From contig OX485809.1 in the NCBI GenBank assembly GCA_950295325.1, positions 5,950,001 through 6,014,000 on the forward strand: a stretch of DNA of 64,000 nucleotides. Direction: 5' to 3'. The notes beneath the pieces are model-generated. The model saw only the letters and a program-made list of their open reading frames with translations, ran no database searches and had not been told where the DNA came from. Below, piece by piece: positions 1-64,000 of this stretch (position 1 is the first letter of the stretch; the number at the start of each line of letters is the position of its first letter). Both the position numbers and the translations under genes were made by a program. The stretch comes from Polytrichum commune (lineage: Eukaryota; Streptophyta; Polytrichopsida; Polytrichales; Polytrichaceae).

Positions 1-2117
1 TACTTTGCTCCACGTGGTGTAACCACCAACGGCCCTGCAAAGTCCAACGACCAACGGTAGCCTAATCCCATGATAGGTAAGGGCTGTAACTGAGGTGATA
101 AGGTGTTAAAGCTAGACCTAACCCGGTCACAAACTTCACACCTCCCGATATATGCAGCCACCTGCTGATACATGCCAGTCCACCAATATTGGCCACGCAA
201 CATCGAATGTGTCCTGCGTATGCCAAAATGGCCAAGTTCCTCGTGCACTTGTCGCACCAAGGAGGCCCTCTGATCCGGCCTAGGAACAATACGCCTTGTC
301 CCATCCGGCCACAATCGGAATAACAAACCGTTTTCCCAACGGAACCTTGTTATTCGATGTCCAATCCTATCCCTTTCCATTGCCGAAATAGACAAAGGAA
401 AGGTACCCTGTTGAAGCTTATGCAATACGGGAAGATCCTCCCATATATCCGCAATAGCTTGAGGCCGATCAGTCTCATTATCCGAGCCCTGTATCGGAAT
501 CTCAACAGATGCACCAGCAAATAAAGTGAGGTAGGCAGCCGCGTGCCAACCTGGAACCGCCTCTCGATCACAATCTCCATGCCACCTGGCCCCGGTCAAG
601 TCCTCATCCGAAGGACTTGGATTGCGTGAGAGTCCATCTGCATCCATGTTGGTAATCCCAGCACGGTGTACCACCTCAAAGTCATACTCCTGGAGCAACA
701 AAGCCCACCTGGCAAGCTTGCCAGTAAGCTTATCCGACTCCATGAGCCACCGTAACGGCTGATGGTCAGTCACCAAAGTAAAGTGCTGACCATAAAGATA
801 CGGCCGAAAATGGGCAATAGCCCATACCGCCGCCAATGCTTCTCCCTCATAGGACGAATAATTGGCCTCCGCCGTGTTGTTGCTTCGCGACGCGTAAGCA
901 ACAACATACTCCCGACCAACGTCATCTTTCTGAGTAAGAACTACTCCCAAACCCAATGAGCTCCAGTCTGTATGCAACTGGAAAGATTTGGAGACATCTG
1001 GACGTCGAAGCACTGGAGCCGTACCCAGTTTCTGCTTCAATGTCTCAAATGCCTGTTGTTGCTCACGACCCCAAGTCCAAGGTTGGTCCTTGCTCGTGAG
1101 AATGGTGAGCGGCTTGGCAATCAAGCTAAAGTTCTTGACGAATCGCCGATAGTAATTCGCCAAGCCTAAGAAAGCACGAAGTCTCGGCACATCTACCGGT
1201 GCCGGAATCTTCTGCAATGCGTCCACCTTAGTTTGTTGTACCCCAAGACCTCTTGGAACAATCATATGCCCCAAATATGCCAACCGGTCATGGAAAAACT
1301 TGCATTTTCCGTGGTGCAAGCGCAATCCCCACCGCTGCAACCGTTCAAAAACGGATTGCAGATGCCTCACATGCTCCTGTGGTGTTGTGCTGAAGATGAT
1401 CACATCGTCTATGTAACACCGAGCAAAGGGCAAGCCAGAGAGAACTTGATCCATCACCCGCTGAAACTCAGCGGGTGCATTCTTCAGGCCAAATGGAAGA
1501 AACTTCCAATGATAAAGTTGATCTTTCCCATCTTGATCAACTCTCCAAAATGCGGTCTTCACCCGATCTCCCGTAAGTAATGGAAGTTGGTGATATCCGG
1601 ATCTCAAGTCCAAGGTGCTAAAGACCCGAGAAAATCCGATGGCATCGAACAACTCCTCCGGGATCGGCATGGGATACCGATCCGACTTGGTCTTCCGATT
1701 AACTGGACGGTAATCCCAACACATCCGCTTCTCCGTCCAATTGCCAAAGATATCCTTCTTCGATGGCATAACCGTAGCACAAGCATACTCCCCGTTGGAA
1801 AGTTCGATTAGCCCTGCTGCCAAGAGCTCTTGGCAACGAGCCTGAATGCCAATCCGCTCGGAAACACTCAGCCTGTAAGGTCTCCGAAAAATGGGATGGT
1901 CGTCCTCCAACTGTATGTGGATGGGTTTTCCTTTATAACCTTCAAGATCTTAAAGGCTAAAAGCAAAACATCTACGGTACGAGCGAATAAATGCTCGTAC
2001 CTTCCGTGCCTCAGCACCAGTGAGACGAGGGCCTAATTCAAGTGGCCAATCATCAAACTCTGTAGTCTCCCTCTCCACCAAAGGAGAACCACCTGATGCT
2101 GGCACATACTCTAATTG
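1..2117 (-). CDS. Retrotransposon Pol (RT-RNase H-integrase), partial, with one in-frame stop
   Basis: This is the Pol part of a Ty3/gypsy-type LTR retrotransposon, read in the same frame as the upstream ORF and reached only past the UAG at 2118-2120. The frame stays open to the left edge of the window (about 705 codons) apart from a TAA at 1950-1952, 55 codons in, within the region just before the RT fingers. Visible landmarks are the RT active site YIDD at 1404-1415, LRSGYHQ and FGLKNAP upstream of it, RNase H residues in HTDWSS (near 960), the YEGEALAA and VTDHQPL blocks, and an integrase H2C2 zinc finger (HEELGHFGIRRTH ... CEVC, about 140-260) followed by WSLDFAGPL, the start of the integrase core. 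RT, RNase H, then integrase is the Ty3/gypsy order. The rest of integrase and the 3' LTR lie outside the window. The TAA context (UAA GAU CUU) is not a known readthrough signal, so this copy may be defective. Confidence 0.93.
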
Positions 2118-2120
2118 CTA
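2112..2120 (-). promoter_or_regulatory. Probable stop-codon readthrough signal UAG CAA UUA
   Basis: The methyltransferase ORF stops at TAG (2118-2120) and is followed directly by CAA TTA. This matches exactly the UAG-CAR-YYA consensus of the tobacco mosaic virus replicase leaky stop. The Pol frame continues in the same phase, so readthrough would give a Gag-PR-DNMT-Pol fusion at low frequency without any frameshift. Readthrough itself is an inference. Confidence 0.75.
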
Positions 2121-5100
2121 ATGAGAGGAGGGGGCATTAACCATGCCCCCAGTCTCGGTGCTAGTACTAGAGTCTGACATTTCTTCATCACCACCAATAT
2201 GTGATGATGAAGCCACCACCGGAGGCGAAGAAACCGAAGCAGTGTAAAAATGTTGAGCTCGAAGCTCCTCCATCACATACTGCTCGAATTGAAAAATTCG
2301 TTCGGCTTCTCCAACCATGGCGTGAATTCCCTCCTCCATGGGTGTGGACCGCTGTGCCCCCTGACCAGAGTCCTCTGCCCCCAGAGACAAGCACTGGTCA
2401 CCACGATGCCTTTGCAATGAAAGGCATAAAGCAACAGTCCACACCATAGTATGAAGATCCATAGCTTGGCCCAACACGAAGCGTCGCTGGCCCTCAGAAA
2501 GGCCGGGAGCTGCGGTGGTGCCAGTGCGGAATCCCATGGCACGTTCCCGTTCGTCAGCCAATGGTTCGGTGTGGGTTTTGGTGTGAACATCCCACACCAT
2601 ACCCGGCCCCCGATCGCGGAAGGCGAATGACTGTGGAAACGTCATAAAGGTAGGAAATGCTTTCCGTGGTGTCCCCACTTTGTTGACCAATGCCAACGGG
2701 GGTAAATCATCTCGAACAACCGGCAAAGAGGTCCGGTTTGCATCCAAGATGTCATCCACCTTTTGATCTAAAGGTAGAGGTACTGCAAAAAATGCTGCAG
2801 CTAAAGTAGATGACGGTGCGAGGTTGGTCCAAATCCACCGAGGCCGGTGGGCATAAGAACCAATGCTCGCGGCATCCACAAAAATGGGATCTCCAAGGTG
2901 TTGACGAACATAATGATCACCTTCCAACACCTTATCCCGGGAGTCGCCCAACAATGGTATATTCTCGAATATATACCCTGGAGGAGTATGTTGGTGGGAA
3001 AACCACCACTGCATGAGGCGGATGAGGTCCCAAAACAAATTAGACCTGGGATCCTCTAGACCTCGGCCGGCTCCAGCACGTGAATGGCCCTGGCATGGCC
3101 ATCCCGCAATCACCATATCCACCGGACCTAAATGTCGTAAATCGGCCTCACTGATGAGTGTGACATCACGAGGGAGACGTGAAAAACACCCACGAATGGC
3201 AGTTGGAGGTAACTGTTGGGGGTACAATACCATCAATTGGTGAAGATGGTGACGAGCCACACGGGTGGACACTTGAGAGTTGTCCACATAGACATACCGT
3301 CTAACCGTGAGGCCAACCTCCAATACGGCCGCTAAGCCTGTGCCGATGCCCCCAAACAGTTCCACCAAAGTAATTCCCGTGTCTGGCGGTTGCCATAAAA
3401 TGGGATGTGCCAATGCCGAGAGGACACCGGGTATGACCGGTGTCCTAGGAGTGAGAGAGTGAACAATATCCTCGCACCTCCGAAATAGCTCGGCGGAATC
3501 ACGCCAAGGAAGAAGGGGATCCTTGGGATGGCGCACCAGTGCACCCTTAGGTGCCATATCCCGTTGATCGTTTGTACTCCCCATGAATGCCAATGACTCC
3601 TCCAACAATGCAGAACCATAAGGCAATGTGTCCACCATAGCACCACATCCAAAAACCATAGATAATGGTGCTATGGTCGCGGCCGCCGCAAAAGCCACGG
3701 GAATAAGTTCTCTGCGGCCATCCCCAGCCGACCAACCTGGTCGGATCCACGCCTCCTCAGTCCAGTTGTCCAAACCAAAACCAAGAGGGTAAAGTGCTTG
3801 TTGACCAACTAAAATGTCATAGTTGGTCGCATCTGTCACCGCACACCTAAGAAGAAGAGGTGCGGGTGAATCTCCAGGCTTCACTCGGAAGCTAAGATCT
3901 AATGGCTCCCGAGTATAACCCATGGCCCGCTCCACGTGACCAATGGATGTGACAATGGTGAATGGACAGGGAGCCAAATCCTCGGCCTTCAACCCCAACT
4001 CTTGGGCAAGCCTCTTGCCGAGCATAACCGGTTGTGCCCCTGAATCCATCATCACACAACGGGAAGCAACCCGGGTAGCATTGCTCCCAGTACGACTGAC
4101 CACCAAAATGCCGGTATCATTCACCATCCGTACAACGCCAGGTCGAATGCCTCGACGCTCGCGAGCAGGTCGAGCAGCTACATCGGATAGATAAGCTACG
4201 CCTGCAGAGGCTAGTGAATGATAAGATGTGGTTGGCTCCTGGCCATCCAAGGTGTGTGCGTCAAAAGACGCAATGGCCTCCTCCGCAAGCCTCGCTCGCC
4301 GTTTGGCGGCTTCCTCAGGATCCTCCGTGGTAGGAAGGTCTGCGGTTGCTTGAGCCACAGTAAGAGAAGACGGGGTTGCCTTCCCCTCCAATATCCTACC
4401 TGCTAGGTAAAAAACCTTAGCTGGTTGGATATCGGATGACGACCAATCCATTGCTGTGAACAAAGGCATGTGCAATACTTTGGATGCCAAAGTGTGCAGC
4501 ACGTCGGTCGACGGACTCGAAGCCTCCAAGCTCGAATTGCGACCACTGACAGATTGGGCAGCATCAGCCAATCCAAAAGACAATGGAAGGCGTGCCTGAC
4601 CAATCTGATCCGCGGGACCATTGTGCCGAGCTCGTAAGCTGTCCACAGACTCTCCTGTGGTCGAAGGCGTGGCTCGTGACACGGTTTGAGCACGTGTCAC
4701 AGCTGCAGAACTCACCACCTCGCCCGAGGCTCCGAACATATAGTAATCCGGAGTGGAAGAACTAGCCTGAGCTGCGGAGGAAGACGGTGAGGCCAAAATT
4801 TGGCCGGATGAAGCCAAGCTTTTGAACCTCTCCTCCATGGCTCCAATCTTCGCCTCCAACGTTTTCTTCCGGTCGGAAGAAGGACGTTTCTCAGGATGGA
4901 GAGCGAAGCAGTTCTCCATCGCGTGATTGTGTCGCCCACAATGAGAACACTTCAATTGTTTGGGTAACTGATTATTCGTCCCCTTCGTCGAGCCCTTAGC
5001 GGGAACAAATGGTTTCTGCTTCGGAGTAGTGGCGGTCTGGGCTTGCCTATGCTTCGAAGGACAATCCTTCTTAGCATGGCCCGCCTGTCCACAAGACCAA

Positions 5101-5393
5101 CAATGCAAGATCTTGTCCACCTCTGCCTCCGCCAACCCCGCAGCCGCAACCGGAACCTTCCGGGATTTGCTAGAATCCACTAGCATGGACACCAAGTCAG
5201 TGGCGTCGTGCTGACACAAGGCACGATCACACTGCTCAACAATGGCGAAAGCTTCCGCAAATTCCGCAAATGAAGCTAGCCGCAAATTCGCCGCAATCCC
5301 ACGCCCTCCGCGTGTTGCCGGACGCCCCCGCAAACCTCTCCCGCAATGCTCCACCTTTCCCAACAAAATGATTCCGTACCAAACCTCCGACAA
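2118..5393 (-). CDS. Retrotransposon Gag-protease-DNA cytosine methyltransferase polyprotein
   Basis: A 1091-aa ORF of an LTR retrotransposon. Residues ~35-75 resemble the end of a Gag capsid (AEFAEAFAIVEQ). Two CCHC zinc knuckles follow: C98-x2-C101-x4-H106-x4-C111 and C149-x2-C152-x4-H157-x4-C162. A retropepsin spans ~425-545, with the catalytic DSGA at 450-453 and YDILVG at 525-530. Residues ~555-672 are an unrecognised linker. Residues ~674-995 are a C5-cytosine methyltransferase: motif I VELFGGIGTG (677-686), motif IV GWPCQGHS with catalytic Cys767, motif VI FENI (809-812), motif VIII HRPRWIWTN (849-857), a putative target-recognition stretch, motif IX ERERAMGF (948-955) and motif X LGQAMDL (974-980). 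The motifs run I to X, as in DNMT3, and not in the permuted order of plant DRM. The ORF ends in UAG CAA UUA, with Pol in frame behind it. The Gag N-terminus is short and the annotated ATG may be internal: similar residues lie in other frames just upstream, which suggests a frameshift or truncation. Confidence 0.92.
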   Translation of the reverse strand: MSEVWYGIILLGKVEHCGRGLRGRPATRGGRGIAANLRLASFAEFAEAFAIVEQCDRALCQHDATDLVSMLVDSSKSRKVPVAAAGLAEAEVDKILHCWSCGQAGHAKKDCPSKHRQAQTATTPKQKPFVPAKGSTKGTNNQLPKQLKCSHCGRHNHAMENCFALHPEKRPSSDRKKTLEAKIGAMEERFKSLASSGQILASPSSSAAQASSSTPDYYMFGASGEVVSSAAVTRAQTVSRATPSTTGESVDSLRARHNGPADQIGQARLPLSFGLADAAQSVSGRNSSLEASSPSTDVLHTLASKVLHMPLFTAMDWSSSDIQPAKVFYLAGRILEGKATPSSLTVAQATADLPTTEDPEEAAKRRARLAEEAIASFDAHTLDGQEPTTSYHSLASAGVAYLSDVAARPARERRGIRPGVVRMVNDTGILVVSRTGSNATRVASRCVMMDSGAQPVMLGKRLAQELGLKAEDLAPCPFTIVTSIGHVERAMGYTREPLDLSFRVKPGDSPAPLLLRCAVTDATNYDILVGQQALYPLGFGLDNWTEEAWIRPGWSAGDGRRELIPVAFAAAATIAPLSMVFGCGAMVDTLPYGSALLEESLAFMGSTNDQRDMAPKGALVRHPKDPLLPWRDSAELFRRCEDIVHSLTPRTPVIPGVLSALAHPILWQPPDTGITLVELFGGIGTGLAAVLEVGLTVRRYVYVDNSQVSTRVARHHLHQLMVLYPQQLPPTAIRGCFSRLPRDVTLISEADLRHLGPVDMVIAGWPCQGHSRAGAGRGLEDPRSNLFWDLIRLMQWWFSHQHTPPGYIFENIPLLGDSRDKVLEGDHYVRQHLGDPIFVDAASIGSYAHRPRWIWTNLAPSSTLAAAFFAVPLPLDQKVDDILDANRTSLPVVRDDLPPLALVNKVGTPRKAFPTFMTFPQSFAFRDRGPGMVWDVHTKTHTEPLADERERAMGFRTGTTAAPGLSEGQRRFVLGQAMDLHTMVWTVALCLSLQRHRGDQCLSLGAEDSGQGAQRSTPMEEGIHAMVGEAERIFQFEQYVMEELRAQHFYTASVSSPPVVASSSHIGGDEEMSDSSTSTETGGMVNAPSSH
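2409..3374 (-). other. C5-cytosine DNA methyltransferase domain inside the retrotransposon ORF
   Basis: This domain transfers a methyl group from S-adenosylmethionine to C5 of cytosine. The catalytic Cys codon is TGC at 3093-3095. All landmark blocks of the fold are present and uninterrupted. Three features favour a DNMT3-like rather than a bacterial, CMT or MET1 origin: the GIGTGL glycine loop followed by RYVYVD, the LGPVDMVIAGWPCQ stretch, and AHRPRWIWTN, which resembles the DNMT3 HRARYFWGN block. Motif VI reads ENI in place of the usual ENV. No PWWP, ADD, BAH or chromodomain is seen. The domain sits between retropepsin and RT, so protease processing could release it. Confidence 0.9.
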
Positions 5394-6079
5394 TCCCCAA
5401 GAAACTCAAGAAGGTGCTCTCAATCCATCCTTAAAGTTTGTTATTCATAAACCCAAGAATTGCACGCTCTTGAAATTTTGAATGCCCCCAACACCCATGG
5501 AGAATGTCTCCGTCAAGATACACCTCTCTTAGATCCAAAGAATTGGTATCTTAGTTGATTGTCTATATATACATATACATATATATTTGTATTAAAAAAT
5601 ACAAATAAACATGTATATATATCTCTCTCTCTACCTACACAATGATTTTTTTTAAATATAAAAATAAAAATAAAAATCGACCCCCTGCCCCCCTGCAGCA
5701 GTTCTGCTGCTGCTGCTGCTACTGCTGCCGCAGCAGAGGAGGGGAGGGAGCTGGGCTTGGCGCAGGTAGGCTGGGGGGGGGAGGTTAGGTGTAGGCTTGG
5801 GGGGGGGGCTTAGGTGTAGGGGGGGAAGGGTGAGAGGAAGGAGGGAGGAAGGTGAGAGGGGAGGTACGGGGGGGAAGAGAGGAAGGTACGGGAGGGAAGT
5901 ACCGGGGGAGGGGGTTACCGAGGGGGGGAGGAGAAGGAGGAGGGGGGGAGCCGCGGGCCCGGGCCGCCGGCCGCCGCAGCTCTGCACTCCGGGACCGACC
6001 AGGAGCTCCGGCTCCAAGAGTCGGCTCCTCTCCTTCTTTTTTTTTGATTTTGTTTTTAAATGAACTTGAACTCAAATTG
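5394..6079 (-). other. Retrotransposon leader or degenerate gag region with low-complexity tracts
   Basis: This stretch lies between the first ORF and the presumed 5' LTR. Around 5395-5520 the minus strand still looks Gag-like in other frames but holds stops. An AT dinucleotide tract follows at 5562-5640, an AAAAAT-type repeat at 5655-5680, CAG/CTG triplets at 5695-5735 and a strongly purine/G-rich tract (plus strand) at 5740-5950. Several long proline- or arginine-rich open frames here come only from the skewed composition. No primer-binding site complementary to tRNA-Met was found. Confidence 0.45.
5740..5955. repeat. G-rich polypurine tract, G-quadruplex potential
   Basis: The plus strand is almost only G and A, with many runs of three to nine G, including a partly duplicated TTAGGTGTAGG motif flanking G-runs. 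On the sense strand of the retrotransposon it is therefore C-rich. Confidence 0.8.
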
Positions 6080-6701
6080 GAATGAAGAATGCTCTACACA
6101 AGCTCAATAATACGAATTCAAGCTTGCAAGCGGAAAAATAACAAGGAATTCCGTAATAAATTCAATAATTCATCACCACAATTCACCTTGATGTGGCCTT
6201 AAAAAACAAGCATTCTTCATCTTGTTGCGCCGCAAATCCGCGGTGTTCTCTCTCCAGAACTTCGCAATTTCATCACTCCTTGTCCTCACGCCTTTTCTTG
6301 TGTGTTATATATAAAAAATGTAGAAGAAAACAACAAAAATGAAGCAATTCTTGCCAAGTGAGAAGGAAGAAAGTAGAACACTCACAATAGCTCTAAATCT
6401 CTTCAAATGCAGACCAATTAGTCAAGCTATCTCTCACTCCACCAAGGGAGAATCCAAGAGTGTAAGTAGGGGAAGAAGAACTCAAGATTTATTGCAAAAT
6501 CATGCAATCTACACCTCACACAAGCTCTCTCCACACACTAACTCACAAGACTTGACTTGGCAAGAATGCCAAGCCAAGGAGGAGGCTCCTCACTTAGGAG
6601 CCTTCCTTTCCACATCTAGATTCATCCATCCAAATCTAGATGGATGAAACCCAACGGATACGGTGCGGCCTTCGATGCCGCATACCGTGACAATTGTGAC
6701 A
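6080..6701 (-). mobile_element. Putative 5' LTR of the methyltransferase retrotransposon
   Basis: Read on the minus strand, this region begins TGTCACAATTGTCACGG at 6701, a plausible TG start. It contains an AATAAA signal near 6490, a TATATATAA near 6310 and no coding frame, and it lies upstream of Gag in the expected place. The partner 3' LTR is outside the window, so both ends and the identity as an LTR are inferred. TG could also be at 6720. Confidence 0.4.
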
Positions 6702-6883
6702 CCGTCTTGATCGGTTGTCATTCATCTTTATTCCGTCTTTCTTGTATTCAATCTATTGCTTGGGCATTGTGTACTCATACATCATATGTTGTATTCAACG
6801 AAAAAAGTTGATAGCAAAACCATTCAATTGAAGACCACCATAACTTAGAGCAAAGACCAATCAAGTAAATGTGGTGGAATATA

Positions 6884-7248
6884 AGGCACCTCGGGCCTTG
6901 GCTTGGTAGTTAGGGCTCATGGCCCCCAATGAGAAGGTTAAGGGTTCTATTCCCCATGCCAGCGTGGTGCTCACCACCTTAGTCCACCTAGCTATGGTGG
7001 GGGGACCTTGCTGTATGGGTACCTCAAAAAGTCCTTTGGGGGATACCATGTCCGGTATCTTCAAGGCACTAGTGGCTAGCTAGGGACTAGTATAGTGTGT
7101 CACTATAGTGCCCATCCTCGAAAGGGGAGAGTAGTATTGCCCCAATGTCCCCTTGTCCAGTGGGCATCGGGTCATTGACATTACGAAAGAACACTTTATT
7201 CACGCCAGCCCCTTGTTAAAAACGGACCGGAGTTTCTATCTATCTATC
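6884..7248 (+). mobile_element. tRNA-derived SINE with 12-bp target-site duplication
   Basis: The 365-bp insert is flanked by a perfect direct repeat, tggtggaatata, at 6872-6883 and 7249-7260. The head resembles a pol III promoter: an A-box-like TGGCTTGGTAGTTAGGG at 6899-6915 and a B-box-like GGTTCTATTCC at 6953-6963, one base off the consensus. The tail is a short TATC repeat. The element encodes no protein. A shorter relative lies at 44722-44864. Confidence 0.85.
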
Positions 7249-7260
7249 TGGTGGAATATA

Positions 7261-8574
7261 TTGAAGTTATTCATAAAATAGCAAAATGTAGATCAAAATC
7301 ATGAAGAATCTTCTCCCAACCCCATTTTAGCATTCTATGTCAAGACATTTGTAAACCTAAAGGAAATTTGAGTAGTGGACCAATAAGGTAGAAAAATGGA
7401 ATATTGTGAATGACTACTACTGGTGGCACTAGATTAGGAGTAGTTTATTATTGTTTGGACCGAAATGGCTAATTGTGAAAGTGGTGGCCCGACAAGGACG
7501 CAACCATAGGCCATATCTAGTAGTTGACTTGATAGATAATGTTTCACACCAGCTGGAATCACTTTTGGGTGCCATTGAGTTAACCATTTTGTGTGAATTC
7601 TTACGCAAAGTTGGATATTTTGATGCTCAAATTTAGGAGACTCTACTATACAAATATTGGGGTTTGACTTACTTGCCTCTTTGGGAAAATGTAACTAATT
7701 ATTCACAAGGAATAAACGAACAAGTCACATTCCTCATCATTTCCTCTACTCCATCTTTGAAAAATATTGCACAATTTTCAAGCCATTCTTCTAGCCGAAT
7801 CAACTAATTTTCATCATTTTCTGTTTTTTTAACCTTAAGAGATGATTCACAAGTTTGGGCCCAATTTTGATTCCGATTCAATGAACCGCTTCTTTGAATA
7901 GCTAGACACTCTATCCTCTATGTGGGTTAGTGTGATATTGTTGTCGTCCATTAGGTTGAGTTTATGTCACCCTCTAGCTATTCAAAGCCTAATTGGTCCG
8001 AGATGACCCTAAACTACAGGTGATAGTAGAGAGGTACCCATTTCCAAATGGAGTGGTTGGCGGTTGGATTCCATGATTTAGTTCATCCATTGCCACTTAC
8101 TAAAACAAAGTTTGGTATGTTTTGCATCCTAACAGTTATGTAATGGAATATTGTCAGGGATGATTGAAGTTTAGATGGAAAATCCACTTAGTAAGTGACA
8201 ATGATTGCAACATTGTAATCTATATTGTTCAATTTTTTTTTACAAGGAATGACAAACAATATTAGGTTCACAATTAGTATTAGTGACACTGCACATATGA
8301 TGTACACTTAGTATTGAACAACACAAATAGAATTGGTGAAACTAATGACTTATGTGAGATCTATTAAACAATTTTGAAAAAAATAGGCCTATATTTTTCA
8401 AAAAGATTCATCATTTATTTGTAGGACTACTATTTTGTGTTGGAACGGCTATTGACATAAGCAAAATCAAGGTAAACTTAAGATTGGGACACCATATGAG
8501 TTGTAATTACAATCTTTTGTTGTGTTTTAAATTGTTTTGAATTTATTGGCTTTGTTGTGTGGGAAGAGACTTAG
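7261..8574. other. Intergenic, nothing recognised
   Basis: AT-rich DNA between the SINE and a dispersed repeat. No credible coding region, RNA gene or delimited transposon is seen. Confidence 0.6.
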
Positions 8575-8810
8575 TGATGATATGTGAAATGAGCTAAGAG
8601 TTTGACAACCAATCAAAACTAGCCACGTATGTGATGTGATTCGGAAGAGTTAGTGTTAGCAACTTGTTCTTCAAGTGGAGTCCAATTGCAAGTGATTGTT
8701 AATTTGAAATGGTCTTTAAAATGAGCCAAAGTTTGGTCTTGGTCGGATCATCAATCATAACTAACCATGTGTGTAGGATAATAATAGGGCAAAGCACTCT
8801 TCGACTACTG
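8575..8810. repeat. Dispersed repeat, copy A
   Basis: This segment aligns by eye with 39255-39490 in the same orientation (shared blocks around AGCCAAAGTTTGGT and the GTTAGTAACT/GTTAGCAACT stretch). Each copy holds two diverged tandem half-units. It is non-coding and of unknown class. Confidence 0.55.
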
Positions 8811-9028
8811 TAGAGGGCTCCCTATGTCATCCTTAGTTGTGCCGGAAGATAGTTTCCATGTGGGATACACAAGTGGGTCATGGCGAATGTGAGCATGACA
8901 CGTGGCAACATTTGAGGGGCTTTTTTTGATTTTGTGTTATTAGTCTTGTTTAATTTTGTTCGTTTCGTTTCCAAACACTCCGAACGCTAAAGGTTGGGAT
9001 TGGCAAGCGAACTTCGCTGGCGATGGTG

Positions 9029-9037
9029 AAACCCTAA
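9029..9037 (+). promoter_or_regulatory. Telo-box (AAACCCTAA) upstream of CWC25
   Basis: AAACCCTAA lies about 240 bp before the CWC25 start codon. Telo-boxes are common in plant promoters of genes for RNA processing and ribosome biogenesis. The region 8940-9276 is taken as promoter and 5' UTR. It also holds a CAAGGG-type minirepeat at 9213-9250 and an open frame without recognisable content. Confidence 0.5.
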
Positions 9038-9276
9038 CCCGTGGGCATGTGTTCGAAGCGAAACCTTTCAATCGTCGCAGGGACTCTCGTGTCGAGAAAA
9101 TTGATCGATCTGTGGCGTTCGGATTGCGTGTTCACGACGGCCACAGGGGTGGCACTCAAGGGAGAGATTGATTAGAAGCAGAATTTATCTGAGGAGAGGA
9201 GTAGCCTTGTGCAAGAGCAAGGGCAAGTGCAAGGGCAAGGGCAAGAGAGAGGGGGAGGGGCGCAACATCAGGACCC

Positions 9277-12200
9277 ATGGCGCTCAAGTTTCTGAACAAG
9301 AAAGGATGGCACACGGGGAGCTTGCGAAACATCGAGACAGTATGGAAGGCGGAGCAGAAACACGAGGGGGAGCAGAAGAAGCTGGAGGAGCTTCGCAAGC
9401 AGATTCACGAGGAGCGCGAGCGTTCGGAGTTTCGCCAAATGCAGGAGCAGGCTGGCTTGGTCCCGTAAGTATTTCTGGTCCCTTCAGATAGATGCCTCAT
9501 TTACTGGACTTTTAGGTGAATTGTGAAGAGTAGTACTCTGATTCGTTTTGTTGAGCATGCCTACGAAAAGAAGGGACGAATCCGCTGTTGTTGTTGTTGC
9601 CAGCCGCATGAATTATGGTGTTGCTTCATCTTGAAGTTGGTCTAAGTGTTTATATTCTCCTTGAATGGGCATCACGAGAATTAGAGGACTCCTGAAGATT
9701 ACTGTCTCCTTTAAAAGGTGCACACCTTAAACGGGTGCAGATGTATACTGGAGTTCATAATGGATTGTGAAGAGTAGTCTGATGATTCTGATGTTGCCAC
9801 GGGCGTGACTTATTATGGTGTTGCTTCATCTTTGAGATGGTCTACTTCCATATGTCATCCCTGAACCGGCATTCTGAGAAATAGAGGCCCCCAAAGAGTA
9901 TTGCCTCCTTTACAAAATGAATGCCTTCAACAGGTGTAGACATTTACTGGAGTTCATAATGAATCATGAAGAGTGCTCTGATTTTGTTGTTGAACATGCC
10001 TAAAAAGGAAGAGATGACTCCAATGTTGCCACTGGTGTGAATGGTGTTGCTTCATCTTTGAGTTGGTCTAAGTCTAAATGTAATCTTCAAATTGGGCATC
10101 ACGAGATTTAGAGGCCCCAAAGACTAGTGCCTCCTTTCAAAGGTGAACACCTAGAACGGGCAGGCGTGACAAGCTCGCTTGCACCTATCTTGCCCAATGG
10201 CAAGCCCCCTACATTTGTACATGGTTGGTTGAAAATATGCAATTCACCATGATTATGCAATTCACCCTTATACCCCAATATGATTGGTTGGACCATAGGT
10301 GGCAAGGTGCACCAAAAATCAAGTGCTAGGAAGGTCACCCATCTGAGTACTATTCAGGCCTTTAGGCGGGTTAACCTTGGAGTTTCTTTGTTAAGTAGAC
10401 AGGGTTCTCTTTTTCTGTGTTGTGGTGCTTTTGTCCTAATTAGGGGTGTGGGAGTGCAGGAGGCAAGAACGTCTGGAATTTCTCTATGATTCAGGTCTGC
10501 AGGTTGGTAAGGTGTCTCAGGCGGATGAATATCTTCTAGGAAAACCTATTGACGAGGTATTGAAACCAGAGAACGAGATTGCGAAGGTAATTTATCTTGT
10601 CCATCTGGCTTGAAAACAAGAGCTTAAACTTTGACGTGGAATCTGCACTATCAGTCACTAGGCTTGTAATTTGTAAAGTGTCTTAGGGGCTGTTGAAGTA
10701 CATTCTCAAAATTTGTGACAAGAACTTGGACTTGTGACTTGCAATTGATTCATGCTGTGATCAATCAATTTACTTCCAGTGCAAGAGTGGGCATGTGGAC
10801 TTATCTAGATGTTGTATTTCACTTGAGCAGGTCGCAGCTACACCTGGTGCACTGTTTGTGGAAGAAAAACCTGCATCAGCAAATGACTCTTGGAGGAAGC
10901 TGCACTCAGATCCTCTGTTTTTGATTAGACAACAAGAGCAAGCAGCGATTGCACGCATCAAAAGCAATCCAGTGAAGATGGCGGAAATTAAAAAAGATGT
11001 AGTGATTCACCCTCCTGTACTTGAAGGACCAATATGAGAGATGATTCAGAAGTATTTTGTGTAGATGCACCGTATTCAGTTTAATCCCTGTTTTGGTGTT
11101 GTGTGTTGTGTTCATGTGTACGGACAAGTTTGGTACACTATTTCTAATACCATGGTGTACATGCAATGCTGAAATGGAGTGTCCTTTAGGTCTAATCACT
11201 TGGATAAGCAAACCTCAGTTGTTGTGTTTAACAACATTGTACTTCTAAACCTGGGCAATTGGTGCTTGTGACTAACCTTGAATTTAATTTCTGAACACAG
11301 GCTGAGATGAAGAAAAAACTGAAAGAGGCGAAAAAGATGTTGCGCAAGGAGGCCAAGCGGGAACGTAGAGAAAAAAAGAAGAGGAAAAAGGAAGAGTCAA
11401 CTAGCAGTGAGGATTCATCTGGTTCTGACAAACCTGTGAAGACCAAAGGATCAGCTCAGATTTTGGTTGATGATGTCAATGGGAAAAGTAGGAGGAACAG
11501 GAGCCCATCTAAGAGTCCTTTACGGAGGGACCATTCTCGGAGCCCTAGTCAGCATAGAAAAGATGATAGAAAGTACAGAAGTAGTCATGTCGATGAGAGA
11601 ACTCTCAGAAGTGAGGGAGGTAGACGGGAACATAGTGAATTCAGCAATCAAAGGAACAGAGAATCAAATGACCGAGAAGACAATTCTTACAGTGACAGAA
11701 GTCAGAGGTCTAAATACATGGATTCAGATAGAAAAGAAGATCCAAGGAATCGAAGGCCCAGGAATGACCACCCAGAAGAACTACGAGACTTAGATCGCAA
11801 ACGGAAATATGATGATGAGGATAGCTATCGTGATAGGTCTTATAGGGGTAGTGATAGAAGAAGGGATTATGACTGGGGTGTGGAGTCAAGTGAGGCAAGA
11901 AGATCTTACAAAGATGAAGGTCATGGAAGCCAAAATGGTGCAGATGGTGCCAAAAATAGGTCATATGATGATGGTAAGCAGAGGCCAGTGCATTACCGAG
12001 GAGTGGATTCAGATTATGAAAATGACAAAAGGCAGAGGCATGTCCATGCACAGGATACTGGACCATTGAGGTCTAATGACAAGGGACAAGGGAGCAAGAG
12101 CCTGGGTGACTCTGGCAATGGTGATTTTAAGGGAAATTACAGTCAATCAGAAGGGGCACACAAGTCAGGTTCTTACAGTGACGCAGATAAGAATGGAAGA

Positions 12201-12689
12201 TATGGCCTAATCAAGGATGAATTAACATCACAAGGTAGGAGTTATGACCAGAGTGTGAGTGGATCTTCAGAGAAGCGGGATGTGGATGATAAGAAGGGTG
12301 ATATGGAAGGTGAAGGAGCTGGTGGAAAACTCAGAGAGTTTCCTGTTGGGCTGAAGTCCAAACCAGTTCATAAAGGACGACCTCCTAAGCCTGCTCAATT
12401 GTCTGATGCAGAGAGAGCTGCACGGTTAGCAGAAATGCAGTCAAATGCTGACCTTCATGAAGAGCAGAGATGGCAGCGTTTGAAACATGCTGCTGATGCA
12501 GATGTCGCAGAAGTGAAAAGGGCAAATAATGACAAGTCCAATGAGCAGTTCATGGCTGACACGCGGAAAAGCATATTTGGAGCAGAAAAGTTTGATGATG
12601 CCTCCACAATTGAGAAAAGCGTGAAAAGGCGGGCACACTTCAATGAAAGATCAAGTGGAGATAGTGAGAAAAACGCTTTTCGAAGGTGA
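9277..12689 (+). CDS. CWC25: Pre-mRNA-splicing factor CWC25 homolog
   Basis: Exons are 9277-9464, 10460-10586, 10831-10998 and 11301-12689, all in phase (623 aa). The end of exon 3 is the weakest join: GT at 10999 is used here, and GT at 11017 also keeps phase. CWC25 is a spliceosomal protein that acts with Prp2/Prp16 at the first transesterification step, in the nucleus. The N-terminus MALKFLNKKGWHTGSLRNIE begins the Cir_N domain (residues ~1-45), followed by a charged helix, the conserved RQERLEFLYDSGL block (~64-76) and SDPLFLIRQQE with NPVKMAEIKK. Exon 4 starts with a Lys-rich helix (KKKLKEAKKMLRKEAKR) and continues as an RS/RD-rich, disordered tail typical of plant orthologs. A conserved GRPPKPAQLSDAERAARLAE block appears near the end. 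Intron 1 contains a threefold tandem repeat. Confidence 0.93.
9500..10165 (+). repeat. Three-unit tandem repeat in CWC25 intron 1
   Basis: Three imperfect units of about 200-225 bp follow each other. Each carries GTTGCTTCATCTT (near 9620, 9820 and 10045), a TGGAGTTCATAATG-like block, and CCTCCTTT followed by a short ACACCT/AATGCCT block. It explains most of the intron's length. Confidence 0.7.
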
Positions 12690-14498
12690 AGTTAAGGATG
12701 ACTTTGGGCTTAAATTCCTCATTGTTTAACATGTGGAGGAAGGTTTGTCCAAAACATGGTCATTTTATGGGCAGCGATTGAGATCATACTCTGCAGTTGC
12801 TCATGTAGTAAGATTAGTGTTAGTTGATGAGTAACTCATGAAGGCGAAGGTTTATTTGTAGAATGAGGTTGGTAAAAGAACATTGCAGACTAGGGTTTCC
12901 AGGCCCATGCACCTCTGCAAATATGTCTTGCAGATGAGTCAGGACTATGATTGTGCAATGATGTATATTACAGAGTTTAGATACTCTGGTCTTGTGACTT
13001 AAAAGTTTTCTTTCAAAAGGTGTACTAAACCTATGTCTTCTTTATTGTAAGTAGATGTTGTTTCAACTGGTCTACATTATGATCCTAGTAGAGCACCCAT
13101 GGTATTGCTACTATTGGTTGCATATTATTTGTTTGTCTACAGCTCATATGTATTTTATTGATGATGTTCTTCAATTTCTGAAGAGGTTTGCATTTAAACT
13201 GATAAAAGTAATCTTGGTATTAATATGCAGGTCATTGTAAAGTTGTGCTCTATCCAGAATTGAAACCATGGAACTCCTAAGAGAAAACCATCAAGATCCA
13301 AACACTGGTAGCTTGAACCTAAAGACTAAAGTGTTTTTTTGTCTAACTAGTGTGGATTACCATTTGGAGTTACACATTGGTATAACATTTTACTGAGTAT
13401 CATGTTTTACCAAAATAACATAAAGTACACCGTGTATGCTATTTAGTGTCGTGTACACTATTTGCAAAGGGCCTGAACTAGATGCCTAGAGGTGTCACCC
13501 AGTTCTTGCCAATATGATTCCATTTGTCAACATAAGTAATTTCTTGAAGTGAAAAAATATCTATCTTATGACATTAAGAGTAGTGCATTGGGACACTTTA
13601 GATGAAGGTCAGATGTTTTGAGCATACTAATTTCAAGTGTTTACATTTAAGTATGCAGGAGGAAGACATTCTTGAGCATACTAATGGTAAGTGTCATTTG
13701 TGTACACTTTCATCAACTTGTAGACCATTGTGTAACATTGGCATGCACCTCATAACACTATTGAACATACTCATGCCAAAATATTAGAAAGCGCACTTGA
13801 ACACCAAGTGTCATAAGGTGACATGTATGGTGAAATTAATCATCAATTATGCATGTGACACTATTATGCATGTGACACTAAATACCATAAACAGTTTAGT
13901 TAGTACGCACACCACAGAATATGATATAACTTAGTTGGTAAAAACGATCATGTGAGTAAAAAGTTTGAGCAACATGTAACTCTGAATGGTAACCCGCACT
14001 AGTTAGACAAAACAGTGGAGATTCCTGGACTCAAACATGCTGGGACCCAAACACATTCAAAGTGCAAATCTATGGTAAATTTCAATCATTCAATTCTGTG
14101 TCACTCCACATCAAGAATCTGTTGGCAGGCCACATGCTGGCATGAATCAAATTTTATTGGTATGAATCAAAAGAATGCCTTAAATATATATAGCAAAAAT
14201 ACAAGATCTACAGATCATAGATCATCACCTCAAATGGCCTACTCTGAACTGTCACTTGCCGCCTAGCTGCAATGAAACCACCTTGTTGCCTTTTTCCGTC
14301 ATACAAGCTGTGCTCTATGTTCCTCAAATTGTCGAGAAGGTAAGACCTCCAAAACTTGAAAGGATGAAGAGTGGGTATAATACCATGTACTCTTATTCAT
14401 CCGCAAAGAATGATCAATAAAGTGATGGTTAGAAGAACTGGGCTTCCTAATCATCAACTAAGCTTACAACCTAATATCAATACAAAGACAACAATTAT
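12690..14498. other. CWC25 3' region and convergent intergenic space
   Basis: This lies between CWC25 (+) and the HAD gene (-), which converge. It holds the 3' UTR of CWC25. Segment 13325-13460 resembles the MITE at 19598-19800 (shared TTTGGAGTTACACATTG-like block). No other gene is seen. Confidence 0.55.
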
Positions 14499-17400
14499 TC
14501 ACAGATTGCAACCCAACGCAGCAAGGTCTCTTTCTAGTTGTTTGGCATTCTCAAATACAACGCCCATCATGCCCACCTCCACTGCAGCTTCTACATTATT
14601 ACGTCTGCACAAAATTAAATAAGTCACAAGTAGCAGTCAAATCACCAAAACTTATTGGCATAAAACATTGAATCAAAGATTCTAACCAATCATGAAACTG
14701 TTGGCTTTGTCATACCTATCATCAACAAAAATACAACTTGTTGGATGAAGCTTCAACTGTTGTGCTGCTTCAAGATACATTTTTGAATCAGGCTTCCTTA
14801 AACCTGCAATAACATCACGCATCACACATAGAAGTTGTTATGTTTTGTCTTAACTTGACATTCTGCAACCTCAAAGTCGTTTAGTTATTCGGCCAAATCA
14901 CCCCAAAATAGAATGAGGCCATATCACGGTCACACCTGGCATTCTTCAACCAGTGGAATTGAAAGGCATCAAGAACACCGGCAGATTAAGCAGTGTTCAC
15001 CAAAGCAATCTATGTGTTATATTGCTGAAAGGTAACAACCCAGGAATTCGAGTCCTACTGATCAAAAGGGCCAAGTGAAGTAAGGTAAGCAGGCCTAATT
15101 CGTTTACTAATCTTAATTGACACCTATATTTGAGTAGTGAATGGTTAGGTGTGAATCTAAGAATGGACACCATAAAGACATGTGTTTAAAAGAGATTAGA
15201 CACATAAGAGATGTAAAACTTTGTGTACCATTCTAGGCTCAATAGTGAAGATGATTGGGGGGGGGGACCTATATGATCATTCCATAAGAAAGAGAATCTT
15301 CACTTTGATAATAAAATAGATAATCATATGGCCTCCGTTTGCATTTGCTAATCATCTCACACTAATTGCTCATTTCATATCCTAATAGAAGTGGGTGCAG
15401 AACTGAAAGTGTCCATTTTAGACCTGCTTACCTTAGGTGGTCTGAACTGATGAAATCAACAGAAGGGTTAAGTGCTTGTACCCATGTGACAGGAGACAAA
15501 CGTCCAAGGCATGTATCGTGAAAGCTCAAGCTTATCTTCAATCATTGTGTACCTATAACACACACGCAGGCTATTATAACTGTCTGAATAGCCAAAAGCA
15601 GACTCAGTTCCAACAAAATATCATAAATTGTTGTGCACGATGATCACTAGGTTTCTGCAAAGATCCTTCCGTTTTATTTGTTTATGCTTTACAAGTGATG
15701 ACACACTAAATGTGATAGTACTCCCTCTTCTCCTTTGTGAACCCAGATATGTCAAGTCTCATAATGGTCTACTTAAAATAGTTACCAGCAAGGATAGTTG
15801 GAAAATGCGTGCATTGTGTAACCGGCAGACTGCAGCCGTATCAAGAGCTCCTCCATGCCCTCTAAATAATTGTAACCACTCATCATACACTCCTTTAACC
15901 CTACAAGCCCACACATCCCACAGTGCATACCTTAAATGTCAGTCATCCACACAAACTCTCTCTGCACAAACATCCACGAGGCTCTCCAATTAGGATTGTA
16001 TGCTTTTCAAGCATTCAGAAATATTACAACCAACACACATTAATTCAACTATCACCTTCACGTACCATACCTACAAGATATCAGTCATATGAGGAGGATG
16101 CAAACCATAAGATGCCAAGGTGAGAAATTCCTATCAGTTAGTTTGGGATCTATCATCAGTTTGATGATCAAAAAAATTTTGGATTCACTCCATTCTCTTG
16201 CATACATTGACATGGGATGCAGGAGGTACCAACCCTTGATGTTAAATTCTCGTCCGTCAGAAAAGAACTTCTTATATAACTCGTCCTGCGCATCATAACA
16301 TACTCCTTCATGAGGATAGGGATATATACACTCTTACACAATGATTATGGATATACTTTATTCTAAAATATTGTATAATATACATTAGCTGGACTTAGCA
16401 AGTAAGAAGTGTTAGATATACCTCAGTTAACTGGCCAGTCTCAAATTCTACCCAAGCAGTAGGATGCTTTTCAGCTAATAACTCCTTCATTGTCATCCTG
16501 CATGTAAAGAATGACATAAGATAAGGAGGTATTCATGGTAATTCTTCCACACTATCCTGCTAAGCAGCAAAATTCCCCAGGCCAATTCCAGACAATACAC
16601 CATCCCGAAATTTGCACCTCATTTCCAACTAAAGAGGCAGCTGAACAGTTAAAAAAATTAATTACAGATTGTTTACTCATACATTGCTCAACCTCCGTGA
16701 ATGTAGTTCCAGGTATTTGAACCGGGCAGTGCCAACTATCTGTAGGACCCGAAGGGGTCAGCCTCTTTGAAACCTGGTTTGGAGATGCTGAAGCATCTAT
16801 AATTATAAGCACTATTTAGATCAGGTTTTGCATTATAAGCATTTTTTCCAATAAAAATTCTAAGAATTTCAATGAGATTTTTTACAAGTGACAACAATAG
16901 TTTGGATGGTGAAAACAATAGTCTGGATAGTAAAAAGAATAATCTGGATGAGAATATTCTAAACTAAAAATTGAGAATTGGTTCCAAGAATATTGACATT
17001 TGTAATACAGACATGTTTGGTGTCATTGAATTCCTCTCAGTGCCCTCTGTCACTTTCCAAGCATGTGAAAAGAATACCAAGGGGGATTTGGATGGTGAGC
17101 CTTGCTTTGAAGAAAAAAAAATTCTAACCGACTCCAAGACCATCGACATTGGAAAGTGTGGAGCCTTTCTAATTCAGGGATATATGGTGTCACTAGATCC
17201 TTTCACTGCCCTCTTTCTCTTTCAAAGCATGTTGCTCCACTTCGTTGAATAAAAAAATCGTGATATCCTCTTTCCAACCATCATGTTGCTCCTCTTTGTG
17301 AAATAACAAAACGTGAATTCTTGAGAAGGATTGGAAGTGGTGTTAAAACATTCTTCTAAAGGGAAATTCGAAAGGTTTTGGATGGTGAGCCTTTCTTTAG

Positions 17401-18049
17401 AAAAAAATTCTTCTAATTGATTCTAAGAACATCGACATTGGAAAGTGTAAACCTCCTTTATTCTTTATTTACACATATATGGTATCAATGAATTCCTCTC
17501 AATGCCCTCTGTCTCTTTCCAAACATGTTACTCCACTTTGTGCGATGAAAATTTGTGAATTTTCTCTTTCCAAGGATACTGTTGCTCCCCTTTGTGAACT
17601 AAAACAGTGTGAATTCATTAGAAGCATCAATAGAAGTGATGTGGAGTGAAACAATTCGTTCCATGAGGAAATTTGAACGGATGCTTGTGCTCAGAACACT
17701 CCAAAATTAAAGAAAACCTACGTGATGAAAATAATTACCCGAAGTAAGCAGGGATGTCTTCGTAAAACGGGTCTCTGATGATAGTTCCCATGACATCCAA
17801 CAGCAAAACCGGAGCAGGCTTCGCCATAGTTGCATTGGAAGGCGACATCCTTCTCCCTTCCTGCACCGTTCCTTTGGAGCAAAAAACCCTCGCAACCCTC
17901 TGATGAGCGTTGCGAACGTAGTTGCCTCCCAGCTGCGAATCCTTCTTCCGGCTCTCCACACGATGCAGCGCGAATTGGCTGACGAATTTGGTGAGCGCGG
18001 GCGTCGCTAGCAGCATCGCCGACGAGGACGGTGTAGTGCAGAGCAGCAT
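14499..18049 (-). CDS. HAD-superfamily hydrolase, probably organelle-targeted
   Basis: Seven exons join in phase to 272 aa: 17739-18049, 16422-16497, 16234-16285, 15786-15900, 15482-15552, 14716-14803 and 14499-14604. The product belongs to the haloacid dehalogenase-like family found across plants. Motif I is LLLDVMGTI (residues 82-90) with nucleophile Asp85. The second Asp usual in HAD phosphatases is Met here, as I recall for the plant DVMGT subfamily. Motif II is HAFSNYP in exon 4, motif III Lys is in GLRKPD in exon 6, and motif IV is CIFVDDR at the end of exon 6. The first ~75 residues are Ser/Ala/Arg-rich and poor in acidic residues early on, which suggests a chloroplast or mitochondrial transit peptide. 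The substrate is unknown. A telo-box lies 23 bp upstream of the start. Intron 1 carries tandem repeats and intron 5 a MITE-like element. Confidence 0.92.
15080..15437. mobile_element. MITE-like element in HAD gene intron 5
   Basis: The ends read AAGGTAAGCAGGCCTAA and, inverted, TTTAGACCTGCTTACCTTA, giving ~17-bp terminal inverted repeats. The interior block GGTTAGGTGTGAATCTAAGAATGGACACC reappears inverted at 18840-18960, upstream of the same gene. It includes a run of ten G. Non-coding. Confidence 0.55.
16990..17690. repeat. Imperfect tandem repeats in HAD gene intron 1
   Basis: Blocks GGATGGTGAGCC (near 17090 and 17383), ATCGACATTGGAAAGTGT (near 17150 and 17430) and TGCCCTCT-containing blocks (near 17030, 17205 and 17500) recur at ~170 and ~285-bp steps. 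This shows two to three diverged units. Confidence 0.6.
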
Positions 18050-18071
18050 CCTTCGGTATCTTATAAACCCA

Positions 18072-18080
18072 AAACCCTAA
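18072..18080 (+). promoter_or_regulatory. Telo-box near HAD gene start
   Basis: AAACCCTAA lies 23 bp upstream of the minus-strand start codon at 18049, with TTATAA at 18061-18066 between them. Confidence 0.45.
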
Positions 18081-18744
18081 ACTTAAACTTTTACTTCAAA
18101 TTTTCCTTTTTAAGTTCGACACACTGATCGATTCGGGATGTTCGTGAGAGTGTCCCCCCGGGGCCAGCGTCGGAGGAGCTCACAAGGTAGAGGGACCCAT
18201 CTCCGCTCACTTCTCTTCACATTCCTCCACGTGGAGGTTCCTGGACGTTTTGGGCGATGAGAGAGTTTTTGTTGCTTTTAGGGTCCCGGATCATGAAATT
18301 GGGGTCCAAAACACCCCTTCAATGGACCTTGCGTTTGGATTCAAGATTGAACCCAAGCTTGAAGATTAGTTTCTCAAACTACAGTAGGAGGAAGATTAAT
18401 ATCAGCTCCGAAGTTCTTAATTTGGATGTTGGAATCTCATTCCTATATATTTTCTTGAACGAGGGTTGTCGAGATCTGACGGGAAATGCAATGCCACATT
18501 AACATCACTTCATTTTGTTGGATTTGGACCCTAATGTAAACTCCTTGTGTACAATTTTTTGCTCTTGGCTAAGATGATCGCTTGAATTTGGACTCTCTTT
18601 CGTCTTGGATCTAATCTAAACTCATCCTTATATTGCTTAGATTCGCGAGGTTGAGAATATTGTGTGTTTGCAAATGTATCTAAAGATGCCATGATCAATC
18701 CTAGATAATTTCTTGCTAATAATGAATTTTCATTGATAATGAGT

Positions 18745-18960
18745 CATAAGAAGGCCACTTAGGTGCGCCCCCCCCCCCCCCAAATTGTGTTGAGTATTGA
18801 GTCTAGAATGGTTGAAAATTCACAACATACAATGAACAATCTTAATTAAATATGGTGTCCATTCTTAGATCTACACCTAACCACCCACCACTCAAATATA
18901 GGCATCCGATTAAGAAAAACCAAATTAGGGCCGCTTACCTATTTGAAACCAAAAGGGGAG
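18745..18960. repeat. Inverted copy of the intron-5 MITE-like element
   Basis: The reverse complement of 18840-18960 aligns with 15080-15185. A run of 14 C at ~18767 corresponds to the G run in the other copy. Confidence 0.5.
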
Positions 18961-18984
18961 AAACTGAAACCAAAGGCCAACACT

Positions 18985-19345
18985 ATTGATGGTTAGATTC
19001 ATCTACACCATGCTTTGAGATTCAAAGGAGCATTCATAGGTAAGACCGTGGATTTGCTAATTTTACACTTACAACTTGAACTATATATAAAGCCTTGGAA
19101 GCAAAATGTGACATGTTATTTGTGGTCCCACATTTGCAATCATGAGGTGCTAGGCATGATCATAATAGGTTATTTAGGAACCACATTATTGTCTTGCAAA
19201 AAGTGGGCATGATTGATTAGATGAGTAAACCTACGTGACCACAATGGACCATAACAACTTTTCTCTTAGGTATTATGTAACATTTGAGGTATGATTCATT
19301 ATAGATTTATTGTGAGTTACATGGCTTATGAATCCTTTTTTAATT
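18985..19345. repeat. Dispersed repeat, copy A (relative at 52800-53165)
   Basis: Blocks such as GTGACATGTTATTTGTGGTCCC, the ATCATGAGGTGCTAGG stretch and TGACCACAATGGA recur in similar order at 52800-53165. Non-coding. Confidence 0.5.
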
Positions 19346-19597
19346 GTTTATGCAACGTGATGATAATCATCATATAAATTGGATCACTCTAAGTACTGAT
19401 GAGGGCAAGGAGCAACGAGGGGCAAGGAAGTAAGGTTAAAAGAATTGGGGTAGGGCTCTATCAGTTCATGTGCACATTCCTTAGACAATTGTGACTCCTG
19501 GTATATTACTTGGGCATATGTATACCTAGTGTGGCTTATCCTTTGCATCCCTAGAGACCCAAAATATACACCATCACACATGAAAATAGCTTGCAAC

Positions 19598-19800
19598 ACT
19601 ACATTAAATATGATATTTAGTGTCACTAACTATTTGGATTTACACATTGCTATACTTTTTACCATTAATGTAATGCTTTACCAAGTAAAGTTGTTAATGT
19701 TCTATAATGTCTAAACAACCAATTCAACATATTTAACATAGCTATTGCATTGAATAATTCCAAATAGTAAGTGACGCTAAATACCATATTTAGTGTAGTC
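19598..19800. mobile_element. MITE with ~40-bp terminal inverted repeats
   Basis: The arm ACTACATTAAATATGATATTTAGTGTCACTAACTATTTGG at 19598-19638 recurs inverted at ~19762-19800. Total ~203 bp. A diverged relative lies near 13325-13460. No target duplication could be fixed. Confidence 0.55.
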
Positions 19801-20626
19801 ACACTTGACTTGCTCATTATATTCTCATTCTTTCCCTTCTAGTTGTCCATATGATATAAACTGAAAGCAATTGACGATGCAAATCCAAAGAGCATAATTT
19901 CACTTCTAAGTCAAGAATCGAGGGAGTAAACATTAAAACTCAACATCATGGTAGTTTTTGAAGACAGATGTAGGTGTTATTTGAATGGTCATTGCACCAA
20001 CATGCCTTGGAGAGGAGATGATCTTGGTGTCGTAAGAAAGAGCATGAGAAGCTCGACAAACCATGAGACTGTTTGGTTGCAGAAAAACAAGCAAGATTTG
20101 AAGGAGATACCATCATTTGTTTCTTGGGTCTCCGATTCATACCAATCATGCTTTGTTTAAATAAACCATCTCTTGCCCCTTTCTAGAGTGTTGGAAATCT
20201 TTACAGAAATGTGTGGAATGTGGATGAAACATTGTTCAATTGCCATTGTTCAACATAAATCTCTTAAGCACTACAAAAGAGATACTGAAATACAATATAA
20301 TGGGACAAGATGGCCAAAACTTCAATCACTCTGCGATATAGATCTGGCACGGAGTGGTACAATAGTACCTTCAATAACCAGATGGTACCAAATACATCTG
20401 GATTTTTTTAACCAAAAATTACAGCCTAACCAAGCAAGGGGGATGAGCTCTCCCTCTCTACCAGTCCAAAATTACAGATGTCAGTATACTTACTCTATGG
20501 CAGAGCTTACAAAAGATTAATCTGCAACTGATTTAACAGTCTATGTCTCTCTGTCCTATACCTATATATTCCTCTGAGGAACAACATCATTTTGCTCCCC
20601 AACCCTGGACAACACCTGCCTCGGGC

Positions 20627-23600
20627 TCAAAGCTTCTTTCTACCAGCAAGAATACGGGAGATTTGCAGCCCTCTACTAAATGCCTGGTTGAAGAGAAGTC
20701 GTGTCTGGAACTCAGACACGAAGGGGAACCATGAGAAAACAGCCACGGGCGTGAATAACACCAGGCCCATCATAAACTCGTAACCTCGTGCAAACGATTT
20801 CACAGAATCCCAGAATCCAAGTCTCACCACAACTGGCTTGCATGCTTGTGCAATCTGCACAAGAAACATACGGTTTCATTAAAACTGTTTCCATGTTCCC
20901 CTGGAGTTTCAATCTACAACTGTTTTTATAAAAGGATTGTCCAATGAATACACTAATTAAGAATGGAAAATTAACATAATCATGTTAGCACCTATACTTT
21001 TATTATTACAGCATTCCTATGCCCACACTTAGTGATGAAGTTAGCATCGCCTTAATTGATCGTTTCTCGGACATGTACATTATCACCTTATTTTAGGCTA
21101 AACTTCACAACAAGAGCTAATGATAACTTAGCAGTAAGTGGTATCTTACCGCTTTGCTTAACATAAAGGGACACATAAAATGCCACATTATATTTGATAG
21201 TCACCCCAATATTAGGTGTAAACATGTTGTATGTTTTCTATTTTCTAACTCCACTATTAGATGTGAATACGACCAAAGAGAATATGAAAGAAGTGAAATC
21301 ACCTGGAGCAATGCCCACCCTGTGGGTATGAACGCCAAAATGCTAGCAAATAGATCACCAACAGTGAACTGCCTCACATGTAGGACGGCGATGACAGATA
21401 TAGAACCAACAAAGAGACATGCCTTCAAAAGTCTGAACATCAGCTGGAAGTCTGCACTGAATTTATCTCTTCCCATCGAGACAATCTGCAAATGTAGGAA
21501 GTAAATTAAATGACATGGATGGTTTATGCAAATATGTGTTTACAGATGCAGCTTTAGAGAAAAACCAAAAATCCTATCTCCAGAAACCTATCTCAACAGA
21601 TTAAGAATCTCCCCAGATTTCTCATTATACCTCCCCGTATTTCTCCATAATCAAAACAATTGAGGTCAGGAGTTTCGGAAAAAACCTTCAATACTGCAAT
21701 TACTGCCAATATGACCAGCCACGAAAGTCCGTATACCTGATAACCAAAACACCACCCAGAAAGATCAAAAAGCAGATCATATGTTGAGGAAAGAACACAA
21801 ACATCATTACTCGCAGGTATCAAGATCTCATGGAATGGTTTGTGACGTACACTGATACTCAGATTGTTTGATGTTTGCACAATGTTCAAATGGTAGATTA
21901 TACCATATTGGTAGAGGAAGAACCGCATGGCCAGTATGCACTCTATCAAACGTCCTCGGAACCCTGTGTAACTTAAATGTTCTTGCTCTTCATCCCACCA
22001 TGACTCCCAACTCTTGGCACCTTCCACACCGATTCCTCCCCTGCCATAGGAATAACACGTATAGGAGTATTAAGATACTGCATATAGATACACTATTCAT
22101 ACCTGGAGCTGTTTTACACAGCAAAATTTACAAATCCAAGTTATTGCACTAAACAAACTGGCAAGGTGTTCACCTGTTACTGATCCACTTGTTCCAATCA
22201 TCCCAGTCTTCCACAATCTTCTGCCACTCAAAGCCCGACGGATTGAACAAGAAAGGTGCAAATAACCACGATGCTACCAGGAACCACATTGAAAACGTGA
22301 TCAAAATGTAGGTAACTGCTCCACTTGCAGAGCGGGACACGTATATGGTGTATACAATGAGCAGTAAAAGAAGCTCAATCCCTTTTGTGAAGTGAGACCG
22401 GGAATAAAGTCTGTAGTTCTCAGCAAAGCGTTCATGCCTTACAACAAACCCACGACCAGTTGGACGATACTTGGCACCACCATGCAAAATTGTCCGACCA
22501 AAGTAGTGAGTCTTTGTTCCCAAGGAGAAAGTGAAAAAGACAGACGCAAGCTGAAGCTGCATCGTCAAGAAGTCACTCATGGCTGTGCGGAATCCCCTCT
22601 CCAGCCCAATCTCCATTACCATAGGTAAGGCCATGAGCAGCCCTAGCTGAACAAGCGATTGTGATGCTAAAGCTGCCGTAAGAGCTTTATTGTTTGCAAG
22701 ATGGACTAGTGAATTGTCTACTCCACTGAGGGCAAGATACATACGTCCGTACAAAAATACATACACTGTGAGAACCACAATCTGCACAGGTGTAACATTA
22801 CAGGTCAGAAATGATCTATATACTCAGAAATATAGAAACAAATAATGTCATAGAAATGCATCTATATAATTGAATATGATTATTGCAGAGATTGTCCATT
22901 TTTGTCCCTAATCTCTGGGCTTGTTCAAACATGTAATCTTGTTATTGCAATGAGCTGAAAATTCATCACCATTCAACATACTATATTCATGACTTTTTAG
23001 TGCATTAATTACCATGGTGCTGAAATAATAACCAACTGTTGTGAAATAGCATGATAGCATGCGGAAGAAGTCAAAACGATGGCCAAGTCGATAAATGTCT
23101 CTGCTCAGGGACTGTTCACCATTGCCATTCGCAATTTTAGCCTCAAACAAGGATATCTGGTTCAAACCCACATCTCGTCCCTTCCCCACTTGAATGTATT
23201 CATGATGGGTTACATTTCCCCGACGTAAGATAGAATTGAAACCTGTTATTACACAGCACAATTAGTATTTCATAGAATGACTGGGTAGAAATATATCTAT
23301 AAATTTGTTGTAGCTCACCCACTTGAAGATCACAAAATGATCTTGAGAAGTCCAGAGCAGTCTTCCACAGATGTTTGGTCTTCAGGTTCCTACTATGCAT
23401 CTGCAACATCTGAGAAAAATGCACTAGACCAGTGTCTTGTAGCCATAAATATAAGAAACCTAAAATGAGTATCAGTTTTTGTAAATCAAACCTGCAAAGA
23501 TATCTTCACTCAAGTTGATGACACGGGAGGCCTTGCTCATCCCACCCCTCGTAATGTGGAATAGTCTATCAAATACATCAGGATGCCCATAATGGAATCG

Positions 23601-26600
23601 CACTCTGTTACAAAGAAGCAAAGTATCACATCAGTGATTTAGTGCAGCATACTATTGACACGAAGATATACACTGACAAGATAAAAAAGTCATCATGTTC
23701 CTTTCCTTTTGATCAAGCTAGATCGATAACCTTAGTGAACACTAGGTTTTCTAGCAATCACTGCTGCCATGCATCACCATGTTCCACAACATGGATTCAA
23801 CAGACCCATGACAATCTCCAAATCCTTTCCTGGCTTCATAAGGCATTTTCCCAACTCCTTTGAGCGTTTTCTCTTTAAAAAGCAAAGATGTTTAATAACA
23901 TAAGGCATTTTCCGAACTCCTTCGAGCTTCTGTTCTTTAAAGCAAAGATGTTCAAAAACAGTAATACACGAAAATATGGCCACTCACTTTAGTGGACTAG
24001 CCAGTACACGTTGTCCAATAGTCACAAAGCTCGTCTCCTGGTTGGACATGAACCATGCCAGAGATGACACACTGCATAGACACTGAAAGAATTAGGATGA
24101 AATCCCAAATCTTAATGCATCATATGGCAAGAATTTGGCTCCCTGAGAATGCTCATTCACAATTCAAACTGTGGATGTTACTTACAAACATGCACAATCA
24201 GGTCATGTAAAGGAGTGCACTAAATATAAGTTCCCCTAAATGGATATACTTGAACCAAGAAAATTCATGCATGCAAAGTAGGTTCGTGAAATCTAGTGTG
24301 TGTATCTGGGGCATGCCCAGAAGGCAGAATATAAGAACTTCCAATGTCAACATTATCAATTCCTTGTATAGTGTAGCAGATGTACGTTACCTGCCCGTAA
24401 AAATGTGCTCTCTCACACCCAAAATTGTGGGTGGCCGGACACCATGAGGTTCATGAAATTCCTGAAGAAGGTTTCTCATCTTGAAAGCCTCCTCCAGATA
24501 GTTATCCTGCACAGTGTAGAAATTAGATTGCATAACCTGTGTAGATACCCCTGAGCTTTAAGTAGACCATGGGTGGTAAAGTTGATTCACACCAGTCAAC
24601 GTAAATACATTATATTAATAAGATGTACATTCTCTGCAAATTATAATGTGACTGAACTCATTCCTCCATTTGTTCACCATTCCAAATATATTCACTATAG
24701 TATGGCTAATAGAAGATCGAATACAAGATGACATCTGCATAGGAACACATAGAAGGATTAAAATCAACACTTTCCAACTGTCCAATTGATACACAACTTA
24801 ATCTCCTGTAGAATCCCTCAAAAAGAATAGTAACCTGGTTCATGTCAATAGCTTGAAGGCCCTCGCCTCGTGTGAAGATAATTGCATGGTTCTGATTCTC
24901 AGGTTTGCCTTCCCCAAGTCTCACTGGACCAGGTAACTTGATCCTATATATTTCTTGATCAAGCCCATCAACTGCTTTCACCAGGACTGAGTAGTACACC
25001 TTCACAGTCCTTTCCTTCCGTCTCTCCTCAACCTCATCAATGTATGCCACACGAAGTGATGGATTACTGCATCCCAACATTATTGTGAGCACAGAAACCA
25101 AGAACATATAGAAGCCGTTTCCTATAAATGGAAAATGCTCAAATTAGCTTTGTAATAGGTACATATGAAGGTGATATACAACATTGATGACTAAACAGCA
25201 CTTCTACATATAATACATACTTGAGCATGAGTTTCAATATCTCTGCAGCATTGTGATGACTCTGTCGTTTCTGTTCACCATAATTTTGGCAGGCAGCAAC
25301 ATATGTGAACTTCATGTCTGCGATTGCTTGTAACTGAGACCAAGTAGACCGTTGGCTTTTTTTGGTTTCTGCACTAGCCTCTGTAATAATTTTGTAACCA
25401 TCCACAAGCTCTGCAGCACCAGATAAAAATATTAGAGCTTTTCAAGATTCCAGAAAACCAAACCACAGAAGCAGCAAGGTTGGAATCGAATTAAATAGAA
25501 AACTCTACAACTTGAATGCTCTTTTGAGAGATTCTGCCAGGAAACCTGATAAAATTAAATGATACATTTTTAAAGACTTACAAGAATAGTGGCCTGACTT
25601 ACAAAGAGAAACCACAGTAGTAATTCAACAATATGCTTTATACATACCGTCTTCAGATGCCATGTCCAGAAATGCCTGAAGCTCCAAAGCTCTTCTGTAG
25701 TACATCATGCCCCTTACTGCATATGAAACGCCAACACTTCGATTTTTAAAGTGTAAAGTAATCAATGTACACTGATCTCTTACATCTACAGAAACCAAGG
25801 ATATAAATGTGAGCTATTATTCAAGAGAGGAACTGAGAAATAGATTTACACCTGTTCGTGAAAGAGTTTGTCCTCGGAATGAAGCCCACTCTCGGAGCTT
25901 GTCTTCTAAATCCTCATTGTTCAAAATCTCAGTTTCATCTGTGAGAGGCGGCAGGCCAACACGTTCCAGAAAGTTGCTCCATTCATCTGAAGAGGAGTAG
26001 AAATCAGTTAGAGACTTCTCATTTCTGACAACATAGTAACATCACAAATACAATTACATGCCACAAACTTTGGGAAAATAATATAGCTTGACTATTTTTC
26101 CCAAAGGAAGCCTATTTTCATGCCCATCTCATACTAACTGCATAGAGCTAGCATGGCTGCTTGTTCAGCTGACAATCAAAATATATGGAAAAGATTGATA
26201 AAAATTTGCCTACATGCCTATTCAAGAATCTAGAGACCAAGCTGGAAACAGCTATGAGGATTTAGCAACTAACCTGGATAAATTTTTTGAAGATAGAACA
26301 AAACTGAAATTCCGTCCTCATTTTCCGTCATCAAGTTAGCCTTAGAGTATACCACGTCCTCTTTGTAATAGGGAGTCAAGACACTGCACATGAATGTTTC
26401 AACATGGCACAGAAAGTCAACACCTTAAAAAGCCTTTGTTAGGCTAGGATGAAATTAGTGAAATTGGATACATAAGAATTCAAAATTGCATCACAAAGTA
26501 TGTTCCTTGGTTTGCCGCAGGTGCAGATGTAGGTAAATGACGTTATACACATTCAGCAACCTACAGTAACCAAGTCTAGGGAAGTTTTTAATACGAAATT

Positions 26601-29600
26601 CAGCTCAAACAAAGTCAACATGCAACCTCCCAACACGACATGTTCAAGGTCCTATGCTTTTTAAAGTCAGTCTTTCTCACACGACTACAGAAGAACATAC
26701 AGGAATTAAGTCCCGCTACAGGGACTGTTGAGCATTCTAGTTTGATATTATTAGAGGGCATAGGAGGGAGAAGACCAAAAGAAAGAACCACAAAATCTTT
26801 AATCACAGAAGCCAGAAGCAAGCTGTATGAACATAAACTGATAACAGAAATCAAGAATGAAATCTAGAGAAAAGATCATAAAGTGTGCCCAATTTGCTTT
26901 GAAGGTTGATAAGAGGATGACTGCTAACAAATAACCACATCATTGCTTTCATCACTATTGTTGGGACAAAATATTGCAAAAGGCAGAGGTAGATTACACT
27001 AACCTGAATGAGAGCATATTCCGGACTCGAGGAGCCCGCGGCATGTCCATAAACAAGGAATTTGTGAAGAAAGCAATTCGGCGACGAGCCTCTAGATTCT
27101 CAGGCACATCCATAGCAGACTCTCGTTCTGTCAGCAGAAGGTGAAGCCGCTTAATCTGCACAACCATTGTTGATCAGCACTCTATTTGTGTAGACAATCC
27201 AATTTTGCACTTTATTTCACTTGACAGGACACCGTAATCAAGTTGTGGTCAACTTCTCCCTCAGTACGTACTTGCTCAATCCATGCCTCTGTGCGTGGAG
27301 GAGGGAACTGCACAGCTGGTTCATCTCCCTTTCCTGAGAAAAGCTCAGAAGGCCCTGCTTCTCGTGCTTCTCCCCCATTGCTCAACTCACACGTTTCCCT
27401 GGCAAAATTTAAAACAAATGATGTGCTTGTGAGACTTCTCAAGAGTTCCAAACCAGAGACAACTACAACACCTGCTAGGAATACGCACCACTGGAAATTT
27501 ACAAACTTTAGGTCATGTTCATGAGGGGAAGATTTAGTACCTCATTGCCTCACTCATTATGTCACGTGTTACAACTTCATACATATCTTGGAGTTTCAAA
27601 ACAACAAGGTCGCGAGCACTTTCTGCCTCCTGATCGGAGTGATTCTTTTCCTGTTTGAAACAAGAAAAACTAATTAAACTGATACCTCCATGACCGAGAA
27701 TATCCCAACACAATGATCAGTATGGAGAGAGCTTCGAGATGGTTCAAGGCCATTATCTAGATGGCACAACAGGAAAATGTCTCAAAGGACATACCAGTGC
27801 AGAAGTTAAATAGACATACCAGTAATTCTAAGAGTTCAATAAATTTGACACTCAAAACAGGAAGCTCCTTCAGCTTGAAGTTGTCGAGGAGTGTATCCTT
27901 CTCAACGTTACTTGCCACTTGCTCAAATATTCCTTGAATAACCCTGAGGAGATATCACCCATGTTTTATTGCACTATTACAGTTCATACATTTAATGGGA
28001 CACATCTTAGACTGCAATTCTCCCATATTAAAACTATACAAGAAACAAAGTCAACAATTACACCACTAATGGAACTTAATGTAAGATCTCCTACCTTGTC
28101 TCTACCCCACCAACAATGAGAACAGTCAACACCCGCTTAAATGATTCATAGCACTCCATTACAGCAGACTTCATGAACTCATCAGTTTTGATTTTCCGCA
28201 TTAGGTCTGCAGCTCGCCCAGTCTCTGCAGCTTGTCTAGCCATTTGCAGAGCAATTGGAACCTGCTTGTTGACACATTGAAGTTAATCCTTCAGAAGCCA
28301 CTAAATTTCAAATCTAAACCATACTCAAGAAAGTCTGGCATTCGTTGCAATGTTGATTGTTTACCACCAGTCTTCAACACTATACAAACTTTAGTAGTAA
28401 CATGTATGACTAATATAACTGCCTGAAAAGAGCATGAACAACATCCTCGAATTATATCAGAAATCTCTATGATTTTCAAAACACCAGGACAAAGCCACTA
28501 CCAGCTTAGCAATAAATTACTCTTAAGAAGCATCCTTGAGAATCTCTACTAAGTAGGTATAGATCTATGACCAACAGCAATGCATATACTAAACACAGAA
28601 CCAAAAAATCAGTTCGGAATTGTGTCCAAAGCATACCTTGCTAGCAAGTAGAAACGGGGGCCATTGAACAAGATTGAGATGAGGATCTGAAGAGTATGGG
28701 ACAAGCATCAAATCTCTTTCCCTGCACAAATAGCAGATAGAGTTAATTGATCTTCATAGAGAGGCAAGAATCCACAAGAGGGTGTTTGACTTTCTGTCAG
28801 GCTTGCCTGGAAATCTCAACAATTGCTAACACCTAATGTTGCTGAATGTAAGTACCAATGCTTTATTAACATGATTGGAATTCCTAAAGTTTTCCGAGGC
28901 TTCATTGAATATTTCAAGTAAAATCTTCATTGTAGCTGTCCCTTTAAAATCTAAATACTTGCAATGGTGTCAGATGACAAGTGACCATCAAAATGCTGGT
29001 TGTCCATAGTTGCTTACTTATCACTGATAAGATCCTCCTGCCGAAAGCTAGTAATCACTTCATTCCACAACTGAGAGAATCTAGACGCCTTCTGCCTGCT
29101 TTCCCTTGGTGTTACCTGTAGAGGTCTACCAAAGATTATATCAGATCCCAGAAAACAAATTCTGCCTCAAATACATGACAATGCCTGGAGCTACAAGTTC
29201 TAAATACTGGGAGAACTCTTGCCTTCTCAAAAGCACGGCGAAATGAGAAACCCCGTCGTCTCTTTTTGTTTTCTTGTGGCACAAGATTTTCATTGAATGC
29301 TCCTGGCAACGCACTGAATCGTGAACGAAGCATCCCTAGAGTTCGAATCTGAAGGTTTCAACAATGCACAAACCAAAGGAAATTTAGACTTCTCTACCTG
29401 TTCCTGTAGAGTGCAAAGTAGTGCATACTTGCAAAAGAGACACCTACCACCACACTTGGACTAATGAGTGAGGTTCAAATTGCCATCTTAAAATCTATTT
29501 GGTCAATCTGCTGAAGAGCATATTCTTGTACCAGACTCGATTAAAAGATTTAGTCGCACAATTAAAAACTAATGAACTAAGCCATCATGTTACACCAGTA

Positions 29601-32600
29601 ATCAAATAATAGTGTAGAACTGATGCAGATGACAATTAGCACAAACAAGAATTGACTAACTATACATCAAAAGTCTAGCAATCCATCTCACCTCACCAAG
29701 ACGTCGGAAAGATCCAGAAATTCCTCCAAAAATTGTGGAATAAACAGCATACCATATTTGAGAGTCCATAAAGTAGACCTGCATTCCCAATCTGCATCAG
29801 GGCTCACTAAACAAAGAAATATATGAAGGGATGTTTTTACAGGAAGTTCAGACAATATATATTGCTAGTAGTTGATGTTAGCAGAAAATTGTACTGCTAA
29901 GGTGCAAAAAATATTTACCATTATCACAGGCGCCCACAGAGAAATAAGCGCTCCAGGATTGTTACTTGCTACAAGATTTAAACAAATCATACATTCATAT
30001 TAGTATATGCCATGGAGTCCCCAAAGAGAAAACACACACACCACACACCACACACCAAGAGAACAGAAAACCATCTGCATCACCTACCCACATGAGAACA
30101 AACCACTTACCATGTGGGAAGAATTCATGCCAGGTGTATGTAACAGCATGCTGATCCATGATTGCCCTCGTTGGTGCAACCAAAGGCTCAATCTGCAAAA
30201 GCATAGTGGAACTTTAAAGAAATGGCAGAAGAATCTTATACCTAAGACAATCAACTTACAGAACGTGCCATAATGGAAATGGATGCTTTACAAGTACATT
30301 AAAAAATTTGAGGTAGGAACTGCACACACAAAATTAACAAAAGAAAGTGCAATGTGACTTTGAAAGCTCAAAAAGTTGCACCTGGATGTAGTAGCTGAAC
30401 GCAAACTTGCTGACAATCAGTAGCACCCAAAAGAATGTGTACCTAAGAAAATTGGGCAGGAAAAAACAGGATCTTCAATCTCAAAGACATCTCCTTTAGC
30501 AACCATAAGACACTAGAAGACAAAATTAAAATTATGTTTGACACAAGATCCACATTATTTCCCACAAATCAGCTTCTGCTGGATTCCTACTATTTGTGAC
30601 TAAATGCAAACGACAAAGACCCTACGGAAGTACTGCAATCAAAGCACACCAACACTGGATTAAAGCCTTACCCGAAGAGTGCAAGCTGGCTCTCATGCAT
30701 TCCACGTCCAATATAAAGTCGAGGCTGTTGTACAACACATTGACACCAGCAGTACATGAGTAAGAATTGACCAAAGATTCAAATAGAGAAGGAACTTATC
30801 ACATCAATGCATCCACGGCCAGAGCAATTGAGAAAATTAGGTCATTCTTGTCAAGAGGGGCACCTGTGACCACCATAGCAGGAATCGCACAACTTTCCAA
30901 TTTGAGCTCTCTATCCACCTCCTCAGCATTGGAAAAAGGAAGAAAAAGCCACCAATGATGTTTGGTATTAGGTACACAACCACTGCAGCAACATAGAGAT
31001 AAGAACTTTGCCAGCTATTCCCAAGCAAGTTCTGAATGGCTTTGATGAGTCCTTGTGGGTTGTTCCAGGTATGGACATAACAAACAGTAAGGATTATCAC
31101 CCAGGCAGCTGAAGTGAAAAGCTTCAAAATTAGCCTGAGTACACCAAGAAGCTTCAGACTGCGGAAGGCCTGGTAGCTCATCAGAATGTCTAATACAGCT
31201 GCACACATGAATGAAGGATACAATTAGATTGCCATCTTACACCTTGAAGACACTAACTCACTCTCATATTATAATAAAGATAGATGGAATATAGATGTCA
31301 AAGAAGGCTGCAATCACAACAGCCAAGTAATTAGGTCAAACTCTTCAATCCTTTGCTGCACCAGTGAACCAAATGGAACCACTTGCCTTGTATTAGTCGA
31401 AGAATGGAGGCAGTAATGAAAATGCTTAACACTTGCTTGATTACAGTCCCATTGAAAGCTTTTGTAAGGTCACGACCAACATTCCAAGCCAGAACTATCG
31501 AAGCCTGAAATTACAAAGACAAGGATGAGGGAGGGGTAAAGGCAAGGTAAAAATTGACAAGAAAAAGTTGACAAGAGATGGGCCCAGTTCAATATGATCA
31601 CTTGTCTACAAACATAGAACAACAAAGAGGGCACAAGAGTGCAGAACCACAGCAGTATTGAGTAGAATCACTCTTGTTACGTAAAGAATTTTGCACTAGA
31701 GACAGCTTCAACTTGTTCTATAACTTACTGACAGCTACATGAAGAAAACGTGTATGAGTCATGATGTTGGATGTACCTTCTTTCCCCTATTGCAGTAAAT
31801 TGACGTTCTTCAATGACAACAGCTTTCCATACAAAGCCAGAGATAACTACCATCCAACCTCTATGAATTTATGAAACTTTGGATTCTTAATATGCCCTCT
31901 TGTTCTTTGACCAACTAAGCTGTTAATGTCTTTTGATTAAAATTAAGTTAACAGCTGTTCAACCTTTAATACAGTCTATAAGAAAGGAACGACATACCTG
32001 TAGACCCAGAATGTAGAACGCCCACATGCGGTCGAAACTTCGGAAGATATGCCAGAAAGTTCTGATTTCCACAAAGAAGGTCTTGCTTGACGTATTTAAA
32101 ACATTCAGAGCACTTTTCTCCATAGAATTTTTCTCCAAAGCATTTTTCTGTAGTAAGATGTTCAGAGACAATACATGAATCTAAACAGTCAAGACAGTAT
32201 AGATCTTCAGAACCACTGAAGTGATGCCTTCGGCATTACATACATCAACCCTTGCACATAGCATGTTACAGCGTAAAAATAGCTTTGCTGGATAAGTTTC
32301 TCGCAAAGTTGATGTCCACCAAAAAAAATAGAACAATCCAGAAGTGGGTTGAGGGACAAACTAGTAGGGCTTCAGCTCCAGTACCATTAAAAAGACACAA
32401 GCCAAATTCTATGGATTTTTCCTACATGTATATTTCTGTTGTGCATCTACAGTAGTCAATTTTGCACCTGGGGACCCTCCAGAATTCCCAGATAGATATA
32501 CTGGTATAAAAAGGTTGTCAGTGAACCATCTGGGAGAAGAACTCCAGCACAGCTGGATATTCTATAAAATGGAGTGACTGCAGTAACTTGTAGTATGTGT

Positions 32601-35600
32601 CACTTATGTTTCTGATTTGGGGACACATACTACACATTTCTGCAGTCACCCTTGCGTCCAGACCCTACTAGTACATTGGCTCCATGGAACACTGAGACTC
32701 AGATAAGCCAGAGGTACCCCAAGGAACTAGGCTCCATTACAATAAGGCTATTATATGTTGATGCAAAAATTGAACAGAGACTGGTGATTCAAAACGAGGC
32801 CCTTTGCAAACATACCATAGTTGTTTTACGATCACTTGGTGATGGATTAAAGAAGTCTGCATCAGCTCGCATTGGCCAGCCGAGTCGAAAGCAGTCAACC
32901 TTCCTGAAAACCAGGAATGATCACTTAGACTGCAGTTGTATACACCGCCTATGCCTCAAAAGATTCACCGAATTTGTGAGTGCGCATCTGCTATGTGCTA
33001 AAAATAGAAATCAGTAGTTTGAAAGGGAAAGGTACTCTACCAGAAATACTCATTCAAGTCATCATAATTCCGCCACGCTGAGTGGGGTGCAGTACCACCC
33101 CTATTCTTTAACGTTTCCTGAGATAAATTGAACAGAAAATTATGAAGTAAGATGACAAGTGCACCAAATGGCTAGCATTACCATAAATACCATGTAAAAG
33201 ACAATATTATCCAATGAGGCCTTTAGAGAAGCCTAACTTTTATTCTGAATAAAGTTGCATACATATCAATCAATTGAGAATCAGCTTCATGAGTTTAATG
33301 AGGATGAGTGGAGAAACCTTGGCAATGACTTCATATATTGGTGTCACAACTAAACTCAGAAAGGACTCATCATCTCCACCATAGGCTGGCTTCATGTTGT
33401 CACCAGTCACCATACTTACGTTTCCAGCAAGCATTCCATGTAACTCAGAAGCCATCTGATAATGAACAACCAGTGCCATATCCAAATTGAGAATTACAAC
33501 AAATGTAAAGTGAATGCATAACACCAAAAGTGACAAACTGGGATCTTGAAAGTGGCTTTTCATTGCCTGTACTTAGAACTTGTTCTCATTTTCAAATACC
33601 AACAGAAAGTGTTGGCAAATGCCAACACTTTCTGCAATATGATTCACGTAGGAGCTTGCACATGTTCACAAACAACAATTGGATGTAACTCAGAATTTCT
33701 TGTGCAGAAAACATCATGGACATTTAATGCTTTCAGAGATTGACAACAATGAATCAGATCTTGTGATTCCCATATATGTCAAGCTCCTCCATCCGGAATC
33801 TGATTTGTGAACTTACATGATGAAAAATATAGCACAAGCATTCTGGCATGAAACGAAGATTTGCAGCCTCTCCCCACACTAAAAGATAGAGTCCCATGTA
33901 GAGTATCTTTCGCTGACGAATCTCTTGATGGATTTGTGGCAACCTACAATTTGTCAACCACTGACATTAATATCAATTGCAAATTCAAATATATTGTGAA
34001 GTTCAATGACACTCGGGAAGAAAATTAAGGCCTACATATACCATCTGATTAAACTTCCCTTATAAAGAGGTCTAACTTCCAATCTGCAAATGCCCACAAG
34101 CCTGCACTATAAGAAAGCCAGGCTTCAGGAATGTCTAGTGCCTTTCTCAAAACCAGAAAAGTTCAGATGCCATACTCTGAAAACAGACATCTTTTAGGAT
34201 AAGCATAGACAACTCAAATCCATGAGATGATAAACTACCAAAGATTGTGCTTGCGACCCAGAAACTTGCACCAACTCTTGTAGTTCTTAAATAGTTTGGT
34301 CATGACTTCATTCAGCGCTCGATCATCCAGCTGTGGAAATGCAACTCAATACTTTCAGGTAAGAAGCCTTTGTGATAAAAAGAGAAAACTCCTCCAGCAC
34401 TTAGCACAGACAACAGATCCAATTCCTACACTATGAATAAGAACATACAAGCTTCATTCATCGTGCACAGTTATGCACACAAATTAACCACTCCGATCTC
34501 ATAATCAACACCATGACAGCTACTCACAATTGGACACTTGCCATACTGGCCTAATTCCTGCAATTGTCTCTCACAAAACTGGCAGAAGACACAAGTAATT
34601 GAGCACTGATTGATGTTTGCAGGCAAATCAAAGAGACGTTCCGATTCTACATATCATTTGCATAGATCTAGAGCCATAAGAGAATCTAGGGCACACCTTG
34701 TGCATAGGTTCTGGCCGCGGCAGAAAGCGTATATGTACATTGGCAAGCATTAAGATTAAATGTTCCCTCTGATTTGCCACATTGTCCTTCTGCAGTGTAT
34801 CAATACATTCCAGAGATTAGCCTCAAAATTGAGAACCAGAAATGCACAAGACCTGTTATCAATCTCACTACAAAATTCATAAGTGATAGTACTCCTGTAG
34901 TTATGTTGCAAACTGCTAGGTGTAGTCTTTTAGAGAGTGGAATGAAGGTTGTGACGTCTACTTTTAGACTACCAGTACCCTCCTGTAATAACAATCCAGA
35001 TATCAAAATGTTGAAACCTGCTGACTATTGCAAGCTTCTACCCCCGGGGAATTAGAATCAGTTGCTTATTCTAGGACTTCAAGGGAAAGCTCCAGCTACT
35101 ACTCAAACTTCTCATTAGTCAAGAAGACAGTTGGCAAAGAACCTCATTGCCATGTTTTAAGCTAAAAAATCAATTTCAAGAGACTAATGATTAAACCTGC
35201 TGTCCCACATTAAAGACCATACCACCTCAAAAGCCGACCACAACAGACACTTCATAAACAGTGGTTGATTAGAAAGGTCCACAAACCTGAAACCCAAACA
35301 TGTCTTGGAGCCAATCAAGGCAGTCACGGTCTCCTGACCTATGTTGACCTTCTTTGCTAGGTTGAGGCAATCCACGCACATTTCGAAGGGATTCCACTCC
35401 AGCTCTTACCTAGACCAAAAATCATTACAGCTGCTCAGATTGACCCTCTTGGAATCGTACAAAACTCATGAGGAAAACCAAACATATTAAGCAACAAGGA
35501 TGAAAACAGACATACCTCATCGAGCTGCATAATAGCTTGAGATGCACCTGCTGCATCAAGAGGTAGTACATTGTAGGCCACATAGATCTCCTTTTTCTGC

Positions 35601-38139
35601 TCCACATCTGCTGCCGCTGCAATAATCTACAGACATTCGGAACATAAATTTTGATGAAGAGTATCACTTATAATCTATTCAACATCATCAGAAACGACCA
35701 GCTCGATATCTATTTCCTATTCAATAACTCCTCGCCTGACAAAATGAAAACGGAAATGTCTATCAAGACGCCTGGTGACGGAACTGGCTGGGCCATGTTT
35801 TGAGACAGACTACAAAATCGATGCTGACAAGAAGTAAATGTTGGACATGATTGGTTCGTTACAAGAAAAGATTTACTTTTTGGAACTCCAATCATGTGAG
35901 GCCATGACAGACACGTCAAAATGCAAGCAGCCTTTCAACAAAAGTCTGTTCCTCACAATATAGGACATGACAAAAAAGTCTAGCCTTCAGACATTCAATG
36001 TGAGTAGGCAAATTCCCAAGAAAGACTGAAGATCAGAGAAGCATTCGTGCTCACAGAGAAACCAACTAGGGGAGGTTTGTGTTTATCTAGAGACCCATGT
36101 GAGCTTCTTGGGTATGGAGCAGTCAGATGCCTTTGGGACTCCTGAGCTCCACAATATCTAGTAACAAAATCGCTAACCAATAGTAAACACTTACTACACA
36201 CAATGAAACTATCGAGCAGGAGCTGAGACTTAGAAGAGAGTCAGGTGCCTCGCATCTATACACCACTTTTCCCAACTGTAAATTTAATCAGAAATAATAG
36301 TAGTCCATAGGCCAATCTCTTAAATGCAGATAGCGTGGGACAATAAAAAACCAACTCACAGGGTCATAACACTTGAGAAAGCTTTACCTCAGGAGGTGGT
36401 TCTTCAGCCTTGTCTCGATTTACAGCCTTTAAAACTTCAAAAAGCACAGCTGCAGTCTGATAGGCTTTCGCTAGTTGTGCTCTGGAAAGATAAGAAAGTA
36501 CCATCAAATGCAGGCACATCAACAAGGTGGTGATAAACATCTGGAGGTTTAATTGCCCACAATAATCAGCGACCACTTAGAGGTGCAAGCTAAGATTCTG
36601 TAAGTGTGCCTTACGGACCATTTGTAGCACTAAAGCATCAGAGATGGCCAAGTAACAATTAAGCCTCATAGCCTTAAAAAACGTTGATAAAAACAGAGGT
36701 GCGAACAGTAGGATCCACCCTTGCGTGCGGGAATATTTCGTTGCACAGAGACATGCTATTCCGAAACCCCGATGCGCCTAAACCATCAAAACCCTTGCTA
36801 CATAGAAATAATTGATCAAAGCCCTTGCTACATAAAAGCACAACAATGATTGTAGAATCAGCAAAAGACTGCCAATCCCCTCAACATTACAGGACTCCAG
36901 AGCACTTTGACCTCCGCATTCTTCCGAAATTTGTCGTTCAGACAGATTTCAAGGAGAAAACGTAGGTTTAACTCAGGAGCTAAAATAATACAAATACTGT
37001 TAAAATCAGAAATCTGAGAAAATACACATCAAAATAATCACTGATACAAGCCGATTACAGTTGATGATGATCACATCTCTTCACAATACTGTATCCTCTC
37101 GATCCAACAAACATTCCTCAAAATATGCGCCGCACCTGTCTGAGTGTTCAGGTTGCTCAAGAGCCTTCACATAATCGGTGTAATACTGCTGGTAGTAGCT
37201 TTGAATTTCTCGGGCATCACTACGCCGATGGCGTGCTGCAAGCGTTGGCTCATTATCCTGTGTAATATAGTCAAGTTCACAGATAATCATTATTTGCCGA
37301 AATGCGCAATATATCAATAAATATGCCTTCACCATCCATTTTGCGTCACCATTCACTATTCCAATCGAGCCACCTCACTTGTGGCAGGTGAACTAGATGT
37401 CGCCAGAATTGCTGATCACCGGCTTTACTGCCTAGAGACCCAGACACGTCGATGGCGAAAATGCGTGCGAAGTTCATTTAGATTCCTAGAACGCTAAATG
37501 CTCATTTTTAGACGTCCGCCTTGCCTGTCTCTCGTCCATAAGTAGAGTGGAAGAGTGACGTATAACATACTTTCTCAAGCCGCTGCAAAAGCGCTGTTTT
37601 GAATTGCCGCACTCCACGACCACTAGAAGTTGGATCAATCCGATGAGCTTTCTCGAAAGCATGATACCGACCTGCGAGATACCAAGTCCATAAGATCATC
37701 AAAATCCAGGGCTCAGTGCATTGGTATAATAAACTCACTGGAGTACCCCGTGGATGCATGCCACATCATCTAGTGAGTTCAATTTCCTGCTCAATTGAGC
37801 TCGTCGGGAGGAAATTTCTCAACACGATCACGCTCACATTCTAACATCAAAGCAGCAAGAGCGTTGCACAAACCGTTTCCGCACCAGATCCCACACTCAC
37901 ACTCACACTCAAAAGTCGCAATCAAATCGTTACGTGTGGCAATGGTTGCACGTACATAGATACGCAACCCTAGGCCGGGCTGCCTCAATCTCATTTGCCA
38001 CTCGCAGAATTGGCGCGATGGACGCCAACGACGACGGCACCACCTCACTGTCAAAGAGCTCGGTGAGCGCCCCGGTGGTGTACGTGCGTGACAGACGCCT
38101 CTGTACCGGTGTGCTCGTCCCCTCCGCTGAAGATGCCAT
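20627..38139 (-). CDS. Callose synthase (1,3-beta-glucan synthase, GSL/CalS family)
   Basis: GT48 plasma-membrane enzyme that makes callose from UDP-glucose. 42 exons join in phase to 1937 aa, the usual family length: 37956-38139, 37571-37671, 37136-37257, 36388-36481, 35516-35626, 35287-35409, 34697-34789, 34239-34330, 33817-33943, 33318-33455, 33041-33117, 32816-32903, 31998-32147, 31387-31504, 30864-31198, 30672-30724, 30382-30442, 30111-30192, 29919-29968, 29692-29778, 29223-29348, 29018-29115, 28637-28721, 28095-28261, 27820-27943, 27541-27650, 27272-27398, 27004-27155, 26274-26383, 25852-25986, 25648-25716, 25221-25410, 24835-25066, 24391-24506, 23988-24071, 23492-23604, 23013-23242, 22174-22781, 21851-22040, 21686-21736, 21303-21485, 20627-20854. 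A Vta1-like region (residues ~40-170), an FKS1 domain-1 block ([16 protein letters not shown], ~320) and the glucan-synthase domain (~1040-1720, with [24 protein letters not shown] and [11 protein letters not shown]) are present, with two membrane clusters. It ends [15 protein letters not shown]. Start ATG is 38137-38139. Two introns use GC-AG. The CalS1-5-like clade is a guess. Confidence 0.96.
32574..32649. other. Hairpin in callose synthase intron 12
   Basis: Two 28-nt arms (32574-32601 and 32622-32649) are inverted copies with about four mismatches, all in one block, and enclose a 20-nt loop. This could be a small-RNA foldback or a tiny MITE. Its role is unknown. Confidence 0.6.
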
Positions 38140-38998
38140 CCCTGCTCCTGCTCCAACTCCAGCTCCGCTCCGCTCCCTCACCTTCGCTCCCGCTCCCACT
38201 CGCAAGCAGGAGCGCCCTCACTTCCTCCCCGCCTCAATCATTGCATTATTGACCCCTCTCACTCTCTCTCTCTCTCTCCACACCAACACCAAACCAGAAA
38301 AGTACACCAAAACACCGAAAACTAAAAGCAACACTAAACCGAAACCCGACGCGCTGAGGCTCCTACAACCTCTTCCGGAACCTGTTAGAGCCTTTCAGCA
38401 GCTTAAGAAGCGGCGTCGGAGCTCCTGCGGCCGCAATGAGGCTGCGATCGCAGCATTTCCACAAAACAGCAAGCAGTCAGCTCCTCCACCTCCTCCGCCA
38501 AACAGTTCTCTACGTTCGTTCATACTGCTCCCTAATGACGCCCCGGAGAAGGTGCGCTCGCTTTTAGGTTCTCCCCTTCAACGGGCGTACGCTAACCAGG
38601 CGCCAAACCAGGCTACTGCGCCGTAGCCCTGCCGCGCCGTTCAAACTCACTGTCTCCTCTCGCCTGACGCCGACTGGGTTTTACTCCGGGTTAGGGAACT
38701 GCGCTCGCAGCCAGGAGAACCAGGCGGTGAACGGCGCTCTGACGATGGGGCGCCAAACCACGGTAGGGGAACTGTAACGATGCCCCGCCGTCCAAACCCA
38801 CTGTCCCGACCTCACCTCACTGGCTTAATTCCCCCAGGTGGGGAACTGCGCGTTAGTTTAAGGGAACCAGGCGGTGAACGGCTCTCTGACAAACGGCACC
38901 TCTGTCCGCGGAGTCCGATTGGTACGAACGACCCGACCCCGCAGGGCTCGGTCACTCGCAATTTTTGAAAGAGGGCCCTAGACTTACTAGTAAGTAGC
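38140..38998. other. Callose synthase promoter and 5' flank, GC-rich
   Basis: This region holds the promoter and 5' UTR of the callose synthase gene on the minus strand, with a CT repeat at 38262-38280. A plus-strand open frame (to 38625) overlaps the first exon antisense and looks compositional, but part of it (38395-38480) matches the flank of the pseudogene at 58963-59035. Two similar GGGGAACTGCGC... AACCAGGCGGTGAACGGC units occur near 38690 and 38840. Confidence 0.5.
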
Positions 38999-39092
38999 TT
39001 CGGTAGGTCGGTCGGTAGGTAGGTACTAGGTAGGTAGGTACTAGGTAGGTAGGTACTAGGTAGGTAGGTGGGTGGGTGGGTAGGTAGGTCTG
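38999..39092. repeat. GGTA-type microsatellite
   Basis: Runs of GGTA/GGTAGGTACTA units with a GGTG stretch. Confidence 0.9.
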
Positions 39093-39254
39093 CCTACGAC
39101 GCGTAGGATAGTAAGTTCACCAATATATTTTTGTTGTGCAGTATTTATTACATCTTGTACTATAATTGCAGATCGAGTCACAGCTTTGGAAGTCGGTTCG
39201 CACCACAAATTATCTTACGATTTATTTGTTCTATTTTTGATTTAGGAAGAGATG

Positions 39255-39490
39255 TAGGGGTCTAAGGGGTGGTCTCTGAAATGGGCCAAATGTTTGGCAG
39301 CCAACCAGAACCGGTTACATGTGTGTTGTGATTCATTGGTGTTAGTAACTCACTTTAATACGTGAAGCCCAGTTGTAAGTGAGTGTTGATCTAAAGCGGT
39401 TCATGAAACAAGCCAAAGTTTGGTTGTGGTTAGACAACCAACCGGAATTAACCACGTGTGCACGAGGGCACGACGCTCTTGCAACTCACC
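39255..39490. repeat. Dispersed repeat, copy B
   Basis: Aligns with 8575-8810 in the same orientation. It contains two half-units beginning near 39273 and 39403 (GGGCCAAATGTTTGG and AGCCAAAGTTTGG). Confidence 0.55.
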
Positions 39491-40381
39491 GTTCTTTCTT
39501 TTTTTTTCTTTTTTCCTTTTACATCTCAAAATGCAACTTACTGACCATTGTTTTAGCTTGTGTGGAGCCTTATATTTCGAAGTTTGATACATTTCCACCA
39601 CTAACTCAACGTCTGCATTGATATGTGCAACTAAGTTGCCCCACGCTAATTCACATAAACGTTACTCGGCGTTCGGTTTTCATTAGGTGGGCCCTCATAA
39701 TATAACAATCGTATGCTCAAAAAGATGCACATGGATACTCATATTCAAATTAAGCTCCCATCATCCCATTATTATATTTTGAGGACCACATCGATGGGTA
39801 ATATTATTTAATGACATCCCATACCATTCTGAATATTTTTACCAAGTTAATAAGTATACACAAGTTATTTGTTCATCGTGGTTGCTATACAAATGAATTA
39901 CCAAAAGTTATAACTCTATGTGATCCAATCTTGACCCAAGGTCATTTGCATGGATATAGAGGCAATATATTTGCAAAGGCACTCTAATTGCACACATTAG
40001 TGTAGCGAACGACTCGTTCAACATTGACTCAATTCACAATCCAAAAATTTGGGAATTCTATGTAGAAACAATAACTTTAAAATAAACTCATTGTCTGGTA
40101 TGCATGATTTAGATTAAATTCAGTGTCGTAGTAGTATGATGCGATTGAATCAATGTTATTCGGTGTCGGTTATGAATCCATAAGTTTGCGATGGTTTGAT
40201 ACATGTGTCACAAGCATCCTCGTGTTTAATGCTTTATGATATTTCCCCATATTTTAGGCTAGGTGCAGCAAGGTTCCTCAATTTTTATTCAATTGTGGAA
40301 AATATGTAAATAGTGTCATATTTTAAAGTACGGTGGCCTAGGTTCCGTACTATGGACTGGCATGCTCGTCATGAAGGTCCA
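39491..40381. other. Intergenic, nothing recognised
   Basis: AT-rich, with no supported gene or bounded element. Confidence 0.6.
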
Positions 40382-40633
40382 AGGCTAGACACCCACCTCT
40401 TCAAGTTTACCCCACCCACCAACATTACCAAGGTAGAGGAGGTCCAGTAACAACTTGACCCCCATAGATTCACAATTGATTCATCTCAAAACCTAACCTA
40501 ATTCGTGATCTTTTACACTGATTCCGAAGTCAAACCATCTCAAGAAAAATCAGTTACTAGCTAGACGAGTTCATCTTGGGTAATGTTGACTGGGGAAGAG
40601 AGCCGCTCAAAGAGGTTGGTGTCTAGCTAGCCC
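40382..40633. mobile_element. Short MITE of the GGCTAGACACC family
   Basis: The left end GGCTAGACACCCACCTCTT and the right end AAGAGGTTGGTGTCTAGC are inverted copies. Length ~252 bp, matching the relative at 53259-54018 once its nested insertion is subtracted. Non-coding. Confidence 0.6.
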
Positions 40634-41223
40634 TAACCATCATGGACTCGCTTTTTACATTGAATCACCCCACAAGTTGGTGGCTATAACGGCCTCCTAT
40701 ATATGCGACCCGAACCACTTGGACCAGTTGAATAAGTAAATGCCAATTTGTTGGCTCTTTCATCCACCGCCTAAGTATGGTGGCACACATCCCGAGCAAT
40801 TGCCGACTACTAGTCCACCCCGGGTACGGCTCTACATTTTTCCGTCCATCCACCCATCCATCCATCCACCCGATCTAGCGGCCTTTCATGGGGACCCTTT
40901 ATTAGCATGGTGCAATGGTGGACCAATTTTTGCTCCTTATCGGGCACATAAGCTTAGCTTGTCGGAGGGGAGCCGACTTGATCTCGTGAGTGTGCGACAC
41001 ATTCTATGTAATATTCCGATACACGACTACCTAGTGGATTGGTGTTGTGATCTACATTGCCCTAGTCGTGACCTAGTATTCGGTGTGTGGCATTGTTTTA
41101 CTCTTCTTCTTCTTCTTCTTTTGTGGGGGGGGGGGGGAGAAAACAAAATTTCCAAAATGATAGGATTTCTTTACTATTCCTTTAGTAAAAAAATTGAATT
41201 TTAGAACATAACATTATTGAGAT
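40634..41223. other. Intergenic, nothing recognised
   Basis: Contains a CCAT/CCAC microsatellite at 40842-40870, a CTT run near 41101-41121 and a 13-G run at ~41125. Open frames here have no recognisable content. Confidence 0.55.
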
Positions 41224-41224
41224 C

Positions 41225-41343
41225 CATAACATTGTTCTGCGGGACTGGCAGTATTCCAGAAAATATTTGCCACATTCAGATCGGATGTGCAAATACAAGG
41301 AATATTCTCTAGAGTGTTGTTAGTCCCGCATAATAATGTTATG
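41225..41343. mobile_element. 119-bp near-complete foldback element
   Basis: CATAACATTGTTCTGCGGGACT at 41225-41246 pairs with AGTCCCGCATAATAATGTTATG ending at 41343. The inner parts (TATTCC...TATTTGCCACATTC and its inverse) pair as well, so nearly the whole 119 bp folds into one long hairpin. It is either a foldback MITE or a small-RNA precursor. Confidence 0.6.
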
Positions 41344-42605
41344 AACACAACTCGTGTCGAGATAAAGAAAACGAAAATCACAACACATTTGACACTTTGG
41401 TATCTAATTTCTAGCATATTTGGTAGTCAGCAAGAGTTGGTGTCTTAGGAGAGCATACATATGCATTGGAGAATAGTGCAAATATTGTAAGTGAGTAGAG
41501 TATAGAGATCCGATTGACCTCATGACCCAACTTTTGAATATGGACATAGAGTTTAAATGTGGCTCAATGTGGACCTATGATTTGACTGACCACATCATGG
41601 TAGACTTGAAAACGGTTATTTGCATTGGCTACAATGACATTCATGAAAGGAATCAATTTGTATGAATTACATCCAATGAATGAAAGAGTCTTTCATGACT
41701 TCATTAAGCAAGAACATTTTTTCTATACAAATATTGGGGGCCTAATTTTTTCTGCAAGTCTTTCTTCCACATATACACAAGCTTAGTGTTACACTTGTAT
41801 TTGATTTTTCATATCGTGTGCATACATTTTTCTCCTGGGGTGGACTCAATATTGGAAACCAAAATGATGTGCGTGGCAATACAAGCAATCATTGACGATT
41901 ATTACCATATGACAACAATAGATGATAATAACACATACGTTGTTGAAAGAAAAGAAAAAAAGAAAAAAAGAAAACTCTAAACCTTGGGGGCTTCTTTAGT
42001 ACATCTACCTTTACTTCAAAGTTCTCTATAGCCTTTTTAAAATGTACACATTAGAAATAAAGAACACCTCTCCCTTATGTAAACAATGTACGCTAATGCC
42101 TCAAATAACACCCCTTCTTACATTCACGTTAGTTTGTACGTTGTATGAAGAGTCCCTCGGATTTTATTTATACATTCTTAGCTATCATTTTGTGCGTACA
42201 CCCCTTTTTTTGTTCACTGAAAGAATTGTATAAAGAGGCATTGAAATGAAAGCGTTGCACACATGTGATGTATGGTTTTAGTGAAGGATGCAACCCCTAG
42301 GCAACATAACATAGACATGGACCAATAGATGTATGACATTTTATAAATCTAAGAGAGCCACACATTAGAATTCGGAGGATGCTAATTACATATTTAGGAG
42401 GACAAGCTTGTGGGTGAATATACATGTTCGGTTTTGGAGGAAAATATGACAATTGTATCCCGATAAACACACAAACATTTTTGCTACTGAATATTATATG
42501 GGCCTAAGTACCAAAATGTCAACGCAGTCTCAAATTTTGGCAATGAACAAACGTTCTTATTTTTGGCTCCACCATATGATGTAAAAACTCCCAACTTAAC
42601 TCTTA
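41344..42605. other. Intergenic, nothing recognised
   Basis: AT-rich, with no supported gene. Confidence 0.6.
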
Positions 42606-43106
42606 GGGCCACTTCACACACGAGACCGAGAGCCCGTGACCATTACACTTCAAGCACTCTCATTGGTGGAAAAGACGGAGCCGGTCCAACTTCACTTCAC
42701 ACTACACTTGAGGGACCAATGGAATCTGTGAATGCAAGATGGATGTAAAGTCTACATGATATCCTACATGGCATCAAATGGATCATGTGTTCATGGTCAC
42801 TTGGACTATTTTCAATGAACCACCTCTTGAAGGTAAGCTTAACACGCAACTGGGAGACCATGGCACTCCGAATGCTCACAACCGTTGGTTTTATCTATTT
42901 TATCATGTGCGAGGATTCGCATGAAAATCAATTTATTGAAATAGCGTTTTGTTAAGGGCCCAGTCACATATGACTTCACAGTACACTTGACGATCCGTGA
43001 CCACACTAGATGATTTTGGAGGTGTCTTGGGATGGGCTTTGGACACTTTCTTTTGGGCTCTCACAATCTCATGGTCACGGCTCTTGGCTCGTGTGTGAAG
43101 TGGCCC
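42606..43106. mobile_element. Harbinger/Tourist-like MITE, TSD TTA
   Basis: 501 bp bounded by TTA at 42603-42605 and 43107-43109. The terminal inverted repeats begin GGGCCACTTCACACACGAG and extend ~38 bp with few mismatches. GGGCC ends with a TWA 3-bp target duplication are typical of PIF/Harbinger-type MITEs. No transposase is present. Same family as 53505-54004. Confidence 0.8.
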
Positions 43107-44708
43107 TTAATGTGCTCATGTCAAGCGGAACATGTCAACAAATCCTTGGTCATTTCATTTAGTTGTAAGTTAACTTAGCCCGTTGGAAGCTCAAGTTGTC
43201 ATAATTGGAAACGGTTCCTTGATTGTTGTGGAACGAGCTCTATGGAATGCGAGCTAAAGCTACTTTTAGGTCTATTTTCAGGCCGATGAAGTTGCACGCA
43301 AATCAACAATGCATCATCCTTGGCTTACTAACACACGTTGTCGTGGTCAAATGCTTACCTATATGAATCTTTTGTATAAGTTATACTAACAAAGAGTGAA
43401 CCACTTATATCTCATGTGGAGCCACCTCCTATCGTATGGATTTCCACTCGATAGGGGCTCCCCGCATAAGAGTGGGCCCCAAAGCCGCTTTTATTGCCAC
43501 TCAATTAAATACAAGGAAACGGCCGGGCCATAGCGCTCTACCCTAAACCTTCATCAATGTTTACTTTCCGAAAGCAAGTTTTGTGTTGACTCCGAATCTA
43601 CATGTAACTAGACTAGGGGTTGGTTTTATAACGCCTACCGAGGGGGTAATAGTGAATTCATGCCCATTATAAGTTGGTTCTTGATTCATTCCACTTCAAG
43701 CTCCTGCTCCGATCAGACCGAACTTTTGTCCGGTTCTAGTTGTGAAATTGTTGGGGATCATGTTGAGAAACAGAGGTTGGCCCACCACTTTTCACATGAT
43801 TACAGTCGGAAATGCCAACGGATGGTGCCAAAAGTGGCCGGTGTGATCAGCCCCTCACTATTGTAGATTGGTGTGGGGTCTTTGATCCCATTTTAACATT
43901 TAATTATTTAAAAAATTGCAACCACTTACATTTAGAATCAACGTTTTCATTCCTCTCTCCCTTGGGTTGTCATGCCCCTTGGTAGAATTTGTAAACATTC
44001 ATCCATATCAAACATCTAGGTTTCACATTCATTGCAACCAATGTTAGGGCGAGAAGACCTATCGTGCTACGCATTCCTTATACACAACATTCTTAAGTGA
44101 GTTTGTCAATGGAGATGTCTTACTTGCATTGTCATCACACATGGCAGTGCACTTGCTTTTAGTAAATTATATTAGAATTTGGTTCAAAATCAAATGTGTT
44201 TGCACTATCTTGATTTCTACATTGTAAATTACAATATGCCCATGTTTTAACACACTATGCACAAAACAACATGAAATAGCATGTATGTTGGAGGGGAATT
44301 TTATTGTATAGATAGTCCGACATCATATGAAGTTAATGCCATGATCTCATGTGGATTGTCTGTGACAAAACTCTTGGTAAATTTTGACTAGGTCTCCTAT
44401 AAAATCCCAAATTACCTCATAGATGTTGTTCATAAATGTTGAGAGTTGAAGCTCTTGTTTAGTGGACCCCAAGCCAATGGTATTATAAACATGCTTTGGC
44501 TTGTTACAAATCCTCTTTCGTTTGACACCATCCCTCGTTTTCGAATCTCACTTTTAAGGTAGATGGGACTATAGTGCTTAGTTTTTATTTATGAACTACC
44601 CCAATTCTCCTAGGATAAGAAACATGCGATTAGTAGGAGATGGTTAAAATCCAAATCGAGGTGGCAACAACTTTCTTGAAACTTTTTAGAACTCGTATGA
44701 ATATCATA
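43107..44708. other. Intergenic, nothing recognised
   Basis: No gene supported. Short palindromic pieces such as CCTATCG...CGATAGG near 43430-43455 were noted. Confidence 0.55.
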
Positions 44709-44721
44709 TTCTATATCAAAG

Positions 44722-44864
44722 CCCAGTTTCTATAGTGCCCACCCTGAGAGGGGTTAGTAGTCCTGCACCACTGATATTATGTCCACTGGACATAATATCA
44801 AGGGTGGGTCGAACGGGCATTTCAATCATGTTGATCCCATCAGGGGTCAGCGTTTCTTCTCTCT
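44722..44864 (+). mobile_element. Short SINE relative with 13-bp target-site duplication
   Basis: 143 bp flanked by perfect ttctatatcaaag at 44709-44721 and 44865-44877. The CTATAGTGCCCACCCTGAG block matches CTATAGTGCCCATCCTCGA of the 6884-7248 SINE, and the 3' end GTTTCTTCTCTC recalls its pyrimidine-rich tail. The tRNA-like head is missing. Inside is a perfect hairpin with 13-bp arms and a 3-nt loop at 44769-44797. Confidence 0.7.
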
Positions 44865-44877
44865 TTCTATATCAAAG

Positions 44878-47800
44878 TGAAGGTTGTTGTGCTTAGTAAA
44901 CAATCATATATTCACCACTCCCCCACTCCCCGATTTTGTTGACAATTGAACATATAATGGTTATCATATTTTGAACATACAGTCCAATCTCTCTTAAATA
45001 CACATCTTTTTGGTATCCGTTTTTGGAGCCACACCTAACGACATACCACGCAAAAATAGATGCTTTATATGATGAGTAATTGTTTTAGGCACGTCTACCT
45101 TAGAGGCTGAACACTTTACATATGCACAAACTAAGCATCCATAGTTGACTGGGTTCACTCAACCACTCACCAAGGTCATGTAACGCTGAAATGGATGAGA
45201 TCCATAGTTTTTTGGCGAAAGGAGTTGAAGTTTATGTGGTGGCAGCTTGTGATAGATGACCCTCGTAAGAATTTTGATAATTGTCAAAGCTAAGTATTAA
45301 CATTCAGACGAGCAATTATGAATTAACATATAGATCAACCGTGTGTTACCTTAAACTTTACCGTCTCAAGATTTATAACAATTTTCATATTCTTGAATTC
45401 TAAAAAATATATTTCTCCTTAGAATGTGTTTCTCTTCGCAAGAAAAAGATAACCATGTTATTACTCCTCCTAAAAAAAGCTTGAAACCTCTTATTTTATC
45501 AGTTTTAAATGCCTCGACCTTGTCGAAGGGATTGTTGTCGAAGATCTCAAATAGTTGGAGATGTGGATGAAAGCTTGCTAAACCCTACTCCTAAAGATTG
45601 CATGTTGAAGTGCTCCACTCAAGCTCAAGCATAAAGGAGGCCTTAGGTCAACTTATGGCCATGCACAAACTTAAAAAGTGCTCGTGAAGCCCGGCCAAAA
45701 AGCGCATGCAGTGTATTATTACCATGAAATTCTCGGGAGTCGTGCACCCACTTTAAGGTGTTGGAGCCGGGAAAGAACAAGTTGATTCGTTTCTCATTAT
45801 GGTTTTTGCATGAGTTTCAATGCCGGAGAAGCCCATCATTTTTCAATGTGCATGGCCATGCTACATGTCCGTTTTTCGATTGTTAGGATGACCACAAATG
45901 AAGGCACTTTTGTGCGTGAGTGGCCTCACAACACCGTTGTCGTGGATTGGAATTGAAACCGGGTGGTTACACTCAATAAAAGAGGCAACCTTGGAGACCA
46001 AGCTCTCTAAGGTCAAAGTTTTGTTTTTGGTGTTTTTGAATTAAAATTTGTAACTTTAGTTTACTGAACTCCGTTTCAAAGGTGACGTTTTTGTATGTGA
46101 ATGACCTCCCCTTCGACCAGAACTTGTCCCCAACACCAAATGGATGTATATACTATTGCGTTTCCGATGCGTGGCCAAAGCATGTCGGACTGCGGGGAGA
46201 CATGATAAAACATTCACACATAATGAATTGAAATGAAATAGATTCTAAAGTCTATGAAGTTGACATGCTTATAGGACTAGAGGTACATCATGATGGTGTT
46301 AAATTGCTAATTCTCTAGAACATTGTAGTTAGGATTTGGATACGACAAAAACCAAGGAAACGCTTAGGGAATGACTTAAAAGGTGATTCTTATAGGTGTC
46401 TCATATAGGTTTTATTGGGACTATCGTAAGGTTGTATTATGTTATTTCATGTTTTCGAATTACAATTCATTCTTTTTAGCACAGGGATTACAAATCATTC
46501 AACCACAATACACACATTTGTGATATTCACTCAATCTCACTATATTTTCCTAGGCAATAGTTTGGCAATGAGTTCATTTTAATTTGGACCAAGTGCGGTG
46601 CACAAGTATAGGCACAATCATCAACAATAGTCTTGCATAAGTATCCCATTCGAGTCTTTCTCTACCAAAGCCAAGGGCAATTTGGTATAGTCAATAGTCT
46701 TATTTTAATTAATCATTTGAAATATAACATGAAAATGCAGTGTGGTCGTCCTTCCAAGATTCTCCGTCTTCCTTCATTATATCTCAATTTAATTACACAA
46801 TCAAACACTGGCCTTGGCCAAAGTAACCATGATGTCCATAAATCACAACAATAAGCCAAACCACAACATGGTTAACATTTATGGTCCTTTATTTCTTCCC
46901 TTTTAAGTGAGAAACTCAATTTTAATCTCTCGAACAATTACTCAATTAAATATTCCTTCTATTGATTATGTCTCAAGACTATTGATTAATGTATCCAATC
47001 AACACATCTTTATTAATCCATGATTACCACTCCAACATATCATAATGTATTCATGGCATTTTTCACATGAAACTCTCATACTCACTATGATTAGGCCACT
47101 TAGTATCTTCATCATCTCAACCTCTTCATCTTCTCTCGCAAGGCGATGGTCATTTGGTTGTCCCTTCAAACTCTTTCCTACCAAGGGTTAGGAAGGCAAA
47201 TTAACATGTAACTCTTACTTAGACAAGCCCATGGCCCTCGCAACTCCCAACTCCCTTTGTCATGCATATCATCAATCAATTGCAAGGCATTTGTTGTAGG
47301 AGGAGGTCCTCTGTATAATTAACTAGACTATGACCTCACCTAATTTTTCATACTCTATACATTGGTTTTTCAAACGTTCTATCAAGAGACATTACTCTAT
47401 TACCACAACGACAATAGTCTCTCCTCAACAAAGAAATGTTTGGATAGTTATTACAATCCAACAAGGCTACTATGTCTCCCTCAATTCACAAAAAATAGAC
47501 AATATGTATTTTAATAAGAGTTTATTAATATAAGATGACACAATAAAAAAACAATGAATCACTCCTTGTTCATCGAGCATAGTAAATTACAATTTGACTT
47601 CAAGTCTATATTTATGTGGTCTAAAAATAACTACAGTTCAATACATCCACTCTATAATCACTATCAAAAGACCTTTAATAATTCAAACAATTGCCTTGCT
47701 ACCAATGAATCACTATTTGTGTAGAAGGACATATCTCCAGTTATTTTCAATGTTTCCACAAGAGAGAGAGTATCTATCTATCTATCTATCTACCTATCTA

Positions 47801-48298
47801 TATAACCACCTATATAACCACCTATATAACCACCTAATCTCAAAGCTTCCACCCCTAAGTACCTTTCAATCAACAAATGTGGATTCCAACCTACACACCC
47901 TTTTCAATCAGGCTATATTCTTTGCAACTTCTACTTTTTGATAATTCCAAGACAATAGCCTTTTTAGATTGTTCAATTACAATCTTCTAGTTCCCTTGAG
48001 ATCATGTTCACATTGAAATCCAATTAACACCACAAGTAATAGAGTGCAATGGTCTCATTAAGATAGAGGCTAAACATCCACTTGATGGTCCAATTAGAAG
48101 AAAGACTTTAGACTACCTAGAGTGCATTCGAACGCAAAGTGTGATTTGTTTTCAATTGCATATTCATAACATAATTGGGATAATCTTTTGTCCCTAGAGA
48201 CGAGACATGTGAGAATATCTCTCATCCACCTAACACAAAAATTTCACCCCCCTATAGGCTTATCGTTGATTGATCTCAAGTTACTGGATCTGGTCCAA
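44878..48298. other. Intergenic, nothing recognised
   Basis: AT-rich, without supported genes. Microsatellite-like TATC/TACC units and an ATATAACCACCT triplet repeat lie at 47772-47835. Confidence 0.55.
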
Positions 48299-49232
48299 GG
48301 GCTAGTTCACATGGATTCCCACGTCCCACTCACGAAGGCAAAGTCCCAACTTTTGAGCTTGAAGAAACCATTCAAATATGGTTAATCATCATGAGAGTTG
48401 GGTCTTGATTATTTTCTGCAAAAATAATCTCAAGACTTGTATTGAGAGTTGGGTCTAGCTTTTTGCTCAACCCGACTCTCAACATGAGTCCCAAGCCTTG
48501 CATCCAAAAGTGTTGCCATGTAGGCATCCATGTTATACTTGGGATATTAAGACTTGGAACCCCGTGTGAAGTGGTAAGTCCCAACTTCCATGCTCTCAAC
48601 AACTGAGCTATTGCACAAATTAACCTTAAGTGACTTGGGACTTAGGACTTGGGACCCTGTGTGAAGTGGTAAGTCCCAACTTCCATGCTCTCAACAACTG
48701 AGCTATTGCACAAATTGACCTTAAGTGACTTGGGACTTAGGACTTGGGACCCCGTGTGAAGTGGTAAGTCCCAACTTCCATGCTCTCAACAACTGAGCTA
48801 TTGCACAAATGGACCTTAAGTGACTTAGGACTTAGGACTTGGGACCCTGTGTGAAGTGGTAAGTCCCAACTACCATGCTCTCAACAACTGAACGATTGCG
48901 CAGATTGACCTTAAGTGACTTGGGACTTAGGACGTGGGACCCTGTGTGAAGTGGTAAACCCAACTTCCATGCTCTCACAAGTGAGCGATTGCGCAGATCG
49001 ACCTTAAGTGACTTGGGACTTAGGACGTGGGACCTCATGTGAAGTGGTAAGTCCCAACTTCCATGCTTTCAATAACTAAGCTATTGCACAAATTGACCTT
49101 AAGTGACTTAGGACTTGGGACTTGGGACCATGTGTGAAGTGGTAAGTCCCAACTTCCATGCTCTCAACAACTGAGCGATTGCAACCTTAAGTGACTTGGG
49201 ACTTAGGACGTGGGACCCGTGTGAATTGGGCC
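48299..49232. mobile_element. TIR element carrying a minisatellite
   Basis: The left end GGGCTAGTTCACATGG...CCCACGTCC and the right end GGACGTGGGACCCGTGTGAATTGGGCC are inverted copies over ~28 bp with mismatches. The flanks CAA and TAA nearly agree. The interior 48555-49215 is tandem repeat. No transposase. Confidence 0.5.
48555..49215 (+). repeat. 95-bp minisatellite, about seven units
   Basis: GTGTGAAGTGG-type anchors occur near 48564, 48659, 48754, 48849, 48943, 49037 and 49131, a step of 94-95 bp, with a partial unit at the end. Each unit contains AAGTCCCAACTTCCATGCTC, a TGAGCTATTGCACAAAT-like block and CTTAAGTGACTTGGGACTTA. Unit sequences differ by only a few bases. Confidence 0.9.
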
Positions 49233-49765
49233 TAACTTTAATTCCGGGTGCTTGAAGTAATCTCAATGTTGGAAAGTGAATTATAAAGAGGAATTCATGT
49301 TGGATGAATGAGGGTCGCATTTGTTTCCGGGAATTTTCTCTCACCTCTGCCCGCAGCCCGGCAAAACCCACAATGCCAATGCATCGGGAAGCGTGATAGC
49401 ATGCCCTTCTAAATATCAAGGGGAGGGGGGCTTGTTAGGGTTTGCATGCTCTCTAGTGTAGGACTCTAGGCTGGCATGACATGAAAGTCTGCCTGATTAT
49501 CAGCTAATTTTATGCCCCCCAAAAAATACAGTAAGATTGCTGCCTCCGAAAGTGAGGAGGCTTGAGAAATATCGAAGCTTCCTAAATATACACTCTTGCT
49601 CGGAGGCACAAAATGCAAGGAAGCGCATGCCACATAAATGAAGTTGTGTTTAGACTATAATAGTGTGATTAAAAAATATGTGTTGTGGTTTTATCCATAA
49701 TGTTTCATGGTCACCTAGAACTTACTTCCAAGAGGTAGGTTTGTCCCAAACTCCACTCCGGCATA

Positions 49766-50412
49766 CAGTAATCTCCCGCTTAAGTACGCACCCGTTTAAG
49801 TACGTATCCCAATTACGTGCGCAATTTTTGGGACAAAAATCAGGGTTCATACTTTATTGTTTGAACATGTCATGCAGAGCCATTTGCCGTGAATGCATGA
49901 GTTGTTTGCACTTGACATTCATTGTCAATTTGTTCATGTTTTGCTGAAACGTCTCAAACAATCGTCACAGTTCATCATACATATGTCCAACTTCCGTTTG
50001 AACATCGGAGCAAAGCAATTGGTCGTCGATGTCAAGGACGACAGAGCTTCAAAGCCTTTGAAGTCAGCAGCACTTTCAGATTCAGCAAATGTCTCGGTAG
50101 GCAGGATTTCAACATCGATAGGTGGTTCTTCTTCAATTCGCATCGTTTCCATAACTTTCCAGAGGGCACCTTCACTAACTTCCTGCTCCCACCCCAACGC
50201 CCGCTTGCTCGGCGCATTCGGCTTGCTCAACTTTGTAATTATTTCACATTGTTGGGCTTTGGTCAAGCGGGTTGCCTCAAGTTTCATTTGTTTCCCGTTG
50301 CATTTATCGAATCAGAGGGTCTAAAAAGTGATATGAGTAAAGTACGCACCTACAAACTAAGTGCGCACCAATGGCTCTAATTCAAAGTGTGTACTTAAGC
50401 GGGAGAACACTG
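49766..50412 (-). mobile_element. pogo/Tigger-like element, internally deleted
   Basis: 647 bp bounded by TA at 49764-49765 and 50413-50414. The left end CAGTAATCTCCCGCTTAAGTAC and the inverted right end CAGTGTTCTCCCGCTTAAGTAC match the pogo/Tigger pattern CAGT..CTC.CG.TTAAGT. It contains a transposase remnant with a CENP-B/pogo-type helix-turn-helix and no DDE catalytic region, so it is a deletion derivative that would need a partner transposase. Confidence 0.8.
49934..50287 (-). pseudogene. pogo-like transposase remnant (N-terminal HTH)
   Basis: 117-aa open frame inside the pogo-like element. Residues ~8-48 (LTKAQQCEIITKLSKP ... ALGWEQEVSEGALWKV) fit the CENP-B N-terminal / psq-type helix-turn-helix that binds pogo ends. 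The rest (FKGFEALSSL onward) resembles the C-terminal tail of such transposases, as if the DDE core between them was deleted. Whether it is expressed is unknown. It could in principle act as a binding-only competitor. Confidence 0.65.
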
Positions 50413-50463
50413 TACCATGTCAGTGGTACAACCTTTGGATGAGAATCAAGGGTTCTCACAATT

Positions 50464-50502
50464 ACATGGTCATGGCCCTTGGCTCATGTGTGAAGGGACC
50501 CT
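50464..50502. repeat. Solo Harbinger-like MITE end
   Basis: TGGTCATGGCCCTTGGCTCATGTGTGAAGG resembles the right terminal repeat of the 42606-43106 element. No matching left end was found nearby. Confidence 0.45.
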
Positions 50503-50745
50503 TGGTGTTGGTAGATGGGTAAAGTTTCTTGATACCTACGTGGGGAAGGTTGAAAACACATTGAAACAACGCATAATCCAAAATATTCCAATGTCAAGGA
50601 CCATAATCTTCTAAGGGGATTGTCACCTCATTTTAGTTGAGTGGGATCTGCTTGGACTAGATTGATGGTAAACTTGGAAATAGCACAAATTTATCACAAT
50701 TTTCATGGTACAGTACAATATAGTCCTAATTGTATTGGTCACTAA

Positions 50746-51146
50746 GGGTGAGTTTCCATGTAGGCCGCCCGCCCACCATATTCTAGTGTGAATAAGGACA
50801 AACCTACCCAAATGTAGAGCGCATTTGGTGGGGTAGGGTTCATATGTGGTAACTAGGCACTCCCATCTTCTCAAATTTGGGCCCACGTACTAACCTCCTC
50901 CAACAACTTAAAACCTCTTCCTCCTTTTAAAGCCGGGTCTTTAATAATTTGGTGACTGGAACTTGTAAGTTGAAGACTCTTTAATGGACACATGGAAGTC
51001 TAGCGGTCCGTGTCCATGGCTCTCCAGATTCTGATGGACTACCAAAAAGTGGTTGGATGGCGGCTTGTCCTTAACTACATGTGAACACATTTGACCCACC
51101 AATTTCTAGAATCTAGTGGACAAGCGGCCTACATGGAAACTTACCC
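50746..51146. mobile_element. Harbinger/Tourist-like MITE, TSD TAA
   Basis: 401 bp bounded by TAA at 50743-50745 and 51147-51149. The ends GGGTGAGTTTCCATGTAGGC and, inverted, GCCTACATGGAAACTTACCC form ~25-bp terminal repeats. No coding capacity. Different family from the ~500-bp elements but the same target preference. Confidence 0.8.
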
Positions 51147-51149
51147 TAA

Positions 51150-52509
51150 GTGAACCAGTTGCCAATCCATCACCATCCTATATATTATTATCCTTCGCTT
51201 ATAACAAGTTATAATCATTCGAGAGTTATGAGATTTTGAACTCTCAAAGATCTTCACATTTTGTGTTAAATACACCTATTTGAGGCGGGCTTGATGTGAA
51301 ATCTAGTAGCGCATGAAACATAATCCATCTTATGCCACGTTGATTTTTCATCTCATCCAGACTTCCTTGGTCCTTAGATCCTCAAGGTCTAGTGTAAAGA
51401 ACATTAGAACAATCTCGGCTATTATATATAAATTTTATATATCAATGGTCATGGCCTTTCAAGCTCTAGTATAAAGTACCTCTTGTTACCATGTTCTTGC
51501 AACTATGTTTCTTGGCCTCCCAATCTCATGTAGACAACTTTTTTAGTTATAATTCTACATTCCCATCACATATATTCTCATGGATTCATGACAACTACAA
51601 TAAATAGTATTAGTATCAGTGTGGGCCACAATAATTCTCTAAAGTTTCATTTAATGTGTACGCCGCACTAATTTTCAAACCAAAGCCAAATATCTACTTT
51701 AAATTAGTCTGGACCACATTATTTATTTCTTTCTAGGAAATTGATGGGGGTGAATTTCATTTTATTCTATGTTACTCTAGTTTTTAAATCAATACTCAAG
51801 TTGCTGGGCGGAAGTTTGTGGGAAGACTTATCAAGTAGGCCACTTGACTAGACATTATTTCTTCAAGTAAGCCACCTCCAATGTAAACAACTCTCAAGAT
51901 TGTCCCAACATTTGCCCAAACCAACCCCTCGCTAAAATCATGTGGGCCCTTATAGCTTTTGCATGCAAAGTTCAAATAGAGCATTATTATAAGCAATCCA
52001 ACCCTACCTAAGTCCTGACGTTTGCCCAAAAACAAATGTGAGTTTTCCACAAATCTGCCAAAGCTTGCGTTGTAGACATCTAGATGGTTTTAGCTGTGCT
52101 CATATTCTGAGTCTAGGAGGTATGCAGAGGGTGTGACTTTGGGACAAGGACATGATTCATAACATGTACCTTACAATCATTCTTGTGGTCGACAACTGTA
52201 GAGACTTCACATTTGTGGAATGTACTAGGGAATGTACTAAGGTAGTGCACCTATTTTGGTTTGTGACATGTTATGGGTACATGTAGTGGACACAAAACAT
52301 ATGTTATATGGGTCCCCAACTTAAACAAAACCAAGTGGAGGCATAGCATCATCTATGTGCTCACATGCAACTCCACCATTAGCACGCTGTGACATAAACA
52401 AGTGAAGTTCATGGTCCAACATAGCATAACACCATTCAACCATGTGGGTTGGTTTCATGACCTTGGAATATGTCATTCATATTATGTGAAGCCCCTGAAC
52501 AAAGTAAGA
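51150..52509. other. Intergenic, nothing recognised
   Basis: No supported gene or bounded element. Confidence 0.6.
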
Positions 52510-52725
52510 ATATTCATATACTATTCAGACATTCAGGCTAACACTTGAGAACATGAGTGGAGTTATACTCCTAGCATTATTCACAAAATTCATTGTTCAT
52601 CCCGACACTATTCATCCCAGTATTATCCACTGAAAATACTATTCATAATAGCACAATCACTGAAAATACTGACACTATTCACAATATTCATACTATTCAT
52701 ATACCAACACTATTCATTCTTCATA
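52510..52725. repeat. Irregular ACTATTCA/ATTCA repeat tract
   Basis: The motif CTATTCA or its close variants recurs roughly ten times, unevenly spaced, mixed with CTGAAAATACT twice. Confidence 0.6.
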
Positions 52726-52799
52726 CTGGCGTCAATTTCTTTTTATTTCCTAGTTTCTTCCCACGAAGGTGAGATAGTGGAGGCCCATGTTAGATGCTA

Positions 52800-53165
52800 A
52801 ATTTAGAATGGTACACAACCATGCAGCTGAATAATGCAATGAGGTAGGGCCATGGATTTGTCAAGTTTACACTTTAATGAACTATAGAGAAGGCAATATA
52901 AGCAAGTATGGCATGTCACTTCTGGCCCCACATTCTCACAATCATGAGATTTTAGGATACATAGTTCACAATAGGTTATTGAAGGAACACTTTATCCATG
53001 CACAACATGGGGCGTGACCAAGTTGGGTAGCACAACTGGATGCCCCTAGTATATGACCACAATAGATTCTAAAACATTCCTACTTAGAAATTCTAGTAAA
53101 CTTTGAGATATGATTTGAATATTTTGAGTTGCGTGGCTTTCTAAAAACGCATTGAAACGCTAATC
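52800..53165. repeat. Dispersed repeat, copy B (relative at 18985-19345)
   Basis: Shares the order of blocks with 18985-19345, including CACAATAGGTTATTGAAGGAAC and TATGACCACAATAGATT. Non-coding. Confidence 0.5.
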
Positions 53166-53258
53166 CAACAAGATAATTTTTAGATAATTCTTATGACTCT
53201 TAGTGCTTTGACTCATCAAGTTGGCGGGATATACGTAGTTGTGACTGCCTTTGGGCTA

Positions 53259-54018
53259 GGGCTAGACACCCACCTCTTTGAGATGGGCTCCACCACTACT
53301 ATCAAGGTAAAGGGGATCTAGTAAAACATGACCCTTCGTGAATTTGTAGTTAATTCATCTCAAGTGCGAACTTACAAACTAATTTGGGGTCTCTAAGCTA
53401 ATTATAGAACCACATTATTTTACAAACTAAGACTACAAAATATAATATACTTGAGTGTGTTTCCACCTTGGTAATAGTGGTGGGGCCTCAACTCAAAGAG
53501 GTAAGGGCCACTTCACACTATGGCCAAAGGTCGAGAGGCCGTCGATTTCCACCAATCAAATTGCAAGAAACCAAGAATTCGGCCTCTTGACCTTTCACAC
53601 TTGAGGCCAAAGTCCAAAGGTTGTCGCTCTCCCAAAATGCCTACGTGGCAATACTTTTTGACCAAGGCGACATACTCTCAATGGAAGTTTGGGTCGAACA
53701 AGAATGGAAACTCAACCTATGGTTGAGAGTCGTCAATTTTTTTTCATAATAATAATAAAAAAACTTGATAAGATCTTGGCCGTTAGATTGAAAGAGTTGT
53801 TCTAGATAGGAAATAAAGCGGGATGCTCCTTCTTCCTTTGGACTTTGGGCTTGGCCTTTGGAGGCTTCACACTATGCCTAGCTGAAGGCTCCAATTCCTA
53901 TATTTTATTGACTGTTTTCAGCCCATTTCTTTGGACTCTCAACAAAGTTTGGCCACTCAATCCCACAACGTCTCGACTTGGATGGCTATAGTGTGAAGTG
54001 GCCCTAAGTGTCTAGCCC
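53259..54018. mobile_element. GGGCTAGACACC-family MITE interrupted by a nested MITE
   Basis: The left end GGGCTAGACACCCACCTCTT continues with TGAG. The right end is the same sequence inverted but split: CTCAAAGAGGTAA ends at 53504 and the continuation GTGTCTAGCCC is at 54008-54018. Removing the nested element and one TAA restores a ~257-bp MITE with 25-bp terminal repeats, like 40382-40633. Confidence 0.75.
53505..54004. mobile_element. Harbinger/Tourist-like MITE nested in another MITE, TSD TAA
   Basis: 500 bp bounded by TAA at 53502-53504 and 54005-54007, with GGGCCACTTCACACTAT ends inverted at the right. It is the same family and nearly the same length as 42606-43106. It landed inside the right terminal repeat of the older MITE. 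A 68-codon open frame within it has no recognisable content. Confidence 0.8.
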
Positions 54019-54394
54019 TACCTGGTCTTGCCTGTAGCCTTTTCAAGAAAATCCCGCACACTAAATTAGTGTGCGGGCATCAATAGAACCTCAAGTGAAT
54101 GTTGAAGCCAACTAGGACTACGTGTTTGAGCAAATGTTATTTCACTTTTCACACTAGGCACTTGCGTATCTCCTTCCCACATTATAAATTGAAAGGGCTC
54201 TATGAGTTTAGATTGTCATGGTCCCCCATGACCTTGTTCCCATATTTCCTCAAGAGTGCAATATTGTGATGGTGTTTGAGGCACAACCAATGCTCAACTT
54301 GGTTGGTATGCCATCCTTCCATACCGATATCGATGTCCACTTGATATTTGCATAGTTACTATTGTCCGATTTCATGGTATCACCTTCATATTAA

Positions 54395-54535
54395 GTAGTG
54401 TGTGTTCGTTCATGTGGACCCTGAGAATGTATCATAGCATATGTGTAAGAAGACTCATATTAAGTATGAGCATGCACCAGGTTGGGGCATCCCATGGTTG
54501 TATTCTCAGAGCCCACATGAACGAACACACATTGC
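54395..54535. other. Long inverted repeat (hairpin)
   Basis: Arms of ~36 nt, GTGTGTGTTCGTTCATGTGG...CTGAGAATGTA and its inverse ending at ~54535, differ at about four positions and flank ~65 nt. Possible foldback MITE or small-RNA precursor. Confidence 0.5.
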
Positions 54536-57004
54536 TTGATAACGTTGTGTTCATGTGCATGAACACTTTATGAATATTTTTAACACCATGCCTCCAACCT
54601 CTATCAACCTTTGTTAATTTCTAAGGTTTTTTTTGGTTTTCAATACCTTGCCCATTGATATATGGCATGCATGTGCTATTCGGTTGTCTTTCTTAATTGG
54701 GCACTTAACTTTGGTTGATGTGCACACTTTCTACACCCATCGTTATGTCCCAATGTAATTTTTTCATGCCATGATAGTTTTGGTCACCGTAACTTTTCTT
54801 GATCCACGTCATTTTTGAACCCACATTATTATAAGTTCAAAAGTAAGAGTATGGAATCAATGTTTTTTTTTTCTAACATGAACATTAATTCTTGGGGATC
54901 GAGGAATATTATAACGTGAAAACAATATAAAAAAGACCTATGTATTTAATCAAGAAATCAATGAACATGCACTTTCGATAACCATAACTAAATGAGGGAA
55001 GTTCCAAGTTTCAATCCAATTTTTTTTTGTTGATGGTTCATTGTAGTTTTGCTAGTGCAACACAAGATTTATTGTGCAAATTCAATCGAGAGAAGTTGGA
55101 GATGAGAAACGAACAAAATAACATCTACAAATCTTATCAAAAATTTGTTATGCCCACAACATTGATTTAAGGTATAGTGTGCTTATACAATCAATTTAAG
55201 CGTTGAGTATAAATATTGTTATTGAATCCAAAAAATAGAATAATTAAAAGAATCAAAAGTGTCTCTTGTTAACAATTGAAAGGGTTTCTAAAACACCAAA
55301 GTATGCGTTCTTTGGATGTCTTATGCAAAAGTTATAAGGATTCAAAGTTTCATTGTTGACTCACTCAAAACCATTCAGGGGTCAAAATGTTCACATGGTC
55401 AACTTTCTCATGATCAATATGTACTTATTGTGCAAGATCTTAGGGTCTTATAAAAACTTGTGCATACGTGACGTATATTGAATGAGAATCATATTGAAAA
55501 CAATATGAATTCATATGCGCATGATAATGTTAATTCATCATTCTATATGTAATACATTTGATCCCTATTCTCATATATGATCATATGACCTGAAAACTTT
55601 ATGAAACATTTTGGTAAATAGAGGCTGGAGCTCATATGCAAAGTTTAAAATTCAACTTATTTCTTAATGATATGTTTAGAACCTTTTTAGACCAAAGTTG
55701 TGAAATATGATATTGTTCATACCCAAAGTGTGGTTACAACTCCCAACGGTTGCATGCTACTAGTCATTTGCACCAATTTCTAATTTTATATAAAATGGTT
55801 GTACTTGTCATTAAAATCATTTAAAACAATTTTACATTTAAAAATACTGAAAAGATCAAGGCTATCAATGTCTCTTTAGTGATGATAAATTCCATTGCTA
55901 GGTTGCCATGGCAACACAAGCGCATTTTGGATCAACCCCTCTTGCAACCATATAAAACTCATCTCATGGGAATGATTGATGTCACCTCATAGGATGCAAA
56001 TATAGTAAAACTGCTTGTAGAATATAACATACACTTCTAGATGCAATATGAGGTTTTTTTTACTAGCATTTCTACACTTGCTTGACTTTACTTCAATCCT
56101 TCAAATTATGTTCCACATAGGTTAGTTTTGATCTTTGAGATACAATTTCATTATATGATGCCATGATATAAATTGCATATGAAGATTTGTAACCAAATTC
56201 TTATACAAGATGTAAAATTTATGCCATGTCAAGATGCAAACTTTAGGCTTTAACTGTGTGTTTGTGATCATTATGTGCTTTGGGATAACTTTCTTGGTTG
56301 TGTGAACGACATTCGAGTATTGAAACTCATTCAACTTAAGTCATCTCATATTGAAGAAACACATGATAACCTGAAAGGGTTTAGCAACATGGATAAAAAG
56401 AGGCACAAGATGCGAAGAATTACTTTACATTTAAAAAGATGTTAATGTGCAGTAAAGTGGATCAAACCATGACTTTAGTCCCGAATTCCAAGTTCATGGG
56501 AGTCAACACAAAGTCACACAATTTTTCTTGATGTTTGAATTACCAATGCACAAAGAGTGTTGTTGGGCTAAAGAAAACTTGCTTTCTAGGTTGTTCTACT
56601 AGGATGGGTGGGCCAATCAACCCTTGCGTGAGCCGATCCGGGTTTTAGGACAATGGATCCCATGCACATACCCTACTTTAAATCCTAAAATTCTCACGAA
56701 AATTTTTAAGTGACAGAAGGAGATCCCAAAAATTTCACCCAACTTTCAAAACATGCTCCAATATACGACGAGCTAATGAGTACTTCAACAAAGTTTTCTC
56801 CAAGAAGGATCAACCCCACGGTTTCATCTGTCTTTGAAGAACTTTTTACAAGATAAGTCTAATGTCCTTTCACAAGTTTCCATGATCTTAGTTAGTCAAA
56901 GTTTGGGTGGTAATAGGTTTGGCCGCCTTACCTCATGAAGCTTGAGATGCCCAACCTGCATGAAAAAGGTGATTAATCATAAACCCTATAGATCTCCATC
57001 AACT
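54536..57004. other. Intergenic, nothing recognised
   Basis: AT-rich, no supported gene. Short inverted stretches only. Confidence 0.6.
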
Positions 57005-58962
57005 GCGGCTGCAAGAATCTACAGACATCATTTCAGAATAGAAATTATCAATAACTCAAAACCATTTTTGAGTTATTCTGGGCCACAATAACTCAAAAAT
57101 CATCAGAAACGTCCAGTCTTGAATCTAGAACTCCTATTCACCAAATTCACTACTGAAATAATGAGCATTGAATTGTCTGTCTTGTCGCGTGATCTGCCTG
57201 GTGACGGAACGGGCCGGGACACAGTTTGAGACAGACTACCCTATCTGCTGACAAGCAAGGTAGTCTTCCTCGGATGAAAATGATTCCAATGAAAGCAGAG
57301 ATTGACATGTTTGAAATTGCAAAAAAATTGAGGGCTTCAGAGACATGTCAAAATGTTACGGTTAACTGTACGCACGCATCCTCTCAACCAAATGCCTATA
57401 TCTCAATATATAGCAATTTATTCTTCAACCAAGACACAGTGACGACATCAGGAGAAGATGATCCCTCCTCAAGTTGCAATCCTTAAAATATGTTAAGAGA
57501 TACAAGATGAGGAGCATCCAGTGAATGTGAGCATGCAAAATTGCAGCATCATTGCCGTGTGGGACGAAAAATTGACGAACTCACATTGACAAAGCATTGG
57601 GGATAGCATTACCTCAGGAGGTGGTTCTTCAGCCTTGTCTCCGTTTCCAGGCTTTGAAACTTTAAAAAGTACAGCTGCAGTCTGATAGGCTTTGGCTAGT
57701 TGTCCTCTACAAAATTCAGATTCGCCTTAAACATCAATACCTTTGCTGTATAGAAATAAGTGATGAAAGTCTTTGCTACGTAGAAGCACAACAAGGAGGT
57801 GTAGATTCGACAAAACATTTTGACTGCCAATTCCCTGAAGATTACAGGACTTCATGAGCTTTTTTTTTGTTCTGACAAATTTCAAGAAACAAATGTAGCT
57901 TGATTTCAGGAGCCAAGCAATGTGAAGATCACAACACATAAAGTCCGACAACAGTTGAGGATGATCACATCTCTTGACAAGACTGCAGTGTGCTCTCCCT
58001 AATTTCATCAAAACATGCGACGCATCTGTCTGAGGGTTCAGGTTGCTCAAGAACCTTCACATAATCGTTGTGATACTGCTGGTAATAGCTCTGGAATACT
58101 TGCGCATGACTTTGCCGATGGCGTGCTGCAAGTGTTGGCTCATTATCCTGCGACATATAATGAAGTCCACAGATAATAATTAATCTGGGAAATGCGCATT
58201 GTATGATCAGCTATGCCTACACTATCCCTATTGCGTCACCTTTTATTACTTCCAATCCAGCTACATCTCTTGTGGCAGGTGAACCCAATGACGTTGCGTC
58301 TCAAATCATAGTATCGTGCTTCCTTCCACCAGACACGAGACCTTGCGTCCTCAGACCTATCAGACTCCAGAGTTGCTCATCACTAGATGTAATTACTGCC
58401 TGGAGAGACCCGGGCACCGGATACTTTCTTCTGATGCCGAAATGAATGTGAAGTACTACATTTAAAGCCTTTAAAGCTGAAGTGTTCATCCTTAGACATC
58501 CGCCTTGCCTGTCTCTCATTCATAAGTAGAGTGGAAGAGTGACGTACAACATACTCTCTCAAGCCGCTGCAGAGGCGCTGTTTTGAATTACCATACTCCA
58601 AGGCACTAGAAGTTGGATCAATCTGATGAGCTTTCTCGAAAGCTTGATATCGACCTGCGAGGAGGGAATAATAAGATCAAAATGGGATCAAAATCCAGTG
58701 CTCAGTGTAGGTGGAATAACAGAATCACCAGTGTATGCATGCTGCCTCATCTAGTCAGCTCAGTTTCCTACTCAATCGAGCTCATCGGGAGGAAAAGTGT
58801 TACACTTACGCTCACATTCGAAGAACAAAGCAGCGAGAACGTTGCTTAAATCATTTCCATTGCAGATCCCGCACTCACACCCAACCTTGAACGTTGCATT
58901 CAAATCATCATGTGTGGCGATGATCACACGTACAGAGATACGCAACCCTAGGCAGCTCAAGT
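57005..58962 (-). pseudogene. Truncated duplicate of the callose synthase 5' end
   Basis: This segment copies exon 1 (end only) to exon 5 (first ~20 nt) of the callose synthase gene at 35605-37975, with introns kept, so it arose by DNA duplication and not by retroposition. Exon 4 counterpart: 57612-57705. Exon 3 counterpart: ~58026-58149 ([16 protein letters not shown]). Exon 2 counterpart: ~58552-58658. Intron 4 blocks such as CCTGGTGACGGAAC (57199) match 35771. Lesions: a one-base deletion in exon 2, loss of the exon-3 donor (GT to AT), substitutions throughout, and no start codon or 3' three quarters. It cannot make the enzyme. It has the same orientation as the parent, ~20 kb away. Confidence 0.88.
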
Positions 58963-59080
58963 ATCGATGTCAGAGCTTCAACCGCCTCAACGAGGCCGCG
59001 ATCGAAGAATTCAACAGCAAGCAGCGTAGCTTCGCCGACAATCAGTCGTATACGTTACCAGACCCGGCATAGAATTTATG
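58963..59080 (+). other. Flank of the pseudogene matching the callose synthase upstream region
   Basis: The segment 58963-59035 aligns with 38395-38480, upstream of the intact gene, with two indels of length divisible by three. Read on the plus strand, both show QLKxRxxSxxRxNEAAI-like residues. This suggests the duplication extended past the start codon, followed by a ~420-bp deletion. Whether the plus frame was ever coding is open. Confidence 0.5.
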
Positions 59081-59154
59081 TTGGGTGGATGAGAAGTACG
59101 ATCGTATGCGAAAGTTCTCAATCTCCCTTTCCAAGAGGCCTCTCTAGCTAAAGA

Positions 59155-59475
59155 TTGGAACTGTTTCCGCATCTAGGAAAGAAAATAAGTAGACTATCTT
59201 CTTCAAGGCTTTACGTCGAGCACTTTGACAACGATGATTGTGAAGAGTGTTTGATGCCACCCTTGACACCTTTCAAATGCAAAATCATTCGTGCTTACAA
59301 CACCTCAAACCATCGACTGCGCGTTAAATTTTGTCGGCGGCCAACTTACCCAATTCCCAGAGATAACATATTATACAACTTGTTTTCTTACAATGTAGTT
59401 GAAAACAAGCCACACTTTGTGTCAGAGTGTCCATTACACAACTCCAATAGAGATAGATTTCCTACCATTTTTTAG
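59155..59475 (+). pseudogene. Possible non-LTR retrotransposon (LINE) 3' fragment
   Basis: 106-codon open frame. Its end (RRPTYPIPRDN ... VVENKPHFVSECPLHNSNRD) resembles the small C-x-x-C...HF..CPLY zinc-like tail found C-terminal to reverse transcriptase in plant LINE-type proteins, but the first cysteine pair is not intact. No RT motifs are present nearby. Weak call. Confidence 0.35.
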
Positions 59476-60351
59476 AATGTAAAACTAGGTTCTCCCAAGT
59501 GTTTCTCCTTCAAGTGGAACATGGTGTTGATATCGCTATCTCATAAAGGCCATTGCAATCCATTACTTTAGGTGTGTTACATACATGGACGATTCCAAGG
59601 TGTGGCATATCCTTTTTGTCAAATCCTTTCTTCACATCTTTCTCCAAGGTATGTGGTTTTGATTCCAATATTGTATCAAGGCGACCATGGACGTTGCTAC
59701 AAATCATGCAGTTCACATGATCCGCCATTGTGTCAAGGTTGAACCTACGAATTTTCACCTATTGGCTTAAAATGCCGCATAGGCCTACAATGTTGCAATG
59801 CCGAAATGGTTCATGGCATATGAGTCTTGGCATTTCTGCAACACATCCTCGGCTGTATGTTTTTTCTTCTTCTTCTTCTTCTTTGACATGTTTAGGGTCA
59901 TCAGAGGCATAACCCCTCATGTGATACCACGACAAAGTTGGGGTAAACATTTGGGTAACGGGCTCGCATTCATGCCGGTACAATGTACGGGCGTTTGTTT
60001 TTCTTTTCTTTTCTTTCTTTAGGGTCATCTAGAATGTTTATAACCTCCGGATGTACGTACACTACATGGTATAGAAAAGTAGTCTAGCGTTGTCCAACAT
60101 CCAAAAATTTGTTTAAGAAAATTTCACAATACATAATTAAACTTGACATTGTTGTGCGTCATAGTTCATAATGCAACATTAATTTTAAGTCATCAAATTG
60201 CATGTGGAGCTTGAAAAAAGTATATTTCTATAGTGAATTCAATATGTCACAAATTGCTAAAAAAAACCACATTTATAGTAGTTTCACATGCATTTTCAAT
60301 GACAATATTTAGAATAAAAATCTTTAATTAGATATTGGGCACCTCATGTGG
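59476..60351. other. Intergenic, nothing recognised
   Basis: Contains a CTT microsatellite near 59864-59883. No gene supported. Confidence 0.55.
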
Positions 60352-60379
60352 TTAGGGTTTAGGGTTTAGGGTTTAGGGT
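60352..60379 (+). repeat. Interstitial plant telomere repeat
   Basis: About four tandem copies of TTTAGGG (TTAGGG GTTTAGGG-phase), matching the Arabidopsis-type telomere unit and far too short for a chromosome end. Confidence 0.9.
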
Positions 60380-61995
60380 CTTAAGTGCATGCAATCCCTT
60401 ATCTACACTATTGCAAAATTCTTCTCAAATTCTTCAATTTTGATGATGCCCTCTAATTTAAGGAAATATCCAGAACATTCTCCTTAACCTTTTTACATTG
60501 GAAACCAAATGCTAGGGTGAGGGGCAAACTTGAAAAGTCCGGTCTAATACCACCACATGCTTTGAGGATGAGATGGTAACTACCTCCCCCAATATGTTCC
60601 CATCAACCGCCATTTCAAGCATTCTACATCCCACTAGTGAATAAGGAGATGCTAGGAAATTCAGAGAGAATTTTTTCCCCAAGAGTTGATTTCACAAGGT
60701 GAATATTGTACATGTTTTAAGGCCTCTCACGTAGTGTATTAATTTGTTACTAGGAAGTTGAATGTACATATATGCTCCAAGTCTAAGGCCCACCGTACGT
60801 TAGAGTCTGAGGTGAGAGCCAAAATACCAAGTATGATATTCCCACTCAATTGTGAATTATGGTGGAAATAGGCAAGTAATTCACAACCTAAGACATGCTG
60901 AGATTGAGAAATTGGAAGGCTATTTACCACCAGCTTGTCATGAATGAAGGGGATTTGTTTGCATACATTCCATACTAGGGAGCCATGAGGAACTTCGAAT
61001 TGGTAGTTGACCAAGAGTAAGGGGGTCACAAGGTACAACACAATTTTCACTGCCAAAAATTGCATTCATTTCAATACAGGAGGGAGGTTGAAGTTAAAAA
61101 AATACTTGCAACACACCTGGTCTCCTTTTTTTCCACCTGACAATTTGTTTTCTTTTTCCAGTCCATATGGCTACCACATGTGTGCCAAATACCTACACTT
61201 CTTGGTTTAACATGCTACTAATATCTCAAGGTGATGCCAATTCCTTAACTTCAAGGTTTTTCAGAGGGCATTCACTTGTTTCATCACACCCAACTCATAG
61301 ATGTGCTCCCAACTACAAAAGCCCATCCTAATGTATGTGAGCCCAACAACTTTAAAAGTTTCCTATTATTCGACCTTAAAGTGTTAACAAGCAAGTACAA
61401 TGGAGCTCCAACTTTGGCAAGTGGGTTATTTAGGATCTAACTCGCTCAATAAGGCAATGTAAGAAGCGATCTACAGTTAAACGATACCCATATTCATTAC
61501 AAGTCTATGAGGCTGTGAATGGGTCATCCAAGTTTTGATCTCATAGTTAATTCGTACGTCACTAAAATTGTATGATTTCAATGGCGTCAGTTTATGATTC
61601 AATTGCCAACCAGTGACAAACAACTTCATATTCTAAATTAGTGGGTAGGCAAAAAGCTGCAAGTGCCCAATTTAAGGTCACTCAGTATATCATGTTAACA
61701 ACCTAGTTTACCCAAAGTGCACAAGGACAAATTTGTTCTTCTGCAAAATTCTTTAATCAACTAAAATAATGTTCCCAATGACTTATTAAGATATACTTCT
61801 CATGCTATTGCTAAACATGGAAGCTGAACTACTTCATAAATGATAATACTTTTCTACATTTACTAATTTTATTGTGACATTGAACTCAACCACAAGAAAA
61901 TGCCCCAGTCCCTGGGATCAGTCCTTGCTCCAGTTTGTTAGCTAATGCTTTCACCAGAAGGGAAGCTTTGTGATTTATCACGTGAGAAAGATATT
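60380..61995. other. Intergenic and 3' flank of the kinase gene
   Basis: No supported gene. The last ~200 bp before 61996 would hold the kinase 3' UTR on the minus strand. Confidence 0.5.

Positions 61996-64000
<2,005 letters not shown>

Follow-up and report, generated by a model that had tools for sequence, protein, structure and literature searches.

The window analysed here is a 64,000-nucleotide stretch of Polytrichum commune DNA, and all positions count from its first letter. Translation of the minus strand gave a single frame from 5393 to 2118 (ORF1; 1091 codons, opening with TTG and ending with TAG), which encodes a Gag (nucleocapsid), a protease and a C5-methyltransferase (MT). The Gag part has two CCHC zinc knuckles of the form CX2CX4HX4C, CWSCGQAGHAKKDC and CSHCGRHNHAMENC; knuckle 1 lies at 5061..5102 of the minus strand (residues 98-111; Pfam zf-CCHC 0.0029, below the curated cut-off) and knuckle 2 at 4908..4949 (minus; residues 149-162), where it was seen in the translation. 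The retropepsin-like protease (3699..4208, minus; residues 396-565) has its active site DSGA at 4035-4046, within MDSGAQPV; its Pfam match is weak (Asp_protease_2, 0.01, below the curated cut-off), and the region is 65-77% identical in all 11 whole-protein relatives. A first-pass annotation had read one ORF with two CCHC knuckles, a DSGA retropepsin and C5-MT motifs, and this was confirmed on the minus strand by translation, Pfam and AlphaFold. Callose synthase exons are also present in the window, and neither an Rfam match at the gathering threshold nor a tRNA was found in its 64 kb.

After the UAG stop of ORF1, a Pol frame (1..2117, minus) continues in the same frame until the window edge cuts it inside the integrase. 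It contains a reverse transcriptase (RT; 1197..1898, minus; PF00078, 1.8e-30), an RNase H (702..1091, minus; PF17917, 9.1e-38) and the integrase zinc-binding domain with the start of the core (3..293, minus; PF17921, 4.5e-17), the ranges being set by alignment to L075, a contig carrying a more complete relative. The order protease-RT-RNaseH-integrase is that of Ty3/gypsy LTR retrotransposons. ORF1 had been described as lying directly upstream of an RT-RNaseH-INT frame; the domains do follow, but because Pol runs in the ORF1 frame after UAG and has a further in-frame stop (TAA, 1952-1950, minus), the frame 3-1910 is not the whole start of Pol. Remnants of the 5' LTR and leader (6421..6697, minus) match a non-coding LTR-leader stretch of L075 (6421-6582, 68.6% over 172 columns, 1.7e-12; 6647-6697, 76.9% over 52 columns, 6.7e-4) and are the only LTR signal in the window, the 3' end of the element lying beyond it. 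Gag homology in ORF1 begins only near 5285, and about 300 N-terminal Gag residues (~0.9 kb) that L075 has are missing. The window copy is damaged and partly decayed; it cannot make a full Gag and has an extra stop in Pol.

The MT domain occupies 2394..3398 (minus; residues 666-1000). Motifs I, IV, VI, VIII, IX and X are present in the canonical, unrearranged order, by which a DRM-type rearranged MT is ruled out; DRM was absent among the 50 matches listed in the fold search, an absence that excludes nothing. A search with DNA methylase profiles had been proposed as a check, and PF00145 matched ORF1 above its cut-off (6.2e-11; 42.7 bits against 22), in an alignment spanning residues 742-820 only. 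DNMT3 was the nearest MT in the PDB profile search, and the top PDB sequence match was DNMT3A (3e-10, residues 674-862), with 20-26% identity to DNMT3 family structures among the matches listed. The AlphaFold model from a 69-row alignment has a pLDDT of 93.7 and, by fold search, a DNMT3-type fold; it supersedes a run from 10 close rows, which gave 39.7. Since no Pfam match to ADD or PWWP was found in ORF1, we speak of a DNMT3-type catalytic domain and not of a complete DNMT3. The evidence supports the reading of the window element as a Ty3/gypsy retrotransposon that carries a C5-methyltransferase of DNMT3 type.

The Pro-Cys-Gln of motif IV, with the catalytic Cys767, lies at 3090..3098 (minus; translation and MT alignment) and is unaltered in the window copy, in L075 and in Marchantia P0222 and P0224. 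This Cys is retained in 71 of 73 aligned MT rows, the Glu of ENV in 71 of 72 and Arg850 of motif VIII in 69 of 72. The Pro of motif IV is replaced by Glu in 23 of the 73 rows, so some relatives may be inactive. Bacterial or phage MTs were also considered as closest kin and rejected, because the 74 viral-contig loci of the profile scan were 24-45% identical, mostly partial, and none close. In genome contigs, four of five loci were from Streptomyces (30-37% identical over partial stretches).

Across MT and Pol, L075 and the window give a single alignment of 5.3 kb at 67.5%. The ends of this contig overlap by 127 nt, as would be expected if the assembler had collapsed two LTRs. Its Pol ends at the C-terminus in a PHD finger, with no chromodomain match at 0.01; this part of Pol lies beyond the window and is known from L075, not from the window copy. 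MT-bearing relatives were found in Marchantia, Calypogeia and Closterium, and the Pol clade also includes Klebsormidium and Haematococcus. Proteins annotated in Marchantia polymorpha have the order protease-MT-RT. Scans of viral contigs with P0002, the ORF1 alignment and the L075 Pol found no relative.

Comparison of the window copy with L075 shows the MT to be under purifying selection, stronger than that on its flanks. For this pair the MT gave a dN of 0.27 with dS saturated, so that the printed dN/dS of 0.109 assumes a dS of 2.5 and refers to a single sequence pair; pN/pS was 0.30 (95% bootstrap 0.25-0.36). The flanks also had dN/dS below 1 (0.22 and 0.5). The first-pass annotation had proposed a dN/dS check and had concluded from the intact catalytic landmarks that the domain had probably been under recent selection. 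The check shows constraint on the domain, measured between two family members and not on the window copy alone; intact motifs do not show that this copy, with the N-terminus of Gag missing and one stop too many in Pol, is active or was recently selected.

The stop of ORF1 reads UAG-CAA-UUA (2112..2120, minus), a tobamovirus-type readthrough context (UAG-CARYYA) with Pol in frame downstream, and L075 has UAG-CAA-UCA at the same place. This context and an in-frame downstream ORF are found in both of the two copies readable as DNA (window and L075, mutually related), in which the CARYYA hexamer that follows UAG predicts readthrough. A stop in frame does not by itself prove readthrough, since none was seen at the Tca2 junction in yeast (PMC2194720). 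Both copies have a weak hairpin about 30 nt past the stop (z-scores for the 90 nt as a whole, -2.33 and -1.47). Because the MT lies ahead of the in-frame, predicted leaky UAG, it would be made at the Gag level and not at the Pol level. Such a stop is not shared by the whole clade, since in 11 of the 120 Pol matches listed a single protein carries both MT and RT, in that order; some of the 11 are gene models and might be spliced. The first-pass annotation mentioned neither the leaky-stop context nor, beyond the window, the PHD finger.

Among Pol relatives the MT is found in two alternative slots, A and B. One change between the slots is needed in the MT tree (74 rows, counted without the 36 whose slot is unknown) and one in the Pol tree. 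The two trees were built quickly, carry SH-aLRT support only and contain long branches (P0185, P0174, P0143 and others); the slot B proteins P0200, P0213, P0229 and P0236, along with many fragments, had RT matches too short for inclusion in the Pol tree. A Pol protein without MT need not come from an element without it, as the MT can sit in a separate frame. Since the trees are quick and have long branches, one relocation and two captures from related sources both fit. We tentatively put forward, at rather less than even confidence, a single ancient capture of a DNMT3-type MT by one green-lineage gypsy clade, followed by selection across chlorophytes, charophytes and liverworts, a single shift of the MT out of the protease/RT slot into that at RNaseH/integrase, and its pairing with a Pol-borne PHD finger; in the window branch the MT would have come to lie with Gag, ahead of a leaky stop of the tobamovirus type, giving many methylase copies per particle. 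In that case the mobile element would carry a writer of epigenetic marks and perhaps also a reader of its own.

As to function, we lean slightly towards the reading that the window holds a decayed copy of a green-lineage Ty3/gypsy clade with a DNMT3-type MT, which is made at the Gag level and methylates the element's own cDNA. The clade probably acquired the MT before its liverworts and charophytes separated. A polyprotein of Gag, protease and MT is encoded by L075 and the long relatives; in the window and L075 it ends at the predicted leaky UAG, and ribosomes that now and then read through would extend it by RT, RNaseH and integrase, with the PHD finger as well in L075 at least. The MT would enter the particle at a Gag-like copy number, may be cut free by the protease, and could then methylate the DNA made in the particle before or at integration, so that a new copy would arrive already marked by 5mC, presumably to the benefit of the element. 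Computation established the order of the domains, the fold, its conservation and the purifying selection, along with UAG-CARYYA in both DNA-level copies and the PHD finger of L075.

Other roles have to be weighed against methylation of the element's own cDNA. The MT might act on host chromatin, with H3 tails read by the integrase-linked PHD finger and DNA near the insertion site methylated by the MT. In host DNMT3, the ADD and catalytic domains act together. A PHD finger follows the integrase in L075 and in 60 of the 120 Pol matches listed, and its nearest PDB sequences include the PHDs of CHD4, PHF12, UHRF1 and KDM5B, with DNMT3 as the closest MT; however, PHD and MT are on opposite sides of the stop in L075, and the PHD also occurs where no MT is seen in the protein, as in Haematococcus P0193, and we regard this role as unlikely. 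A little more doubtful again is a fold kept for a non-catalytic task, such as nucleic-acid binding or help in Gag assembly, or for action on RNA. The motif IV replacement would agree with it, as would KnitGypsy-Dnmt3, which gave no methylation in yeast, a result its authors deem inconclusive (PMC5890265), but the retention of Cys, Glu and Arg850 and the intact PCQ described above speak against it.

That the MT counters host silencing, by titrating or pre-empting the host machinery or by marking a context that the host does not silence, follows from general arms-race logic; it appears quite improbable to us, as KnitGypsy-Dnmt3 copies in Klebsormidium are methylated at CHG and CHH and serve as an example of silent elements (PMC5890265). 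The first-pass annotation had itself named an assembly chimera unique to this copy as an outcome against its reading. Damage in Gag and Pol would suit such a chimera, or a passenger by chance fusion, but the order Gag-protease-MT is common to 9 of the 11 whole-protein relatives (53-59% identical), L075 is collinear and the MT is under purifying selection; chimera and chance fusion were rejected on the relatives and the L075 alignment, and we give this explanation almost no credence.

Plants ordinarily fight transposons by cytosine methylation, so that a lineage of transposons in which selection maintains a DNA methylase reverses the usual roles. The leaky-stop layout predicts MT in Gag-like excess over Pol. 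The genetic model Marchantia polymorpha has annotated MT relatives, so the role of the methylase for the element can be tested directly.

The nearest known MTs by profile, fold and motif order are DNMT3A and DNMT3B, from which the window MT differs in being embedded in a Gag-protease. In-frame stops between frames, as in the window and L075, are also described for tobamovirus (CAR-YYA), MuLV, Tca2 and SIRE1, with a downstream pseudoknot in MuLV and one thought to be used by Tca2 (PMC2194720). Chromoviruses (Ty3/gypsy with a C-terminal chromodomain) resemble L075 in having a chromatin-reader-type domain after the integrase, which in L075 is a PHD finger, with no chromodomain matched. Transposon-encoded methylases have been stated to be absent from land plants such as tracheophytes (PMC6338049). 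The available parts of two liverwort genome papers have no mention of "methyltransferase", and the titles and abstract openings of the literature matches listed include neither a PHD finger in a gypsy Pol nor an MT-bearing gypsy in a liverwort.

Capture of MTs by retrotransposons in dinoflagellates and charophyte algae, mentioned in the first-pass annotation, does have precedent. SymbioDIRS-Dnmt3 and SymbioLINE-Dnmt of Symbiodinium are likewise retrotransposon-encoded cytosine MTs, the former with de novo CG methylation in yeast; these dinoflagellate DIRS and LINE elements are reported as separate acquisitions and have no gypsy integrase (PMC5890265). KnitGypsy-Dnmt3 of Klebsormidium nitens (de Mendoza et al., 2018; PMC5890265) is, like the window element, an LTR Gypsy of the green lineage whose DNMT3-type MT is intronless, unrearranged and subject to purifying selection (Ka/Ks < 0.2), and the K. 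nitens Pols P0201 and P0210 fall in the same Pol branch as the window element; the three K. nitens Pols among the matches listed have no MT in the same protein. The text of that paper describes its MT as lying in the Pol polyprotein ORF and its repeats as DIRS-like, whereas the window and L075 have theirs in one frame with Gag and protease, ahead of UAG-CARYYA; PHD, gag, readthrough and Marchantia are not mentioned in the main text as available. The window element is a further case of the known MT-bearing retrotransposons, which are more widespread and differently built than the report from one green alga; what is new relative to KnitGypsy-Dnmt3 is the MT ahead of a predicted leaky stop, the PHD-ended Pol of L075, the wider range of hosts and the two MT slots.

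On the minus strand of the window, a frame of 1091 codons at 5393-2118 (ORF1), which opens at TTG, contains, by translation, a pair of CX2CX4HX4C knuckles, a protease segment with DSGA and a C5-methyltransferase (MT) domain, as the first-pass annotation had described. The DNA_methylase profile of Pfam was matched above its cut-off (6.2e-11, aligned residues 742-820), zf-CCHC and Asp_protease_2 gave weak matches under their cut-offs, and the top PDB match in phmmer was DNMT3A (3e-10, residues 674-862). By fold, 4dkj ranked highest among structures other than DNMT3. The frame that had been assigned to RT, RNase H and integrase (Pol) lies downstream of ORF1 at 1910-3 on the same strand, and Pfam matched RT, RNase H and the zinc domain of the integrase there. 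The MT domain is not confined to this copy: the order Gag knuckles, protease and MT was found within one frame in 9 of 11 relatives. These relatives (53-59% identical, more than 90% covered in 9/11) were obtained by a search with the whole ORF1 protein that scored only the 7993 candidates with most words in common; the other two are shorter proteins, P0011 having no knuckle segment and P0012 no MT. With the MT domain alone as query, 200 proteins were matched, and the 120 listed include P0013 (90% identity, the highest), P0050 of the liverwort Calypogeia fissa (49%) and P0092 of Closterium (41%).

A more complete relative, readable as DNA, is present on a contig of 9285 bp (L075), which encodes the same MT at 67% and aligns with the window at 67.5% over 5.3 kb. 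The contig was deposited under the title of a Synechococcales (cyanobacterial) MAG; because it carries an LTR-type element with eukaryotic domains, we took it as misbinned. P0016, whose MT is 70% identical, carries the name of a Candidatus Obscuribacterales MAG protein, and misbinning is likely there too. The contig ends overlap by 127 nt, and the order is Gag-protease-MT followed by a Pol in which RT, RNase H and integrase precede a C-terminal PHD finger (L075:6459-6593, plus strand, PF00628, 4.3e-10), which sits at the gypsy Pol C-terminus, the position of the chromodomain in chromoviruses. About 300 residues of the N-terminal Gag of L075 are absent from the window copy (about 900 nt by L075 coordinates), ORF1 has 1091 codons versus 1252-1376 residues in nine relatives, and an extra in-frame Pol stop at 1952-1950 has no counterpart in L075. 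Judged from its sequence, the window copy is non-autonomous as it stands.

Two short non-coding L075 stretches match the window at 6421-6582 and 6647-6697. A tRNA-derived SINE-like insert at 6873-7260, with tRNA-like promoter boxes recognized by eye and a TCTA-repeat tail, lies close to these LTR remnants on their 5' side; an 11-bp direct repeat, GGTGGAATATA, flanks it at 6873-6883 and 7250-7260. An 81-nt unit is present in three copies with about 200-nt spacing at 9612-10118, the first being matched at 75% and 62% by the others. Other minus-strand features are exons of a callose (1,3-beta-glucan) synthase gene at 22173-22823 and 24709-25143 (PF02364, 4e-49 and 1.5e-26), which indicate a plant or algal host, and a frame at 63223-63456 resembling by eye an NDR/AGC kinase exon, for which a Pfam match at 0.001 was not found.

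Selection on the MT (335 codons) was measured by NG86 on one pair, window versus L075. Amino acid identity is 0.67, differences at the three codon positions are 0.28/0.20/0.59, pS is 0.76 (saturated), dN is 0.27 and pN/pS is 0.30 (95% bootstrap 0.25-0.36). In the same comparison dN is 0.21 for the protease, 0.07 for RT, 0.60 for the linker before the MT (dN/dS 0.22) and 0.73 for the tail after it (dN/dS 0.5); constraint on the MT is thus stronger than on both flanks and weaker than on RT. The earlier proposal of selection on the domain holds between two family members, while its "recent" part concerns the window copy, about which this pair says nothing.

The Pol lineage was surveyed in the best 120 of 1594 matches to L075 Pol, and the counts of domains and MT slots that follow cover these 120. 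RT, RNase H and integrase were all seen in 107, and the PHD finger lies after integrase in 60 (55 of the 66 having at least 110 residues past the integrase match) and elsewhere in 5. The MT lies ahead of RT (slot A) in 11 proteins, 5 with a C-terminal PHD finger, and between RNase H and integrase (slot B) in 14, 12 with PHD. Slot A includes gene models of Marchantia (P0222, with a truncated MT, and P0224) and Closterium (P0192, P0208); among the slot B proteins are P0177, P0179, P0187, P0196, P0204 and P0207. The Pro of motif IV PCQ is replaced by Glu (ECQ and similar) in 23/73 MT rows, and in 9/14 slot B and 4/11 slot A proteins. A quick, midpoint-rooted Pol tree was built from 92 rows. Its 23 MT-labelled rows (13 slot A, window and L075 included, and 10 slot B) all fall in one 81-row branch (SH-aLRT 100), which also takes in Klebsormidium, Closterium, Haematococcus, Marchantia and Calypogeia. 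Slot A versus B requires one change in both the Pol and MT trees, and slot B versus the rest requires two in the Pol tree. This pattern fits a single MT capture plus one slot move; two captures from related sources might also have produced it.

The ORF1 stop and the six bases after it read TAG CAA TTA in the window copy and, in L075, TAG CAA TCA; in both, Pol follows without a change of frame. The one-base difference alters the amino acid and keeps the motif CAR-YYA. The stop of tobacco mosaic virus is itself UAG. CAR-YYA directly after the stop is the readthrough consensus of that virus (PMC2194720), and TAGCARYYA accounts for 7 of 6872 stop trinucleotides on both strands of the window, the ORF1 junction counted. 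Since the two copies are related, their junctions are not independent, and since readthrough of the Tca2 in-frame stop was absent in yeast (PMC2194720), an in-frame stop by itself is no proof of readthrough. MT and RT lie within one protein, MT first, in 11 of the best 120 of 1594 Pol relatives, so the predicted leaky-stop layout characterizes the window's branch rather than the clade as a whole. In both copies a hairpin, similar in sequence, is found about 30 nt past the ORF1 stop; the 90-nt folds have z-scores of -2.33 (window 2031-2120, minus strand) and -1.47 (L075:3489-3578).

Gag assembles particles in which cDNA is made, and the Gag:Pol ratio is set by readthrough. From the layout, the MT would be produced with every Gag-protease chain and Pol only upon readthrough; the MT may then be cut free by cleavage and act on the element's own cDNA in the particle. 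Since particle DNA is this cDNA, self-methylation is the simplest choice of substrate. The idea was already put forward for DIRS elements by de Mendoza et al. (PMC5890265), who showed CG activity for the SymbioDIRS MT; activity of the KnitGypsy MT was not shown, the result being termed inconclusive (PMC5890265).

The nearest named element is KnitGypsy-Dnmt3, a Gypsy element of Klebsormidium nitens (de Mendoza et al., 2018), and the two have in common the gypsy type, an unrearranged DNMT3-type MT and purifying selection. It could share some of the leaky-stop, PHD, host-range and slot features of the present family. As far as the text of that paper covers them, four features are different or unseen in KnitGypsy-Dnmt3: an MT placed with Gag ahead of a predicted leaky stop, the PHD finger, the wider host range and the two MT slots.
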